A stretch of DNA of 64,000 nucleotides from an uncultured Schlesneria sp. (lineage in GTDB: Bacteria > Planctomycetota > Planctomycetia > Planctomycetales > Planctomycetaceae). Location: positions 1-64,000 of the forward strand of contig CAILLA010000173.1 in NCBI GenBank assembly GCA_903834925.1. The letters run 5' to 3'. The notes under the pieces were generated by a model that did not search any database, had not been told where the DNA came from, and worked only from the letters and a program-made list of their open reading frames with translations. The position numbers and the translations under genes were made by a program. Below, one piece after another: positions 1 through 64,000 of this stretch (position 1 is the stretch's first letter; every line of letters begins with the position of its first letter).

Positions 1-16
1 ATGCCGGCGGCCTTGA

Positions 17-413
17 TCAGTTTTTCGTTGGATGAAAGAAATTGACGATAAAAATATCAGCGATCGTGTAAACTTTGAAGAATTGAATGGAATATTAGAA
101 AAAGTTTTTATAAACAATGGTGTAAAACTACCTTTTCTATATTCGATTGTTGACGCACAAGGCAAAGTAATATTTCAGTGTCATAAAGATTTTCATCAAT
201 CAGAAACAACTAAACCAAATAATATTTATACTCAAAAACTTTTCCCCCTGGAAGATTCAAATCAAGTAGCTTATCTGCAGGTAGTTTTCCCAACAAAACA
301 GAATTACATTCTAAGTTCATTGAACCTATTATTGCCTTCAATCGGTCTTATTGCACTTGTTTTGGGTGTATTTATTGTTGCAATCACTATCATTTTAAAG
401 CAGAAACAACTCG
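17..413 (+). other. AT-rich foreign fragment: middle of a Bacteroidales sensor histidine kinase
   Basis: An open frame runs through this stretch. The ATG at 32 is not a natural start, since the frame is open back to a stop at 14-16. The translation shows the end of a periplasmic sensor domain, a transmembrane helix at about residues 96-122 and then a short KQKQL stretch. That is the order found just before the HAMP-less kinase core of Bacteroidales sensor kinases. The kinase core is absent: the frame runs into the reverse of the adenylate kinase gene and stops at 535. Base composition changes abruptly from AT-rich to about even at 405-416. A chimeric contig end is likelier than a real gene. 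The family match is from memory of the sequence pattern. Confidence 0.6.
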
Positions 414-1097
414 CTATCCCTTCTTCGAAGCCCCCTTCGGTTTCGTTCCGGCATCACCTGTCTTCCGCAGTCCCAATTGAGTTCGAATATCCTTTTGAAC
501 GGTTTCGATGTCACGACTGCCATCCGTCTGGATGACCAGTTCTTTTCTCGCGAAAATATCGAGTACCGGTTCTGTCTGCGTCCGATAGTCGCGAAGCCGC
601 TGACGAAGTCCCTCTTCATTATCGTCACTGCGGATTACCAGCTTACCACCGCAGACATCGCACTTGGCGATGTTGGCCGGTCGGTGATGAATCAAGTTGT
701 AGTCCAGTCCACACTGACTGCAGAGCCTGCGAGCAAGCACTCGTTCAAACACCACTTCATCCGGGACAACCATGTGAATCACCGCGTCGATGTCGTAGCT
801 TTCGAGAAAGAATTCGGCCTGGATTTTTGTTCGAGGAAATCCATCCAGAATGAATCCAAAATTCCAATCGTGCTGTTCCAAACGTTCGCGAATAATTTGT
901 TCGACCGTTTCATCGCTCACCATTTGCCCGTCGGCAATCAATCGCTTGATCCGCGCACCCAGCTTCGTATGCGACTGGATATGCCAGCGAAAGATATCAC
1001 CCACGGAAATGTGAACGATGTCGTATTCTTCCTTCAGCAACTTCGCCTGCGTCCCTTTGCCACAACCCTGAGCACCCATGATGACGTATTTATGCAT
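414..1097 (-). CDS. adk: adenylate kinase
   Basis: Converts ATP and AMP to two ADP in the cytoplasm. The 227-residue product starts MHKYVIMGAQGCGKGTQ, with the P-loop GAQGCGKGT near the N-terminus, the NMP-binding segment and the DGFPRT motif. The LID has a zinc-type arrangement, with CSQCG followed by CDVCGG about 20 residues later, so four cysteines are present. The RQRLRDYRTQTEPV helix is typical. I chose the ATG at 1097 because homology starts there; the frame is open further upstream but reads into non-homologous sequence. The C-terminal tail is Lys/Gly-rich and low in complexity. The stop at 414-416 lies within a few bases of the foreign junction, so the exact C-terminus is uncertain. 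Confidence 0.93.
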   Translation of the reverse strand: MHKYVIMGAQGCGKGTQAKLLKEEYDIVHISVGDIFRWHIQSHTKLGARIKRLIADGQMVSDETVEQIIRERLEQHDWNFGFILDGFPRTKIQAEFFLESYDIDAVIHMVVPDEVVFERVLARRLCSQCGLDYNLIHHRPANIAKCDVCGGKLVIRSDDNEEGLRQRLRDYRTQTEPVLDIFARKELVIQTDGSRDIETVQKDIRTQLGLRKTGDAGTKPKGASKKG

Positions 1098-1146
1098 CTC
1101 GAATCCGATTTGACGTTCTAAAATAAAAAAGGAATTTCTTAGCGAC

Positions 1147-2085
1147 TTACTTCGATCCGATCGCCGTTCGAAGCTGCTGGCCAAGTTCCCGGATGGCGAT
1201 CCGGGAACTTTCGAACTGTTGCACACGACGAACAAATGCGTGGATCATCCCATCGTAACGTTTCAGCGTCACGTTGACCCCTGCCGCTTGAAGTGCCGCT
1301 GCGTAAGCTTCACCCTCGTCGCGCAATGGATCATACTCGGCCGTCAGAATCGATGCAGCGGGAAGCCCCTTTAGTGATTTGGCCAAGAGCGGTGAAGCGT
1401 ACGGATCACGCATCTGATCGGGCGAAGAAACATACTGGTTCCAGAACCAGGTCATCTCACGCCGCGTCAGAAAATATCCCTCGGCGTTTTCCTGGTACGA
1501 TGGTCGCTCGAAGTCACAATCGGTGATTGGATAGATCAATGCCTGAAAGGCAATCGGCGGTCCGCTGCGGTCGCGTGTCATGAGGCAGGCCACAGCCGCA
1601 AGATTGGCTCCCGCACTGTCCCCGGCAACGGCGATCCGATCACGATCACATCCCATCTCTGCCGCATGATCATAGACCCAACCGAGCGCCGTGTACGCAT
1701 CTTCGATCCCCGCGGGGAATTTGTGTTCGGGTGCCAGCCGATAATCGACGTTCACAAACAGACAACCCGATTCGGCAGCCAGCCGTCTGACGAGATCATC
1801 ATGAGTGTCGAGATTGTTCAAGACCCATCCACCACCATGAAAATAAAGGCAGACCCCAAACGGTCCGACCCCCATCGGGGTATAGACTCGAATTGGCAAC
1901 AACGTTCCGTCAGGCCGTTCGATGGAAAGGTCTTCGATTCTGGCAAGTTCTGGCGGATTCGGACTGGGACCCGCTCCAACGATGGCCGCTCGCCGCACAA
2001 CATCGATCGGCAACGTGTCGATAGGATGAGCTTTCTGTCGAGCAACCTGCTCAAGAAACGCTGCGGCTTCGGGATGTAAAGGCAT
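1147..2085 (-). CDS. HSL-family alpha/beta hydrolase (esterase/lipase)
   Basis: A 312-residue cytoplasmic esterase of the hormone-sensitive-lipase (bacterial family IV) type. Visible motifs: oxyanion-hole HGGGW at 84-88, nucleophile elbow GDSAG with Ser157, catalytic Asp252 in YDPLRDEG and His282 in MIHAF. The length is normal for the family. It probably hydrolyses short-chain acyl esters; the substrate cannot be read from sequence. It lies 49 bp upstream of adk on the same strand and diverges from the methyltransferase gene at 2571. No signal peptide is seen. Confidence 0.9.
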   Translation of the reverse strand: MPLHPEAAAFLEQVARQKAHPIDTLPIDVVRRAAIVGAGPSPNPPELARIEDLSIERPDGTLLPIRVYTPMGVGPFGVCLYFHGGGWVLNNLDTHDDLVRRLAAESGCLFVNVDYRLAPEHKFPAGIEDAYTALGWVYDHAAEMGCDRDRIAVAGDSAGANLAAVACLMTRDRSGPPIAFQALIYPITDCDFERPSYQENAEGYFLTRREMTWFWNQYVSSPDQMRDPYASPLLAKSLKGLPAASILTAEYDPLRDEGEAYAAALQAAGVNVTLKRYDGMIHAFVRRVQQFESSRIAIRELGQQLRTAIGSK

Positions 2086-2570
2086 TTCAAATTTCCAGAT
2101 TCTTATTCGTTCGATTCGTGGTGAAAACTCATTTGCATTTTTCGAAATTCTTCAGAACTTCGCTGGCGGGATAAATTCACATCAAATTTGTCCGTGGGTG
2201 GACTTCTTCGGGATTTCCGCAAAAGTCGCCTTCTCGCACCGCGAGAAGAAAGCCGAATTGCCATGTACCGAGTGCTTCATTAGAGCTTTCAAGTTCCAGT
2301 CGAGGTTTGATGCAATTCGGCGATCCTCTCGCGGAGCGAGAGGGCTACTTTGGTCTGAGGCAAAGCCTCGCTGGAATCTTCGCTTCTTACTTAAGTTTTT
2401 GTCGTGGGTAATTCAGACGAAAAAAGCATTTTTACGAAATCTGTTGGTGTTCGAACAACACCACGGAAGGGATTTGATAAAATCCCGCAGGTAAACTCCA
2501 TTCATCCCAGATCAATTATTCAACGTCAAACACCATCATTTGCATCACTTGTTTTCCCGAAAGATGAACA
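2086..2570. other. divergent intergenic region with hairpins
   Basis: It separates the esterase and methyltransferase genes and should hold both promoters. I see two perfect hairpins: an 8 bp stem with a 3 nt loop at 2230-2248, and a 7 bp stem with a 5 nt loop at 2325-2343. The second is followed by CTACTTTGGTCTGA, which recurs near 5337. These belong to the repeat set described for 4573-5666. The open frame at 2198-2494 crosses both hairpins, has no recognisable domain and I do not call it. Confidence 0.6.
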
Positions 2571-3584
2571 ATGACCGCTCATCCCCCGTCTCCCGCGTTA
2601 TTCTTTGACACGATTAATGCCTACCAGAAAACGGAATCACTCCGTACCGCCATTGAACTGGATCTGTTCACGAAAATTGCGGAAGGGAGACGAACAGCAA
2701 CCGAGATCGCCGAAGCTTGCCAGGCGTCGCCTCGCGGGATTCGGATTCTAGCGGACAGCCTCACCATCAACGGTTTTCTCACCAAGCATGAGGACCGATA
2801 CGAACTGACCCCCGATACAAACGTCTTCCTCAATCGTCACTCTCCAGCCTTCGTCGGCGGGACACTCGACTTTCTGCTGACACCCGAAATCCGTGATAGC
2901 TTCAGCCATTTAACAGCCGCAGTCCGTCGCGGTGGAACAGCCATCTCGAACGAAGGAACGGTGTCGTATGACAATCCAGTCTGGGTCGCATTCGCCCGAG
3001 CGATGGGACCGATGATGCAGATGCCGGCTCAATTGCTTGCCGGGCTGGTAGGGGGTGATCGCCAGCAACCGCTACGAGTCCTTGACGTCGCTGCCGGACA
3101 TGGGATTTTCGGAATTACGATCGCCCAACAGTATCCACAATCCCGGATCACAGCTCTCGACTGGTCGAACGTCCTGACCGTCGCCACAGAAAACGCCGTT
3201 CGTGCCGGTGTGAGTGATCGTCACTCGCTGATTCCCGGAAGCGCCTTTGACGTTGATTGGGGTGGTCCGTACGACGTCGTGCTGTTGACCAATTTTCTGC
3301 ATCACTTCGATCAACCCACCTGTGACAAACTGGCGGCCAAAGCCTTCGCAGCAACCGCACCAGGCGGCAAAACCATCACGCTGGAATTCATTCCCGAACC
3401 AGACCGGATTCACCCGCCTTCCACTGCGGGATTCGCTCTGACAATGCTGGCCACGACGGCACACGGCGATGCCTACACGTTCGCAGAATACGAACATCTC
3501 TTTGAACACGCCGGATTCGGCCGCAGCGAATTTCACTCACTTCTTCCCACAAACCAGCAAGCGGTCGTGTCGTTTAAGTCGTGA
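2571..3584 (+). CDS. SAM-dependent O-methyltransferase-like protein
   Basis: A 337-residue class I methyltransferase of the acetylserotonin/hydroxyneurosporene O-methyltransferase type. Residues 12-90 form the winged-helix dimerisation domain, with segments such as ELDLFTKIAEG and LADSLTINGFL. The SAM site is VLDVAAGHG at about 170-178, followed by ITALDW as the acidic loop and NFLHHF as the post-II/III motif. The natural substrate is unknown; in bacteria this fold acts on phenolic or polyketide-like hydroxyls. The ATG at 2571 follows a purine-rich stretch. The secreted hypothetical gene begins 22 bp downstream. Confidence 0.85.
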   Translation: MTAHPPSPALFFDTINAYQKTESLRTAIELDLFTKIAEGRRTATEIAEACQASPRGIRILADSLTINGFLTKHEDRYELTPDTNVFLNRHSPAFVGGTLDFLLTPEIRDSFSHLTAAVRRGGTAISNEGTVSYDNPVWVAFARAMGPMMQMPAQLLAGLVGGDRQQPLRVLDVAAGHGIFGITIAQQYPQSRITALDWSNVLTVATENAVRAGVSDRHSLIPGSAFDVDWGGPYDVVLLTNFLHHFDQPTCDKLAAKAFAATAPGGKTITLEFIPEPDRIHPPSTAGFALTMLATTAHGDAYTFAEYEHLFEHAGFGRSEFHSLLPTNQQAVVSFKS

Positions 3585-3606
3585 CGATGGCATAAAGGAA
3601 CCGAAT

Positions 3607-4572
3607 ATGAATCAGATTTTTGTTTGTCTCTTCTGTCTTTCGTTTGCATCGGCACTGATGGCGGCCGAACCAGCAGCCGTCGAAGTACGCCCCGCGAAAG
3701 ACCCAGCGGAACGAAACTATTGGTTGACCAATATGCTGGCACACCAGTTTTCCACAGAGGAAATCGGCATCGCGCTGGGGCTTTCGATTACTGAAGCCAA
3801 AACGCTTGTCGATCGTATTCAACCGTCTGTGGTATCAGATCTCTTAAAACCTGCTGAACCGCAGACGTTGGCTATTCTTCCCTACCCCGGCGGACGACAT
3901 CCTCGAATTGGATTTTTAGACGGAGCTGTTCGACCTCAGCGAGAAACAAAAGTCAGCGTCTTCGCCCCGTGGAAAGAGGGTGGCTACATCGTTGTCGATG
4001 TCCCGGAAGCGGTGTGGCATTTGCGCAACGGAAAGCGCGAACTTTTATATCTCGCACACACGCACGTCCCGACGATCTGGGATCAACAAGGTTTGCAACT
4101 GACGCCACTCGAATGGAAACGAGACGAACCAGGCAAACTTTCCGTCGCTCGCAAACTACCGAATCTGGTCACGCTCGCCACAAAAATCGAATCGGTCAAG
4201 GGAGGAGTCCGCATGGAGTTTTCCATCACCAACGGAACTTCCGAAAAGCTGACGGGTTTGGATATCCAGATGTGCGGCATGCTGAAGGGGCTGACAGGTT
4301 TCGCCGAACAAACCAACGACAACAAAATCTTTGTCGCTCCCTTTGCCGCCTGCAAAAACAAGGAGGGAAACCGCTGGGTCATCCTGGGGTTTGATCATTG
4401 CGTCCGAGCCTGGGGCAATCCCCCGTGTCCATGCCTGCACGCCGACCCAAAAGTCCCCGACTGCGAACCGGGCGAAACGCAAACCGTCCACGGCTGGGTT
4501 TCCTTTTTCGAAGGAACAGAAATCAACGAAGAATTAAAACGCCGGCGCAGTTTCTTAATGCGCGTCGAGTGA
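3607..4572 (+). CDS. secreted protein of unknown function
   Basis: A 321-residue protein with a clear Sec signal peptide (hydrophobic core about 4-17, likely cleavage after ALMAA). I recognise no domain family. Residues 28-60 look helical and resemble a small helix-turn-helix-like segment (EEIGIALGLSITEAKTLVD). The rest looks beta-rich, with a Cys cluster near the C-terminus (NPPCPCLHADPKVPDC). The ATG at 3607 has AAAGGAA just upstream; the longer frame from 3469 overlaps the methyltransferase gene and is rejected. The last codons and the TGA stop lie inside a repeat copy (4559-4605). Confidence 0.75.
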   Translation: MNQIFVCLFCLSFASALMAAEPAAVEVRPAKDPAERNYWLTNMLAHQFSTEEIGIALGLSITEAKTLVDRIQPSVVSDLLKPAEPQTLAILPYPGGRHPRIGFLDGAVRPQRETKVSVFAPWKEGGYIVVDVPEAVWHLRNGKRELLYLAHTHVPTIWDQQGLQLTPLEWKRDEPGKLSVARKLPNLVTLATKIESVKGGVRMEFSITNGTSEKLTGLDIQMCGMLKGLTGFAEQTNDNKIFVAPFAACKNKEGNRWVILGFDHCVRAWGNPPCPCLHADPKVPDCEPGETQTVHGWVSFFEGTEINEELKRRRSFLMRVE

Positions 4573-4605
4573 TGGGTTCAGAACAGGGTGATCGATCGCG
4601 CGTTG
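4559..4605 (+). repeat. family B repeat, copy 1 (supplies a stop codon)
   Basis: About 47 bp that begins TGCGCGTCGAG, contains GGTTCAGAACAGGG and ends CGCGCGTTG. It aligns over its whole length with the reverse strand of 13446-13492, and in part with 4711-4747 and 56381-56421. It covers the final codons and TGA of the 3607-4572 gene. Confidence 0.75.
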
Positions 4606-4642
4606 GACGACGGGATGAGAAAAGCGTTATCAATCTCGAGTT

Positions 4643-4683
4643 AACCAGGTGAGCCGGGAAGCGTCAGCTCTTGGACTCTTCCC
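4643..4683 (+). repeat. family A hairpin repeat, copy 1
   Basis: Layout: AACCAGGTGAGCC, an imperfect stem, a GTCA loop core, then GGACTCTTCC. It aligns with 4742-4783 and the reverse strand of 13321-13361. The stem includes G-T wobble pairs, while the flanks and GTCA are conserved. Confidence 0.65.
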
Positions 4684-4710
4684 AGCACACGCGGTTGTCG
4701 GTCGTCGGAA

Positions 4711-4747
4711 GACGGGTTCAGAATAGGGCCATCTCTTCTGCGTTGAC
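4711..4747 (+). repeat. family B repeat, copy 2 (partial)
   Basis: Contains GACGGGTTCAGAATAGGG followed by a diverged TCTGCGTTGACC end. It directly abuts family A copy 2, as family B copy 1 precedes family A copy 1, so A and B tend to travel as a pair. Confidence 0.6.
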
Positions 4748-4783
4748 CAGGCGAGCCGTGGATGTCAGACCACGGATTCTTCC
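4742..4783 (+). repeat. family A hairpin repeat, copy 2
   Basis: A perfect 6 bp stem CCGTGG/CCACGG encloses ATGTCAGA, with flanks GACCAGGCGAG and ATTCTTCC. The stem bases differ from the other copies but still pair. Confidence 0.65.
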
Positions 4784-4836
4784 GGCATCGTTGAAGTTGC
4801 GATTTTTCGTTTTTTGAGGCGAGGGCAAGAACTCAA

Positions 4837-4868
4837 CGCAAAGTCGCCAAGGCGCAAGGACGCAAAGA
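4837..4868 (+). repeat. CGCAAAG low-complexity repeat
   Basis: An AACGCAAAGTCGCCAAGGCGC-type repeat. An inverted copy lies at 5374-5410. This class of short repeat is widespread in environmental bacterial genomes. Confidence 0.6.
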
Positions 4869-4910
4869 ATTCAAAAAGTCGGTAATGCCTCAGATTTCTT
4901 CCAAAGTCGC

Positions 4911-5054
4911 CATCATCGCTCCGAGGTTGTCAGTTTTTGTAAGTTGAGAATGGTAAGCCACAACCCGTAGCATGGGCTTCAGCCCGTGCGACACAACATC
5001 TTGTGCGGGCTAAAGCCCACACTACAAAAACTGACAACCTCTCCGCGTGATGAG
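4911..5054. repeat. MITE-like palindromic element
   Basis: The ends are inverted repeats: GAGGTTGTCAGTTTTTGTA at about 4923-4941 and its exact complement at 5023-5041. A CATCATCGCTCC/CGCGTGATG outer extension lies beyond them. Inside are two head-to-head copies of the GTAGCATGGGCTTCAGCCC palindrome. A shorter copy lies at 46099-46159. There is no coding capacity. Confidence 0.7.
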
Positions 5055-5373
5055 CATTTGTCGGAAACAACCTAAGCGTTGCCTTAGCATCAGAACTAAT
5101 ACTTCGTTTGAATTCCTGATTTGGGAACCTGTTGTTTCGTATTCACGTTGCTCTCGAACAATGCTCATCACGCGCAAAGGTTGTCAGTTTTTCGAGCTGG
5201 GAAAAAAGTTGGAGCGATTCTCGAAAATCAGCCTCATAGGATCGATCAGAATCGACGCAAATCATGAGGTTTGACCAAAACATCATCCACAAAAATTTTC
5301 TAATTCGAAAAAATGACAGCCTCGGAGCGATGATAGCTACTTTGGTCTGACGTAGAACCTCCCTGCTTTCTTC

Positions 5374-5410
5374 CCTTTGCGACTTAGCGCCTTCGCGTCT
5401 TTGCGTTAAA
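5374..5410 (-). repeat. CGCAAAG low-complexity repeat, inverted copy
   Basis: Reads as AACGCAAAGACGCGAAGGCGC on the minus strand. It is opposite in orientation to the copy at 4837-4868, so the pair brackets about 0.5 kb of the repeat mosaic. Confidence 0.6.
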
Positions 5411-5666
5411 TCGCATTTGAATTTGCTGAATGTTTTAGGAAACCTGCCCCAAGACCCAAAACGCGGAACTTCAACCTCCGGAGATCGGGTAACGCGACAC
5501 TGGATCAAGATACGTGTCTGCGGCTGTCTGGTCGGGATTGTTCAACAAAAGACGGGCGTTCCAGACATCAAAACGAATCATACGACCGACAGCATTATCG
5601 CCGGTCGCATGATCCGAGGATTTTGAATTTTGGACGCTTGATCCCATCAGCTATAAACTACCGAGC

Positions 5667-5948
5667 TCAATGGCCACTGGCGACACACGGCTGTCGAACG
5701 ATCGTGCCTGGCGACATTTTGCGGAGATCCGATGGTGCCGTGCATGTAGACCCGTGCGGGCACGACGTTGAAGGACTTGAACCCCAGTCAGTTCCATTCC
5801 ATGTCCATTCACAATAGCTGGTGGAAATGAGACTGATTGCGGCCGCAGTATGATCGTACCACTGCTTCGAATCTGGATCAAAAAGAAAGTGTCCATTTGG
5901 AAGATTCTTCTTAATTCTCTCTTTTTGGTCGTCAGTTAAATCACTCAT
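5667..5948 (-). CDS. small Cys-containing hypothetical protein (93 aa)
   Basis: A short gene of unknown function. The ATG at 5948 has a strong AGGAGA Shine-Dalgarno about 6 nt upstream, which is unusual for this window and supports it being real. The N-terminus (MSDLTDDQKERIKKNLPNG) is charged and helical. Next comes FLFDPDSKQWYDH, then a Cys/Ser/Thr-rich C-terminal half with four Cys and the motif GSSPSTSCPHGSTC. No signal peptide is seen. It lies downstream of the kinase gene on the same strand with 50 bp between them, so it may belong to the sigma/kinase operon. Confidence 0.6.
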   Translation of the reverse strand: MSDLTDDQKERIKKNLPNGHFLFDPDSKQWYDHTAAAISLISTSYCEWTWNGTDWGSSPSTSCPHGSTCTAPSDLRKMSPGTIVRQPCVASGH

Positions 5949-5998
5949 TTTTATTCTCCTGAACAATACGTTACATAATTTAACGTGACGCAGACGAG

Positions 5999-8900
5999 CT
6001 AATCACGTCCACTTTCGACAAGTGTTCGAGCGAGTCGAATCCCTCCATTGGGGGAGAAGGCAAAAGCTTCTGATCGGCAGTGGCTGAATGCATAGCCAAA
6101 ACCGTTATCTGTGTCACCTGGGCCGCGTACGATCGTACGTATCGCGCCTGGGATACCGACCGCATTGAATTTACCATCAGGTTTTTCAAACGGCTCATCA
6201 ACTGTAACGACGACGAAATTATCAACGGGCGAAGAGAGTTCAACCAATTCGCGCACGTTGCCGTAGGCGTCAAACAGCCCCCAACGATTAGGAAGCAATC
6301 CTGCAACCGGCTGGCTGACCAGTGCGCTGTTGTAGAAGACTTTATTGGGCGTCTCTTCCACCCAACCATAATCGATAAATCGATTTTCGACCTTCGCTGA
6401 TTGCCCAAAAAAGCGGCCCGTTTCGGTCGCAGCCCGACAAGTACATTCCCATTCTCCTTCAGTCGGTAACCGATATCCGGAAAGTTGAAGATGGTTTGCC
6501 GCTGGAACCAGGTTAAAACCCGAGTCCCATTCGTAACAATTCGGCAAACCGGCCCGATCCGAACACCAGTTGCAGAATTCGAATGCGTCTTGTTCACTGA
6601 TCGGCACCGCAGCCGCATCTCCCGCAATATTGAGTCCCGCCTTGTGACCGAATTCGGAATTGAATTGGCGGAACTCGTCGAACGTGATTTCACGCAGCCC
6701 AATCTCAAATCGACGAGGGATGCTTCGCTTGTGCCATTTCCACGCATCGTTCGCGTGTCCTTCTTTCGCGATGCGATCAAAGACACCAGCGTGGAAAACG
6801 GGATTATCAATGACGACAAAATCCATGTTGACACCACCCACTTGTTCAACGGCCCAATCGCCGTGTTGACCGGGGTTTGGATGGATCAATGCGAACCCGC
6901 ACGAGTCAGCGAGTTGCCGACTCATCGCGTGAACGCCACCGTCCGTTTCCTGCAAAAACAATTGATTAAGCCAGTCGGCCGAGATTCCGCCACTGATGCC
7001 AGTCAGGTGTTTCAAAGATAGAACTTGGAGCAATCCGAACATGATCGCATCGGCGTGTTTGTGCCTTGGCGCCCTGCGGACACGATCCACGTGGGCTACT
7101 AGGTCTTTCACATCGATCGGTTGCTTCGAGAGTCCGAAAATCACCAGTGTCTGAAGCGTTGGCTCGGGATCGTGACGTAATGCCTGACAGACAGCTTTTC
7201 GATCTCCTAATTGCCATAGCGCAACAGCCAATCGAGCCGTCTTCACGTCGTGATCAGTCGGGTCCGCATCATCGTTGGCGGGTAATGGACGCGAGATGCG
7301 AATCAGACTATCAAAACGCCCTCGTAATTCCTTTATTGCCAGATCCGAATTCTTTCCTAGTGCTTTCACGAACGGTTCCAACTCGTCCCAATCCGCCTGT
7401 TCAACGAGATCGGCAAGTTGAACGGCATTATTTTTGAAAAACGCTGCGAGTGCCGGAGCGGAACGAAGGTGTAGCTCGCCAGACTCCTCTTTAGAGTTCA
7501 TTAGATGTGTCAGTTCGGGGGAAAGCTGGCTCGCGCCGACCGGTTGAAAGAAATCGAGCCAACGATCAAAGTCCTGTTCGGGAACGCTGACAAGTTCGTG
7601 CGCAATTTGCGTATTGATCTCAGGCCAGACTGGATCATCTGGGCGCAGGCCAGCGACAACCGCCGCCAGCCGTAACGCGGCTCTCGGCGACAGCGGCGAA
7701 CCATCGCGTTGTTGTTCGTGCAATCGTTTCACGGTAACATCGACCAATCCCAAACAATTCGATTTATTGCGAAGCGATTTCACTGTGGCATCGATCTCGT
7801 TCAGAGACTCAGTGGATTGCAAGTAATCCGCTAAATCCGTCCACAAATCCGAACTGTCACCACCACATGCAGCAGTCGCCAGATTCAACCGAAATTTCGC
7901 GGCATCATTAGGTGGAACGGGACGGTCTTTCAAAATCTTGAGAGCACTTGGGACACCCGCGAGTCCTGACACACGCCACAGAATCTGGCTGCCGTCAGCC
8001 GATTCTAACTCGCTGATCATTCGAAGAGTCTTCTCTCGACTCGCCCATAATTGACCGGCCCAAGCAGCTCCGCACATCAGTAAAAGACAAATCCCCATCG
8101 CCAGGTTCCGTCGCCAGCCGTATTGCCAACGAATAAACCACTTTGGCGAATGAGTTCGTGACCAGCGGTTGAGATCATTCGCCAGATCAGCCGCAGTCGC
8201 ATAGCGGTTGAAAGGAAACTTGGCGAGGCAGCGTTTGACGATGCGGTTCAATTCAACGAACGGCTTTCCGTTGGGAAGGACCGGTTCCTCGGCACAAATC
8301 GCTTGCCGCAGAGCCTCACGGTCCCGTTGTGGAAAGGGACGTTGCCCATGCAGCATTTCTGCCAGAATCACACCCAGTGCCCAGATATCGCTTCGCTCAT
8401 CAATGATGGCGGGAGGTCCGGAATATTGCTCGGGGGACATATAAGGTCTTGTCCCCGCTCGAGCCAACGAGGGATCAGACGGATCTTGTGCGTTCTGATC
8501 GAAGACGAGGCCAAAATCGGCAATCACCGGATTCTGGTGCTGATCGAGCAAGATATTCGCTGGCTTCAAATCGCGGTGAACTAAACCTGCTTCGTGAGCG
8601 TGATGAGCGGCCTGAGCCACTTTGATCATGATCTGGACTGTCGTGGCAATGTCCATCGGGCCCTGGCGTAATCGCCTTTCCAGGTTTTCACCCTGGATCA
8701 GCTTCATCACGATAAATGACTGATCGGGATTGATCTCGACATCGCGCACGTCGACCAGCCCTGGATGACTGACTTTCACCGCATGACGAGCTTCGGCCAG
8801 AAACTGATCCCGACTCGATTCCGAGTCAAACAGTCCGCTTCGCAACACCTTGACCGCTCGTTCGATGTCGAACAAAGGGTCGTAAACGGCGTAAACGTCA

Positions 8901-9220
8901 CCGAACGAGCCGTTTCCGATAAAGCGTCGAACCTCATATCGCCCGATTTTTTCTGGACGGTTGGCGGGAACTTGTGCTGAGGGGTTGATCTCCAACAAGC
9001 GGGTCCACTTTTTCAGCTCCGCATAATTTGGCTCGTTGAGGAATTCTTCCAGCCGATCTTTTGTCGTCGCCGCGAAAATGCGATCCCGTTCCTGTTCCAG
9101 CAAACTTTCCATCTTCTCGGCACAACTTGAACAGTCCGCGACATGATCAGCCAGTTGATCGCTCCCTCGTCCATCGAGAAAGGCCTCCAGCAGTTCCACA
9201 TCCGGACAATCAACGATCAT
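5999..9220 (-). CDS. Ser/Thr protein kinase with anti-sigma-like zinc finger and FGE/SUMF1 domain
   Basis: A 1073-residue membrane kinase. Residues 1-45 hold an HxxxCxxC pattern (H26, C30, C33), as in zinc-binding anti-sigma domains. Residues 93-350 are a Hanks-type kinase: glycine loop IGNGSFG, Lys124, HRDLKPAN at 215-222, DFG at 235-237, GTRPYMSPEQY. One transmembrane helix follows at about 371-390. A long helical region leads to a C-terminal formylglycine-generating-enzyme (SUMF1) fold, with GYRLPTEGEWECTCRAA and WGLFDAYGNVRELV, presumably outside the membrane. Its start overlaps the sigma-factor stop by 4 nt, so the two are translationally coupled. Inference: the kinase controls the sigma factor. 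Confidence 0.88.
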   Translation of the reverse strand: MIVDCPDVELLEAFLDGRGSDQLADHVADCSSCAEKMESLLEQERDRIFAATTKDRLEEFLNEPNYAELKKWTRLLEINPSAQVPANRPEKIGRYEVRRFIGNGSFGDVYAVYDPLFDIERAVKVLRSGLFDSESSRDQFLAEARHAVKVSHPGLVDVRDVEINPDQSFIVMKLIQGENLERRLRQGPMDIATTVQIMIKVAQAAHHAHEAGLVHRDLKPANILLDQHQNPVIADFGLVFDQNAQDPSDPSLARAGTRPYMSPEQYSGPPAIIDERSDIWALGVILAEMLHGQRPFPQRDREALRQAICAEEPVLPNGKPFVELNRIVKRCLAKFPFNRYATAADLANDLNRWSRTHSPKWFIRWQYGWRRNLAMGICLLLMCGAAWAGQLWASREKTLRMISELESADGSQILWRVSGLAGVPSALKILKDRPVPPNDAAKFRLNLATAACGGDSSDLWTDLADYLQSTESLNEIDATVKSLRNKSNCLGLVDVTVKRLHEQQRDGSPLSPRAALRLAAVVAGLRPDDPVWPEINTQIAHELVSVPEQDFDRWLDFFQPVGASQLSPELTHLMNSKEESGELHLRSAPALAAFFKNNAVQLADLVEQADWDELEPFVKALGKNSDLAIKELRGRFDSLIRISRPLPANDDADPTDHDVKTARLAVALWQLGDRKAVCQALRHDPEPTLQTLVIFGLSKQPIDVKDLVAHVDRVRRAPRHKHADAIMFGLLQVLSLKHLTGISGGISADWLNQLFLQETDGGVHAMSRQLADSCGFALIHPNPGQHGDWAVEQVGGVNMDFVVIDNPVFHAGVFDRIAKEGHANDAWKWHKRSIPRRFEIGLREITFDEFRQFNSEFGHKAGLNIAGDAAAVPISEQDAFEFCNWCSDRAGLPNCYEWDSGFNLVPAANHLQLSGYRLPTEGEWECTCRAATETGRFFGQSAKVENRFIDYGWVEETPNKVFYNSALVSQPVAGLLPNRWGLFDAYGNVRELVELSSPVDNFVVVTVDEPFEKPDGKFNAVGIPGAIRTIVRGPGDTDNGFGYAFSHCRSEAFAFSPNGGIRLARTLVESGRD

Positions 9221-9852
9221 GATTGATCTCCTTCATCAATCAGATCACCAAATTCCGCACGGACCCGTTTTTTGATCCTCGAAATGACGATGAAGACAGC
9301 ATTCGATTTCATCCCGAATTCTTCAGCCGCATCTTTGCCGGACATTCCATCCACAGTAACGCGCCAGAAGACTTGAAAGTCGCGCTCACTGAATTGCTGG
9401 CGAATCAATTGCACCGCACGTTGAAAAAGTTCCGCCTTTTCGCGAACGGGATCGTCGTCCAGGTCAATTACGATGGGGGGCTCTGGGATCTCGTTGTCGA
9501 CACCCTGACCAGGAATCGCCTTAATCCGCAATTTCTCGGCCCGGATGTGATCTACGATCTTGTTTCGGGTGACTCGACGAATCCAGGCACGAAAACTGTC
9601 GTTGGGTGATTCCCGACGAAACAGTCGAAGTTTGGTTGCGACCGTCGTGAATACTTCCTGACTGACATCTTTCGCGTCTTCTTCAAGCAGTCCTTGTTTC
9701 CGACACCAGTAATAGACCAGCCCGTCGAACAAGTCGGTGATTTTTCGAAACGCGTCCTGATCGCCAACTAAGGCACGCTCCAGCACGCTGGTGGAGAGGC
9801 TTCCCGAGCTGCGACCGGCTTCCGATGAAGATTCTCCCGACATGAACGTCAC
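9217..9852 (-). CDS. ECF-family RNA polymerase sigma factor
   Basis: A 211-residue sigma factor of the extracytoplasmic-function class. Region 2 is around 25-100 (FRKITDLFDGLVYYWC, DVSQEVFTTVATKL, FRAWIRRVTRNKIVDHIR). Region 4 is at the C-terminus (FQVFWRVTVDGMSGKDAAEEFGMKSNAVFIVISRIKKRV) and forms a helix-turn-helix. A GTG start at 9852 has GGAAAA just upstream; an in-frame ATG at 9843 is the alternative. It is coupled to the downstream kinase by ATGA overlap. This pairing of ECF sigma and Ser/Thr kinase is a known planctomycete arrangement. The target promoters are unknown. Confidence 0.88.
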   Translation of the reverse strand: MTFMSGESSSEAGRSSGSLSTSVLERALVGDQDAFRKITDLFDGLVYYWCRKQGLLEEDAKDVSQEVFTTVATKLRLFRRESPNDSFRAWIRRVTRNKIVDHIRAEKLRIKAIPGQGVDNEIPEPPIVIDLDDDPVREKAELFQRAVQLIRQQFSERDFQVFWRVTVDGMSGKDAAEEFGMKSNAVFIVISRIKKRVRAEFGDLIDEGDQS

Positions 9853-10000
9853 GATTTTCCATTGGGCTCGATCTGAGCGTTTCGTATCGAGGCATCGATT
9901 TGATGTAGCGACTTTAGCTGAAACGTGATCCTAAAAACAAATTCTGAAAGATTCAAACGTTAAACGTGTCAAAGGCCAACCCGCCAGTCGGATTTCCGCG

Positions 10001-10047
10001 ACCCCACCCCCTCCACGGGGGTGGTTACGGGCCTTTGCCCTACCGAC
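10001..10047 (+). repeat. direct repeat with GC-rich hairpin, copy 1
   Basis: ACCCCACCCCCTCCACGGGG and following bases, including an 8 bp perfect stem CCACCCCC/GGGGGTGG with loop TCCAC. A near-identical copy lies at 10641-10688. The two flank the 10148-10600 gene. Confidence 0.75.
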
Positions 10048-10147
10048 GAATCGATTTCGGATGGACTCAAAGAGGGGAAGCCCCCGACCGCAGAACATCC
10101 AGAAAGCAACGGACCTCATCCCATTACACCGAAGCAAAGAGCACCCA

Positions 10148-10600
10148 ATGACAAAAGGTACTAAAGACAGTCCCGTAACATTCGAAGGTAAATGGAAATA
10201 CCAAAGCTACCGTCCTGATCATGTTTCGTTGGGAACGGAAGAGACCGTTCCAACCTTTGTTCGGTGGTCACCGACAGGTGTCGTCAACATCAATGAAGGG
10301 GGAACAAAAGGCCAATTGGAATTCCCAGGGGCTCCGATCAAGCTGGACTTGAAATGCAAAGTCGTTGCGGGAACTCCGACAAAAGTCTTCATCACTGCTG
10401 TCATGAAACTCCCTGGTGGCAAGCAGTTCACAAACGAACTGGCAGGGGTCTTCGTTCCCGCGAAGCTTGGCCAGGATATCAGCGCCGTTAACCCGCTGGT
10501 CGTCCGAGGAACGATCGTTCAGACAAGTGACGACATCGCTCCGGCGAATAAGCAACCAAAATTCACAACCGGCTACTTCGTGCTCGAGCCAACGAAATAA
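10148..10600 (+). CDS. conserved-looking hypothetical protein (150 aa)
   Basis: A 150-residue protein with no signal peptide or transmembrane segment. It has an alternating, beta-rich pattern starting VTFEGKWKYQSYRPD and including INEGGTKGQLEF and GAPIKLDLKCKV, which recalls small beta-barrel or lipocalin-like folds. I cannot name a family. Start at the ATG at 10148 because the frame upstream crosses the hairpin repeat. It is bracketed by two 47 bp direct repeats with hairpins. The next gene downstream is the decayed metallophosphoesterase. Confidence 0.65.
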   Translation: MTKGTKDSPVTFEGKWKYQSYRPDHVSLGTEETVPTFVRWSPTGVVNINEGGTKGQLEFPGAPIKLDLKCKVVAGTPTKVFITAVMKLPGGKQFTNELAGVFVPAKLGQDISAVNPLVVRGTIVQTSDDIAPANKQPKFTTGYFVLEPTK

Positions 10601-10640
10601 GTCTGATTTTGCCACGCGTCGCCGCATTCGAAATTACGAA

Positions 10641-10688
10641 ACCCCACCCCCTCCACGGGGGTGGTTAACGGGCTTTTGCCCTAGCGAC
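10641..10688 (+). repeat. direct repeat with GC-rich hairpin, copy 2
   Basis: Differs from 10001-10047 at only a few positions over the full length and keeps the CCACCCCC/GGGGGTGG stem. It could act as a terminator for 10148-10600, or mark a duplicated cassette boundary. Confidence 0.75.
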
Positions 10689-10732
10689 TTTTCCATCACG
10701 AAAGGTCTCAACCGCCAGGAAGGAATAAGAAA

Positions 10733-11367
10733 GTGCCACAAAGTAGATTCGAATTCGACCCCGAACAGACGCCATTTTTACAACAGGGTTCTGTGCGTCA
10801 GCATCCGGCGTCAAAAAATTCGCAAGCTCACCCCGGTGTCAGCCCTCTTCACGCGGTCTCCCACCGTGACACTTCGTTTAAGCCATTTTCGCTACGGCGC
10901 CGACGGACCGAGCCTTGATTCTGGCTCTACACCATCCGATTTATTCGTTTGACGACTTCCATAGCGGCAGTTCCCGCATGGCGGATGCGTTAGAAAACGC
11001 GATCCGGGACACGGGTCGCGTGCCAAATCTGGTGATTTCTGGCCATGTCCACAACAATCAACGGATCGAGAAGGCAATCAGTCCAAACGGTCCGACACCA
11101 TTCATCGTGTCTGGGAACGGCGGATATCACAACCTTCACAAGATTCATTCCAATCCAGGCGACGTTGCCCCGGACACCAAGGCACAGCTTCAGTATGGCG
11201 TGGATGACGCCTGGGGATTTGTCACGCTCACGATCGACGAAACGACCATCAAAGGAACCACGGTCGAGATCGACAAGTCAGGAAATGTGAAAACGACTCA
11301 CGACTCCTTTAGCTATTCCGCCAAGCCAATCACGCTGGCAAAGCCCAAAGATGTGCCAAGTCTGTAA
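10733..11367 (+). pseudogene. metallophosphoesterase with internal out-of-frame deletion
   Basis: The C-terminal part (frame from 10915) shows the last third of a calcineurin-like phosphoesterase: ALHHPIYSFDD, then the metal-binding GHVHNNQRI and FIVSGNGGYHNLHK. The metal motifs that should precede it (DxH, GDxxY, GNHD) are missing. A second frame, 10733-10918, begins at a GTG with AGGAAGGA upstream. It encodes a 61-residue Pro/Ser/Arg-rich segment typical of a disordered N-terminus. The two frames meet near 10905-10917. I infer one gene that lost about 200 central codons and its frame. A translated protein from 10915 alone would be inactive. Confidence 0.7.
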
Positions 11368-11469
11368 TTGCGATTCAACCGACGGTGACAGTCGTCGAGG
11401 CAAAGTGTCTCGCGCCTTTTATGTCTCGAACGGTGAACGATAACCATTGAAAGATAAGGGGATTTTGAA

Positions 11470-12549
11470 ATGCGAAAGATCTGTTTGGCTGTGTTTTTTT
11501 GCGTGTTCTCATCGCGATTCGCAACAGCCGGGTATATCGTGACTGACCTGGGGCCTTACGGAAGTGGAAGTGGCCTTCGCCCAAACGGAATCAACAATGC
11601 AGGACAGTTCACTGGGGGTTCGTCACCTTCAAACCATGCGTTTATTTCTACAAACGGAGTAGTCACCGATCTTGGTACGCTTGGCGGCGCAAATAGCGCT
11701 GGCGTTGCTATCAACAATTCCGGACAAGTCGCTGGTAATTCCGCGACCGCTCAAGGTGCAACACACGGCTTCCTTTATTCCAATGGTACGATGACGGATA
11801 TCGGAACGCTGGGGGGACGGTCTGGTAGCCAAGTTAATGGAATCAATAGCACAGGACAGATCGTTGGGACATCTTACAGCGGTGTCGACCAAAGAGCATT
11901 CGTTTATTCCGGAGGCGTAATGACCGACCTCGGGACACTTGGGGGAGCAACCAGCCATGCCCTTGGAATTAATAACGCGGGAACGATCATCGGTTTTTCC
12001 GACACAACAGTTACCTACGTGATACACGGGTTCGAGTATAGCGGCGGGGTGATGACCGATTTGGGCGGATTCAGACCAACGGCGATCAACAACGCCGGCG
12101 ATATTGCAGGTACCAGTTCAATTAACGGCAACACGATGACCGAAGCTGTCATCTATTCCTCAACGGGCGTGTTTACCGATTTAGGTACGCTCGACAACAG
12201 CCGTAGTTTACTCTCTGTCAATGCGATAAACGATATGGGGCAAGTGGTCGGATCATCTTCAACAGCTGGAGGGTCCGTTGATGGGTATTTATATTCAAAT
12301 GGTACGATGACTGACCTGAACGATTTAATCTCACCGAATTCAGGATGGAACCTTCAATGGCCGGCCGGAATTAACAACGATGGGCAAATTGTGGGTTACG
12401 GCTTCCTTAACGGAGTTCAAGAGGGATTTTTACTGACTGTCGACAACGGTGGTGGGACTGCCACGGTGCCGGAACCGAGTTCCATCTCGCTATTCGCGCT
12501 TGGCGCAATCGGGTTGGCAATTGGGGCCTGTCGGCGACGACGATCATAA
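11470..12549 (+). CDS. PEP-CTERM protein with HAF repeats
   Basis: A 359-residue exported protein. Residues 1-20 are a signal peptide. About seven tandem repeats of roughly 40-50 residues follow the HAF pattern (TDLGTLGG…INNxGQVxG). The C-terminus has VPEPSS, a hydrophobic helix and RRRRS, a canonical PEP-CTERM sorting signal recognised by an exosortase. No exosortase gene lies in the window. The ATG at 11470 has AAGGGGA about 7 nt upstream. It is likely cell-surface or extracellular matrix, and its ligand is unknown. A good intrinsic terminator follows at 12592-12625. Confidence 0.9.
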   Translation: MRKICLAVFFCVFSSRFATAGYIVTDLGPYGSGSGLRPNGINNAGQFTGGSSPSNHAFISTNGVVTDLGTLGGANSAGVAINNSGQVAGNSATAQGATHGFLYSNGTMTDIGTLGGRSGSQVNGINSTGQIVGTSYSGVDQRAFVYSGGVMTDLGTLGGATSHALGINNAGTIIGFSDTTVTYVIHGFEYSGGVMTDLGGFRPTAINNAGDIAGTSSINGNTMTEAVIYSSTGVFTDLGTLDNSRSLLSVNAINDMGQVVGSSSTAGGSVDGYLYSNGTMTDLNDLISPNSGWNLQWPAGINNDGQIVGYGFLNGVQEGFLLTVDNGGGTATVPEPSSISLFALGAIGLAIGACRRRRS

Positions 12550-12591
12550 TTGACAGCTTAGACGTGCTATCAGAAGAGGAATCAGAATTTC

Positions 12592-12625
12592 AAAGCAGGC
12601 GACTGGAAACGGTCGCCTGTTTTCG
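12592..12625 (+). terminator. intrinsic terminator after the PEP-CTERM gene
   Basis: Stem CAGGCGAC (12596-12603) pairs exactly with GTCGCCTG (12612-12619), with an 8 nt loop, followed by TTTT. It is placed 43 bp after the stop codon. Confidence 0.8.
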
Positions 12626-12915
12626 TTGAGAATCGATGCAGGAAGCAAATATTCCACTTGCAGAGAAGACTTCACGCGAATCTCGTGATTGAGTTGTGCT
12701 CTGAACAATTAGGAATACGGAGAAAGATTTTTGACCACGAATCTGACGAATCGCGCGAATTAGAATCAAGAGAAATCAAATGACTTTTGAATTTTCTGAT
12801 TAGCGAAGATGAGTGCTGATTAGTGTTCCAATCTTTCTTTTCTTCGCTTTCGGGTCTATACCCGCCGTTTGACCTACGGTATCACATTCTTGATCGTGTT
12901 CCTGGAGACTGCGAC

Positions 12916-13293
12916 ATGTCCATCAATTCCCCTGATGCCGTAATCGCGGTCTTTGAACTTCAGCCGTACTGGGGTCCTGAACTTCAGCGCCAATTTCAAT
13001 CGGACAGCGTGGCTGTATTGGAATGCCGTTCGGTTGGCGACCTGTTTCCTATCGTCAATGGTTTTTCCAAGGCGTTAATTGTCATATATCTCGATGCGGC
13101 AATTGCGGATTGTCTGGCCTGGCTTGCGACTGAAGTCACCAAACATCCGACTCGCGTTCCCATCGTCGCCATTGGTTCGGCCGCAACTGCGGAACTGGAA
13201 TGGCAACTGCGTGAAGCAGGGGTGACTGCATTTCTGCCGGAATTGATCGCGGGGAACGAATTCGCTCGACTTTGTCGGCGTCAATTGTTGTGA
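12916..13293 (+). CDS. receiver-like hypothetical protein
   Basis: A 125-residue protein. The alternating strands and helices (AVIAVFELQ, SVAVLECRS, ALIVIYLDA, VPIVAIGSA, GVTAFLPEL) suggest a response-regulator-like flavodoxin fold. I do not see the phosphoacceptor Asp in its usual place, so it may be a degenerate receiver; this is inference. The ATG at 12916 has GGAG 8 nt upstream and is preferred to the longer frame from 12823. It is convergent with the giant membrane gene downstream. Confidence 0.55.
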   Translation: MSINSPDAVIAVFELQPYWGPELQRQFQSDSVAVLECRSVGDLFPIVNGFSKALIVIYLDAAIADCLAWLATEVTKHPTRVPIVAIGSAATAELEWQLREAGVTAFLPELIAGNEFARLCRRQLL

Positions 13294-13320
13294 AGGATGT
13301 TGGGAATGTTGAACCACGAT

Positions 13321-13361
13321 CGAAGAATCCGGGGGTTGACACCCCCCGGCTCACCTGGTTG
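13321..13361 (-). repeat. family A hairpin repeat, copy 3
   Basis: On the minus strand: AACCAGGTGAG, stem CCGGGGG, GTGTCAA, stem CCCCCGG, ATTCTTC. The stem differs from the copy at 4742-4783 but pairs perfectly over 7 bp. It lies between convergent genes and could terminate transcription. Confidence 0.7.
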
Positions 13362-13400
13362 ATTTCGTCGATACCGTCTGGAACGTTCGATCACAGAATT

Positions 13401-13427
13401 TGCACGGGCTAAAGCCCATGCTACGGG
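13401..13427 (+). repeat. family D palindrome (GGGCTAAAGCCC type)
   Basis: TGCACGGGCTAAAGCCCATG and CTACGGG. The core is a perfect palindrome. Other copies are at 4965-5020, 15731-15758, 16341-16370, 17582-17608 and 46099-46126. Confidence 0.8.
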
Positions 13428-13445
13428 GTTCTTGTTTCCCGGTCA

Positions 13446-13492
13446 CAACGCGCGAGTGACTCAACTATTCTAAACCCGTCTCTCGACGCGCA
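13446..13492 (-). repeat. family B repeat, copy 3 (supplies a stop codon)
   Basis: On the minus strand it begins TGCGCGTCGAG, contains GGGTTTAGAATAG and ends CGCGCGTTG. It contributes the last eight sense codons and the TAG stop (13465-13467) of the giant membrane gene. Confidence 0.75.
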
Positions 13493-16400
13493 TCATCCGG
13501 CTGTGCCGGTTCGATGCTGTTTAGAAGGGCTCGGGCTTGCATCTGGCTGCGGTCCTGTCTCGATTTGACTTCGGCTCGGTACGTCCTGAGCGGACGTAGA
13601 AGCAGCTTTTCGATGACTTGTTTTCGGGCCTGCCATTCTTTGTCGGAGACACCTGCCGATGTGGCGATCTCGTCCAGAGAGGTGACTCCTTTTTCTGTGG
13701 CGACCAGGCTTTGATCGACATCTTCCAGAACCTTTTTCACGGATGTCTGTGAGATGAATTGACGAGTTTCCCAGCGTGTCCGCAGTGTCTGAATCAGGCC
13801 GTTGATCACGTCGAACCGGACGGAATCGTCCGGGACCGCTTCCGGGTGATTGACGACCGTTTCAATCGCCGTGGCAACGTTTCGAACGGAGGAATCGCGC
13901 GTGGGGACGAAGAAGATCACGTGCAGACGGTAGGCGATTTCCCGTCCGGCATCTTCGCCGCAACGAGCCAGCATGTCTGCGATTTCCTGTCTCGCAAAAT
14001 AACTGAGCAGTGGATCGTACGGCTGGAGGTACTCTTCGACGGCCGCAATCTGTTCCCTGGTCGGCTTCTTGCGGCGTACGGCATTTCCTAAAGCAACAAA
14101 GTAATCACGTCGCCGAAGATCTTCGGGATGAAGCGTCGGTTTTTCATCAATGGCTTTGACCTGTTGAACGACGGTTCGAGGTCGATCCTGAAGCTGTTTT
14201 CGTAGGGCGTTACGGTATTCCCACCAATGGGCATCGGGATTTTCGTAAACCAGATTCTGTTGAGTGGTGACTTCATTCAATCGTCGCAATAGTTCGAGTG
14301 AAACTCGACTGTCTCCCAGCCATTCGACCAGTCGCGATCGGCGGGATTGCTGAATTTCGTTTTCGAGCAGGCTCGGTTGACCGCTTGCGGCCTCGGTCCA
14401 GAAAGGAGCTTTTGAAAGTCGGGTCGACGTCAGTACTGCTTGAACTTCCTGCTGTTTACTCCCCCAACGCATGACTTCCATTGGTGTCTGTGATGCCAAC
14501 AGGCCATTAAACATGGAATTCGCCGGGCTGCGAGATTCGTCACAGATTTCGCGGAGGACTTCGTGGTCGTAGGCAGGTTGATTCAGAAGAGTTGACCAAT
14601 CCAGGCCGCTACGAGCAAGAATCCTGAGGACATGCGGCAACTCCAGTCGCGTTGCCAGTTCGCCAGGGATAAAGACATCTTCGGCATTCGCACCGAACAA
14701 TAAGAACTCGCCCGCCGCCGTTTCGATGCCGATCACCTGCCGAAACGCTCGACGCATCGACTTCAGCACAATTCTTAACGGTTCTGGACCGTAGTCAACG
14801 CATTCGAATCGCTGGCAGAACAAGCCTCGATCGGACAAACGGCTTGAGGCACGAGTATAAAACTCTTGAGTGAACGCCGCTGCACCGTCAGTCATCGATG
14901 ACGATGGCGGGCTGCTCAAGATGACATCGAAAGGTTCGGCTTCTTTCGTCATTAAGGCCAATTCAGGACTGACGCGTCGCAAAGTGACTCGATCATCGAT
15001 CAGCGGATCAATGCCAGTTTCACGAGCCAGTGGTCCTTTGACGAGTTCGATCAGACTTGAATCTCCTTCGACACAGACCGCCTCACGAATTGGAAATTCG
15101 AGGCAGGTTGAGAGCGGCACACCGGCGGAAAGACCCAGCAACAAGATTCGACCCGGTCGTTCGGCAATAACCATCGAATAGACCGCTTGCAGGACTTCCG
15201 GAGCAAACTGAGGAACGATATCGGAGTTTTTGGTAATGACCGAACGGGGAACGCCGGCCTCACGGACGTAGAGTTCGGCGACTCGTCCTCGCCACAGCGT
15301 CAGGGACCCAGATGGGCCTTCCTGACGATGAATCATGCGGATGTCGTCGAGAGCAGACAGTTGTTTTACGTCCCATCCAGACCGGTAAGCCACAAAAGCC
15401 GGGGTCGAAAAGAGGACTTTCGCGGTTCGCGATGCATCGTCGTTGAATCGCCACATCGGCAATGAACATGTCATGAGCAGCAAACAGGCTGCAACCGGCG
15501 CAGTTCGATAGGAGATGACCCAACCTGACGTGCGAACGCGAATAAACGCAGAAGCTGCGATCAGCAGTGCGATGCAGGTTGTCATGAGAGGGAACAGACT
15601 GATCGTTCCACCGAGTACGTAAACACAGCAGGCCATGCCACACAGGAACGGCATTCCCCAGGCGACTTCTCCGCGTGTGGTGGGTGATGGATTTTTTGGT
15701 GACGGTTGAAGGCCGTCGCTTGATGATTTGTTGCACGGGCTAAAGCCCATGCTACGGGGTGACGTGCGATCTTCGTTTGACCTCGTCATTCCGGCGAGGA
15801 CCATACCAAAGGGAAACGTTGTTGCCATTAATACGAGGACGCGAGCCGACATTAACAATGTCACGTTTGTCAGTGTTGCATTCATCCAGAGGGACAAATC
15901 GACCAGAGATGGATGGGCACAGATCAGCAGGCTGGAAACAGCAGCGGCAGACAATCCACACCATGCCGCTCGGTCAGAAGACCCGCGTAGACGCACAACC
16001 AGCCATAACCCGCAGGCGACCCCGGCCATGATTCCGGCCACTTGTGTGAAGATGACCGAGGCACCATGCGGCATCAATTGATTGGCCAGTCGAATTTCAC
16101 AAGCCGCTAATCCGCCGATGAGAAACGCCATTCCGACACAAATTGGGGTTATTCCTGTCGGCGAAATCGAGCCTTGGACTTCGCTAGTCACGGAAGTTCG
16201 CCGCACCCACAAACTGATGCCGGTCGCCAGTACCGACGCGGCAATCGTGGGAGCGTAGACGCCAAACCAGGGAGCAAGGACGACGGAATTCAACACGAGC
16301 CCGCATGCGATCCCCAACAAGATCGATGGGGATGTTCCATTCCGTAGCATGGGCTTTAGCCCGTGCAACATAACATCTCGTGGTGGCTGAAAGCCCCCGC

Positions 16401-16869
16401 TACTATTTCCGCGAACAGCGCCTTGCGTGATCACAGCACCCCACAACATGCCGGGAATCAGCCAGGCACCGAGTGCAATCGCGAGTGACACGATCAATTT
16501 GGTTGTGGAATTCTCCAGCCATGTTTGGGGCACGTGACCCATGACCGTGGTCATCGTATCGATCCAGAATGGATTGAGGATCGACCAGGCGCAAAGGCAC
16601 CACAACACGTACGCGAGACCTGAACCTTGCGAGGCCTTCGTTTGTGCCGGCCGCCAACGCTCACCGAACCAAAGGGCTATTGATAAAACCAGGCCGACGC
16701 TTAGCATCAGCAGCGGATCCAGGCCGAACGTCAGGCTGAACTGCTGCCACGTCGAAACGGCAACAACTCCAAGAAAGATCCCCAACCCCAGTCGCCCAAA
16801 CAAAGCTGTTGAGCCGATCTGAAACGGGCGTCGTAAATTCTTAAATGTCAGCCAATTGCCTGCGTACAT
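13465..16869 (-). CDS. polytopic membrane protein with spermidine-synthase-like domain
   Basis: 1134 residues from the ATG at 16869, which has GGCAGGGA upstream. The first ~480 residues form about 12 hydrophobic helices. Next comes a Rossmann methyltransferase fold of the spermidine-synthase type: GRILLLGLSAGVPLS, AVCVEGDSSLIEL, DDRVTLRR and DVILSSPPS, where a catalytic Asp is expected. A long helical C-terminal region of about 350 residues follows. Membrane-fused spermidine-synthase-like proteins are common in planctomycetes, but their reaction is unknown. Two loops between membrane helices are encoded by palindromic repeats (15731-15758 and 16341-16406). The stop codon also lies in a repeat. 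Confidence 0.75.
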   Translation of the reverse strand: MYAGNWLTFKNLRRPFQIGSTALFGRLGLGIFLGVVAVSTWQQFSLTFGLDPLLMLSVGLVLSIALWFGERWRPAQTKASQGSGLAYVLWCLCAWSILNPFWIDTMTTVMGHVPQTWLENSTTKLIVSLAIALGAWLIPGMLWGAVITQGAVRGNSSGGFQPPRDVMLHGLKPMLRNGTSPSILLGIACGLVLNSVVLAPWFGVYAPTIAASVLATGISLWVRRTSVTSEVQGSISPTGITPICVGMAFLIGGLAACEIRLANQLMPHGASVIFTQVAGIMAGVACGLWLVVRLRGSSDRAAWCGLSAAAVSSLLICAHPSLVDLSLWMNATLTNVTLLMSARVLVLMATTFPFGMVLAGMTRSNEDRTSPRSMGFSPCNKSSSDGLQPSPKNPSPTTRGEVAWGMPFLCGMACCVYVLGGTISLFPLMTTCIALLIAASAFIRVRTSGWVISYRTAPVAACLLLMTCSLPMWRFNDDASRTAKVLFSTPAFVAYRSGWDVKQLSALDDIRMIHRQEGPSGSLTLWRGRVAELYVREAGVPRSVITKNSDIVPQFAPEVLQAVYSMVIAERPGRILLLGLSAGVPLSTCLEFPIREAVCVEGDSSLIELVKGPLARETGIDPLIDDRVTLRRVSPELALMTKEAEPFDVILSSPPSSSMTDGAAAFTQEFYTRASSRLSDRGLFCQRFECVDYGPEPLRIVLKSMRRAFRQVIGIETAAGEFLLFGANAEDVFIPGELATRLELPHVLRILARSGLDWSTLLNQPAYDHEVLREICDESRSPANSMFNGLLASQTPMEVMRWGSKQQEVQAVLTSTRLSKAPFWTEAASGQPSLLENEIQQSRRSRLVEWLGDSRVSLELLRRLNEVTTQQNLVYENPDAHWWEYRNALRKQLQDRPRTVVQQVKAIDEKPTLHPEDLRRRDYFVALGNAVRRKKPTREQIAAVEEYLQPYDPLLSYFARQEIADMLARCGEDAGREIAYRLHVIFFVPTRDSSVRNVATAIETVVNHPEAVPDDSVRFDVINGLIQTLRTRWETRQFISQTSVKKVLEDVDQSLVATEKGVTSLDEIATSAGVSDKEWQARKQVIEKLLLRPLRTYRAEVKSRQDRSQMQARALLNSIEPAQPDDARRETGLE
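15731..15758 (+). repeat. family D palindrome inside a coding region
   Basis: A GTTGCACGGGCTAAAGCCCA-type copy within the membrane-protein gene, translated in frame as part of TSPRSMGFSPCNKSSS. The surrounding loop is rich in Ser, Pro and Lys. Confidence 0.8.
16341..16406 (-). repeat. composite palindromes inside a coding region
   Basis: A family D copy (16341-16370) joined to a GTAGCGGGGGCTTTCAGCC-type palindrome. Together they are read in frame as NSSGGFQPPRDVMLHGLKP and a few more residues, between two membrane helices. Confidence 0.75.
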
Positions 16870-17070
16870 GGCGTCCCTGCCGGTGAAAGGCGATCGAAAC
16901 TCGCGCGGACTCCGTCCGTCGATAAGTATTGATCGGCAATTTCTACCGGAATTGGGCGATTTCCAGCAAGACCGACCTCGGAAATCGGCAAACGTCAGCG
17001 AATCCAATTCGGTGTTGACACCAGTTAGCGGTGTCGGACACACTCACCGCTGAACTTTGAAGGAATCCGC

Positions 17071-17520
17071 GTGAGTCGTTTGATCACATTTGCGATGCTC
17101 GTCAGCTTTGCCGCTCAGCAATTTGCTTGCTGTTGTGCCGGGGTTTGTGCGTCGGTTTGTCATAAGGATCATTCTCCGCAGGCAGTTTGCGAGATCGTTG
17201 ATTCCGGTCATTGTGATTGTGGTCATCACGACCATGAAACAATCGAGATCGGCGAGGCTGTTGATCGAGACAATCAAGATCGTCCTGCGGATGGACATCA
17301 GCATCACGTTTGTGTGGGGACACATCTCTTTTATTTGACGGCCGAACGTTTTGATGTGTCTCAGTTGGTGGTGATTCAAGGATTCGATTTGTGTTGGTCC
17401 GAGGAATTTGTTGGTCTTTGGTCGATGATGGAATCTTCGACGAATCGAGATCGACTTGGTGATGTCCCGTTGCGTCCGGCTGCGCCGGAACGTGCCGTTC
17501 TTTGTGTTTACCGGATTTAG
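17071..17520 (+). CDS. small secreted His/Cys-rich protein of a metal-efflux operon
   Basis: 149 residues from a GTG with AAGGAA upstream. An N-terminal signal sequence is followed by a Cys-dense segment (FACCCAGVCASVCHKDH) and a His/Cys/Asp cluster (HCDCGHHDHE, DGHQHHVC). Such clusters bind transition metals. It opens the operon that continues with the RND adaptor and pump. In CzcI/CopG-like fashion it may act as periplasmic metal buffer or sensor; that is inference. No family recognised. It diverges from the membrane gene that starts at 16869, so the promoter lies in 16870-17070. Confidence 0.75.
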   Translation: MSRLITFAMLVSFAAQQFACCCAGVCASVCHKDHSPQAVCEIVDSGHCDCGHHDHETIEIGEAVDRDNQDRPADGHQHHVCVGTHLFYLTAERFDVSQLVVIQGFDLCWSEEFVGLWSMMESSTNRDRLGDVPLRPAAPERAVLCVYRI

Positions 17521-17715
17521 GTATTCGCACGCGCCCGTTGCCTTTTTTTGTGTGAGATTTGCGCTGCACATTCTGGTGCGCTGCACGGGCTAAAGCCCAT
17601 GCTACGGGTTTTGAATCCGCCCGTTTTTCGTAGTGGAGGCTTCCAACCTCCACGCTTACGCTTAATTTTCAGCGGCTAGAAGTCGCTGCTACAGGTTTGG
17701 CGAGGAGGCCTTTCT
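17521..17715. repeat. repeat cluster inside the metal-efflux operon
   Basis: It holds family D palindrome GCACGGGCTAAAGCCCATGC (17582-17608). Two more palindromes follow: GTGGAGGCTTCCAACCTCCAC near 17633-17655 and CAGCGGCTAGAAGTCGCTG near 17671-17689. They sit between the small His/Cys-rich gene and the adaptor gene and could alter relative expression. Confidence 0.7.
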
Positions 17716-19197
17716 ATGTCGAAACGGATACCGCAACTTCTGCGGAAATTGCTTGGGGTTGGTTTGATCGCTGGCGTGGGTGGTTTTGCTTATTTCACTC
17801 GCGATCATTGGCTTCCTTTATTGAATCACACGTCTGCGACTCTCGCATCCGAAGCTTCGTCGGAACATGCTGGACATGTTCATGCGGCGACGGGGCAGGG
17901 GGCGACGACGTCGATCTCGTTGACGGATCGGGCGCGGCAGAACCTTGGTCTGCAAACGGGAAAGGTGGAACTACAGGACTGGTGGCAGACGATTTCGATC
18001 CCGGCGGAAGTGATCGAAGAACCGGGTCACAGCGAACACGGAGTTTCGTCCACGGTGCATGGGATCGTGCTGAAGATTCATGCCTTTCCGGGTCAGACAG
18101 TTCGGGCGGGTGATCCATTAGTCGATATTCAGCCCACAGCGGAATTGCTGGCGAATGCGGAATCGGCGTTGCTCAAGACACTTCAGGAAATGGAACTGGT
18201 CGAATTGCAAATCGAGAGGATTGCTCCGACCGTTGAGTCTGGCGCGACACCTGCCATGCGGAAAATTGAGAAGGAATACGAGCGGACTCGACTGGAATCT
18301 CAACGACTGATCCAGACTCAGGAATTGCTGGTCCGTGGACTGTCGCCTGCACAGATCGATGAGATCATCAAAACCAAGACGCTGATTCGTCGGATGACAG
18401 TCCGAGTCCCCGCCGGAACGTTTACCGGGGACGAAGAAGCTGCGCCGATCAAGCTGACGGGAAATACGGTCGCTGACAATGGTCATGGTCCCGGCCCGTT
18501 GGCCATTCCACGAAATCATGAACATGGTTCGGTGTACTCCGTCGAGGCATTGAACACTCATCTTGGCCAGCATGTTCAACCGGGTAACGAACTTTGTCGA
18601 CTTGCCCGGCATTCGCATCTGCTGATCGCTGGACGCGCGTTCGAACGTGAAAGCCATCTCGTGGCGCGGGCATTGGAAAACGAATGGCCGGTGAAGGCGG
18701 TTTTCGAGACGTCGGATGAATCGCCTGTTGTCCGCGAGGGATTAACGATTCTCTATAGCGATAACGTGATCGATGTCGATTCGAGCACGTTGCGGTTCTA
18801 TGTCCCGCTGGAAAATGAAGTCCTGCGTGACAGCACCGGGAATAATGGTCTCACGTATCGAGCCTGGCGATTCAAGCCGGGACAAAAGGTGCGTTTGCTG
18901 GTACCGGTCAATCATTTCACGAAACGAGTCGTCCTGCCCGCCGAAGCGATCGTCCGAGAAGGAGCCGACGCGTACGTCTTTCGAATGAACGGAAAACTTC
19001 TGGAACGAGTGGCCGTGCGGGTTGAATCACTCGATTCCCGCGAGGCGGTTCTGGCGAACGACGGGGCTTTGTTTCCAGGTGATTTCGTCGCTCGCAACCA
19101 AGCTTATCAGTTGAACCTCGCGATGAAGAAGTCGCAAGGGGGTGGTGAAAGCGGACATAGCCATGCAGGACACAGCCATGAAGGGCATAATCACTGA
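17716..19197 (+). CDS. RND efflux periplasmic adaptor (CusB/CzcB type)
   Basis: A 493-residue membrane-fusion protein linking the inner-membrane pump to an outer-membrane channel. Residues 8-28 are an N-terminal membrane anchor, followed by a His-containing linker (EHAGHVHA). Then come barrel-sandwich/lipoyl half-motifs (VHGIVLKIHAFPGQTVRAGDPL), a helical hairpin at about 150-225, and beta-barrel domains (RLLVPVNHFTKRVVLPAEAIV). The C-terminus is a His tail (SGHSHAGHSHEGHNH), a likely metal-binding site. A strong GAGGAGG precedes the ATG. Its stop overlaps the pump start by one base (TGATG). No outer-membrane channel gene is seen here. Confidence 0.9.
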   Translation: MSKRIPQLLRKLLGVGLIAGVGGFAYFTRDHWLPLLNHTSATLASEASSEHAGHVHAATGQGATTSISLTDRARQNLGLQTGKVELQDWWQTISIPAEVIEEPGHSEHGVSSTVHGIVLKIHAFPGQTVRAGDPLVDIQPTAELLANAESALLKTLQEMELVELQIERIAPTVESGATPAMRKIEKEYERTRLESQRLIQTQELLVRGLSPAQIDEIIKTKTLIRRMTVRVPAGTFTGDEEAAPIKLTGNTVADNGHGPGPLAIPRNHEHGSVYSVEALNTHLGQHVQPGNELCRLARHSHLLIAGRAFERESHLVARALENEWPVKAVFETSDESPVVREGLTILYSDNVIDVDSSTLRFYVPLENEVLRDSTGNNGLTYRAWRFKPGQKVRLLVPVNHFTKRVVLPAEAIVREGADAYVFRMNGKLLERVAVRVESLDSREAVLANDGALFPGDFVARNQAYQLNLAMKKSQGGGESGHSHAGHSHEGHNH

Positions 19198-22100
19198 TGA
19201 ATGCACTCATTCGTTTCGCCTTGCAGAATCGATTGCTGGTTGTCTGCCTGTCGCTGGTAACGCTGGTCCTTGGTTCGATCACGATGGCACGTCTGCCGAT
19301 CGATATCTTTCCGAGTTTGACTCGACCACGCGTTGTCGTAATGACCGAATGCCCCGGACTGGCTCCTGAAGAAGTAGAGACACTCGTCACGCTTCCATTG
19401 GAAACCGCTCTGAATGGTTCGACGGGAGTCCTGACCGTGCGAAGTTCTTCGGGAATCGGGCTGTCGGTCGTTTATGTCGAGTTTGGCTGGAGTTCGGATG
19501 TTTATCTGGCTCGGCAAATCGTCAATGAACGGATCGCGACGGTGCTTGGTCGCATGCCGGCAGGAGTCAAACCCGAACTGGCGCCGATCAGTTCCATCAT
19601 GGGGCAGATCATGATGGTCGGGTTGTACAGCCGAGACGGCACGACGTCACCGATGCAGGTTCGGACTTTCGCGGAATGGGTCGTCCGTCCCCGCTTGCTG
19701 ACGATTCCCGGTGTGTCGCAAGTCATTCCGATGGGTGGGGGACGAAAGCAGTTTCAAGTGCTGGTTGATCCGAATCGCCTGGCGGCTCATAACGTCACGC
19801 TGGCTGAAGTCGAAGCGTCGATCGGCGAAGCGAATCAGAACGCGACGGGTGGGTATCTTGAACGAGGTTCAATGGAATATCTGGTCCGAGGCTTGGGACG
19901 AATTAAGTCGAAAGAGGATCTCGCTCAATCTGTGGTTAAGAGTTCCAACGAGCGACCTGTGCTGCTGCGCGACGTGGCAAGTGTTGAAGAACGGCCTCAG
20001 TTGAAACGGGGGGATTCGTCCGTGAACGGACATCCCGCCGTAGTGCTGACCATCGGGAAGCAGCCGACGGCGGACACTCGTCAATTGACAGAAGAGATCA
20101 CCAGGACCTTTGAGAGCCTTCGGGGATCGCTGCCGAAAGACATCGAACTCGTTACGGAACTCTATCAACAACGTGAATTCATCGACCGTGGAATTCACAA
20201 CGTTTTTGAAGCCTTGCGCGACGGAGCGATTCTTGTTCTGATCGTGTTGTTCCTGTTTCTGATGAATTTTCGGACCACGTTTATCACGTTGACGGCCATT
20301 CCCTTGTCGATCGTGATCACCGGACTGGTTTTCTATTGGTTCGGCATCTCGATCAATGTCATGACATTGGGGGGGCTGGCGGTCGCGATGGGTGAACTGG
20401 TGGATGATGCGATCGTCGACATTGAAAACGTCTTTCGTCGCCTGAACGAGAACGCAAGATTGTCAAATCCGAAACCGGTGCTGGAAGTGGTTTACCATGC
20501 GAGCATCGAAATCCGCAGCTCGATCGTGTTCGGTACGATGCTCGTGATTCTGGTATTTATCCCGCTGTTCGCGTTATCGGGGATCGAAGGCCGACTGTTC
20601 ACACCGCTGGGGATTGCGTACATCGTTTCGATTCTCGCTTCACTGGTTGTTTCGCTGACGATCACACCTGTCCTGGGAAGTCTTCTGCTGAGTGGTTCAG
20701 CCACCGTGGCCGACGCTGCTAGCGTCGGACGAGACATTGCTGGTGTCAGAAACGTCAATCGTAACAATGCCGACGCTAGCAGCGTCGGACACGGTGGCGA
20801 CAGCCCGCTCTTACGACTTCTCAAACGATGGGTCACTCCCGTCATCCAGACAAGCCTTTCACGAACCGGATTGACCGTGATCCTCACAATTGTCAGTGCG
20901 GCGATTGCGGCCAGTGTCGTACTCGTGCTGAATCTGGGTACCGACTTTCTACCCGCATTTGATGAGGGAGCCGCTCAAATCAATTTCGCTTTACCACCCG
21001 GTTCATCGCTGGAAGCATCGAATCGAGCAAGCCAAATGGTCGACGCGGCACTCGCCACGCATCTTCGTTCGGCTGACAAGAACCCAACCGGCCTGGTATC
21101 AGCGTTCGTACGCCGAAGTGGTCGGGCCGAAATGGATGAACATGCTGAAGGGGTCAATGTCACGGAATACATTGTCACGCTGAATCCGAAGAGTGGACTG
21201 ACCCGAGCCGATGCTTTGGCAACGCTGCGGAAGGAACTGGACGATGTTCCCGGAATCGAATACGAAGTCGAACAGCCGCTGGCTCATCTGATGAGCCACA
21301 TGCTGTCGGGCGTGACGGCTCAAATCGCGATCAAAGTGTTTGGCGATGACCTGGATGTTCTGCGACAGAAGGCGGAGCAGATTAAGAACTCGCTGGGGAA
21401 CATTCCTGGTCTGTTGCCACCCGTTGTCGAGTCGCAACAACTGATTCCGCAACTTCGACTGGAATTGAACCGGGAACAACTGGCTCTTTATGGTCTGACA
21501 GCGGGTCGAGTTAACGAATTCATCGAGACGGCAATGAACGGTCGAGTCGTTTCGACGGTACTCGACGGGCAGCGGACGTTTGACCTGGTTGTGCGATTGA
21601 ATGACGAATCTCGAACCGACATTGAGGCGGTACGACGTCTGTCGTTGACGCTGCCTGGAGGAGGTCGGATACCTCTTTCAGCGGTGGCCAAAATCTATGA
21701 AGCGGGTGGTCCGAATACGATTAACCATGAACGGACCCGTCGACGGATTGCGATTCGCGGCAACGCAGCGGGTCGAGACCTGGGGAGTGTCGTGGCAGAC
21801 ATCCGACGTGCCGTGGCCAAGATCGACATGCCAGAAGGCTATTTTGTCGAATACGGTGGTCAGTTCGAAGCTCAACAAGAAGCAACTCGGCAAATCGCGA
21901 TCATGAGCATTGTGTCGGTCGTCGGAGTCTTTCTTGTCCTGTACACGCTATTTCCATCGACGACGATCGTGCTGCAAATCATGTCGGCGTTACCAATTGC
22001 CTTTGTGGGTGGTGCCTGTTCGTTGTGGTTAACCGGTCAGACTTTGACGGTGGCGAGTCTCGTCGGTTTTATTTCTCTGGGTGGTATTGCGGCACGGAAC

Positions 22101-22412
22101 GGGATTCTGCTGGTTTCACACTACCTGCACCTGATGCGTGAAGAGAGTGAAGGTTTTACGGAATCGATGGTCGTTCGCGGCAGCCTGGAACGACTGGCGC
22201 CGGTCCTGATGACGGCTTTGACGGCGGGAATCGGGTTAGTTCCACTCGTGATGGGTGGGCAACAGCCTGGCAAGGAGATTTTGTATCCTGTGGCCACCGT
22301 AATCCTTGGGGGGTTGATTACGTCAACGATTTGTGAGTACGTCGTCCACCCGGGATTGTTCTGGCGATTGAGTGGAACGTCGGCGGAACGACTGGCGAGA
22401 AAAGGTTTGTAA
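19197..22412 (+). CDS. heavy-metal RND efflux pump (CusA/CzcA family)
   Basis: A 1071-residue proton-driven inner-membrane pump exporting metal cations. Features: N-terminal helix, then porter domain with LARQIVNERIATVLGRMPAG, helices TM2-TM6 with MGELVDDAIVDIENVFRR, a hallmark of the HME-RND family, a second porter domain and TM8-TM12. Length is slightly above the usual ~1040. About 33 of the extra residues come from an in-frame palindromic insertion at 20701-20797, in the loop after TM6. Substrate (Cu/Ag or Zn/Co/Cd) cannot be fixed by eye. Confidence 0.93.
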   Translation: MNALIRFALQNRLLVVCLSLVTLVLGSITMARLPIDIFPSLTRPRVVVMTECPGLAPEEVETLVTLPLETALNGSTGVLTVRSSSGIGLSVVYVEFGWSSDVYLARQIVNERIATVLGRMPAGVKPELAPISSIMGQIMMVGLYSRDGTTSPMQVRTFAEWVVRPRLLTIPGVSQVIPMGGGRKQFQVLVDPNRLAAHNVTLAEVEASIGEANQNATGGYLERGSMEYLVRGLGRIKSKEDLAQSVVKSSNERPVLLRDVASVEERPQLKRGDSSVNGHPAVVLTIGKQPTADTRQLTEEITRTFESLRGSLPKDIELVTELYQQREFIDRGIHNVFEALRDGAILVLIVLFLFLMNFRTTFITLTAIPLSIVITGLVFYWFGISINVMTLGGLAVAMGELVDDAIVDIENVFRRLNENARLSNPKPVLEVVYHASIEIRSSIVFGTMLVILVFIPLFALSGIEGRLFTPLGIAYIVSILASLVVSLTITPVLGSLLLSGSATVADAASVGRDIAGVRNVNRNNADASSVGHGGDSPLLRLLKRWVTPVIQTSLSRTGLTVILTIVSAAIAASVVLVLNLGTDFLPAFDEGAAQINFALPPGSSLEASNRASQMVDAALATHLRSADKNPTGLVSAFVRRSGRAEMDEHAEGVNVTEYIVTLNPKSGLTRADALATLRKELDDVPGIEYEVEQPLAHLMSHMLSGVTAQIAIKVFGDDLDVLRQKAEQIKNSLGNIPGLLPPVVESQQLIPQLRLELNREQLALYGLTAGRVNEFIETAMNGRVVSTVLDGQRTFDLVVRLNDESRTDIEAVRRLSLTLPGGGRIPLSAVAKIYEAGGPNTINHERTRRRIAIRGNAAGRDLGSVVADIRRAVAKIDMPEGYFVEYGGQFEAQQEATRQIAIMSIVSVVGVFLVLYTLFPSTTIVLQIMSALPIAFVGGACSLWLTGQTLTVASLVGFISLGGIAARNGILLVSHYLHLMREESEGFTESMVVRGSLERLAPVLMTALTAGIGLVPLVMGGQQPGKEILYPVATVILGGLITSTICEYVVHPGLFWRLSGTSAERLARKGL
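20701..20797. repeat. in-frame palindromic insertion in the RND pump gene
   Basis: Left arm 20701-20728 and right arm 20770-20797 are inverted repeats of 28 bp with one mismatch. Each arm carries its own smaller palindrome, GCCGACGCTGCTAGCGTCGG. The insertion is translated without a stop as part of ATVADAASVGRDIAGV and NNADASSVGHGGD. Confidence 0.85.
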
Positions 22413-22826
22413 GGCAGTCGACGATAGCGTAAAGGGTCTTTCGTCGCGAAATCGGGGGCGAATGGAAAAGATATGTGCCACTGCTTGACCGTACTCGGTC
22501 AAGCAGTGCTCTTCAGGTTAGAGCACTGGTTTTTCAATGCAAAGACACTGCTTCTCCGAAAACTCCGAAGAAGTGGCACATGAGATTGGCAGACGTTTGA
22601 CCGGCAGTTTCGACCAGTTTTCGTGAGTTTTGGCTTTATTTTTTCGGTTTTGGTCCGGGAAACCCAAGTTCGGGGAAAGTTGTCTTGTCGGAGTTGATTA
22701 TCTGAACTATGTTCCCGTCCTCCATCTCCCACAACACATCTTGCTACACAACTCACGCAACGGTCTGAATTCGTTCAGTCCACAGCGGGTCAAATTTACC
22801 TCCCGATTATCAGGAGCTGCGGAATC
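22413..22826. other. intergenic region with family E element
   Basis: It contains the 105 bp structured repeat at 22475-22579. The remaining ~245 bp before the TPR gene presumably holds its promoter. No gene is seen. Confidence 0.6.
22475..22579 (+). repeat. family E structured element, copy 1
   Basis: Outer arms GTGCCACT…AGTGGCAC. Inside is an 8 bp hairpin CTTGACCG/CGGTCAAG with loop TACT, then CAGTGCTCT, which can pair with AGAGCACTG or with the later GACACTG, and a CCGAAAACTCCGAAG segment. It aligns with 29499-29595 and 62784-62881. Confidence 0.8.
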
Positions 22827-23951
22827 ATGCGTATTGACGGCCTCTTGTCGCCGAGCGGCTTATGTCGCGCACTTGTGCTCGGTCTGGTTCTTTTGAATGT
22901 TGGTTGCAACGGCACCAGCGGCTGGGCCATGAATCGGTCTGGAATGAAACAATATCAGCGTGGGAACTATGCCCAGGCACGACATCAGTTTGCACGAGCG
23001 ATCGCCGACGATCCGCGCAATGCTGACTACCGTTACAATCTTGCCATGGCCGTTCAAAAGCAAGGTGACGCGGCCTCAGCCGAAAAGATTCTGCGACATA
23101 ACCTGACGATTAATGCCATGCACCAGCCGACGTATCATTCGCTGGCTCAGGTCTTGACCAGTCAGGGTCGAACACCTGAGGCTCAAGACTTACTTTTGGG
23201 ATGGGCCGAAACTCAACCGTATGTTCCTGAGTCGCACGTCGAATTGGCCTGGATTCAACGAGAAACGGGTAATGTCGCTGGAGCCGAACAGTCGTTACGA
23301 AACGCGTTGAAAGCTAGCCCAACTCATCCGACGGCACTGGCTCACCTTGGGCAACTGTATCATGAAACGGGTCGTGCCGATGAAGCGACGGCTTACTATC
23401 AACGATCATTGGCCGCGAAATGGGATCAGCCGGAAGTCCAGTCACGACTTGCCACCCTGGTTGAACCTGGAACATCGGGCCGAAGCGGTCGCCGCGCTGC
23501 AATGATGCAGAATCCCTATGATGCTCCGATGGTCGCTGGTGGGCCGATCATGACTTCATCACCGACGATGGCTTCGTCCGTTCCGTTTGGTACCGACGCT
23601 CAAGCCATTGCCCTGGAAGATCCACGCTCAAACCCGCCACCACGCATCGGTCGTAATGGCCGAGTGAATGAAGATGGACAGGTCATTACCGCTTATCCGC
23701 TTCCGAACTTCGATTCACCCGTTATGGCGGGATTGGCGAACGGTTCGATCGCTGGACAGCCAGCAATGGCCTTCCAACCGCCGGTCATCGCCGCTGACCC
23801 TGTGACGGCCCCTCAAATCGTCAGTTCGACAAATTCGCCGAATCCGACTATCGCCAGCGGCCCACCTTTGATACCACAAGCGGATCCAGCCAACTGGACT
23901 GCAACGCCTGCTGAAATGACCGCTTCAATGCCTGTGGTCGATCCACACTGA
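22827..23951 (+). CDS. TPR-repeat lipoprotein
   Basis: 374 residues. A lipoprotein signal peptide ends LLNVGC with the lipidated Cys27. Residues 37-215 contain about five tetratricopeptide repeats (YQRGNYAQARHQFARAI, ADYRYNLAMAVQKQGD, PTALAHLGQLYHETGR). The C-terminal 150 residues are a Pro/Ser/Met-rich, low-complexity tail. It is likely a membrane-anchored scaffold for protein contacts on the periplasmic side. CAGGAG lies 14 nt upstream of the ATG. It is the first of a run of same-strand genes with short gaps to 29402. Confidence 0.85.
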   Translation: MRIDGLLSPSGLCRALVLGLVLLNVGCNGTSGWAMNRSGMKQYQRGNYAQARHQFARAIADDPRNADYRYNLAMAVQKQGDAASAEKILRHNLTINAMHQPTYHSLAQVLTSQGRTPEAQDLLLGWAETQPYVPESHVELAWIQRETGNVAGAEQSLRNALKASPTHPTALAHLGQLYHETGRADEATAYYQRSLAAKWDQPEVQSRLATLVEPGTSGRSGRRAAMMQNPYDAPMVAGGPIMTSSPTMASSVPFGTDAQAIALEDPRSNPPPRIGRNGRVNEDGQVITAYPLPNFDSPVMAGLANGSIAGQPAMAFQPPVIAADPVTAPQIVSSTNSPNPTIASGPPLIPQADPANWTATPAEMTASMPVVDPH

Positions 23952-23971
23952 TTTTCGAGATCCTGATTCCG

Positions 23972-24742
23972 ATGTCCGTTTCTGAACCGAACCATCCAGA
24001 TACACTGGAATTTCGTCACCATCCTCAGTCAGTTGCTGGTCAACCAGAAGAGTTACCGGCGATTCCTGGAGGCTGGACCGAGCGCGAATGGACGATTGAA
24101 GGACGATCATTTCGATTGACACTTCCGGCAGAACCGGATGCGTTTCTGGAAGACCCTGAAGTTCATGAGGCCTTTGATCGCGACCAATATATGCCCTATT
24201 GGGCCTATCTCTGGCCTTCGGCGTTAAAAATGGTCTCGTCGATCCTGAGATACAAATGGCCCGCTGAAGCCGAAGTCCTTGAGATCGGAGCGGGAATCGG
24301 GATTGTTGGTCTGGCAGGACTGGCATGCGGCCTGAATGTCACGATCAGCGACTATGAACCCAAAGCGGTCGATCTGGCGATGTATAATGCTCGTCGGAAC
24401 GGTTTCGTGAAGGGACAGGGGCTGGTTCTCGACTGGCGATCGCCTCCGGCTAAGCAGTTTCCCATCCTTTGGGGTTGCGAGCTACTTTACGAAGATCGCA
24501 ACCACGAACCGTTGCTGGAATTGATTCGAAAAATGCTGACGCCGGACGGCGTCGCATGGTTTGTTGACGGTGGCCGGATGCGAGCCGAACGGTTTTGCCA
24601 GCTTGTGCCACAATATGACCTGGATATCCAGCTATATGACGAAGAACGGCAACCGATTGCTGCCCCGCGAGTGGGTCAATACCAACTGATCGAAATCCGG
24701 CACCGAACGACGGTCGATTCTCAGGTTCACAACACGTATTGA
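23972..24742 (+). CDS. class I SAM-dependent methyltransferase
   Basis: 256 residues. After an N-terminal region with WAYLWPSALKM comes the SAM motif VLEIGAGIGIVGLAG, then ISDYEPKAVDLA as the acidic loop, and PILWGCELLYEDR. This order and the WAYLWPSA signature resemble the METTL21/FAM86-like (Methyltransferase_16) group that methylates protein lysines. That is a family inference; the target is not known. It lies 20 bp after the TPR gene, so the two are probably co-transcribed. Confidence 0.8.
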   Translation: MSVSEPNHPDTLEFRHHPQSVAGQPEELPAIPGGWTEREWTIEGRSFRLTLPAEPDAFLEDPEVHEAFDRDQYMPYWAYLWPSALKMVSSILRYKWPAEAEVLEIGAGIGIVGLAGLACGLNVTISDYEPKAVDLAMYNARRNGFVKGQGLVLDWRSPPAKQFPILWGCELLYEDRNHEPLLELIRKMLTPDGVAWFVDGGRMRAERFCQLVPQYDLDIQLYDEERQPIAAPRVGQYQLIEIRHRTTVDSQVHNTY

Positions 24743-24806
24743 CCCTTTTTGCCGATTCGCCCTACGATCCCGCCCCTAAGTGGCTTCGGAAGGGGATTAG
24801 CCCGTC

Positions 24807-26066
24807 ATGGCATCGACGGTCGGTTGGAATTTCTGGTTTTGGCTTACGCTATTCGTTGCGCTCGGATTGCGTCTGGGGTTGGCGTTTGCCGTTCAGCATG
24901 AAGTTTCAAAAACCCCGGGCCGACTGTGCCTGATTTCGGGTGATGCTGAAGGATACTGGGAACTGGCTGGACACATTGCCGCTGGTGAAGAGTATTCGAT
25001 CTTCGACCCGCCACGTCGCTTGTTACGAATGCCCGGTTTTCCTGCGTTACTTGCGCTGCCGAGATACGTGTTTGGCGACAATCCCTTCGCCGCCCGCATC
25101 CTGCTCGCCATCATCGGTACAATTGCCTGTGGACTGACTTTCTGGCTTGGTCGCGAACTGGCTGGTGAGACAGTTGGTGTGATGGCAGCCGCGTACACAG
25201 CGGTCTCGCCCGTCATGTCCTTATTCAGCGTCATGTTCTTGAGTGAAACAGCTTTCGCAGCCGCAATGCTTGCGAGTCTGATTGCCGCTGCAAAACTGGC
25301 CCGAAGCAAACGGAAACCCGGTCCGTTAGCTAAGGGTCAATTCGGTCTGGCGACTCAGACGGGGGCATTGGTTGGACTGGCAACCTTTATGAGGCCAACG
25401 TGGCTGTTGGTGGGACCCGGATTGTCGGTTCTGTTTCTGTTCTATGGAAATCAGTCCGTACGGTGGAAGTTGGCTGTTTCACTTGTCATCTGCCTTGCCT
25501 TGGGAATTGTCCTCGCACCGTGGACGGTCCGTAATGCGTGGGTCACCGGTCATTTCGTGCCCACAACCTTATGGGTCGGACCGAGCCTTTACGACGGGTT
25601 GAACCCTGATGCCACGGGCGATAGCGATATGGAGTTTTTTGAAAAGGATCGATTGCTGCAGACGATGAGCGAATTTGAAATGGACCGCGAGTACCGGCGA
25701 CGTTCCTGGGCCTTCGCCGCTTCGCACCCACAACGAGTGATTTGGCTGGCGCTGGTGAAGCAGGTACGTTATTGGAGTCCCGCACCGAATACACCTCAGT
25801 TCAAACATCCGTTGATTCATACGGTCGCCTGGCTGGCCTATGCCCCGCTGATCCTGTTTGCAGGTCTCGGAGCCTGGTTCTCACGCCGTGACATCTGGTT
25901 GTTGATCCTGACTGCGGCCCCCATTTTCTATTTCGCATTGTTGCATCTGTTGTTCGTCGGCTCATTACGATATCGCCTGCCTGCCGAGTATCCGCTGGCC
26001 GTATTGGCAGCAATCGGTTTCACCCGATTGCTTCACGTCAATCAGCCTGCTCTTAACGATCAATAA
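24807..26066 (+). CDS. GT-C type membrane glycosyltransferase (PMT/ArnT-like)
   Basis: A 419-residue polytopic membrane protein with about 9-10 hydrophobic helices. The first periplasmic loop has GDAEGYWELAGHIA, where the Asp-Glu pair occupies the catalytic position of PMT_2/ArnT-like enzymes. These use polyprenyl-phosphate sugars. The later segment FMRPTWLLVGPGLS is also typical. The acceptor could be a protein or a lipid. AAGGGGA lies about 11 nt before the ATG. Confidence 0.8.
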   Translation: MASTVGWNFWFWLTLFVALGLRLGLAFAVQHEVSKTPGRLCLISGDAEGYWELAGHIAAGEEYSIFDPPRRLLRMPGFPALLALPRYVFGDNPFAARILLAIIGTIACGLTFWLGRELAGETVGVMAAAYTAVSPVMSLFSVMFLSETAFAAAMLASLIAAAKLARSKRKPGPLAKGQFGLATQTGALVGLATFMRPTWLLVGPGLSVLFLFYGNQSVRWKLAVSLVICLALGIVLAPWTVRNAWVTGHFVPTTLWVGPSLYDGLNPDATGDSDMEFFEKDRLLQTMSEFEMDREYRRRSWAFAASHPQRVIWLALVKQVRYWSPAPNTPQFKHPLIHTVAWLAYAPLILFAGLGAWFSRRDIWLLILTAAPIFYFALLHLLFVGSLRYRLPAEYPLAVLAAIGFTRLLHVNQPALNDQ

Positions 26067-26108
26067 TTTCATTCAGTTTTGAAGGTATTTCCTTCCTCAT
26101 AACGAGAC

Positions 26109-29100
26109 TTGAACGTGGCCGCAATCCTCAGATGGATGATCGTTCTCGTGCTGCTTCTGGCAGTCGTGGGAGGCGGTGCGGCATATTGGTTATACGTTCG
26201 AAGTGACGAAGAGCTAAGGCTGATGGTGCTGCGCCAGCTAGAAGCGATGTCACCGACAGTTCACTTCGAGATTGCTCGAGCGCAATGGGACATGACCGGT
26301 CCCGTCGTCCGGATTTACGGACTGACGATTCGTTTGCCTGATGACGATGACGAGAAACCTTCTTTCGAAGTCCCCCTGGTTGTGGCCGCGCTCGAATCGA
26401 ATCAACTGGCCGATTTCGAGAATGTCGTCATCCAAAAACTTCGTGTCATCAATCCAACAGTACGGGCTGTTCGTGGCCCTGCCGGAGACTGGAATTTACG
26501 ACAGTTGGCATTTACGTCATCGTCGGGATCAGTTCTTCCTGATGTCGAAGTGGAACACGGGACGATTTCGGTCGAGTTACAATTACCTGATCGGAGGTCT
26601 CGACGACTGAAGTTCCAAAACTTCAAAGTGATGGCGACCCCGAAGGATTCTCGACGATTGGCGATTCAGATCGAGACGCTGCTTGATCCTGCGGGTCCCC
26701 TGGCTCTCGACATCGACTTCAATCTTGATGGACCGACATGGGAATGTGTCTCGAGTGAACCTTGGCGTGTCCCGGTCAATTCAGGAACGATTCAGCTTCT
26801 CTGCGACCTCTACCCGGGGTTGGAGACGCATGTTGCAAAAGCCGCAGACTGGATTGAGAGTGTGAAGCCCCAACAGGCGGAAGTCACACGATCGGGACAG
26901 TCAGGTGCTGCGTTAAGGTCTGGAGGTCCGGTTGATCCGAAATCGCCCTATCCGGACTTCGGCCTGCGGTGTGCGTGCGATCTGACATTTCAATTAGGCC
27001 AGCACGAACCAGGTGCCAATTTAACATACCGTGTGCTCGCTTCGATCGTTGACGGGCAAATCGATCACGAACTACTGCCGTTCCCGTTCCACGACTTGCG
27101 CGGAAATATTTATGTTGATAATCATCGAGAGATCAGTGTTAGTGACATCCGAGCATCGAATGGTCCGGCGCAACTGGCCTTCGATGGAGCGGTCGTTCCG
27201 AGCAAGCCGATTGAAGGGACCCTCAAGTTGCGAGGGATCGAACTGAACGACGCGATTATATCCCGATTACCAGACACACTACGTGATATTGTTCAAAAGC
27301 TTGGCCTGACAGGCGAATGCGACGCCGATGGCACCCTGGTTTTAGACGGTGGAGTCTGGCGACCGGAACTCGATCTGCGAATCTCACGAGGGACCGTCAC
27401 CGAAAAACGATTTCCCGTGACCGTTCGAAACGTTGAAGGGGAATTGCATATTCGGAACAGTGTGGTCACGTTTGACGCCAAAGGGAAATACGCCGGACAA
27501 CCGGTCCTCGTCAAAGGGATCGTCAAAAATCCTGGCCCGGCGCACGAGGCGGAAATCGTACTCAAGAGTAAGAATCTGCCGTTAGATGATGAATCGGTTG
27601 CGGCATGCCCGCCGGAAGTCCGTCGAGCCATTGAGGCGATCAAGTTAAGCTGTCGTCATGATGTCTGGTTGAAACTCAGCAGAGCCGCTGGGCTTGGCAA
27701 CAAATACAAGCCAGATCTGATCGAGACAGTTTACGACGGCAGCCTGAATTTTCACGGATTCCCTTATACGATTGAACAATTGCGAGGTCGCGTGAGGTGG
27801 ACCGGCGACGTTGTTCAGTTTACGGAACTTGAGGGGATTCATGCCGGTGCGACATTGACTGGTCGAGGGACGTTTGAGCGCCAGGCCAAGTCGAGTCTGC
27901 TGGAACTGTTTATTGATGCAAATGAAGCGTCGTTCGATCGCTCGCTGAAAGCAGCGCTGCCCGCAGCACTCGTTGAAGTCTGGAACGATTTTCAGCCGCA
28001 AGGGACATTTGACGTCAAGACGGAAATTACGTGGGCCCCCGGAGAACCGTGTCACGTCGTGATCCCTTCGGTCAAGGTTCGCGATGGTGCGGTCAACATC
28101 CGATGCTTCCCCTGGTCACTTCAAAAGTTGACCGGAGAATTCTCGTTCAATACCGAGCCCGGCAAGCTTGAGATGAAGCAACTACAAGCCCAGCACGACG
28201 AGACACGTCTGACTGCCCACGGAGTCGGCTGGTTCCCCAGCGGTGCTCCCTGGTCATTAAAATTCGACCAACTTAATGTCGATCATTTGGTCCCCGACAA
28301 GTCCTTCTACAACGCAATTCCCCCCGCAGTACAACACGTCATGGACGTTCTGCGACCGATCGGCGACTTTTCGTTTGATGGTCCTGTTGAGTTTTTCGGC
28401 TCGCCACGCAGCGGCGATTCGGTCGGTGCCCTTTGGAATTTGCGGACCGAACTGTCGCATTGTTCAATGAACGCGGGTCTTCCGTTGGACGATATTAATG
28501 GAGCGGTTCAATTGAAGGGTCGATGGGACGGCGTACAGACCGAACTCAAGGGTGAGCTGGATCTGAAGTCGGTCTCTGTGTTTCGCCATGCTTCTGGAAA
28601 ATCTTATCAGATCAACGATATTCAAGGACCATTTTCTTTTCACGACCGAGAGTTCGTTGCCGGAAGCAAGGCAGGGGTTCCTCGGCGAAAGGTTGCTCCC
28701 GAACCGGAAAAGCGGATCAGAGGTAAAGCGGTTGGTGGAACCGTTTTTCTGGATGCCGTAGTCGACATTCAGGACGAACCCGAGTATCGGGCAGTCGTCG
28801 AACTCAAGAATGGACAACTTGAGCAGTACGCACAGAAGTATCTTCGAGGTCAAGACCATTTGGCGGGGGTAATGAATGGTGCGATGTCCCTGCGCGGTAA
28901 AGGATCGAATGCCGACAGCATGGAGGGTGAAGGAAGCTTACGGATCGCTCCAGCATCGCTTTACGAATTGCCTTTATTCGTCCAGATGTTCCAGATGCCG
29001 CAATTGCGAGTTCCCGACAGAACCGCGTTTGCGCAAGCGGATTTACGATTTACCATTGCAAACAGCCGATTCGACTTCAAATCCATTGAGCTTCTCGGTG

Positions 29101-29402
29101 ATGCAATGAGTCTGCGCGGTCGGGGCTTCGTCGGTTTTGACGGCAGAATGGATCTGGAGTTTGGTTCGCATCCTGGCCGCGGTTCCCGTCGATTGCTTCA
29201 AAACCTGTTCATGGGGGCTGACTGGATTGCAGTCAGAGTTACCGGAAACGCTGGTAACCCGACAGTGAGGTATGTCCCGTTTCCAGAACTCGACGACACC
29301 TTTCGCCAGTTTCTCGGTGCAATGGATTATCGACAAATGGCACCGTCTCGACCAATGGTCCCACCACGTACTGGCCAAAACCCAAACGAAGCCAATCGCT
29401 GA
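26109..29402 (+). CDS. AsmA/YhdP-like large envelope protein
   Basis: 1097 residues. One N-terminal transmembrane helix (about 8-31) is followed by a very long beta-rich region with alternating hydrophobic strands. Stretches such as GRGFVGFDGRMDLEFGSH near the C-terminus are typical of AsmA-like proteins. Members of this group (YhdP, TamB, AsmA) form bridge-like channels that move phospholipids between membranes; that role is inference here. The first codon is TTG (26109); a GTG at 26115 is an equally good start. It starts 42 bp after the glycosyltransferase gene. Confidence 0.75.
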   Translation: MNVAAILRWMIVLVLLLAVVGGGAAYWLYVRSDEELRLMVLRQLEAMSPTVHFEIARAQWDMTGPVVRIYGLTIRLPDDDDEKPSFEVPLVVAALESNQLADFENVVIQKLRVINPTVRAVRGPAGDWNLRQLAFTSSSGSVLPDVEVEHGTISVELQLPDRRSRRLKFQNFKVMATPKDSRRLAIQIETLLDPAGPLALDIDFNLDGPTWECVSSEPWRVPVNSGTIQLLCDLYPGLETHVAKAADWIESVKPQQAEVTRSGQSGAALRSGGPVDPKSPYPDFGLRCACDLTFQLGQHEPGANLTYRVLASIVDGQIDHELLPFPFHDLRGNIYVDNHREISVSDIRASNGPAQLAFDGAVVPSKPIEGTLKLRGIELNDAIISRLPDTLRDIVQKLGLTGECDADGTLVLDGGVWRPELDLRISRGTVTEKRFPVTVRNVEGELHIRNSVVTFDAKGKYAGQPVLVKGIVKNPGPAHEAEIVLKSKNLPLDDESVAACPPEVRRAIEAIKLSCRHDVWLKLSRAAGLGNKYKPDLIETVYDGSLNFHGFPYTIEQLRGRVRWTGDVVQFTELEGIHAGATLTGRGTFERQAKSSLLELFIDANEASFDRSLKAALPAALVEVWNDFQPQGTFDVKTEITWAPGEPCHVVIPSVKVRDGAVNIRCFPWSLQKLTGEFSFNTEPGKLEMKQLQAQHDETRLTAHGVGWFPSGAPWSLKFDQLNVDHLVPDKSFYNAIPPAVQHVMDVLRPIGDFSFDGPVEFFGSPRSGDSVGALWNLRTELSHCSMNAGLPLDDINGAVQLKGRWDGVQTELKGELDLKSVSVFRHASGKSYQINDIQGPFSFHDREFVAGSKAGVPRRKVAPEPEKRIRGKAVGGTVFLDAVVDIQDEPEYRAVVELKNGQLEQYAQKYLRGQDHLAGVMNGAMSLRGKGSNADSMEGEGSLRIAPASLYELPLFVQMFQMPQLRVPDRTAFAQADLRFTIANSRFDFKSIELLGDAMSLRGRGFVGFDGRMDLEFGSHPGRGSRRLLQNLFMGADWIAVRVTGNAGNPTVRYVPFPELDDTFRQFLGAMDYRQMAPSRPMVPPRTGQNPNEANR

Positions 29403-29661
29403 GTCGTGAATGACATTCCAAATGTCTCAGCCTTCGTTCGACTTTTCATGCGGTTTCGTTCAACCACTGCAAGTGCGCTGTCCACTCTAAACATTCGGGT
29501 GCCACTGGATGACCGTCTTCGGTCACCCAGTACTCTTCAATCGCCTCGAAAATAGGGAAGCCACTGCTTCTCCGAAGACTCCGAAGCAGTGGCACAGGAT
29601 CCTAATTCAGCAGTTTGACAACGTACTAGTCTCGATAAAGACAGGTGATTACAATCCCAGT
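29403..29661. other. intergenic region with family E element
   Basis: It contains family E copy 2 (29499-29595). The open frame upstream of the nuclease start (29509-29661) lies mostly within this repeat, so I treat it as non-coding. Confidence 0.6.
29499..29595 (+). repeat. family E structured element, copy 2
   Basis: Outer arms GTGCCACTG…CAGTGGCAC (9 bp perfect). Inside: TGACCGTCTTCGGTCA hairpin, CAGT and CTCTTC with later GAAG and ACTG, and GCTTCTCCGAAGACTCCGAAGC forming a third hairpin. Confidence 0.8.
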
Positions 29662-32600
29662 ATGTCAAACGTCACGATTGTTACTGGCATTGCAGGGGTA
29701 GGTAAAACAGCCAGGCTGCTCGAAATCTATCGTGCCGCACTGGAACGCGGCCGAACGGATCGTCGACCGGGCACAACACTCTGGCTGACACCGACTCATC
29801 GCATTCAGAAGTTTGTGTCTCAACAAATTGCTGACCAGTGTGGGGCCGTCTGTTTTGCTCCGAACGTTTTGACATTCGACCGGTTTGCTGTCCGGATTCT
29901 TGAAGCAGCGGGACGACCAGCGTCTCCGATTTCGCCCGTGATGAAGCGGTTGCTGATTCGGCGAATTACAGCAGCGCTTAAGGAGCGAGACGAACTTCGT
30001 TACTTTCAACCGATCGTCGGAACGACGGGATTCTATGACGTGATTTCCAGCTTTATCAGTGAATTGAAGCGGGAAGAAATCTGGCCAGAAACGTTTGTCG
30101 AAGCGTGTCAGCAACGGACGACAAGTTTTGCCAGGCGAGATCTGGAAGTGGGGCTTGTCTATTCTCGTTACCAGCAGCATCTTGTCGATCAGAACTGGTA
30201 CGACAATGAAGGTCGATTCTGGTTGGCTCGGACAGCGCTGAGTGAGGGAGTTCGTGGTCCATTCGCGGGAGTAAAGACTCTGGTTGTCGATGGTTTTGCA
30301 GATTTCACTCAGACGCAATACGAAATCCTTGGATACATGGCGAGCTGGATTGATGAAATCTTCATCTCGTTGCCGGCCGAACAGCCATCCACTCGAAGCG
30401 ACCTGTTTGCGAAGCCCCAAGCGGCGATTGCACGAATTCAAGAACAGTTGCCTGCGAATTCAACGTATCGAGTGGAAAGACTGTCGCCACAACAGATTCA
30501 TTCCCTGTCCGTGAAGTCTGTTCGAATTATCGCAGAACGACTTTTTGCAAATCCCCGTCTGGTAGAGCCATCATCTGTTGCGGAGGGGCTGGAAATCATT
30601 GAAGCGATTGGCCTCTCCGCTGAATGGGAGGCAATCGCAGGTCGGATCAAGGGATTGTTAAATCGCGGAAGACAACATCGGGATCAACAATCACGATCTA
30701 CAAGTCCAATGACAACAATACAGCCGCAGGACATTGTCATCGGACTTCGTTCCATTTCGGATGACGGTCCGAGATTGTGTCAGTACCTTGCTTCTGCAGG
30801 ATTGCCTGTGTGGTGCGAGGCAGAATCTGCATTCACATCAAGTCCCATTGTTCGCGCCGTCTTATCGTTGTTGCAATTGGAGTTGGAAGATTGGCCGTTT
30901 GAACGATTACTTGCTGTCCTTGATTCCTATTTTTTCCAACCCGGCTGGGCTGAACTGGAATCTGGTCGAGCGATTCGAGCCGTTGCAGCGTCGCTTCGGT
31001 ATCTGCGAATCGACTCGGGCCGCGACGTCATGCTTCGCGCGCTGGGACGCTATGTCTCTGACACACAGAATCCGCCAGGAACGCGGGGAGATTCGTTGGC
31101 CGAGATGGCAAAATTGGCCGCGCCTCTGTTGACGCGATTATCAAAAGCCATGGAGCGGCTACGGCGGTCCCACACGTTGAACGACTGGGCCGATGTCCTG
31201 GCCGGATTGGGTCATGATCTGGGATGGAAACGCCGAATCGACGCGGCAAGTGACGAACTATCAAGAAATGAATCCCGCGACCTGGACTTGTTGCAGCGAA
31301 TCTTGCGAACCGCTGCCGAGGCCGATCAAAAGCTTGTTGGAACCTCACGGGCCCGATCATTAACTCTTGCTGACTTTGCTTCAGAGCTACGTGATTTGCT
31401 CAGCCATGAAACGTTAAATTCGGAAATAGAAACGGACGGTTGCATTCGAATACTCGGCGTCGACCAGATTCGGAATCTCGATGTCCCGCACCTGTTTCTC
31501 ATGGGACTAACAGAGAACAGCTTTCCGACGACGCGTTCCGACGACTGCCTTTTCAGCGAGTCAGAACGTCGTGACTTCATTTCTCGCGGCGTGGCGCTGC
31601 GGCATCGATCGGAACATCACGCAGACGAAATGCTCCTGTTTTACAGTGTTGTCACGAGGGCCAGGAAAAGCCTGACGCTTAGCTACCCTGCCGTGAATTC
31701 CAAGGGCCAGCCAGTATTCCCAAGCCCTTACGTCACAGCATTGAAGTCACTCTTTACCAGCGATTCACTTAAGCAGACTCTCGAAGGACAGCTCAATCCG
31801 GTACCGTCCGTTGATCGATCAATCACAGCAACTGACCTGCGTCTTTCGGCCATGACACAAGCTCGCGAAGGTCATCCCGAATTATTTCGAGCGATTCTTG
31901 AAATCGACACTCTTCGAAAGCGGGCATTCAATACACTCGCCGCCTGTGAAGTGGCCGGTGATCGATTCCAAGAGCGGGGGTTTACGAAATTTGAAGGCCG
32001 GCTTGAACTGCCGCAAAACCTGCAAGGGCTTCGGCAACGATTTGGTGCCCAACATCAGTTTAGCGCAACGGAATTGGAAAGCTATGCACGTTGTCCGTTC
32101 CAATTCTGGTTATCAACGGTCTTGCGAGTTGGTGCGGTTGAAGCACCTGAGGAAGGAACGGACTACGCAGCGCGAGGGACTCTGCTGCACGAAGTCTTGG
32201 CCAAGCTCTTGATCGAAGGAGCTTTGGCCGATCCCGAGGCACTCAAAAATCGGTTTTGCGAACTCGTCGATTTGCAGCTCGATCGTCACGTTCCCGCAAC
32301 TGAGCTGCAACGAGCACTGATAAAAATCGAAGGCTTGATTCTTAAACAATGGGCTGACGCATTCGTCGAACAACAAGGTGAATATGACGAGCGCGTTGAC
32401 GAAGTGATTAAAGAAACGCAATCACTCGCTCCCGAAATTCCCTTTGGACGGCTACCCGAAGTGACTTCATCGACAGTGGATGTCCATCCAGCAATCGAGT
32501 TTGGCCATGGCAACGATCGGGTCAGCCTTCGAGGCCGAATCGATCGCGTCGATGTAGGCTCGTACGAAGGACATCCGGCCTACGTCGTCATCGATTACAA

Positions 32601-33072
32601 GACCGGTCAGCGACCGAGTCTGAAAAACGATGATCTGATCAGTGGTCGTTCGATCCAGCTGGCATTGTACGTACTCGCCGTAAAACGCCTGGGGCTGGTT
32701 ACGCCCGACGCAGTTCCTTATCAGATGGGGTTTTGGGCCTTGCGAGAGACGGGATTCAAGCCTGGTATGGGCCGCAGTAAATTCGAACCCCTGGATGCGA
32801 AAGTCATTCAATCACTCGAGATCCTGCTGGACGATCTACTGCCACGACTGGCGGAAAGAATCCGATCCGGAGAATTTGTCGTCGAGAACAATGATTTGAA
32901 CTGTACCGGACGATGCCTGTATCGCACGGTGTGTCGAGTCAGCCAGCTACGACCACTCGCCGAATCGTTAGGAAAACGATCCTCACCTCCAAACGATCCC
33001 ACTGTGAACGAGGAAACGGGAGAAGGGAGCTTTTCGTCCAAAACGAAATCGGGAAAAACGAAGACAATTTAA
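29662..33072 (+). CDS. AddB-like ATP-dependent nuclease subunit / PD-(D/E)XK nuclease
   Basis: 1136 residues. Walker A GIAGVGKT at 9-16, a UvrD-like inactive-helicase middle, and a C-terminal RecB-type PD-(D/E)XK nuclease (GTLLHEVL, then YVVIDYKTGQ). A Cys at YARCPFQFW and a C-terminal trio CTGRCLYRTVC match the 4Fe-4S staple of AddB. AddB works with AddA in double-strand-break resection and Chi recognition. No AddA gene is in the window. I start at ATG 29662 because sequence upstream is the family E repeat; the MSNVTIVTG start leads straight into Walker A. Confidence 0.82.
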   Translation: MSNVTIVTGIAGVGKTARLLEIYRAALERGRTDRRPGTTLWLTPTHRIQKFVSQQIADQCGAVCFAPNVLTFDRFAVRILEAAGRPASPISPVMKRLLIRRITAALKERDELRYFQPIVGTTGFYDVISSFISELKREEIWPETFVEACQQRTTSFARRDLEVGLVYSRYQQHLVDQNWYDNEGRFWLARTALSEGVRGPFAGVKTLVVDGFADFTQTQYEILGYMASWIDEIFISLPAEQPSTRSDLFAKPQAAIARIQEQLPANSTYRVERLSPQQIHSLSVKSVRIIAERLFANPRLVEPSSVAEGLEIIEAIGLSAEWEAIAGRIKGLLNRGRQHRDQQSRSTSPMTTIQPQDIVIGLRSISDDGPRLCQYLASAGLPVWCEAESAFTSSPIVRAVLSLLQLELEDWPFERLLAVLDSYFFQPGWAELESGRAIRAVAASLRYLRIDSGRDVMLRALGRYVSDTQNPPGTRGDSLAEMAKLAAPLLTRLSKAMERLRRSHTLNDWADVLAGLGHDLGWKRRIDAASDELSRNESRDLDLLQRILRTAAEADQKLVGTSRARSLTLADFASELRDLLSHETLNSEIETDGCIRILGVDQIRNLDVPHLFLMGLTENSFPTTRSDDCLFSESERRDFISRGVALRHRSEHHADEMLLFYSVVTRARKSLTLSYPAVNSKGQPVFPSPYVTALKSLFTSDSLKQTLEGQLNPVPSVDRSITATDLRLSAMTQAREGHPELFRAILEIDTLRKRAFNTLAACEVAGDRFQERGFTKFEGRLELPQNLQGLRQRFGAQHQFSATELESYARCPFQFWLSTVLRVGAVEAPEEGTDYAARGTLLHEVLAKLLIEGALADPEALKNRFCELVDLQLDRHVPATELQRALIKIEGLILKQWADAFVEQQGEYDERVDEVIKETQSLAPEIPFGRLPEVTSSTVDVHPAIEFGHGNDRVSLRGRIDRVDVGSYEGHPAYVVIDYKTGQRPSLKNDDLISGRSIQLALYVLAVKRLGLVTPDAVPYQMGFWALRETGFKPGMGRSKFEPLDAKVIQSLEILLDDLLPRLAERIRSGEFVVENNDLNCTGRCLYRTVCRVSQLRPLAESLGKRSSPPNDPTVNEETGEGSFSSKTKSGKTKTI

Positions 33073-33129
33073 CTTGCGTTTGATCATTGGTTGTCATGTC
33101 AGCAACAAGTCGACTGATACCACCACAGA

Positions 33130-34221
33130 TCAGGCCGTTTTGAAGACTTTCGGCAGAAGCCGGTCGACGGCGCCGTCAGGCGGAATCAATGCCAAAAGCT
33201 TTTTAACGATATCGTCTGGACGAGTCCCTTCTGCTTCAGCATTGAAATTGGTCAGGATACGGTGACGCAACACGGGAGCCGCCACGGCCTGGACATCTTC
33301 GATACTGACATAAGGTCGACCATGAAGAATCGCACGGGCCTTTGCACCAAGGATCAGAAATTGACTGGCGCGAGGACCTGCACCCCAACTGACGTATTTC
33401 TTAATGAAATCAGGCTGACCTGGTCCTTCCCGAGTCAGTCGGGCAAACTGCATTGCGTAACGAATCACCGAGTCTGCCACTGGAACGCGTCGAACCAGAG
33501 CTTGAAGACTGATCCACTCGTCGTAGCTCAGCACTTTTTCAATCACGACATTATTCGTAATCGTCGTCTGACGAACGATTTCAAACTCTTCGTCTTCTGT
33601 CGGGTAATTGACGAGAATCTCAAACATGAACCGATCGAGTTGTGCTTCAGGAAGCGGATAGGTTCCTTCCTGTTCGATCGGGTTCTGGGTCGCCAACACA
33701 AAAAATGGATTCGGTAGCTTGTGCCGCTTGCCACCGGCAGTAACTTGATGCTCCTGCATCGCTTCCAGTAATGCTGCCTGGGTTTTTGGTGGCGTCCGGT
33801 TAATCTCGTCAGCCAATAGCACATTGGCGAATACGGGGCCGGGAATAAACTTGAACTCACGGCCCCCTGTCGACTTATCCTCTTGGATCACCTCGGTTCC
33901 GGTGATATCCGCAGGCATCAGGTCAGGGGTGAACTGAATCCGATTGAATGACAGGTTCAATGTATCAGAAAGCGTTCGCACCATCAGGGTTTTTGCCAGA
34001 CCCGGAACACCGACTAGTAACGCATGGCCACCTGCGAGCATTGCGATCAACAGTTCTTCCACCACAGCTCGCTGACCGACGATCACACGACCAAGCTGGT
34101 CAACAATCCGGCGATAAGCGACTCCCAGCCGTTCGACAGCGGCAAGATCGTTTTCGCTGGGCTGGATATCCGATGGAATTTGTTCTGTCACGCGAAAAGC
34201 TCCGGACTGATCAAGGGTCAC
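33130..34221 (-). CDS. MoxR-family AAA+ ATPase
   Basis: 363 residues. AAA+ core: [31 protein letters not shown] (Walker A), LLADEINR (Walker B), [23 protein letters not shown] (sensor 1 and arginine finger). The C-terminal lid has [10 protein letters not shown]. MoxR ATPases usually act as chaperones with VWA-domain partners; no such partner follows here. The start is a GTG at 34221; an overlapping ATG in another frame is immediately followed by a stop. It is convergent with the nuclease gene, with 57 bp between stops. Confidence 0.92.
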
Positions 34222-34410
34222 ATTGCAACGATTGCCTCTTCAGACAATCGCCTACTCGTAAAATCCCGATTCACCAGGAATTCCAAGCAAGTAGACCCAA
34301 TGGTACTGAGTTTAAAGAGTCGCTCGCCACTCCATTCCTGGTTGTGCCAGCGTGAATCTTAAATCAGCACATTGGGTTTACTCTGCCTGTCGTACAATTC
34401 CGCAGGGGAA

Positions 34411-35661
34411 TTATTTTGCCAGACTTCGAAACGTGTAGATTCCACGTCCGGTGGGACTGACGATCATGAAGTAAACCTCGCCCGCTTCGTCTTCACCGAA
34501 GCTGATGACGGGAAGCGCTGCACCCTGATAGGGGATGGGATGGTTTGCAACTACGGACTTCTTCGCGTTGTCATACTTTAATGCCCAGATCCGACCCGAT
34601 ACGTAATCCGCATACAAGTAATGGCCGACGAGAGAAGGTAGTTTTTTGCCTCGATAGACGTTGCCACCCGTGATCGATTTGCCGATGTCATGGTTGTATT
34701 CAAAAATGGGTTCGACAAACCCAGGTCCGCTGCCGGTACTGTTTGGGGCGAACTCGTGCTTGGACTCACGCAGATTCCATCCATAATTTCCCCCTTTGGT
34801 AATCAGATCAATCTCTTCCCAAAGATTCTGACCCACGTCGGCGGCCCATAATTCGCCCGTCTGACGATCGAACGACATGCGCCAGATATTGCGAATCCCA
34901 TACGCGTAGATCTCAGGTCGAGCAATCAGTTGCTTATTGGCGAATTTTCCAATGAATGGATTATCTTTGGGAATACCGTACTTCAGATTGCCGTCCTTTC
35001 GATCGACGTCAATTCGCAGAACCTTTCCGAGCAATGTCTGAAGATTCTGCGCGTTTCCATGCGGATCGTTCCCTGCGCCTCCGTCACCAATGGCGATGTA
35101 AAGAAATCCGTCCGGGCCGAAACAAATTGTTCCCCCTTTGTGGTTCCAATAAGGATGCGGAACGACCAGCAATTCTTCTTCGCTCGTTGGATCAGCTTTA
35201 TTGGGATCGTCCTTGGAAACCTTGAATCGCGAAACGACTGTCGTATGAGGTGCATCTGCGTCGTTGGTTGTGTAGTAGACGAAGAACTCGCCATTCGTCT
35301 TGAACTTGGGGTGGAAGGCCATCCCCAGAAAACCCTCTTCGTTTTCTTTGTCGATGTAAACGACCTTTTTCGAGATATCGAGAAACACCGATGTTTCTTT
35401 CGAATCAGGCTTAAAGACGTGGATAATTCCCTGCTGTTGAGGCACGAAAATGCGATTCGATCCGTCCCCGGCATTCGTCAGCAGGATCGGTCGAAGCGGT
35501 GCCGCTTTTCCATCTTCTCCTTCTGGTTGCCATCCGGACCATTTCAGATTCTCGAAAGCAACAACCGGTTCGATGTTCAGCGGAGATTCGTCAATCTGAG
35601 CCTGCAAACTTCCATACCAACAAGCCTGAATAAGGGCGGCAAACAATACGAGGCGTTTCAC
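34411..35661 (-). CDS. secreted PQQ-dependent sugar dehydrogenase-like protein
   Basis: 416 residues of the soluble glucose/sorbosone dehydrogenase type (GSDH). A signal peptide (VKRLVLFAALIQACWYGSLQAQ) precedes a six-bladed propeller with typical motifs: GDGSNRIFVPQQQG, GFLGMAFHP, HKGGTICFGPDGFLYIAIGDGG, GIRNIWRMSFD and DVGQNLWEEI, NYGW. Such enzymes oxidise sugars with PQQ in the periplasm. The GTG at 35661 is chosen: AGGGA lies 9 nt upstream and the signal peptide starts there; the longer frame to 36021 has no homology. Confidence 0.9.
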   Translation of the reverse strand: MKRLVLFAALIQACWYGSLQAQIDESPLNIEPVVAFENLKWSGWQPEGEDGKAAPLRPILLTNAGDGSNRIFVPQQQGIIHVFKPDSKETSVFLDISKKVVYIDKENEEGFLGMAFHPKFKTNGEFFVYYTTNDADAPHTTVVSRFKVSKDDPNKADPTSEEELLVVPHPYWNHKGGTICFGPDGFLYIAIGDGGAGNDPHGNAQNLQTLLGKVLRIDVDRKDGNLKYGIPKDNPFIGKFANKQLIARPEIYAYGIRNIWRMSFDRQTGELWAADVGQNLWEEIDLITKGGNYGWNLRESKHEFAPNSTGSGPGFVEPIFEYNHDIGKSITGGNVYRGKKLPSLVGHYLYADYVSGRIWALKYDNAKKSVVANHPIPYQGAALPVISFGEDEAGEVYFMIVSPTGRGIYTFRSLAK

Positions 35662-35883
35662 GGTGAATCGGTCCCTGCAAGAGAATGTACTGCGAGCGAA
35701 GCACCAACCCGACGGATGCCCCTGGAGAAGCCACTGAAATAACATCACGCCGGCAGAAAACGCAACCGTACCGAGAATGTGATTCGAATCGCAGCGCGAC
35801 TTTGACGAACCCCCTCGACTGCCGATACACCTTGTATCATGGATTATTCGATCGACTTTTTCACTTTTGGACCCGCCTGATTT

Positions 35884-36708
35884 ATGCCAGAAATTATTCG
35901 TCCACTGCAAATACAACGACCACCCCGCGTTGCCGTGATCGACTTCGATGGGACGCTTAGCCTGATCCGATCCGGTTGGGTCGAAATCATGGTCAACATG
36001 ATGTTTGACGTGCTGCGTCAATTGCCGGGTTCGACCGAATCAGACGAAGATTTAAGAGCCTACATTACGAATTTTGTATTAAACCTGAATGGCCGCCCCA
36101 CCATTTATCAGATGGACTATTTCGTTAACGCAGCCAAAGAACGTGGAGGTCAGCCGGAATCGCCCGAGTTTTATACTCAAAAGTTTCTCGATGAATTGAT
36201 TCACAAGGCAGACCAACGTATTGCCATGTTGAACGCTGGCGAATGTGCAACCGATGATCTGCTTGTCCCCGGTGCGCGGGCGCTGCTGAAGGACTTACAG
36301 TCGCGCGGCGTCCAAATGACATTGGCCAGCGGGACCGCAGTCATTAACGTCAAACGTGAAGCGAAGCTGCTTGGTATCGATCACTTCTTCGAGGGCCGGA
36401 TTTTTGGCCCCGGTGCGGAATCTCGAGATTTTTCCAAACTCGCTGTGATGAAACAGATTCTCGCAGAGTCTGTCGCGGATGGTTCCGAATTACTCGGTCT
36501 CGGTGATGGTTTCGTCGAAATTGAAAACGTCAAGGAGCTTGGCGGTATCGCGATCGGTTGTGCCACGGACGAAACTCACCGCAGCGGAAAGGTTGAGGAT
36601 TGGAAGCGGACTCGTCTGATCCAGGCTGGAGCCGATGTCATCGTCCCAGATTATCGTAACTGGCACCGCTTGACCGAGATTCTGTTCCCGAATGCGTCGC
36701 AGGGATAA
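35884..36708 (+). CDS. HAD-superfamily hydrolase
   Basis: 274 residues. Motif I is DFDGT with nucleophile Asp20 and Asp22, motif II is in LASGTAV, and motif IV is GLGDGFVEIENVKELGG. The cap is inserted between motifs I and II (C1 type), which fits phosphoglycolate phosphatase-like or phosphonatase-like members. The substrate is unknown. It is divergent from the sugar dehydrogenase gene and convergent with the eboE-like gene. Confidence 0.85.
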   Translation: MPEIIRPLQIQRPPRVAVIDFDGTLSLIRSGWVEIMVNMMFDVLRQLPGSTESDEDLRAYITNFVLNLNGRPTIYQMDYFVNAAKERGGQPESPEFYTQKFLDELIHKADQRIAMLNAGECATDDLLVPGARALLKDLQSRGVQMTLASGTAVINVKREAKLLGIDHFFEGRIFGPGAESRDFSKLAVMKQILAESVADGSELLGLGDGFVEIENVKELGGIAIGCATDETHRSGKVEDWKRTRLIQAGADVIVPDYRNWHRLTEILFPNASQG

Positions 36709-36753
36709 TGAACCGAACAAGTCCGACTTCCGTACGATTTGGCGTCGGCCACT

Positions 36754-37917
36754 TCAAAGACCCAGCAACGATTTCGTTGCCAGTAATTCGCGCGTGAAAC
36801 CGTCGACGATATTCGGGCTTCCACTACCAGGCAAAACTTCCCAAGTGTAAGTTTCCACTTCGAGATGAGGGGCATAGTCCAGTTCGGGAATGACTGCGAG
36901 AGCACGCTTCAATTCACCCCGTGTCGTCCCGAGTGGCCCAAGCTGCTCGGCATCGACCGGCACGTGAAAATGAACTCGCCACATTTCTGCATCCCGAAAT
37001 TTAGCCGACGGATTGGTCGTCATTTGCTGATCCAGATCAACGTATTTTGAGATGACTCCGTCAACCGACCGGGCAAACGTCTGATGCAGATATCTCGGTT
37101 CGACATAACGCGATAACGCCTCCAATGTCTCCTTTTGCTCACCCGGTCTCGAAACTTCGATGGCACAGGTAATGTGAACCTTATTGATCCGGATATTCGC
37201 TGCAGCAAGCGAGCGTATCGAAGCTGCCACATCTTCAAACTCAACCGCCTGATGGCACACGTCGTAACAGACTCCGAGATGCGTGTTCACAACTTCAAGC
37301 GCATTTGCTGCGGTGGCCCGTTCACGAAGTCGCTGAAAAAACTGAATCGTTTCCGCAGTCGTTTCGATGACACAGAACGGTTCCGGTTCGATGGCCAATC
37401 GAATCATCCGACCCGTTTCACTCCATAATCGGTTCAGTCCGTATGCCAGTTCGATTAACTGATCCGCACACCGATCAGCGAAGTCGGCAGGTTGTTCAAA
37501 CGGTTTAAAACCAAGCGGGACTGTCGAAATACTTCCTTCGGTTCCTATGTCCAGAAATTTTGACAGCAATCGCGCGCAGCCTAGCGTATACTCCAAACGA
37601 TTCGGCTGAGTCCAATCGGGGAGATAAACATTTTCCTTAACGCGAGCTGAGTGAAAATCGCCATAAGGAAATGCGTTCAGCGTGTAACAGGACAAGCCCC
37701 GCTGTCGTAAACGATCGACGAACCGATTCGTGTCGTCAGACAACTGATCAAGCTCACGAATCACAGGCGCTGCTAACCATAATCCCGCCGCCAGATCTGA
37801 CCCATAGTTTGTTTTGATCGGTAACGTGAATCGATCAAGCCCGTCTTCAACTTCCGCAACTGTTCGACCAGGATGAACGTTGGTGCAATAGCTGAGCGGC
37901 AGCGAACTGATCGTCAT
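36754..37917 (-). CDS. eboE: EboE-like metabolite-traffic protein (TIM barrel)
   Basis: 387 residues. The start LSYCTNVHPGRT is characteristic of EboE, a TIM-barrel protein of the sugar-isomerase/xylose-isomerase-like group. In other bacteria it is encoded in the ebo cluster linked to export of precursors of secondary metabolites such as scytonemin. Candidate metal-binding residues are present (EPEPFCVIE, CYDVCHQAVEFED, HVPVD, HLEVETYTW). No other ebo gene is visible here, so its role outside the cluster is open. The name rests on motif recognition. Confidence 0.7.
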   Translation of the reverse strand: MTISSLPLSYCTNVHPGRTVAEVEDGLDRFTLPIKTNYGSDLAAGLWLAAPVIRELDQLSDDTNRFVDRLRQRGLSCYTLNAFPYGDFHSARVKENVYLPDWTQPNRLEYTLGCARLLSKFLDIGTEGSISTVPLGFKPFEQPADFADRCADQLIELAYGLNRLWSETGRMIRLAIEPEPFCVIETTAETIQFFQRLRERATAANALEVVNTHLGVCYDVCHQAVEFEDVAASIRSLAAANIRINKVHITCAIEVSRPGEQKETLEALSRYVEPRYLHQTFARSVDGVISKYVDLDQQMTTNPSAKFRDAEMWRVHFHVPVDAEQLGPLGTTRGELKRALAVIPELDYAPHLEVETYTWEVLPGSGSPNIVDGFTRELLATKSLLGL

Positions 37918-37960
37918 TATGGTCTTTTTCTAACGGACAACGATTAAAAGCACTTCTATT

Positions 37961-38044
37961 CTATGGGACAAATAGGACTTATGGGACCGATGGGACACGC
38001 GTCTTACCTGTCCTATAAGTCCCATTCGCCTCATAAGTCCCATG
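37961..38044. repeat. GGGACTTATAGGAC-type inverted repeat
   Basis: Repeated units around TAGGACTTATGGGAC on the left and GTCCTATAAGTCCCAT plus CATAAGTCCCATG on the right. They form an imperfect long hairpin between the eboE-like and cytochrome b genes. Confidence 0.65.
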
Positions 38045-38085
38045 TCTTCCCCAGTCGCAAGACGATTCAGGGGGATTCACCTTCG

Positions 38086-39951
38086 TCACTTTGATCGAAA
38101 ATAGTCCCCGACCATCCAGTCAATCAGTTGCTTCAAATCCTGGTCGCTGAGCTTCGATTCGAAGGCTGGCATCAGATTATGGTCTGATCCATAAAATGAA
38201 TCATGAGCGGGGTTTTTCACAAAATCCGTCAGCCATTGGTGACTCGCGTAACCTGTGAGCGTAGGGTAACCGGGTCCAGCTCCGTCTCCCAGAGATTCCG
38301 AACCGTCCGCAGGCTTCAAGGCGTGACAGTCAGAACAATTCGTGGTGAATGAACCACTGGCAAGTTTGCCGGTCTTAAAGATCTCTTTTCCAGTTGCAAC
38401 CAGTGCCGGATCGAAAGGTTGCAACTCTTTCCGCCCCCCTTGTGCGACGAGAAATTCGACAAGGCTTTTCAATGAATCGGCATTTTCAGACTTTTTAAGA
38501 GTATCGGCGTTCTCTTTGACCCAACCAGCCATTTCTCCGTCAAGGAATTTTCCCCCCTTTTCTCCCGCGTTCTTCAACGATTCAAAGGTCGCGTGGTAGT
38601 TCGTCAGAACCTCCTTGATCCACTCGCGCGAGCCGAATCGCCCAATGTCCGCAGCCGTTGCAGGCTCTTCGACTTTTGTCTTATGGCCATTTTCCTCGAC
38701 TTCTTTCATTCTTACCTGTTCCAGACCGTTGTGACCGTTGTATCGATGGCAACTGGCACAATGTCGCGCGAAGAGTTTAGGACCCTGAATCCTTGCGTCT
38801 TCCTTAAGCAGGCTTAACGCACCCGTTGGCGGGATTCCAAATTCTTTGGCCAGCTCTGCAGCACGATGTCCTTCAAATTCAGCCGCTTTTACGGCCGCCT
38901 GATAATTCTTGTCAGCAGCGTCTTCCTTCAGGGCAATCGCTGTCAGAAACGACGCGCCAGCAAGCAGTGCAAAAGTAAAGGCGATATTGAATCGGTGCCC
39001 CAGTTTCCAATGTCCGATGAAGGGCATCAGTGCAATCACGCCCATGATCGCACCGGGAACGTAAAGGGCACCAAATGCCAGACCGAGTTCGTCAACTGCT
39101 TCGATCTTTAAGAACCGGAACAGAAACAGGAAGTACCATTCAGGTCGTGCGGCGGAGTACGCTTCAGACGAATCGGCCGGGCCAGTCAGTTCGGCCCCCT
39201 TCCAAACCGTGAAGAACAAAATCGTCGCTAGGACACCGAGGCACGCGACCGCGTCCATCAAAACCTGATCCGGCCAGAATGATCCGGCAGGCTTGGTTTC
39301 ATCCGATTTGGAAACGGTAATTCCGTGTCGACGAAACACGTAAATATGTAGCGCCAGAAATCCCACCAGCAATGCCGGAAAAACGCCTGCGTGCAATGCG
39401 AAAAAACGTGTCAACGTGTGATGTCCGTATGAGGTTCCTCCCTGAGCGATTTGTTGCAGTTGAGGTCCAATCACCGGCGTCACACCGACGATATTCGTCG
39501 CGACTTTCGTGGCGTAGTAACCCTTTTGATCCCAGGGAAGCAAATATCCCGTCAGAGACAATCCCAGCACGATCTGCATTAAAACCAATCCAAGCCAGAA
39601 ATTGACCTCGCGCGGTGCGCGATACGCACCCGCAATAATTACTTGCATGAAATGCAGACCAAGTAAAATCATCATCGCCTGCGCGGCAAAATGATGGATG
39701 CCACGCACCAGCCAACCGTAAGACATCACGTTTTGAATGTAATACACGCTTTCCCAGGCGGTCAGCGTGCTCGGACTGTACGCACTCCAAAGGAAAAATC
39801 CCGTGATGACTTGTACGGCGAACACGAAAGTCAGCGTACTTCCCCAGACATACTTCCATTTTGCTCCACCGGGAATTGGCTCGTTCAGCGCCTCGTGCAA
39901 CAGCGTTCGATAACCTGTGCGGTGGTCCAGCCAGTTCAATATTGAATTCAT
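38086..39951 (-). CDS. cytochrome b fused to a di-haem cytochrome c tail
   Basis: A 621-residue core subunit of a bc-type quinol-oxidising complex. The N-terminal half has haem-b helices with the usual His pairs (IHHFAAQAMMILLGLHFMQ, LHAGVFPALLVGFLALHIY), the Qo-type ARPEWYFLFLFR loop (PEWY) and a C-terminal cytochrome b region. The C-terminal half carries two c-type haem sites, CASCH and CSDCH, each with a downstream Met candidate. The ATG at 39951 overlaps the Rieske stop by one base (TAATG). There is no separate cytochrome c1 gene in the window, so the tail probably does that job. Confidence 0.9.
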   Translation of the reverse strand: MNSILNWLDHRTGYRTLLHEALNEPIPGGAKWKYVWGSTLTFVFAVQVITGFFLWSAYSPSTLTAWESVYYIQNVMSYGWLVRGIHHFAAQAMMILLGLHFMQVIIAGAYRAPREVNFWLGLVLMQIVLGLSLTGYLLPWDQKGYYATKVATNIVGVTPVIGPQLQQIAQGGTSYGHHTLTRFFALHAGVFPALLVGFLALHIYVFRRHGITVSKSDETKPAGSFWPDQVLMDAVACLGVLATILFFTVWKGAELTGPADSSEAYSAARPEWYFLFLFRFLKIEAVDELGLAFGALYVPGAIMGVIALMPFIGHWKLGHRFNIAFTFALLAGASFLTAIALKEDAADKNYQAAVKAAEFEGHRAAELAKEFGIPPTGALSLLKEDARIQGPKLFARHCASCHRYNGHNGLEQVRMKEVEENGHKTKVEEPATAADIGRFGSREWIKEVLTNYHATFESLKNAGEKGGKFLDGEMAGWVKENADTLKKSENADSLKSLVEFLVAQGGRKELQPFDPALVATGKEIFKTGKLASGSFTTNCSDCHALKPADGSESLGDGAGPGYPTLTGYASHQWLTDFVKNPAHDSFYGSDHNLMPAFESKLSDQDLKQLIDWMVGDYFRSK

Positions 39952-40517
39952 TAGACGGCTCCCTTCTTCTCGACGCCGCATTGAAAGTCCTGGTATTTGA
40001 TCCAAACCTTTCCGTCGGGGTCCGTCTTCGATTCCAATGTGTCCAGTCGCCTTGGAGGAATCTTGTTCATCGGCTTGCCATCCAGCTCAAACGCACTGGC
40101 ATGACAGGGACACAAGAATGTTTTACTGTCTTCCTGATAATCGACTTTACAGCCAAGGTGCGGACAAGTGTCGTTGAACGCCACGATTTGATTACCCGGC
40201 AACTTGCGCAGATAGACGGTCCCGATTGACTGGTCCTTAAATTCGTTCCACGCATCAACCTTATCAGCTCTAAGCACGAAACGTAGTGGAGTTCCGTCTT
40301 CAGGAAGATCGCTCAGATTCGTAACCGCCAGAAATCCGTCAGCGTCCCCACCTTTGAAAGGGGCTCGTCGTCTGAGTAGTGGATCGAGAAAGAACCCAAT
40401 TCCGGTAACGAGCGGAGTGAGGGTGATGAGTCCCCCGATCAAGATCGAGCCAGCAGCCGCCAGAAAGCTTCGTCGAGGAGCTGTCTTTTCGGTCGGCAAA
40501 GACGAAGAAGGTTCCAC
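39951..40517 (-). CDS. Rieske iron-sulfur protein
   Basis: 188 residues. The N-terminal tail has RRSFLAAAG, a twin-arginine-like sequence, then a single membrane helix (about 20-43). The 2Fe-2S site is CPHLGC at 118-123 and CPCH at 136-139, as in cytochrome bc1/b6f Rieske proteins. The start is GTG with GGAGA upstream. It is the first gene of a two-gene operon with the cytochrome b/c fusion. It passes electrons from quinol to the c-type haems. Confidence 0.93.
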   Translation of the reverse strand: MEPSSSLPTEKTAPRRSFLAAAGSILIGGLITLTPLVTGIGFFLDPLLRRRAPFKGGDADGFLAVTNLSDLPEDGTPLRFVLRADKVDAWNEFKDQSIGTVYLRKLPGNQIVAFNDTCPHLGCKVDYQEDSKTFLCPCHASAFELDGKPMNKIPPRRLDTLESKTDPDGKVWIKYQDFQCGVEKKGAV

Positions 40518-40767
40518 TAGCGGATTCTCCGAAGGTGTTTTTGTAGTGAGGTTTTATTCGTAACCACATTCGTTGCCGTCTGCGTACGAAATGTCCAGGC
40601 AGGGTTGTTGGTCAGGATTCACGGGCAGGTACGAACTTGGAAAGTTACGCAAACATCATCTCAAGTCATACAGACTTTCCAAGTCTCTTGGCATTGTATG
40701 GCAATGTTTTTGTGAAATTCCGTGGGGTTTTTGTCATTTCCAGACGAACGATCGCGGTTGAGAAACC

Positions 40768-41716
40768 TTAAGACTCAATTGATGAGACAACAGGGGCGAT
40801 CTTCGAAAGGATTCCTGCCTGTTCATAGATCGGCCGAACGAGCTTTCGCAGCAGTGGAAGCTTCAGCCCAAACAAAATCGCTGCCATAAAGTGCCGCGCT
40901 CAATGCTCCAATTCCGCTCGCCCCCATCAACAATCCCTGGGTTTGGGCACCCCCCTTCAAAATGTCCTTGGCGAAAACGGGTATCAAAACACTCGTCGAC
41001 ATCGCCATAAAGCTGATCACCGACACCAACATCAGAAGTGCGCGAAGTGGAACAAATCCGAACGCATAAGTGAAACCCTCTTTCAATCGATCAAAGAACC
41101 TTCCCCGAGGTGGTTTAACGCGGAAAGGGAGATCGCGCATGCACAGAAGAGCTGCAAGCACGGCCACGTAACTGATCGCATTCACGAGAAAGCAGGCCGA
41201 CTCGCCCCAGACCGAGATGATCAAACCTGCCAGTGAGGGACCGACCAGCCGGGCTCCGTTGAAAATTGACGAATTGAGCGCGATTGCGTTTCCGAGATGA
41301 TCTCGGTCAGGAACCATTTCTACGAGAAATGATTGCCGTAGTGGCACATCAAACGCATTGATCAGACCAAGAAAGAATCCTAATCCAACCAGCATCCAGA
41401 CGATCTCACCGCTCGAATTCACAACGATCAAAACCAAAACAGCCTGAATCATTGCCAGAAGTTGCGTGACTAACAGTGCTCGATGTCGATTCCATCGTTC
41501 AGCGGCGACCCCTGCCACGGGAGACAGCAATAAACTGGGGATCTGGCTCGAGAATGCGATCAGGCCCAGCAAAAAGGGTGAGTCCGTCAGTCGATATAAA
41601 AGCCACGACATTGCAACCTGCTGCAACCAGGTTCCGACCAGAGAGATGCCTTGTCCGAGCAGAAACAGGCGATAATTGCGGTGAACCAGCGCTCGGCCTA
41701 ACGATTCAACAGCCAT
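40768..41716 (-). pseudogene. MFS exporter (EntS/MFS_3-like) with internal out-of-frame deletion
   Basis: The main frame (from ATG 41716) gives a normal first two thirds of an MFS permease: FLLGQGISLVGTWLQQVAMSWLLYRLTDSP, RWNRHRALL, DVPLRQSFLVEMVPD. It then ends early after GIGALSAALYG, followed by unrelated residues and a TGA near 40823. From about 40900 a different frame reads AAILFGLKLPLLRKLVRPIYEQAG and ends at a TAA (40768-40770). That is the normal C-terminal cytoplasmic end of this family. So about 90-100 codons (the last helices) and the frame are lost. The protein should be non-functional. Confidence 0.75.
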
Positions 41717-42056
41717 CAGCCTTTCTTCCGCGAATCGAGTTGAGGTCAACAATCTCACTTGTGCAGGTTAGCACTCGTTTCGTGATTTGTCGTTCTCAAC
41801 ATTGTTTTGACGAAAAACGTGAAAAGGGGTGAATGCCGTTCGCAATCGAAAACACCGAACTTTTCCGTTTGTAACGCATTTGATTCTTACCGACCTGAAC
41901 TTACCGGACTTTGAAATTGCCTCATGATTCGACGGTATTTGGCTTGCGAAATGATCGCAGGGTGATGACACTGTTTAAAGTTGTCAACCAGTCTGCGCTT
42001 AGGATCGTACTGGTTCCCTAAAGATCGTCCCATTGGGGCCGATCAGGAGTTCTCTG

Positions 42057-42884
42057 TTGAATATCATGAACGTGCTGCGTCGCAAACCTCAATCAAAGTG
42101 TCCACTGTATTTGGCCGAAGAGGAGCGTGAGGGACTACGCGCCGCTGGCCGCTTTAATGCACAATTGATGGATCATGTCCGTCCGATTGTCAAAGCCGGC
42201 ATCACAACACTGGAGCTCGACAAAATCGTGTACGAATACACGATGGACCATGGCCACATTCCCGCCTGCCTTGGATACAAGTCGTATCCCAACAGTCTGT
42301 GTACCAGTGTGAACGAAGTCGTCTGCCACGGCATTCCCAACAAGATGCCGCTTCGCGACGGCGATATCGTCAATGTTGACTTGACGACAATCGTTGATGG
42401 TTGGCACGGAGATTCGTCCGAAACATTCTTGATCGGAAACGTGTCAGCCGAAGCACGTCGTCTCGTTCAGGCGACGTTCGAAGCGCTCTATATCGGCATC
42501 AACGCCATTCAATTGTTCGGAAAAATCAGTGATATCGGCCGGGCCATCGAACGGTTCGCTCGTACACAGGGACTGTCCGTCGTTCAAGAGTATCAGGGCC
42601 ACGGCTTGGGTCGCGAATTCCATCAGGAACCTGGCGTCCCCCACTATGTCCCGAAAACCGGTGTCGCCCAGGTTGTCATTGAACCTGGTATGTGTTTCAC
42701 AGTCGAGCCGATGCTCAACATCGGGACGTGGCGAACAATGCTCGACACACGTGATAAATGGACGGTCCGTACCATGGATCTGTCGTTGTCCGCTCAATTC
42801 GAGCATTCAATCTTGATCACTGAGACAGGCCCTGAAATCCTGACACTCACCAAAGATGGTCCTCAGTCTGGACATCGATTCTAA
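42057..42884 (+). CDS. map: type I methionine aminopeptidase
   Basis: About 275 residues. It removes the initiator Met from new proteins. Metal ligands appear in order: NVDLT (Asp), GDSSETF (Asp), [17 protein letters not shown] (His), FTVEPM (Glu), QFEHS (Glu). The substrate His is in VVCHGIPN. The likely start is TTG at 42057, with AGGAG 7 nt upstream; ATG at 42066 is the alternative and is 16 nt from that site. N-terminal [17 protein letters not shown] is a short extension before the pita-bread fold. Confidence 0.92.
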
Positions 42885-42948
42885 ATCGCTGTACCGAAAT
42901 AAAAACCACCGAAAGACTCGATACTGTTGTACGCAGTTGCATCCGGAA

Positions 42949-44928
42949 TCAGTCATCGTCACGTTTCGGCAGCTCATAGATATCGATCTTCTCGATTTCG
43001 TCGCTTGCCACGTGTGCCCAGCGAAAGCGAGTCTGTGGTTGATTCCAGACATCATCGCGAGTTCCGAACGATCTTTTCATCACAACGTAACGGGCGGCGC
43101 TCTCGTTCAGACGTAATAGACCCGGATTATTCGGTCCGTAACGTGAGAACTGGGGCGCGTCCTTGTCAATTGTTGTCGGATCAAACGGTTTTTCAAACTG
43201 AGCCAATCCGTCCCTCAAGTGGTTGTAAGAATCGGGGAAGAAGCCAGAGTACCCGTTCAGCAACGGTCGCCGATGAAATGTCCCCCAGTACATCCACAGT
43301 GTCGTCTCTTCATAGTCGGTTACTTGATTTCCAATGGGGAACGGTAGAAAAGCGACACCGGCATCAGGTTCAGCACTGTCACGCAGCCATGTCACCCACA
43401 CGGGAAGCCCGTTTCGCGAAGGAAGCTCGTACAGTCGCGGAGGCGGCGGTACAGCCTCCAATGTGATGAACGTACTGCCAACGATCAGTGGTACCAAGAG
43501 TGGTAGGAACAGCCGTTCGTCAGGTTTCATTCCAAAGAGCGAATTGATGAAGCGTTTGCGTCCGCTCGTCATTCCCATCGCACGAGTTGAATCGCCAACC
43601 AGCCACCGTCGCTGATTAAAGAGATCGAGCGTTTCAATGCTTAACCAGACTGCGGCAAGCTGAACGAACACCGCGAACCGGAACGGGCTGCGAATCAGCG
43701 AGAACCCTGGGACGTATTTCTGCAGAAGCTCATAAGGACAAACCCCTCCCACGAGCGGAACATGAGCTGCGATCCGAACGGTTGGACCGAGGGAAAGTCC
43801 GAACGCCAACAGGCCGAAAGCGAGAACAAATAATCCCCAGCGACGCCGTCGTTTGGTGAACATCGCGACGATAAAACCGAGCGGAATCAATAATAACTTC
43901 AGACCCCCGCCCCCAAGTACCCAGATGTTATCGCGATCGACTTCCGGGAACTCCAGCCACGGCGTGATCGTAATCCAAGGCGTATCGGCATGATCCCGCC
44001 AATGAGCCGACAGACCATGAATCAACTCTTCGGTCCTTTCCGACTGCCATTGATGCTGATGCGATAACGAGCGTTGTAACCAGGCAAAAGGGCCGATCAT
44101 CACCACCGAAATCACAGCCGCCAAAATGACGTTTCGCCAAAAATCGCCAACAAAAAGTCGGCGATTCCAAAGTACAACAGAACATGGCACCAGCAAAAGT
44201 GTCTGGAATAAGCCCCAGTAATTGCAGAGCCAATAAGTCAATCCGTAAGCAACGCCGAGTCGAATTCCAATCATTGGGTGTGCTTGAATTCTTTTTGAAC
44301 CGCCATCAATCGCATTTTGCGAATCAAGATTTTGATCTTCGGATTCCACTGTCGAACGTCGAACTTGTGCCGTTCCAAAGAGATCCAGGACTGCATGGAG
44401 AGTCCAATGGATGCCAAATAATGTGGTCAGTTGCACCACTCCAAACTGCCAGGTCACGAACGGAAGGATCTGTGACATAAAGCCGCCACAAAATGCCAAC
44501 CAGGGAATGTGCCCCAGTCGCCGTAAGAGTCGATGAGCACTGAATCCATTCAGGGCAATAATCAGCAGCTGATAAATGTTGTAAGCCAACCCTCGATTAT
44601 CCGTCAGCCAGACAATTGGTGTCACGATGATTGACGTCGGCTGCGCTTCGGAAAAAGCAAATGTCTTTTGCGTCGGGAAAAAGATTGGAGAATCCCAATA
44701 TCCTCGAAATCCGTGCGTGACTCGATCCGCATTCCACCAGACCGTCCACAGATTCAGCAGCGGTACGGTGATCTGTTCCTCGTGTCCGTACGCAATGTGC
44801 GTTGTCAGTGAACCGACAAGCGGCCAATTGATGGCCATTGATAACAGACAATAAAGAACGAACCACCGCCAGCCACCAAGGCGGTTCTCATTCATCGAGA
44901 TTTCATTCGGAAGTTCATCCGTCAGCAT
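42949..44928 (-). CDS. polytopic membrane protein, GT-C-like
   Basis: 659 residues from ATG 44928, with AGGGA upstream. About 11-12 hydrophobic helices fill the first 470 residues; the last third is soluble-looking and Pro-rich. Early sequence HEEQITVPLLNLWTVWWNADRV lies in the first external loop, where GT-C glycosyltransferases hold acidic residues. I cannot place it in a named family. It is probably an envelope glycosyltransferase or a relative. It diverges from msrB and is convergent with map. Confidence 0.65.
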   Translation of the reverse strand: MLTDELPNEISMNENRLGGWRWFVLYCLLSMAINWPLVGSLTTHIAYGHEEQITVPLLNLWTVWWNADRVTHGFRGYWDSPIFFPTQKTFAFSEAQPTSIIVTPIVWLTDNRGLAYNIYQLLIIALNGFSAHRLLRRLGHIPWLAFCGGFMSQILPFVTWQFGVVQLTTLFGIHWTLHAVLDLFGTAQVRRSTVESEDQNLDSQNAIDGGSKRIQAHPMIGIRLGVAYGLTYWLCNYWGLFQTLLLVPCSVVLWNRRLFVGDFWRNVILAAVISVVMIGPFAWLQRSLSHQHQWQSERTEELIHGLSAHWRDHADTPWITITPWLEFPEVDRDNIWVLGGGGLKLLLIPLGFIVAMFTKRRRRWGLFVLAFGLLAFGLSLGPTVRIAAHVPLVGGVCPYELLQKYVPGFSLIRSPFRFAVFVQLAAVWLSIETLDLFNQRRWLVGDSTRAMGMTSGRKRFINSLFGMKPDERLFLPLLVPLIVGSTFITLEAVPPPPRLYELPSRNGLPVWVTWLRDSAEPDAGVAFLPFPIGNQVTDYEETTLWMYWGTFHRRPLLNGYSGFFPDSYNHLRDGLAQFEKPFDPTTIDKDAPQFSRYGPNNPGLLRLNESAARYVVMKRSFGTRDDVWNQPQTRFRWAHVASDEIEKIDIYELPKRDDD

Positions 44929-45118
44929 GTCCCATTCCCTGCCAATCAGAGTATAATTATTTGGGTGATCGAGAAAGGGACCGTCGTCGCGCAAACAGGC
45001 TCGGATTAACGAACGTACGCGAATCGGCTGGCAGAAAAACGAATCGACGGTAACCTTAACAATGCAGACGACATCCAACAGAATGTCGATCTTTACGTGA
45101 TGGAAGGGAGAGTCTTCG

Positions 45119-45751
45119 ATGCCGATGAATTCCTGGTTTCTTTCGAAAAAGACGTGGCTCGTTGTGGTCGCGGCGGGTTTGTTGAGCGTAACATTGAACG
45201 GCGTAAACGGGGCACCTCCGCAAACGGGAAAGCAAACAAACCCGTCGAAAACCCCTGCTGCCGCTCCAGATAAAAAGGAGAAAGATGTGGCCGAAAGTTC
45301 CGATGATGCGACACAGGAAGCGGCAAAAAAAACTCCGACCGAATACAATATTCTGACTCGTGAGGAACAACACGTCATCCTGCGAAAAGGAACAGAACGT
45401 CCTTTTGTGGGTGAATACACCGATAAGAAAGACCCGGGGACTTATGTCTGCCGTCGCTGTAATGCACCGCTCTACAATTCGAAAGACAAGTTTTCGAGTC
45501 ACTGTGGCTGGCCGAGCTTTGACGACGAGATCCCCAAGGCGGTGAAAAAAGTTCCGGACGCTGACGGCGAACGTATTGAGATCGTTTGCAAGAACTGCGG
45601 CGGCCATCTGGGTCACGTCTTCACTGGCGAAGGTTACACCAAAAAGAATACGCGCCATTGCGTGAATTCGCTGTCGATGAAGTTTTATCCTGAGGGAGCC
45701 AAAATTCCCCCGACGGTCGTCAAGAAGCCAACACCACCTGAGACCAAGTAA
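45119..45751 (+). CDS. msrB: exported peptide-methionine (R)-S-oxide reductase
   Basis: 210 residues. Signal peptide about 1-31, a Lys/Ala-rich linker, then a full MsrB domain. Zinc ligands CRRC (111-114) and CKNC (157-160), motif HCGWPSFDD, and catalytic Cys181 in RHCVNS. It reduces methionine-R-sulfoxide in secreted or periplasmic proteins. AAGGGAGAG is upstream of the ATG. It is followed 32 bp later by the FmdB-like gene, probably in one transcript. Confidence 0.93.
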
Positions 45752-45783
45752 CCCGCATCCGATTATGATGCAAAGGAAACGAA

Positions 45784-46080
45784 ATGCCCCTGTATGAGTA
45801 CGCCGTGCTGAATGAAGATGGCTCACACGGCGAGGTATTTGAAGTTCTGCAGAGAATTGGCGAACCGGCACTGACGGTCCATCCTGAAAATGGACAGCCG
45901 GTGGAACGGCTGATTTCGATTGCGAGCGTCCCACGTCCGGCAGGTGGGCCGATCAAGGGGGATATCAGCAATCGTAGCCTTGAAAAACTTGGTTTCACAA
46001 AATACCAGAAGTCATCAACTGGCAAATACGAAAAGGTTCTTGGAGACGGACCCGACTTGATCAAACGGGATGACGTTTGA
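45784..46080 (+). CDS. FmdB-like protein lacking its zinc cysteines
   Basis: 98 residues. The frame MPLYEYAVL…FEVLQRIGEPALTVHPENGQPVERLISI follows the FmdB-family zinc-ribbon layout (MPxYEYxCxxC…FEVxQ…PLTxCPxCGxxVxRLIS). All four Cys positions are replaced (for example by VL and HPEN). The fold may persist without metal. A second region, GGPIKGDISNRSLEKLGFTKYQKSSTGKYEKV, resembles the tail of planctomycete FmdB relatives. AAAGGAAA precedes the ATG. Function unknown. Confidence 0.65.
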   Translation: MPLYEYAVLNEDGSHGEVFEVLQRIGEPALTVHPENGQPVERLISIASVPRPAGGPIKGDISNRSLEKLGFTKYQKSSTGKYEKVLGDGPDLIKRDDV

Positions 46081-46098
46081 TCAAATCGGGTTTGGTCC

Positions 46099-46159
46099 AC
46101 AACCCGTAGCATGGGCTTCAGCCCATACTCTACAAAAACTGACAACCGCTCCCCGCGAT
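46099..46159 (+). repeat. shortened copy of the MITE-like element
   Basis: ACAACCCGTAGCATGGGCTT followed by CAGCCCATACTC and TACAAAAACTGACAACCGCTCC. It matches the right part of 4911-5054 with the inner inverted copy deleted. It lies between convergent genes. Confidence 0.75.
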
Positions 46160-47455
46160 TCAACGATTGGCAACAGGTTCACCAGCCGGTGCCCGCAACG
46201 TCTTCAGAAACTCAACGAGAGCAGCTCGATCCTGTTCTGGCAGAGCGCGATAGCGTTCCCGGACATGCTTGCCTGCACCGGCATGGCGTTCAATGGCACT
46301 CGCCAGGTCGGGCGAACCTCCATCGTGGAAGTACGGTGCGGAATCAGCAACGCCCCAAAGTGCCGGTGTCTTCCATTCGTCGAGAGCTGGATGTTCTTTC
46401 GGAAGAGGAACATCGGTTTCTTTGATGTAGCCGTTGTTCAAGTTGTCGGTCAGGCTATGAAGGCTGAAGTCACTATAGACTCCCTGAACCCCATCAATGT
46501 CCGGTGTGTGGCAATCGGCACAACCAATCTTAGCAAACAGCGATTCACCTCGATCAACGATCGTCTGGGCGGCGATGTCCGAAGGACGTTCGCGACGTGG
46601 AGCTGGAATGTTTTCCACGTAGGAAACAAGAGCCGTGAACTGCTTTCGGGTCATATCCAGCTTCGCGTCTTTGTCCTCGCGATATTCCTGAGGGACATGT
46701 TGCTTCTTCATCGGGTTCGACAAACCAAGTTCGCCGGCACACGCAGCGGCGACGAATTCTTTCAATGTCGCGAATTGGGCTTTCCAACCGAACTTGCCGA
46801 TTCGACCGTCTGGCAGCACGCGAACACGACCGATTGGCGTCGAATTGAAATTCAGCGAAAATTCCTTCGTCGCACTTCCCAGCGAGCGTCTTACCGCTTG
46901 AGTTCGAATCGCCAGCGGGCTGATCTTGTCAATCTGACCCAGGCCGAAAAGAGCGGGAGTATTGCTGGTGTCGTAGTGAATCGGATCGAAATCGACGATG
47001 TCGATTCGACAGCCACCGATGACTTTCATTCCATTCTTGACGATCGGGTTATGTCGACGAACGGTTGAAGCTGACTCCACAAGATCAGGCGTGACAGCGG
47101 ACGCGTGGACGATCCCGGCTAATGGCAATGGCTCTTTCTTCGTTGGCAGGATCTCAAATGTCTTCACATTGAATTTATTCGGACCAGCCCCGCCGATCGT
47201 TCCTTGAAAATGACATTCGACGCAGGATGTCGCATTAAAGACAGGACCCAACCCGTCGCCTCCGCCAGACAGCGAATCGTTTTCGGTCCATTTGTGTTCG
47301 AACAGCGTACGGCCCTCAGTCAATTGGGACTCATTGGGCCGTGTGTACCGAGCAACCACGGCCGTCTCCGCCAGCCAGACAGTCCCCAGCCCGAGTGCCA
47401 GGACAGCGAAACGCTTGAAACTTTGATTTCGACGCAGGTAAACGGAGCGAACCAT
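46160..47455 (-). CDS. DUF1111 di-haem oxidoreductase-like protein
   Basis: About 431 residues, exported (N-terminal helix FAVLALGLGTVWLAETAVV). Two c-type haem sites: CVECH in the first domain and CADCH in the second, with TPALWGVADSAPYFHDGG near the C-terminus. This layout is the DUF1111/DHOR family, related to di-haem cytochrome c peroxidases. It may act as periplasmic electron carrier or peroxidase; the reaction is not established. The ATG at 47455 has GAGGAG 8 nt upstream; the longer frame from 47557 is rejected. Confidence 0.85.
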   Translation of the reverse strand: MVRSVYLRRNQSFKRFAVLALGLGTVWLAETAVVARYTRPNESQLTEGRTLFEHKWTENDSLSGGGDGLGPVFNATSCVECHFQGTIGGAGPNKFNVKTFEILPTKKEPLPLAGIVHASAVTPDLVESASTVRRHNPIVKNGMKVIGGCRIDIVDFDPIHYDTSNTPALFGLGQIDKISPLAIRTQAVRRSLGSATKEFSLNFNSTPIGRVRVLPDGRIGKFGWKAQFATLKEFVAAACAGELGLSNPMKKQHVPQEYREDKDAKLDMTRKQFTALVSYVENIPAPRRERPSDIAAQTIVDRGESLFAKIGCADCHTPDIDGVQGVYSDFSLHSLTDNLNNGYIKETDVPLPKEHPALDEWKTPALWGVADSAPYFHDGGSPDLASAIERHAGAGKHVRERYRALPEQDRAALVEFLKTLRAPAGEPVANR

Positions 47456-47908
47456 GGAAAAGCTCCTCGAAAGGTGAGACTGACGACCCAAGAACTGGGC
47501 ACACTGTGAACAACTAGAGACAGAATATCTTAAATAAGACGGAATTGGAAGCGCCAATTTTTCGAATTACTTGTTTTCTCTCGTTGTTTTCTTTCGTTTC
47601 TCTCGTTCCCGAGCTCCAGCTTGGGAACGCCCCTCTTCGAAGCTCCGCTTCGCAAAATGCACAAGGCCTGGTGCTGCCCTTCCACGGCATCAACACCGGT
47701 CAACCTCGCGGTCCAATCTTTGTTTTTACCAAACGCTACCGCTTCACAATATTTTTTTATAGGCTGATAAAGCGATTCGACAGTCCAACTTCGCATTGAA
47801 TTGTGCCCATCAGTTTACATCGCTCAGGTGTGATAATTTCTATGAACGAAGCCCTGCGACGCCGCTGAATTTCAGCGACACGGCTTTTACTCGACGAAAG
47901 CAAGCGGA
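47456..47908. other. intergenic region with common GTTCCC palindrome repeat
   Basis: It contains 47604-47670, a CGTTCCCGAGCTCCAGCTTGGGAACG-type palindrome followed by CTTCGAAGCTCCGCTTCG. This pair is widely seen in environmental bacterial genomes. The short open frames here have no domain signal. The promoter of the Hsp70 operon should lie at its right end. Confidence 0.6.
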
Positions 47909-49654
47909 ATGGATCGAATTATTGGTATCGATCTTGGAACGACATTTTCCGCTGTGGCATACATGGCGGAAGACGGGGCAAAGCTGATCCCGAACGCGCT
48001 GAACGAAGTGCTGACCCCGTCGATCGTCGGGATCGAGCCCGGGGGCCAGGTGCTGGTCGGACGCGCCGCAAAAGAATTGCAAGTAACTCAGCCGGATCGC
48101 TGTGTCGGTGTTTTCAAACGTTACATGGGAACCGACTGGACCACAAAACTCGATGGTAAAGTCTTCACACCGGAAAAACTTTCCAGCCTTGTCCTGTCGT
48201 CGCTCAAACATGATGCAGAAGCATTTTTCCATGAGCCGGTCCATCAAGCGGTGATCACTGTTCCCGCTTATTTCAACGAGCATCAGCGAAAGGCCACGAT
48301 TCGTGCCGGTGAGATTGCCGGTTTGAAAGTTCAACGCATCCTGAATGAACCGACGGCGGCAGCGATTGCGTATGGATGGCATTCCGCCGAAGAAGAAAAA
48401 GTGATTGTTGTTCTCGACCTGGGTGGCGGCACGTTTGATATTTCTGTCGTCGAGTTTTTCGAAGGGACGCTCGAAGTGCGTGCGTCTTCTGGCGAGACGT
48501 TTCTCGGCGGTGTCGACTTTACAAATACGCTGGCTGCTCGTGTGTTGGAGCTCCACGGCCAAGTTTTCGAGCAAGTTGAGACCCGGTTTCCGAAGCAGGT
48601 CTCGCGACTTCAGCAAGAGTGTGAACAGGCGAAACGCCGTTTGTCCAAACAGGCCGAGGTCAACGTACGACTTCCCAATGGTCAAGGCGAACTGCCGGAA
48701 GGCTCGCCAATCTCAACGATTACGCGTGAGCAGTTCGAGCGGTGGACGAACCATATTCTTAACCGGATTGAACTGCCGATCCGACGAGCACTCGGTGATG
48801 CCAAGATCAAGCGAGAGGACATTGACGAATTGATCCTTGTTGGTGGTGCGACTCGCATGCCCATCATTGTCCAGCGGGTCACCGAATTATTTGGTCGCGA
48901 GCCGACCTGCCGCTTGAATCCGGACGAGGTGGTCACTCTTGGAGCTGCTGTTCAAGCCGGACTTTTCTCACGAGAAAAGAGTGTTGAAGACCTTGTCGTG
49001 ACAGACGTGGCTCCGTTCACGCTCGGTATTGCGATTTCACGTGAAATCGGTGGCGAGCGGCAAGACGGGTACTTCATGCCCATCATCAATCGCAATACCG
49101 CCATACCGACCAGCCGCGTCAATCGTGTCAGCACAATTGCTCCGAACCAGACCAGTGTCGTTGTTCGCGTTTATCAGGGGGAAGGTCGCAAAGTCGACGA
49201 CAATTTGTTTCTGGGTGAATTCAATGTGTCGGGAATTCCTCGCGGTGCCGCCGGACAAGAAGTCGATATCCGATTCACGTATGACCTTAACGGAGTCCTC
49301 GAAGTTGAAGCCACAATCGTTGCGACCCAAAAGCAAATCGTCCACATTATTACTCGGCACGCCAAGAATCTTTCTGCCGATGCGGTTTCACGAGCCGTAG
49401 CAGAAATGGCCGCACTGAAAGCTCATCCTCGTGATGAAGTAGTCAACCGGTATTTAATTCGGAGAGCAGAACGTCTGTACCAGGAATTACCCCTCTCCGA
49501 ACGACGACTTCTCGACAGCCTGCTGACCGGACTCGAGGACGCGCTTGAATTGCGTGATCCATCGGCGATTGAATCCAACCGCGAGGCGCTTGAAGGGTTC
49601 CTGAACCATTTCGATTCCGAAGACCGCAACGAGGAGACCTATGGTGATGATTGA
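47909..49654 (+). CDS. hscC: HscC-type Hsp70 chaperone
   Basis: 581 residues, shorter than DnaK. ATPase motifs: [12 protein letters not shown] (7-18), [29 protein letters not shown] and [11 protein letters not shown] (around 168-178), LVGGATRMP (310-318). A substrate-binding beta domain follows ([28 protein letters not shown]). The C-terminal lid is short. The length and signatures fit HscC rather than DnaK. It begins a three-gene operon: the next gene overlaps its end by 14 nt, and the last encodes a J-domain-like protein. In E. coli, HscC works with the membrane J-proteins DjlB and DjlC. Confidence 0.85.
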
Positions 49655-50609
49655 AACTATCACCCCCAGTGCCGATGCACGTCGCTGGGCGATTGGTGAA
49701 CTCGACTTCGATAAACTGACAGAACCACCCGACACGGCTGCGGTTTTACGAGCCGTGACGGAAGCAGGATATGTCCTATCTGCGGAGTCGTCGGAGGCAG
49801 TTCAAGTCATTGTGAATCCATCGGTAAAAAATCCCTCTGCAGAACAACGCGGTCGCGAGACACGATTGACACAGGCTGTCTCGGAGTTCGCGAATACATA
49901 CTTTGAAATCCCGCCTCAACAGCGAGTCGAACAATGGAAAGCTCTTAGTGACGAATGCAAGGAAATTCCATCACTGTTTCGCTGGCTCGACCAACTTGCC
50001 AGTGGTCTGACAATTGCCGAAATTCCGACGTCGACCCGTGTGCGAACGATGGAATTGATAAAAGTCTCTTGCAACGCTTTCACCGAAAAACCACCAGGGA
50101 ATATTCGCCTGCGACAAAAGTATCTGTCGGCGATTTTGAATGATCCAGAAGATTGCGAACTTGTCGTCGAGGAAATGAAGTCACGAAGTCCTGAATTCGT
50201 TTCTCGAATCGCACCGTGGATCGAGCTGATTCCAAAACTGGAAATCCCGGACCGGAATGAGATGACCCAACTGTGTGCGTCACACAAACAAGGATTGGGG
50301 GCACGAAAGGATCCGAGTGAGGCAGTCGATTTAGCCCCGGATTGGGTGGTGCTTTTTGCGAGTATCGCAATCTTCACCGTCGCGGCAGCAATGAGAAACG
50401 CACAAACCGGTGGCGAGCCGGTCTACGCACCTCCCGTGATACCTCGACCACAGTACAACATTCCAACCGTGCCGGTCCCTCCCCCTCAAGTTCCGCCGAA
50501 CAAATTCAATATACCGGCGGAAGACTTTGAGCGGATTCTGGGTGAGAAACATCGACCGATCCAACCAACGACGATTCATCCAACGGAAATTCCGAAGACC
50601 AACAAATAA
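49641..50609 (+). CDS. single-pass membrane protein of the HscC operon
   Basis: 322 residues of unknown function. The first ~230 residues are soluble and helical (with [19 protein letters not shown]). One membrane helix at about 232-250 ([17 protein letters not shown]) follows. A Pro-rich tail of 70 residues ([13 protein letters not shown]) ends with ERILGEKH. It overlaps the Hsp70 gene by 14 nt; GAGGAG lies 5 nt before the ATG. In-frame ATG at 49647 is the alternative start. Position suggests a membrane anchor or client adaptor for the Hsp70, which is inference. Confidence 0.75.
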
Positions 50610-50635
50610 TATAGGAGCCCGTAGGGACAATCAGG

Positions 50636-52231
50636 ATGCCATCCGAACACGATCTCCCGAGTGACATTCACAAATGGCCCAGTGACCCAAGGACACTCTT
50701 CGGTCTTGATTCCAAGGCGTCGCGGCGCGATTTGAAGCGGGCCTATACGAAGCTCATTCGTCAATTCAAACCGGAACACTCCCCCGATCAATTTCGTCGA
50801 TTACGAGAAGCTTTCGAACAACTCGATCAACAACTGGAATGGCGAGAACAGTTCGAAGAACGGTATGCAACGTTACAAAACACGGAACTGGACTCCGGCC
50901 CGACCTCGGAACAGACGACAATAACTGCAACTTCGAATAGTCCCGACGGGACTCCACCGTCTGATCTTGTGGCCGCGTCGAAAAATGACGTCAGTCAAGA
51001 ATCGGATCACGAATCGTCGCGGGAAACGGGCCACAGCACCCACCATCACGATGCCGATCATTTTTGGCAGCAGGCTTTGGATGGCGGCGATCTCAAAATC
51101 GTCTATTCGAAGTTAAAGGAAGAAGCCGCCAAGCGAACTTTGTCCGACGTTGACTATGCTCGCCTCTATTGGCTACTCACGGTTCAACCCGATTTACAAA
51201 CAGATCGCGACCCGTGTACCTGGCTCGTCGAGGGATTGCGCCGTCATGGACAGCACACCCGACTGCTGCCGATACTCGACATCGACGTACAACGGCGGCT
51301 TGGACAAGTTCCTGTTTTGCTTAACGACGAGCTGCTCGACAGCAATTTTTCTATCCGCCAACTCGTCGAGCTTGTCGGGCTTCGATGGATCGCGGCGCGT
51401 CAACAGTCGCGATTTGAGTTAATCGGAGCCGACTTGTGGCGATTGCAAAATCGCTTTCTCGATGCACCGAATGAATGGCATGCCATCCTTTGCTCAGCCG
51501 TCAAAAATCTTGTATTGGTGCTTAGCGATTCTGCAAGTGCGAAACTCAAGGACATTCGCAAAGAACTCAAAAGCATCCCGGACGCCTTAGATTCGAATTG
51601 GTTATGGGATTGGTATGAGGCGACGATACGGCTGCACAAGTCGTGGATCAACTACGTGCAATCGGGACTAAAGAATGACGTCCAATCGATTGAATTCATT
51701 AACATTTTTGGACGTTCTACGTCTGTGCCGAATCTTTCCAAGCAACAAACCCTGGCGACGCTCAATCAGTTAGCAAAACTCATTAAAACGACGTGGCAAG
51801 TCTCGTCGCACCACAAACGAACCGAGTTGCGGTCGTTCAGTTCCGACCTGACAAAAGATCCTGAGTCAGGTTTGAACGATTTAATCGCCATCAATCAAAT
51901 CGCACGACCACTCGTAATCCGTCTGTTAGAACTGCTTCACGAGCAGACCTACGATTCAAACGACACACCGTCTTACGAAATCACAGCGGGCGCAAAAACA
52001 GCATTGATAATATTCGTCAGAAGGAATCTGTGGACTTACAATCGTTGGGAGAAAACGGTGTTGAACTTCTGCCTGGAAGAAGCGGTAACACCTCAAGATG
52101 TGGCAACCGCCGTCGAAAAGTGTCATGACCAACTTCCAGGTAATTGCCTCGAAATCGCCGCACTAATCCGAAATCACCTGCCACTGAATTGCATCGTCGC
52201 AGCACAACGTCTTGTCTGGTCGACGCCATGA
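50636..52231 (+). CDS. J-domain-like protein with degenerate HPD motif
   Basis: 531 residues. Residues ~19-65 fit a J domain: TLFGLDSKASRRDLKRAYTKLI (helices I-II), then FKPEHSPDQFRRLREAFEQL (loop, helix III). The HPD tripeptide needed to stimulate Hsp70 ATPase is replaced by KPE at 45-47. After a low-complexity linker (70-140) comes a helical region with no recognised family. It starts 26 bp after the membrane protein gene. It should be the HscC partner, but either the HPD is functionally replaced or the domain only docks. Confidence 0.8.
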   Translation: MPSEHDLPSDIHKWPSDPRTLFGLDSKASRRDLKRAYTKLIRQFKPEHSPDQFRRLREAFEQLDQQLEWREQFEERYATLQNTELDSGPTSEQTTITATSNSPDGTPPSDLVAASKNDVSQESDHESSRETGHSTHHHDADHFWQQALDGGDLKIVYSKLKEEAAKRTLSDVDYARLYWLLTVQPDLQTDRDPCTWLVEGLRRHGQHTRLLPILDIDVQRRLGQVPVLLNDELLDSNFSIRQLVELVGLRWIAARQQSRFELIGADLWRLQNRFLDAPNEWHAILCSAVKNLVLVLSDSASAKLKDIRKELKSIPDALDSNWLWDWYEATIRLHKSWINYVQSGLKNDVQSIEFINIFGRSTSVPNLSKQQTLATLNQLAKLIKTTWQVSSHHKRTELRSFSSDLTKDPESGLNDLIAINQIARPLVIRLLELLHEQTYDSNDTPSYEITAGAKTALIIFVRRNLWTYNRWEKTVLNFCLEEAVTPQDVATAVEKCHDQLPGNCLEIAALIRNHLPLNCIVAAQRLVWSTP

Positions 52232-52276
52232 ACTTTTCGTCAGCATCCAATCGTCTCTGTCCGTTCATTTTAAGCG

Positions 52277-53854
52277 TCAAAGCCGCTTCAGGATTTCGGT
52301 GGCTTTTGCCTCGAATAACGCCTGCCATTCGGGGGCGAGGATACAGTCGCAGTCCTCTTGTGCGCCGCCGACATTCAGTAGTTGTTCGGATGTCGGAGCG
52401 TAATAGATATAACCGTTCGTGTATCCCGCGACGAATGTTGGTTTGTGTGGTGACTTGGCTTTGATATTCAACCCGATCTGCACAGTCAACTCGCCCGGAA
52501 ACGTGATTAATGAAAAGTCGCCGACTCTCAGTCCCGCCACTTCGACGTCGATCGTTCGTTTTCCGACTGCGACGTTTTCGGCCTGATGTTTCTTGAGTAA
52601 CGCCAGATTCGTTTGCAATCGGGTCAACTGCTCCATCGTCTGTATATTGTCGATGTACTGCTTCATGTTTCGACGATTGTCGGTGTCGAGTTTACTCAAG
52701 TCGGATCGACCAAGTTTCTTCTCATGCAGATAACGATGTGAGTAATACGAAGGAAATTCTTCTGCGAGATTGTACTTCACAATCAAGGGTAAAAACGTCT
52801 TCAAACTCAGACTGGTCCCTTTTAGTGACTGAACCAACCGTTGCTGTTCGGCCTCCGTCGCGGCGATTCGCTCGTCCACGTCAGCTCGGGGTAGATTGAG
52901 TGTTTCATTAATCACCTCCAGCCGATTGTCCTCTTTGCAGGAGATTTTTCTCATTGCCTTCAAGGTGCTGAGGCCGAGCATGTTTCCGAGCGGCTCGGCG
53001 TTTCGAGGATGATCGACGTCCTTATACAAGACGGGATTGATGTCGCCGCCACACCCTTGGACGAATAACGCGATGGCTCCCTCGCTCAGGTTGTCTTCGA
53101 TGACGCGGCTGGCGAAACCGGTAACATCCGCAGTGTTCCCGCCGTTGGGAACTCCCTGGATTGGATGGCAGGCGAAGTTGTAGACTACCGCGAGATTGGA
53201 CCCGTCCATACGGTCCAGGCGCAAAATTCCGATCTCAGGATCAATCGGCCCGACTTCGGCAACGTCTTCATCAACGGGCATCGAGTATGCATGACGCACA
53301 TCCACGATGGAGCCGTTTTTCAGCTTCAGCCGCCGATTCTCCATGATGCGGTCTTCTCGTCCGCTGCCAACTCCAGTTCGGACCGCGACCAGTTTCTGCA
53401 TTGCAAGTTTTACGGCTTGGACAGTCCGGTCATCCACGTCAGAGCATACGACGCCGTGACAATGGCTGGCGTTAATCAAAACATTCGACGGCTTGACGCC
53501 GAGTTCCATTTCGAGCCGTGCCCGTACTTTCGGTAAATAATCATTTTTGATGTGCCCGATTTCACCAACCGCAACGGCATCGACCGTGACGATCACGACC
53601 GTCGTCGTGTCGCTCTTGATCACAAGCGCCTTTGCGTACAGAGGGTCATTCACCGGTCCCGCTTCGACATTCGTGATGTCAACTTTGGCAGCACCCGCCA
53701 TAATCGAAGCGGCATGCGAGAGTCGCGAGCAGGATACGATGACCAACACCGCAAGACTTAGCAGAGTTAACTGTCGTTTCCGGTAAGATCCCGAAACAGA
53801 GTCCTTTTCACACCGTTCATTATTCTGAATGGAATTCTTCATCGCGGTCACCAT
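52277..53854 (-). CDS. exported neutral/alkaline ceramidase-like protein
   Basis: 525 residues. A membrane or signal segment at about 28-48 (LTLLSLAVLVIVSCSRLSHAAS) leads into the family pattern: MAGAAKVDITNVEAGP, TVDAVAVG, NVLINASHCHGV, NFACHPIQG and GCGGDINP, with the expected His ligands. This is the neutral/alkaline non-lysosomal ceramidase group, which hydrolyses the amide bond of N-acyl lipids. Planctomycete members are frequent and their substrates are unknown. ATG at 53854 or 53842. The antiporter gene ends 21 bp upstream, so the two may be co-transcribed. Confidence 0.82.
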   Translation of the reverse strand: MVTAMKNSIQNNERCEKDSVSGSYRKRQLTLLSLAVLVIVSCSRLSHAASIMAGAAKVDITNVEAGPVNDPLYAKALVIKSDTTTVVIVTVDAVAVGEIGHIKNDYLPKVRARLEMELGVKPSNVLINASHCHGVVCSDVDDRTVQAVKLAMQKLVAVRTGVGSGREDRIMENRRLKLKNGSIVDVRHAYSMPVDEDVAEVGPIDPEIGILRLDRMDGSNLAVVYNFACHPIQGVPNGGNTADVTGFASRVIEDNLSEGAIALFVQGCGGDINPVLYKDVDHPRNAEPLGNMLGLSTLKAMRKISCKEDNRLEVINETLNLPRADVDERIAATEAEQQRLVQSLKGTSLSLKTFLPLIVKYNLAEEFPSYYSHRYLHEKKLGRSDLSKLDTDNRRNMKQYIDNIQTMEQLTRLQTNLALLKKHQAENVAVGKRTIDVEVAGLRVGDFSLITFPGELTVQIGLNIKAKSPHKPTFVAGYTNGYIYYAPTSEQLLNVGGAQEDCDCILAPEWQALFEAKATEILKRL

Positions 53855-53875
53855 TTACAGTAAAACCCGTTGGAT

Positions 53876-55357
53876 TCAGACGAAAAACAGAAACGTCACC
53901 ATGATGAAGATCGGGATCAGGATGCCTCCTGAGTAAAGCATATAACCGAAGAAGCCGGGCATTTTGACGTTATTCTCTTCGGCGATCGCTTTCACCATGA
54001 AGTTTGGACCGTTACCAATATAAGTGTTGGCACCCATGAAGACCGAACCACACGAGATCGCGGCGAGAATCTTGGCGGTTTCTACCGCTTCAGGCAGATT
54101 CAGAAAGTGATGAAGGTATCGTCCTCCTTCTGCATTAACACCATACATGCCGCACGCCGTCACAGCGAACGTCAGATACGTCGGGGCGTTATCGAGGAAG
54201 CTGGAAAGAATTCCTGAAGCCCAAAAGAATTCGGCAGGTGTATCGACGCCAAGGGTTTTTCCTTTGACGTTCAAAATCGCCAGGGCAGGGATCATCGTAA
54301 TAAAAATTCCTGCGAAAAGGACCGCCACTTCGATGATCGGGCCCAGTCCGAAGCGATTCTTTTCTCGTGTCGCATTCGACGTGATCAGGTAACAAGTCAG
54401 AGCCGTCAAAGCCATCAATGTTTCCTGGACACCAAACGGCCAGGTCTCACCTTCGCCCGGAAGTATCTTCTGGAAGAACGCGTTGCCGTACCCTTGGCCG
54501 CAGCAATAGATGATCGCAACGATGGCCGCGAGTCCAAGAAAGTTGTGCTTTCCTTCGATTCCAAACGGCTCGGGCGAAACAGGTGTTTCCAATTCCTCTT
54601 CCTGTTCGGGGGTTGGGGCTTCCTGGTGAACTGCGATCCAATCCCAGATGAAGAAAATGACCAGCAGCGTCCCGTTCACCACGGCCCACTGTGGCACCAG
54701 ACGGAGAGTCCATTCAAAAGGAACTCCCATCAGAAATCCAAGAAACAAGGGAGGATCGCCAAGCGGCGTTAATAGCCCACCACAGTTCGAAACGACGAAT
54801 ATAAAGAAGACCACGACATGCGACTTGCGAGTCCGTCGTTCGTTGGCCCGTAACAACGGACGAATCAGCAGCATTGAGGCACCGGTCGTTCCGATGAAGC
54901 TCGCAATACAGGCTCCCAACGCCATAAACATCGTGTTGAGTAAGGGCGAACCATGCAGAGCCCCTTTCACGTAGATACCGCCGCTGATCACGAACAACGA
55001 ACCTAACAACAAAAGGAACGAGACATATTCCTTTCCGGAATGTTCCATCGCTTCGATACCGTGGTGGCCAAACGTAAACAGATACGCGATCACGGGTAGA
55101 CCGAGCGTAGCGACGATGATTCCCTTGTTCCGATTATGTTCCCACCAGTGCGGATTTAACAACGGAAATAGAGCGATACACATCAACAGCAATGCAAAGG
55201 GCGCAATTGCCGCCACGTTCATCAGGTCACCCAACTTTTCGGGCGAGTGCGCTTCGTCCGGGACTTCTGACGCAATGACCGCCGATCCAAGCATCGAGAC
55301 GACAACAATCAGGATGATAAACAGTCTTAGCAGCAGTCGATTCACGGCGGGTCTCAT
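53876..55357 (-). CDS. Na+/H+ antiporter (NhaD/ArsB-like ion transporter)
   Basis: About 493 residues with about 12 hydrophobic helices. Hallmarks include MALGACIASFIGTTGASMLLIRPLL, VSNCGGLLTPLGDPPLFLGFL, SSFLDNAPTYLTF and MGANTYIGNGPNFMVKAIAEE. These match the NhaD/UIT-type ion-transporter superfamily, which exchanges Na+ for H+. I start at ATG 55357, which gives a signal-like N-terminus; ATG 55396 adds 13 residues. The N-terminal stretch after the first helix (EVPDEAHSPEKL) is periplasmic. Confidence 0.87.
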   Translation of the reverse strand: MRPAVNRLLLRLFIILIVVVSMLGSAVIASEVPDEAHSPEKLGDLMNVAAIAPFALLLMCIALFPLLNPHWWEHNRNKGIIVATLGLPVIAYLFTFGHHGIEAMEHSGKEYVSFLLLLGSLFVISGGIYVKGALHGSPLLNTMFMALGACIASFIGTTGASMLLIRPLLRANERRTRKSHVVVFFIFVVSNCGGLLTPLGDPPLFLGFLMGVPFEWTLRLVPQWAVVNGTLLVIFFIWDWIAVHQEAPTPEQEEELETPVSPEPFGIEGKHNFLGLAAIVAIIYCCGQGYGNAFFQKILPGEGETWPFGVQETLMALTALTCYLITSNATREKNRFGLGPIIEVAVLFAGIFITMIPALAILNVKGKTLGVDTPAEFFWASGILSSFLDNAPTYLTFAVTACGMYGVNAEGGRYLHHFLNLPEAVETAKILAAISCGSVFMGANTYIGNGPNFMVKAIAEENNVKMPGFFGYMLYSGGILIPIFIMVTFLFFV

Positions 55358-55454
55358 TAAACTTAAACCTGTCAAAAGTTGGCGAGCGACAGTCATTCAA
55401 TCCGATGACCTGAGTAAAGTCGAGCCACCGAAACCATTGTGGCACCGACCTCCG

Positions 55455-56213
55455 TCACGTTCCCTTCGGTAAGACGAACCCGAACCGGGACCAGGCTGGC
55501 GGAACCGGTGCTTCAAGTCGTACGACGTCGTACCGAACCGGATGTTTCAGGATTAATCGCCGCGCGTGAAGCGCGATGGGTGACTTTTGGGGGTCGTAAT
55601 TCGCCCGTTGTTCTGGAGAGAGTGTCGCTCCGTATTGACAGTCGTCGATAATCGGCCATCCGCGCGACGCGAGTTGCACTCGAATCTGATGCATGCGGCC
55701 TGTGTGAAGCTCAATCTCGATTAATGCACGACCGTCCTTGACGGCAATCACGGCGTAGTCGAGAACGGCTTGCCGGGCACTATCGGTCCCTTTGGAAACG
55801 ACGCTGACATGAGCTGCCTCGGCATCTTTCAACAACCAGTCAACCAAGGTCCCTTCGCTTGGGATGGGAACCGTTTCGGTGACGGCGAGATACGTTTTTT
55901 GGATCGATCGTTCGCGAAACTGTTCGGCCAGGCGCGCTGCGGCCTTCGAGTTTTTCCCGAAGATTACGATCCCGGACACAGGCCGGTCCAGTCGATGCGG
56001 TACGCCTAGATAGACATTTCCCGGCTTCGCCAGTTTTTGTTTCAGATACGCTTTTACTCGCCATTCTAGTGAGGGCTGAGCATGCGGAACCCCTTGAGTT
56101 AGTAGACCCGCAGGTTTGTTGACTGCTATCAAGGGTCCGTCTTCCAGCAGAATTTCCAATTCTGTCAAAGGGGGTTCAGAAGGTTCGTTCGGTGGTGTGA
56201 AGTCGGTTTGCAT
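55455..56213 (-). CDS. RluA-family pseudouridine synthase
   Basis: 252 residues. It isomerises uridine in rRNA or tRNA to pseudouridine. The catalytic motif is HRLDRPVSG with Asp76. Others: PLIAVNKPAGLLTQG, QKTYLAVTETV, GRALIEIELHTGRMHQIRVQLASRGWPIIDDCQYGA and ALHARRL. There is no N-terminal S4 domain, so it resembles RluA/TruC rather than RluD. The target base cannot be read. Confidence 0.9.
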   Translation of the reverse strand: MQTDFTPPNEPSEPPLTELEILLEDGPLIAVNKPAGLLTQGVPHAQPSLEWRVKAYLKQKLAKPGNVYLGVPHRLDRPVSGIVIFGKNSKAAARLAEQFRERSIQKTYLAVTETVPIPSEGTLVDWLLKDAEAAHVSVVSKGTDSARQAVLDYAVIAVKDGRALIEIELHTGRMHQIRVQLASRGWPIIDDCQYGATLSPEQRANYDPQKSPIALHARRLILKHPVRYDVVRLEAPVPPAWSRFGFVLPKGT

Positions 56214-56566
56214 AAAACAATTCTATCAGAATTCGACGGGAATTGACGCATGCTTTCCAATCCGTTGAAGTCGATGAACGACTGAAACGTCACAGTTGAA
56301 GTTTTTTTTGGGAAGAAAATCATTGTGGTACGTAGCGACAGCTTCCAGCCGCCTACCGGCACAGCCGGTTTGTACGCGTCTCACGACGAGTTCAGAATAG
56401 GTTTATCATTCGCGCGTTGATTCCGACTGTAGCGGCGGCTGGAAACCGCCGCTACGTGAATGATCACAAGTCAGTTGCTTTTCGTGGTCATTTTCAACAG
56501 AGTCTTCACTGGTCGCTTGGGCCAGAATGAACTGCAACAAAGTTTCGTACTTGAAGGAAAGCGTTC
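56214..56566. other. intergenic region with palindromic repeats
   Basis: It contains CAGCTTCCAGCCGCC and CCGGCACAGCCGG palindromes (about 56338-56372), family B copy 4 (56381-56421), and TAGCGGCGGCTGGAAACCGCCGCTA (about 56431-56455), a perfect hairpin with 10 bp stem. No gene is seen. The apt promoter should be at its right end. Confidence 0.65.
56381..56421 (+). repeat. family B repeat, copy 4
   Basis: CACGACGAGTTCAGAATAGG followed by TTTATCATTCGCGCGTTGA. It keeps the conserved GTTCAGAATAGG and CGCGCGTTG blocks. Confidence 0.7.
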
Positions 56567-57091
56567 GTGAATCTGAAGGAATACATTCGTAATGTGCCGG
56601 ATTTTCCAAAACCCGGGATTATGTTCCGCGACATCACGCCGCTTCTCTCGGCACCTGAAGCTTTTCGATTCGCGATCAAACAGTTTGCAGACCGCTTCCG
56701 TTCGGCTAAGCCAACCGCAATTCTGGCAGCCGAATCTCGCGGCTTTATTTTTGCCGCCCCGCTGGCGATCGAGCTGGGTGCAGCCTTCGTACCCGTCCGT
56801 AAACCGGGCAAGCTGCCTTATGAAACCAGAAAATTCCAATACGATCTCGAGTACGGCAGCGATACACTTGAGATGCATGTCGATGCCGTGGAACCAGGTG
56901 CCCGTGTTCTACTGGTCGATGACCTGCTCGCTACCGGTGGAACGATTGAAGCCTGCCTGAAACTCGCAGAGGAAAGTCAGGCCGAGATCGTCGGCTGTGC
57001 CTTCCTGATTGAACTGACGTTCCTCAATGGACGTGATCGACTTAAGAACCAGGACGTATTCAGCCTATTGAAATACGACGGCGAAGCGTGA
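56567..57091 (+). CDS. apt: adenine phosphoribosyltransferase
   Basis: 174 residues. Salvages adenine with PRPP to AMP. Motifs: [19 protein letters not shown] at the N-terminus, [27 protein letters not shown] and the PRPP-binding [13 protein letters not shown] at about 114-126. The length is normal. The start is GTG with AAGGAAA 8 nt upstream. The secreted hydrolase gene follows after 68 bp. Confidence 0.94.
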
Positions 57092-57159
57092 TCGCCGGAA
57101 TCGTTGGCAAGTCTCCTTCGATTCCCACCGAAGGTGGCTTTATCGAATAAGGGGCGAAC

Positions 57160-59190
57160 ATGACAAACAGATCCTGCGTCGGCGTTTTTTCATTTCTATT
57201 GGTTTTTAGCGTTACGGCGGTCGCTCAAGAACCTGCCAAAACGTTTCAATCATTCATTCAGAAGCAGTCTACGGAGCTTCGAAAGGATGACCGACCTGCG
57301 GCTTCTCTTGAAGAATGGAAGCGTAAACGAATCATTCTTCGGGAAAATTTGTTGAAGGCCTGGGGGGGCTTTCCAGAGACCCCCTGCGATTTGGAGGCTC
57401 GGATTTTGGGGGGATTCCAGCGTGAAGGGTATCGGGTTGAGAAGCTTGTTTTTCAAACTCGTCCCGGCGTCTGGATGACGGCGAATGCTTATGTTCCCGA
57501 CAAACCTGGCAAACATTCCGCGATATTGCATGTTCACGGACACTGGGCCGGTGCAAAGCAAGATCCCGTTGTTCAGACGCGTTGCATCGGCTGCGCCAAA
57601 TTGGGTTTCTTTGTCTTATGCGTCGACGCGTTTGGAGCGGGCGAACGAGGCATCGAAAAGCCATTGGGCGAATATCATGGTGAAATGACTGCGGCGACAC
57701 TGCTTCCAGTTGGACTTCCGCTTTCGGGGCTTCAGGTTTATGAAAACATGCGAGCCGTCGACTATTTGCGGACCCGGCCCGAAGTCGATCCTGATCGCAT
57801 CGGCATCACGGGGGCAAGCGGGGGTGGCAACCAGTCGATGTATACCGGTGCGTTCGACGAACGAATTCGGTGCGTTGTACCAACGTGCTCGGTCGGGACT
57901 TATCAAGCGTACCTCAGCGCCGCATGCTGCATGTGTGAAGTTGTTCCAGGAGCGTTGAGATTTACCGAAGAAGGTGATGTCCTCAGCCTTGCTGCAGACC
58001 GAGGCCTGATGGTCACCAGTGCCACAAAAGACGCTTTTCAATTCTCGGTCGCTGAGGCCAAAAAGTCATTTTCTCGTGTCGAAGCGATCTCACAATTGTT
58101 CAAGGCTGCTACGGTCAAGCATACGATCATCGAATCGGGTCACGACTACAATCAGTCGATGCGCGAGGCAATGTATGGGTGGATGGCAAAACAGCTGAAA
58201 CAGGAAGGCGACGGCTCGCCGATCGCCGATCCGAAGATTCAGCCAGAAACGCCCGAAACGTTGAGGTGTTTTCCTGGCGATTCGCGACCCGACGACTTCA
58301 TGACAATTCCTCGTTTCGCAGCGATGGAAGCACGTCGTCTTGCCGATAAACGAGTCGCGCCCATCAATCGCGAAGCATTTGAAAAACTGCAAACCGAAAA
58401 ACGGCGAGGATTGATCGAAGTTCTCGGTGGTCAGCCGAAACCATCGCCGATTCACTTGAATATCGAACCCAACACCGATCAGACTAGCCAGACGTTGACG
58501 TTCGATACGGAATCGGATCTGAAATTGCTCGCACACCGCGACTTGCCTGAAAAACCAGGTCGACTGGCGATCGTGTTGGATCTTGACGGTGGTGCGGATA
58601 CCGCCTTTACAAGCGAACTCGCAAACAGTTTACGTGACGGAGGATGGGCGATTGTGACGCCTGAACTTCGATCCACAGGTCGGTTCGCTCATCCAGGCGA
58701 CAAGATCGGAAACGCACCTGATCACAATACGGCTGAGTGGTCATTGTGGATCGGTCGGCCATTATTGGGGCAATGGGTTTATGACGTTCGCCGTACGCTC
58801 GATGCAATTGCGGAGCGAGACGGATCATTGCCTCACGATGTCCTCGCCGTCGGTCGTGGGCCTTCCGGTGTCGTTGCCTTATGTGCCGCCGCATTGGACG
58901 AACGGATTACGCGGGTCAAAACGATCGAATCTCTTGCGAGTTTTGCCACGGATCATGCCTATCGCCGACAACGTCTGGCACTGCTGGTCCCAGGAATCTT
59001 ACGAGACGTCGGTGATATTGCCGATATTGCAGCATTAGTCGCCCCTCGTCCTGTGACGATCAGCGGCGGGACAAAAGGACAAGGGGATCCCATCGATCCT
59101 GTCGCATTTGGCCGGACCTTCGCAACAACGAAGCGAGCCTTTGAACTGCTAGATGTTGGAAGTCTGCTGGTTCTGGAAGAACATAGATAG
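57160..59190 (+). CDS. secreted double alpha/beta-hydrolase-fold protein
   Basis: 676 residues. Signal peptide ends around AVAQ (1-22). The first hydrolase domain shows ILHVHGHWAG (oxyanion region), nucleophile elbow GITGASGGGNQS and HTIIESGHDYNQS with the His. It resembles acetyl-xylan esterase-like proteins of planctomycetes. The second half (about 420-676) is a second alpha/beta fold: LAIVLDLDGG, WAIVTPELRS, AVGRGPSGVVAL. Its elbow GRGPSG has Pro-Ser and may still be active or be a degenerate copy. It probably acts on carbohydrate esters. Confidence 0.78.
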   Translation: MTNRSCVGVFSFLLVFSVTAVAQEPAKTFQSFIQKQSTELRKDDRPAASLEEWKRKRIILRENLLKAWGGFPETPCDLEARILGGFQREGYRVEKLVFQTRPGVWMTANAYVPDKPGKHSAILHVHGHWAGAKQDPVVQTRCIGCAKLGFFVLCVDAFGAGERGIEKPLGEYHGEMTAATLLPVGLPLSGLQVYENMRAVDYLRTRPEVDPDRIGITGASGGGNQSMYTGAFDERIRCVVPTCSVGTYQAYLSAACCMCEVVPGALRFTEEGDVLSLAADRGLMVTSATKDAFQFSVAEAKKSFSRVEAISQLFKAATVKHTIIESGHDYNQSMREAMYGWMAKQLKQEGDGSPIADPKIQPETPETLRCFPGDSRPDDFMTIPRFAAMEARRLADKRVAPINREAFEKLQTEKRRGLIEVLGGQPKPSPIHLNIEPNTDQTSQTLTFDTESDLKLLAHRDLPEKPGRLAIVLDLDGGADTAFTSELANSLRDGGWAIVTPELRSTGRFAHPGDKIGNAPDHNTAEWSLWIGRPLLGQWVYDVRRTLDAIAERDGSLPHDVLAVGRGPSGVVALCAAALDERITRVKTIESLASFATDHAYRRQRLALLVPGILRDVGDIADIAALVAPRPVTISGGTKGQGDPIDPVAFGRTFATTKRAFELLDVGSLLVLEEHR

Positions 59191-59222
59191 ACATTCTTAA
59201 AAAAACCGGACGTTTCGAAGAA

Positions 59223-59318
59223 GGGGTCGAGCGTTCAAATTTCAAAATTGGCCATTATGCCGCATACATTACGAAATTCGGTGGATCGGCCAATTTTGAA
59301 ATTTGAACACCCGACCCC
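59223..59318. repeat. long inverted repeat
   Basis: A perfect 21 bp arm, GTTCAAATTTCAAAATTGGC plus one C, at 59233-59253 matches its complement at 59290-59310. The outer bases GGGGTCGA and CGACCCC extend the pairing to about 31 bp. The loop is about 36 bp. No transposase gene is present. Confidence 0.8.
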
Positions 59319-59345
59319 AGAACGCAGACGAGAGAGAACACAAAG

Positions 59346-59377
59346 AGCCATGGCATGCGAAGTCGCACGCCATGGCT
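59346..59377. terminator. 15 bp hairpin between convergent genes
   Basis: AGCCATGGCATGCGA pairs with TCGCACGCCATGGCT with one mismatch and an AG loop. It lies between the convergent hydrolase and rseP stops, so it may end transcription from both sides. It also resembles a short palindromic repeat. Confidence 0.6.
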
Positions 59378-59446
59378 TGAAATTTGATACTCACACGTGA
59401 CGAAAAACACGAGTCTCGTCGTCGTAGCAACCGACGTACTTTGTTG

Positions 59447-61456
59447 TTACTTCTTAAATGGGTGGATGAACAAATCCAGATAAAGGACAAGTGCCATCAG
59501 GCAAAGCAAGAAAGCGAAGCCAACATAGGTTGCACCGATCATGACTTGTTCGCTCGGTCGACGCCGAGTACATGCCTCCCACAACAGAAAGACCATGTGA
59601 CCACCGTCGAGTACCGGAATTGGCAGAAAATTGAGAACAGCCAGGTTCACACTGAGAAAACCCAGGAATAACAGCATCGCAACCCAGCCTTGCTGGGCAA
59701 CCTGATACGCTGCATTCGCAATTCCGAGTGGACCGTGAAGCTCTTTATACGAAACTCGCCCTGTCACAAGACTTCGAAGAGTCAGATAGATATTGAGTGC
59801 CGAACTTTTCGTATGTGCGATCGACATCGAGCAGGCTTCACCCAGTGAACTCGCCTTTTGGACAAGCTCTTCCGAACGTAGTCTCAGACCGAGAATTGGC
59901 AACGGCCAGGACGGGTCCAATTTTGGCTCCAATTCGACGTTTTTCTCTTTTCCTTCGTCAAGAATCGTCAGAACCACTTTGCGTTGCGGTAGCCGCTGAA
60001 CCAGCCAGAAAGCATAGGCGACGTTGTTAATTCGTGCTTCACCCTTGGCATCGTCAAAATTGACGGTGATGGTTGATTCCTTGGCATCATCCTGATGATC
60101 TCCTGGTTCGACGCTACGCACGAGCGTCAATTTCTTCAGAGGTCCAGGCTTGATACCGATGGTCTCGGCGGAACTACCCGGTTCCACGGCGAGGACAACC
60201 GGAAGGATATGAAACGCCGCTCCAATTGAAGGAATCGAGAGTGGTTCTCCTTCACGCTCGGGTTGATCCAGCCAACCGGGAACGTCGTCAGGAACCAAGG
60301 TTAAGGTTTTGCTTTCTTGTCCGCCGCCAGGATTTTGTCGTGTGACAACGATTTCAATTTCTTTGCCCGCTCGCTTGGCGAATTCGACCGGTAGCTTCAA
60401 GGGGTCGATCTGGGTTCCGATGTCCAGGCCGTCAAGTTTTGCCAGCTTATCCCCTTTCTTAAGGCCTGCTTTTTCCGAGGGCGATCCGTGTCGAACAGCG
60501 GCGATTGGCCCCGAATCCAAGGTTAGTCCAAGAGTTCGGAAGAAATTGTCGGTAATCGTGACGACGTCTGTCTCAGGTTTTTCCAGTGGTTTGCCTGCTT
60601 GATCATTCTTTCTCTCGACCGTGATGTCGAGTGAATTCCCTGTATTAGCGGCCACAGCGCGGTGGAAATCGACGGCGGTTTTCACGTCAAGTTCGCCGAC
60701 TTTCGTAATGAGATCACCCGCGCGAAATGTCGGCTTCGCTCTCTCGGTCGCATGTCCTGGCGAATTATCGTAAACGATCAGACTCTCCATCGGCGTCACA
60801 CCAATTTGTGGATGTGATCCTGATGCGTCTGGATCGACTGTGATTTCAAAAGGCTTTCCATCAGCATGGATCCCCTCCAGCTTCAGTGGTCCAGACGAAA
60901 GAGCAACAGCCAACTGGAGTTCGGGAAACGTGCTGATGGAACTGTTGTTAATCTTCTTGATATGGTCTCCCGCATCGAGTCCTGCGACCCAGGCTGGCAT
61001 GCCGGGACGGACATCGCCAATCAGTGACGGTGATGTAGGGAAACCAACTTTAAAGACGATGATGAAGAACAAAAGTGCGGTCAGAACGTTCATCGTGACG
61101 CCCGCCGAAATGATCGCCATCCGTTGGAAAACTGATTTCGCCACGTAAGAACGTGGATCTTCAGCAATCTCTTCATTCGTCAGCTGACTTGGATCGGCGT
61201 CATCCTGACCAAGCATTTTGACATATCCACCGAACGGTATCAGTGACAACGCATACTCGGTTTCACCCCACTTGCGACTGAAAAACACGGGTCCGAACCC
61301 GATGCTGAACCTTTCGACGAAAACGTTGCACCATTTGGCAACCGCGAAGTGACCAAGTTCGTGCAGGAATATGACGAGACCCAACCCGATTGCGGCGAGT
61401 CCAATATTGGACGCGTTATTGGCTATTTTCATCAAATCGACTGCGAGGATTTCCAC
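59447..61456 (-). CDS. rseP: site-2 membrane metalloprotease RseP
   Basis: 669 residues, longer than the usual ~450 because of extra PDZ-region sequence. It cuts membrane-bound substrates such as anti-sigma factors. HELGH at 32-36 is the zinc motif, and [10 protein letters not shown] near the C-terminus gives the second ligand region. PDZ-like repeats occur in the middle ([54 protein letters not shown]). The GTG at 61456 has AGGAG 8 nt upstream; ATG at 61432 overlaps the dxr stop (TGATG) and is an alternative. It could act on the membrane sigma regulator system in this window (inference). Confidence 0.9.
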
Positions 61457-62595
61457 TGTTGCATCTCCTTTCGCGCCCAGGCGTCTTGACGAATCAGTTC
61501 CGTCAAACTTGGTTGAGCGTCGAAGTTGTGTCCGTTAAGAATATCGCCGCATGCCAGCGGGATTTCTGTAAATTTCAAATTGCCATCCAAAAACCGTTGT
61601 ACCGCAACTTCGTTGGCCGCATTCAGCACCGCTCCGCAGGTTCCACCCCGCTTTGCAACCTCAAAGCCGAGCCGCAACGCAGGAAATGCGTCGAGGTCGG
61701 GTGGTTGAAAATCAAGCTGATGCGATCGCGTCCAATCCATGGTCGCGATTGTACCAGCCCATCGTTCAGGATAAGTCAAAGCATACTGAATCGGCAATTT
61801 CATATCCGGCGGCGAAAGTTGTGCAAGAACACTGCCGTCAACAAATTCGACAAATGAATGCACAATCGATTGCGGATGAATCATTACTGCAATCTGATCG
61901 ATTTCAAGGTCAAACAGCCACCGTGCCTCAATCACTTCGAGAGCTTTATTCATCATACTGGCCGAGTCAACCGTGATCTTTGGCCCCATCTGCCACGTGG
62001 GATGGGCCAGAGCCCGCTCGACCGTGACCTCACGTTCAAGCCGTTCTTTCGACCAACCGCGAAACGGACCACCGCTTGCAGTTAATACGATCCGCTTCAG
62101 ATCCCGACGTCGGCCTCCGAGCAAAGCCTGAAATACGGCACTGTGTTCACTGTCGACGGGTAGGAGCATCGAACCCGTTTTCTGAGCGAGCTGCATCACC
62201 AGTGGGCCTGCGACAACGAGTGTTTCTTTATTCGCAATCCCGACCCGTTTGCCGGATTCAATCGCTGCCCAGGCTCCCCGCAAACCGGCCGCTCCAACGA
62301 TTCCGCAGACCACCGTGTCGACGTCGGGATGACAGGCAATCTTCTCAATGGCATCAGGCCCGAACGAGACCTCAGTCTTACTTGGGAATGCGTTGCCACC
62401 GATCTGTCCGCGTAGGGATAGGTCGGAAATCACAGCGAACCGGGGCTGATGTCGATGACATTGCTCGGCCAACGTTTGCCATCGTCCGTGCGCAGTCAAT
62501 GCGGTCGCTTGCAGGCGCGAATCGTGCGCAGCAATCACATCCAGGCAACTGGTACCGATGGAACCAGTTGCACCGAGCACGGCGATCCGGTTCAT
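61432..62595 (-). CDS. dxr: 1-deoxy-D-xylulose-5-phosphate reductoisomerase
   Basis: 387 residues from ATG 62595. It catalyses the second step of the MEP isoprenoid pathway with NADPH. Motifs: [11 protein letters not shown] (NADPH loop), [26 protein letters not shown] (metal and substrate), ASGGPFRG and [26 protein letters not shown]. The longer frame starts at GTG 62616, but homology starts at MNRIAVLG. The rseP start overlaps the stop. This dxr-rseP order is common in bacteria. Confidence 0.95.
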
Positions 62596-63008
62596 GTCTG
62601 GCAGTTCAGAGGGCACGCATCACTCGCAAAGACCATGACGGACGAGAGATGCTCGCCGTAACTCACGACGTCACGGACGATTACGCACTCCCTTGTTGGA
62701 CTTCGCATTCTAGGTGGCAAAAAGATTCCCAGCAATAGCGATGGAACGGGTTGTCGCTGATCAACTTTGAATCTCGGTGTCGGGTGCCACGGTTTTACCG
62801 TCTTCGGTTAAGCCGTGCTCTTCGGAAATGTTATCGAACCATGAAGACACGGCCTAGTCGAAGACTCCAAAACCGTGGCACCCCGAGTTCCGAATATGAT
62901 TCCGTTCATCAGGAGCAACACTAGTGTGCTACGCCAGTCGGGCCGTTTCACCAGACCAGCCTCGCCCTGCATTTGGGTTGCAGGCGAAGCCCGCCACGTG
63001 AATTAGCG
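62596..63008. other. intergenic region with family E element
   Basis: It contains family E copy 3 (62784-62881) and a GGGTTGCAGGCGAAGCCCGCC-type palindrome near 62970-62992. No gene is seen. Confidence 0.6.
62784..62881 (+). repeat. family E structured element, copy 3
   Basis: Outer arms GTGCCACGGTTTT/AAAACCGTGGCAC pair perfectly over 13 bp. Inside: ACCGTCTTCGGT hairpin, GCCGTG and CTCTTC paired with GAAGA and CACGGC, and AGTCGAAGACT hairpin. Both arms differ from copies 1 and 2 yet still pair. Confidence 0.85.
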
Positions 63009-64000
63009 TCACGGCGTAAAATCGCTGTCAGGGTCGATGGACAGACAGAATTGAGCAATCAGTTCAGCCGCGTTATCGATGTCATCGAGCGAGACAATTT
63101 CCACCGGGCTGTGCATGTAACGATTTGGAATACAAACCAATCCTGTTGCGACTCCACCACGAGTCAATTGCAGCTGTGCCGCGTCATTACTCGCTGCAGT
63201 TGCCAGGCCGTTGACCTGGATTGGCATCTGAAGTGCGGTTGCCTTTTCTACCAATCGATCAAAGACAACCGGGTTAACGTTGGGACCCCGGTATAAAACG
63301 GGTCCCTTACCTAACTTGATGCGGCCATATTGGTTTTCGTCGATCGTCGGACAATCGGTAGCGTGGGTCACATCGACCACGATCCCCAATTGCGGATCGA
63401 TTTGATGAGCACTCGTTTGAACCCCCCGTAAACCGATTTCTTCCTGGACGGTCGAAACCGCGAACACCGCTGCTTTTGGATTTTGTCGGCTGATCCGTTC
63501 TGCTGCAGAAATCACAGTCCACGCACCGACTTTGTTGTCCATTCCTGGTGCCGCAGCGAGGCCGTTTCTCAGTTCGCGATATCCAAGCTGCACGGTGATC
63601 GGATCACCGATCGAAACAAGTCCTCTGGCTTCTTCACCGTCCTTAACCGCGATATCGACCCAAAGATTTTTGATCTCGGGAACAGTTTTGCGATCGTCTG
63701 GCGATTGGAGATGAATCGGCTTACGAGCGATCACACCTGGAACAGGTCCATTCTTCGTCCAGACTTGAACGTCCTGTCCGATCAACACCTGCGGGTCCCA
63801 GCCACCAATGGCATGTACCCACAGGAAGCCTTTGTCATCGATGTGCTTGACCAGCAATCCAATCTGGTCGCAATGCCCTGCAAGCATGATACGGGGCGAG
63901 CCGGTCGGGTTGACGGCAGCAATCACATTTCCGTGCCAGTCGGTTCGAACATCGTTCGCAAAACCGTTTGCATATCGGCGAACGACGTCTTGCACGGGTC
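63009..64000 (-). CDS. M42-family metallopeptidase (partial, start beyond window)
   Basis: A cocatalytic-zinc aminopeptidase of the M42 (FrvX/glutamyl-aminopeptidase-like) family. Zinc ligands visible in order: AGHCDQIG (His), PGMDNKVG (bridging Asp), STVQEEIGLRG (Glu pair), VVDVTHATD (Asp) and MHSPVE (His). The frame is open to the window edge at 64000. The residues before VVRRYANGFANDVRTDWHGN would be the N-terminal ~30 residues, so the true start is outside. It removes N-terminal amino acids or deblocks peptides. Confidence 0.88.
   Translation of the reverse strand, partial: PVQDVVRRYANGFANDVRTDWHGNVIAAVNPTGSPRIMLAGHCDQIGLLVKHIDDKGFLWVHAIGGWDPQVLIGQDVQVWTKNGPVPGVIARKPIHLQSPDDRKTVPEIKNLWVDIAVKDGEEARGLVSIGDPITVQLGYRELRNGLAAAPGMDNKVGAWTVISAAERISRQNPKAAVFAVSTVQEEIGLRGVQTSAHQIDPQLGIVVDVTHATDCPTIDENQYGRIKLGKGPVLYRGPNVNPVVFDRLVEKATALQMPIQVNGLATAASNDAAQLQLTRGGVATGLVCIPNRYMHSPVEIVSLDDIDNAAELIAQFCLSIDPDSDFTP

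Follow-up and report, generated by a model that had tools for sequence, protein, structure and literature searches.

It is very probable that the three repeats in the window (the whole stretch of 64,000 nucleotides analysed, C173:1-64000) are REPINs, whose most likely cognate enzyme, a RAYT (TnpAREP, an HUH Y1 transposase), is encoded on another contig. The repeats are inverted doublets present in high copy number and placed outside genes, the hairpin covaries over the full set of copies, and individual copies are present or absent at orthologous sites. Both in this genome and in relatives, a RAYT gene has these elements on its two sides. Points against this reading are the GTGC foot, the imperfect match between RAYTs and elements in sister genomes, the covariation pattern within subfamily I, the flanks shared in subfamilies I and III, and a half element beside an IS200-type gene. 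An earlier note on this DNA had known of no named function for such repeats, a statement that the link between REPs and RAYTs supersedes.

The copies lie at 22475-22579, 29499-29595 and 62784-62881, exactly where the earlier note had placed them, and the common arms, hairpin and CTCTTC block that it described were recovered in each. All three begin with GTGCCAC and end with GTGGCAC, and all three contain a hairpin of the form ACCG-loop-CGGT, which reads ACCGTACTCGGT in copy 1 and ACCGTCTTCGGT in the other two. The CTCTTC block is likewise present in 3/3 copies, while CGAAGACTCC, found in copies 2 and 3, is replaced by CGAAAACTCC in copy 1. In an alignment that includes 10 bases on each side, 60 of 126 columns are identical across the three copies. 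In each element a single kind of unit occurs twice, the second time inverted, as two related hairpins of ~34 nt, REP A and REP B. Half A comprises a GTGC foot, a 30-nt hairpin and then CTCTTC; half B, on the opposite strand, comprises GTGC, a hairpin and then a TCTT- or GCTT-type sequence. The features in the window are as follows.

22475-22579, plus strand: copy 1, REPIN of subfamily II (A hairpin TGCTTGACCG/CGGTCAAGCA), with a degenerate counterpart at the orthologous site of the same-genus genome G005
22475-22508, plus strand: REP A of copy 1, foot GTGC at 22475-22478 and hairpin at 22479-22508
22546-22579, minus strand: REP B of copy 1, foot GTGC at 22576-22579 (minus strand) and hairpin
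29470-29629, no strand assigned: outer 160-bp unit enclosing copy 2; its CTAGTGCGTTGTCAA-type terminal inverted repeats are decayed (3 and 1 end mismatches, by themselves at chance level in the window)
29499-29595, plus strand: copy 2, REPIN of subfamily III (A hairpin TGGATGACCG/CGGTCACCCA)
29499-29532, plus strand: REP A of copy 2
29562-29595, minus strand: REP B of copy 2
62760-62997, no strand assigned: approximate block enclosing copy 3, part of the larger subfamily I repeat, missing in G005 and degenerate in G002
62784-62881, plus strand: copy 3, REPIN of subfamily I (A hairpin GGTTTTACCG/CGGTTAAGCC)
62784-62817, plus strand: REP A of copy 3
62848-62881, minus strand: REP B of copy 3

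In the window a strict first-half pattern was matched by copies 1 and 2, with 0.00 matches expected; copy 3 deviates from it. The ORF downstream of copy 2 begins at 29509, within the element, in the mechanical ORF list, and has an alternative start, ATG 29662, that is conserved in three relatives. The earlier view that all copies lie between genes therefore extends to copy 2 only if this ORF starts at ATG 29662, and fails for it with the listed start.

The window belongs to a genome assembly of 9,022,638 bases (9.02 Mb) in 307 contigs (G000), in which the half-unit pattern GTGCCACN{20,35}CTCTTC was matched 221 times (121+100, a few of them overlapping) against 5 times (3+2) for the reversed pattern. 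A covariance model built from the three copies returned at least 150 candidates, each with E < 1e-12 (150 of 1511 first-look candidates were scored); the reading as an element dispersed in many copies is supported. From the fetched stretches 105 full elements were recovered, 72 of them 97-98 bp long; copy 1 of the window is absent from this set, probably because its B stem is degenerate. For the analysis of covariation 99 elements were kept, three of the other six having an ambiguous orientation and three another arm type, and all 99 differ from one another. Some copies form tandem arrays, for example at locus L025 (starts 1444, 1585 and 1726). Among same-genus genomes the pattern counts were 93 in G001, 87 in G005, 41 in G002 and between 2 and 18 in each of the eleven others. 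Mean pairwise identity within a genome was 0.88-0.97 for the halves, 0.35-0.68 for spacers of modal length and 0.30-0.57 for the 15 bp beside the ends, a contrast that partly reflects the selection of copies, as the finder required near-intact ends.

The fourth base of the left foot was C in 91, G in 4, T in 3 and A in 1 of the 99 elements (GTGC 91, GTGG 4), a count that the finder favours, since it tolerated at most one mismatch to GTGCCAC. With GTGC and a 30-nt hairpin the unit has the form of a REP, namely a hairpin of 20-40 nt whose foot directly adjoins, on the 5' side, a tetranucleotide that is conserved and unpaired, and the inverted doublet with a less conserved spacer, in high copy number and outside genes, has that of a REPIN. 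The left foot, GTGC in 91/99, falls outside the GT[A/G]G that marks canonical REPs and the GTAG superfamily.

As the earlier note had supposed, the element is structured. When folded as RNA, copies 1-3 gave z-scores of -5.7, -4.2 and -8.6 on the plus strand and -8.4, -4.5 and -9.8 on the minus strand, with 0 of 200 shuffles folding equally well for any copy or strand; as DNA, the plus strands gave -4.9, -5.2 and -8.4. Paired changes also exceeded those of shuffled alignments, in line with the covariation expected by that note. Across the 99 elements, both sides of a pair had changed in the REP-A hairpin 114 times, at 7 of its 13 pairs, and 12 additional pair types were seen; no value was equalled in 300 shuffles. 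This null leaves shared descent uncontrolled, and some of the variant copies are tandem duplicates. Within subfamily II alone, 22 both-side-change cells over 6 pairs were counted (0/300 shuffles reach this). The excess is absent from the REP-A hairpin of subfamily I (4 cells, reached by 121/300 shuffles), and subfamily III hardly varies. REP B gave 80 cells over the 99 elements (0/300), and its covarying pairs showed no excess (176/300).

A long fold with an outer and an inner stem was considered as a conserved structure over all copies and rejected. Its paired fraction and cells lie above shuffles in the 99 elements, but neither its covarying pairs (outer stem 59/300, inner stem 52/300 shuffles reach the observed number) nor its pair types (outer 111/300, inner 68/300) do so. 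Among the window copies it is taken by copy 3 alone, in both RNA and DNA folding. It may nevertheless form within subfamily I, where the long outer stem exceeds shuffles (4 cells, 0/300), three of these cells reflecting a foot that becomes GTGG at the two ends. Over all copies the paired changes support the short REP hairpin over the long fold, except within subfamily I. The two paired changes first described as independent are present in the sequence, but they fall on the same four positions of the element (8, 31, 68 and 91). From one subfamily to another these positions change jointly; they amount to one subfamily switch and so cannot discriminate between the short and the long fold.

The RAYT of this genome was found via P0001, a protein of the same-family genome G017, in which RAYT genes lie between inverted GTGCCACTGGC hairpins (L122, L126). 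P0001 matches contig C171 at 4201-4743, within an ORF of 239 amino acids (4123-4842, minus strand; locus L169) that is situated between full A/B elements of the window type, starting at 3861 and 4831, with further partial elements adjoining. The first codons of the ORF overlap an element, and its true start is therefore probably later. The orthologous locus of G001 (L170/L260) is organised in the same way, with a larger number of copies to either side, and its protein is 87% identical. At both loci a tnpAREP gene is thus flanked by the dispersed REPs of its own genome, the arrangement known as a REPtron. The C171 protein scored 90.2 bits against NF047646 (REP-associated tyrosine transposase; cut-off 80) and 18.5 against PF01797, under the cut-off of 23. 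A structure model predicted from 33 relatives (mean pLDDT 84.5) had as its best PDB match in Foldseek the complex of TnpAREP and a REP hairpin in 4er8 (E 4.2e-9, 22% identity), followed by IS200/IS605 transposases. In the alignment of 33 RAYTs His94 is invariant, and His96 and Tyr182 are each conserved in at least 90%. The HuH motif of the C171 protein reads EHVH and its Y---NP motif YIHQNP. These motifs, together with the predicted TnpAREP fold, place the protein among the RAYT/TnpAREP enzymes of class 2 TnpAY1; class 3, with Y----Q and a CnGA foot, fits neither YIHQNP nor GTGC.

The presence of this enzyme and the abundance of the elements do not always coincide among same-genus genomes. In G005 and G002 the closest RAYT is only 29% and 27% identical, respectively, despite 87 and 41 units; the elements there may have outlasted the enzyme or moved without it, or the gene may lie in an assembly gap. 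G006, G012 and G013 have RAYTs of 63-67% identity but few pattern matches (13, 12 and 5), presumably because their REPs differ in sequence.

The association was examined across relatives using 30 RAYT loci listed for P0001 in 119 relatives (with a match in 89/119), 30 listed for P0002 in named genomes and the locus on C171, from which one duplicate was removed (n = 60), and hairpins were sought within 400 bp of the gene. GTG[C/G]CAC hairpins were found on both sides of the gene at 26/60 loci and on one side at 11/60 (at least one side, 37/60). Another 14/60 had only a different GTG[C/G]C hairpin (GTGCCAT, GTGCCCT, GTGGCTG and others), giving 51/60 with any GTG[C/G]C hairpin and 9/60 with none; the foot at the relatives' RAYT loci is GTGC or GTGG. 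Random 600-bp stretches of the window's own genome had GTG[C/G]CAC hairpins on both sides in 0/2000 cases, on one side in 132 and another hairpin in 45, and the same loci away from the gene gave 0/1334, 58 and 136. The P0002 matches listed come from Schlesneria, Blastopirellula, Pirellula, Planctomyces, Phycisphaerae and other Planctomycetota, and include one Zixiibacteriota and one Deltaproteobacteria record.

Other Y1-type genes are present in the genome. None of its ten PF01797 matches lies between such elements (eight stretches were fetched). An IS200-type gene on contig C306 (NF033573, 61.8; cut-off 55) has a half element, cut by the contig end, at a distance of ~270 bp, which leaves room for another Y1 enzyme as the partner. 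Several same-genus IS200-like genes have an upstream GTGCCAC hairpin (L125, L128, L129). On contig C49 a Y1-type ORF of 261 amino acids (L048:5873-6658) has a circularly permuted PF01797 match, with a RYVSEQ part before the HUH part (PDHVHLAI); it matches NF033573 in two stretches (49.8, cut-off 55), and inverted repeats of another hairpin family flank it. On contig C37 (L041:1-7583) an IS200/IS605-type transposase ORF (76.3 bits, cut-off 55) lies between cas4 and cas1 of a CRISPR-Cas operon in which Cas1c scores above its type I-C cut-off, Cas4 and Cas3'' above theirs, and Cas7/Csd2 and Csd1 below. Further PF01797 genes on contigs C257 and C262 (L045:637-1236 and L045:3827-4519, L046:95-538, all on the minus strand) adjoin or sit within ORFs that appear RHS-like by eye; the two of these three that were scanned scored 63.0 and 61.8 against NF047646, under the cut-off of 80.

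Flanking sequence beyond the REPIN is common to copies within subfamilies I and III. In subfamily III the common flank measures ~30 bp per side and terminates in CTAGTGCGTTGTCAA and its inverse. Exact CTAGTGC[G/T]TTGTCAA ends (15 bp) occur 16 times in the genome against 0 for the reversed sequence, and four exact pairs, each 160 bp apart, define terminal inverted repeats at a fixed distance and hence an outer unit of subfamily III. Such 160-bp CTAGTGCGTTGTCAA-ended units carrying a REPIN were observed at L244-L258 and in the window at 29470-29629. Of 12 units located by the CTAG end alone, 11 contain a REPIN, some of them of subfamily II type. The sole unit without one (L259, contig C304) has a Y1-type ORF ~1.1 kb away (L349:4162-4983, minus strand), with no second end around that ORF. 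By eye this ORF, at that distance from a lone CTAGTGCTTTGTCAA end, appears Y1/RAYT-like (SNHYHFV, YVHQNAVHHG); its first part has no NCBIfam match. Copies of subfamily I, including copy 3, have longer common flanks with imperfect inverted repeats of ~90 bp per side (consensus, by eye), and a reading of the consensus gives a unit of ~280 bp with long imperfect inverted repeats. The outer part of this larger repeat has a consensus of approximately GGGAGGGCGAGGCTGGCC (inverse of the right flank) and corresponds in the window to about 62760-62997. A scan of viral contigs for the CTAG end gave 29 matches to a 16-mer, estimated to be at chance level.

These outer units allow for two unrelated movers, a RAYT using the GTGC guide and a putative transposase acting on the CTAG-tipped 160-bp unit with the REPIN as cargo; we regard this as a possible arrangement, though a doubtful one. 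If it is correct, REPINs would escape dependence on their own RAYT and could persist in sister species without it. Somewhat less likely still is that the element as a whole is a MITE of a DDE-type cut-and-paste transposon, with GTGCCAC or the outer CTAG sequences as ordinary terminal inverted repeats and a transposase acting on double-stranded ends. The fixed 160-bp pairs and the REPINs inside 11/12 units would suit such an element, as would the three empty sites of copy 2 (G001, G002 and G005), each with a single CTAG at the right junction, where intact units have CTAG at both ends; this is consistent with duplication of CTAG, although the left flank aligns weakly and the pattern is not proof. 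Against this, direct duplications at the GTGCCAC ends do not rise above chance (k = 2: 1 observed, 5.8 expected), subfamily II has almost no common flank, full A/B elements flank a RAYT gene, and no gene was found between two CTAG-type ends in the stretches fetched for the 12 exact-end units of this genome. A MITE may apply to the outer unit as a second layer around the REPIN.

In a 1.06-Mb sample enriched for copies, 3 of 84 full elements lay inside an ORF compared with 59.9% of random positions, a containing ORF being defined heuristically (at least 450 bp long, with the position at least 200 bp from its start). This count supersedes a looser one that included short ORFs (24/84 elements inside, 81.6% of random positions), in which the containing ORFs mostly resembled short ORFs between longer ones. 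For the 66 elements with two known neighbours, these were in tandem in 39, convergent in 20 and divergent in 7, whereas, of random outside positions flanked by two neighbours, about 26% lie between divergent genes. Extragenic placement and the scarcity of divergent neighbours (7/66) would both be expected of transcription terminators or stabilisers of mRNA 3' ends that spread through their usefulness to the host, and 3 of the 12 terminator-like sites found in 22000-30000 do fall within elements, copy 1 holding two of them and copy 2 the third. The same scan gave no overall excess (9.2 expected), its sites in copies 1 and 2 are weak and internal, no T-run directly follows the ends of the three copies, and the linkage to RAYT is left unexplained. 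We consider such an origin improbable; a role in termination is possible as a secondary effect.

Individual copies were compared with orthologous sites in the same-genus genomes. Copy 2 is missing from the sites in G001, G002 and G005. Copy 1 is degenerate in G005, and the corresponding stretches of G001 and G002 could not be aligned. Copy 3 is degenerate in G002, the ~238-bp block around it is missing in G005, and the G001 row could not be aligned. In the two orthologous pairs available (copy 1 with G005, copy 3 with G002) the halves are identical at 67/80 and 67/80 positions, the near flanks at 34/41 and 53/71 in the first pair and at 34/43 and 57/79 in the second, and the spacers at 10/24 and 16/18; these pairs give no clear sign of selection holding the halves of each copy. 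A structured non-coding or cis-regulatory RNA kept for its fold is scarcely credible: strong folding on both strands, covariation, halves that are 0.88-0.97 alike beside divergent spacers and near flanks, and transcription of REPs, plausible elsewhere according to the available text of PMC3733652, all speak for it, but Rfam gave 0 matches at gathering scores in the window, copies are uneven between sister species and missing at orthologous sites, in the two orthologous pairs the halves have diverged to about the same degree as the flanks, mobile DNA accounts well for the tandem arrays and the link to RAYTs, and the identity within genomes is explicable by recent copying and the demand for near-intact ends. 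The selection on a folded RNA in particular that the earlier note had put forward is not supported; copies come and go between sister species and are extragenic and RAYT-linked. Its other suggestion, a mobile palindrome, is supported.

For REPINs served by a RAYT, the most likely mechanism is that REP hairpins form when the DNA becomes single-stranded, for example on the lagging strand, and that RAYT would then recognise foot and hairpin and cleave beside the hairpin with its tyrosine. The position of GTGC suggests that it could be recognised as the guide, and the C171 RAYT would be responsible for single-strand cleavage and copying. The REP doublet would in this way be copied or moved into new extragenic sites without target duplication, and some subfamilies are, or were at one time, carried within larger repeats (the 160-bp CTAG-ended unit and that of ~280 bp).

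The closest known counterparts are the REPINs of Pseudomonas fluorescens SBW25 (Bertels and Rainey 2011, PMC3116915), which, in the portion of that paper available, are likewise inverted doublets with a less conserved spacer, extragenic and in many copies, with compensatory changes and a RAYT beside its own REPs. The present elements differ from these in the GTGC foot, in the distinct REP types A and B of each doublet, in the occurrence of some copies within larger repeats and in their host, a member of the Planctomycetota. With the REP/BIME and TnpAREP system of E. coli (4er8; class 2 TnpAY1, PMC6006769) they share the Y---NP motif, the REPtron arrangement and, as modelled, the HUH-Y1 fold, and the pairing of two REP types recalls the Y and Z2 of E. 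coli described in the available text of that survey. Unlike in E. coli TnpAREP, the HuH motif is EHVH and the foot is GTGC rather than GT[A/G]G, with 22% identity by Foldseek.

The GTAG/CGTC tagged REPs of PMC3733652, whose hosts in the available text include Planctomycetes, are also short hairpins tagged at one end, in inverted pairs and mostly extragenic; GTGC fits neither CGTC nor GTAG/GYAG/GYRG/GTRG/GTMG/GTGG as given there, and the string GTGCCAC is absent from the main text. Class 3 TnpAY1 proteins, reported in the available part of PMC6006769 from Planctomycetes, Acidobacteria and Proteobacteria, similarly pair a Y1 protein with many copies of atypical hairpins, but with Y----Q and CnGA in place of Y---NP and GTGC. 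Canonical REP families have the foot GT[A/G]G in that text, and since this large survey searched automatically for the GT[A/G]G form, REPs with a GTGC foot could have been missed. A search of open-licence full texts, supplements excluded, and including a text search for GTGCCACTGG, gave no paper on this element among the top matches.

The elements represent an unusual branch of a known kind of miniature mobile DNA rather than a new RNA. A REP type that is present in many Planctomycetota thereby gains a candidate partner enzyme and a foot tetranucleotide outside GT[A/G]G, which offers a test of how RAYTs read their guide sequence. Sister species with and without the RAYT offer a test of whether REPIN populations need it, and the nesting in larger repeats raises the question of whether REPINs can ride other transposons.
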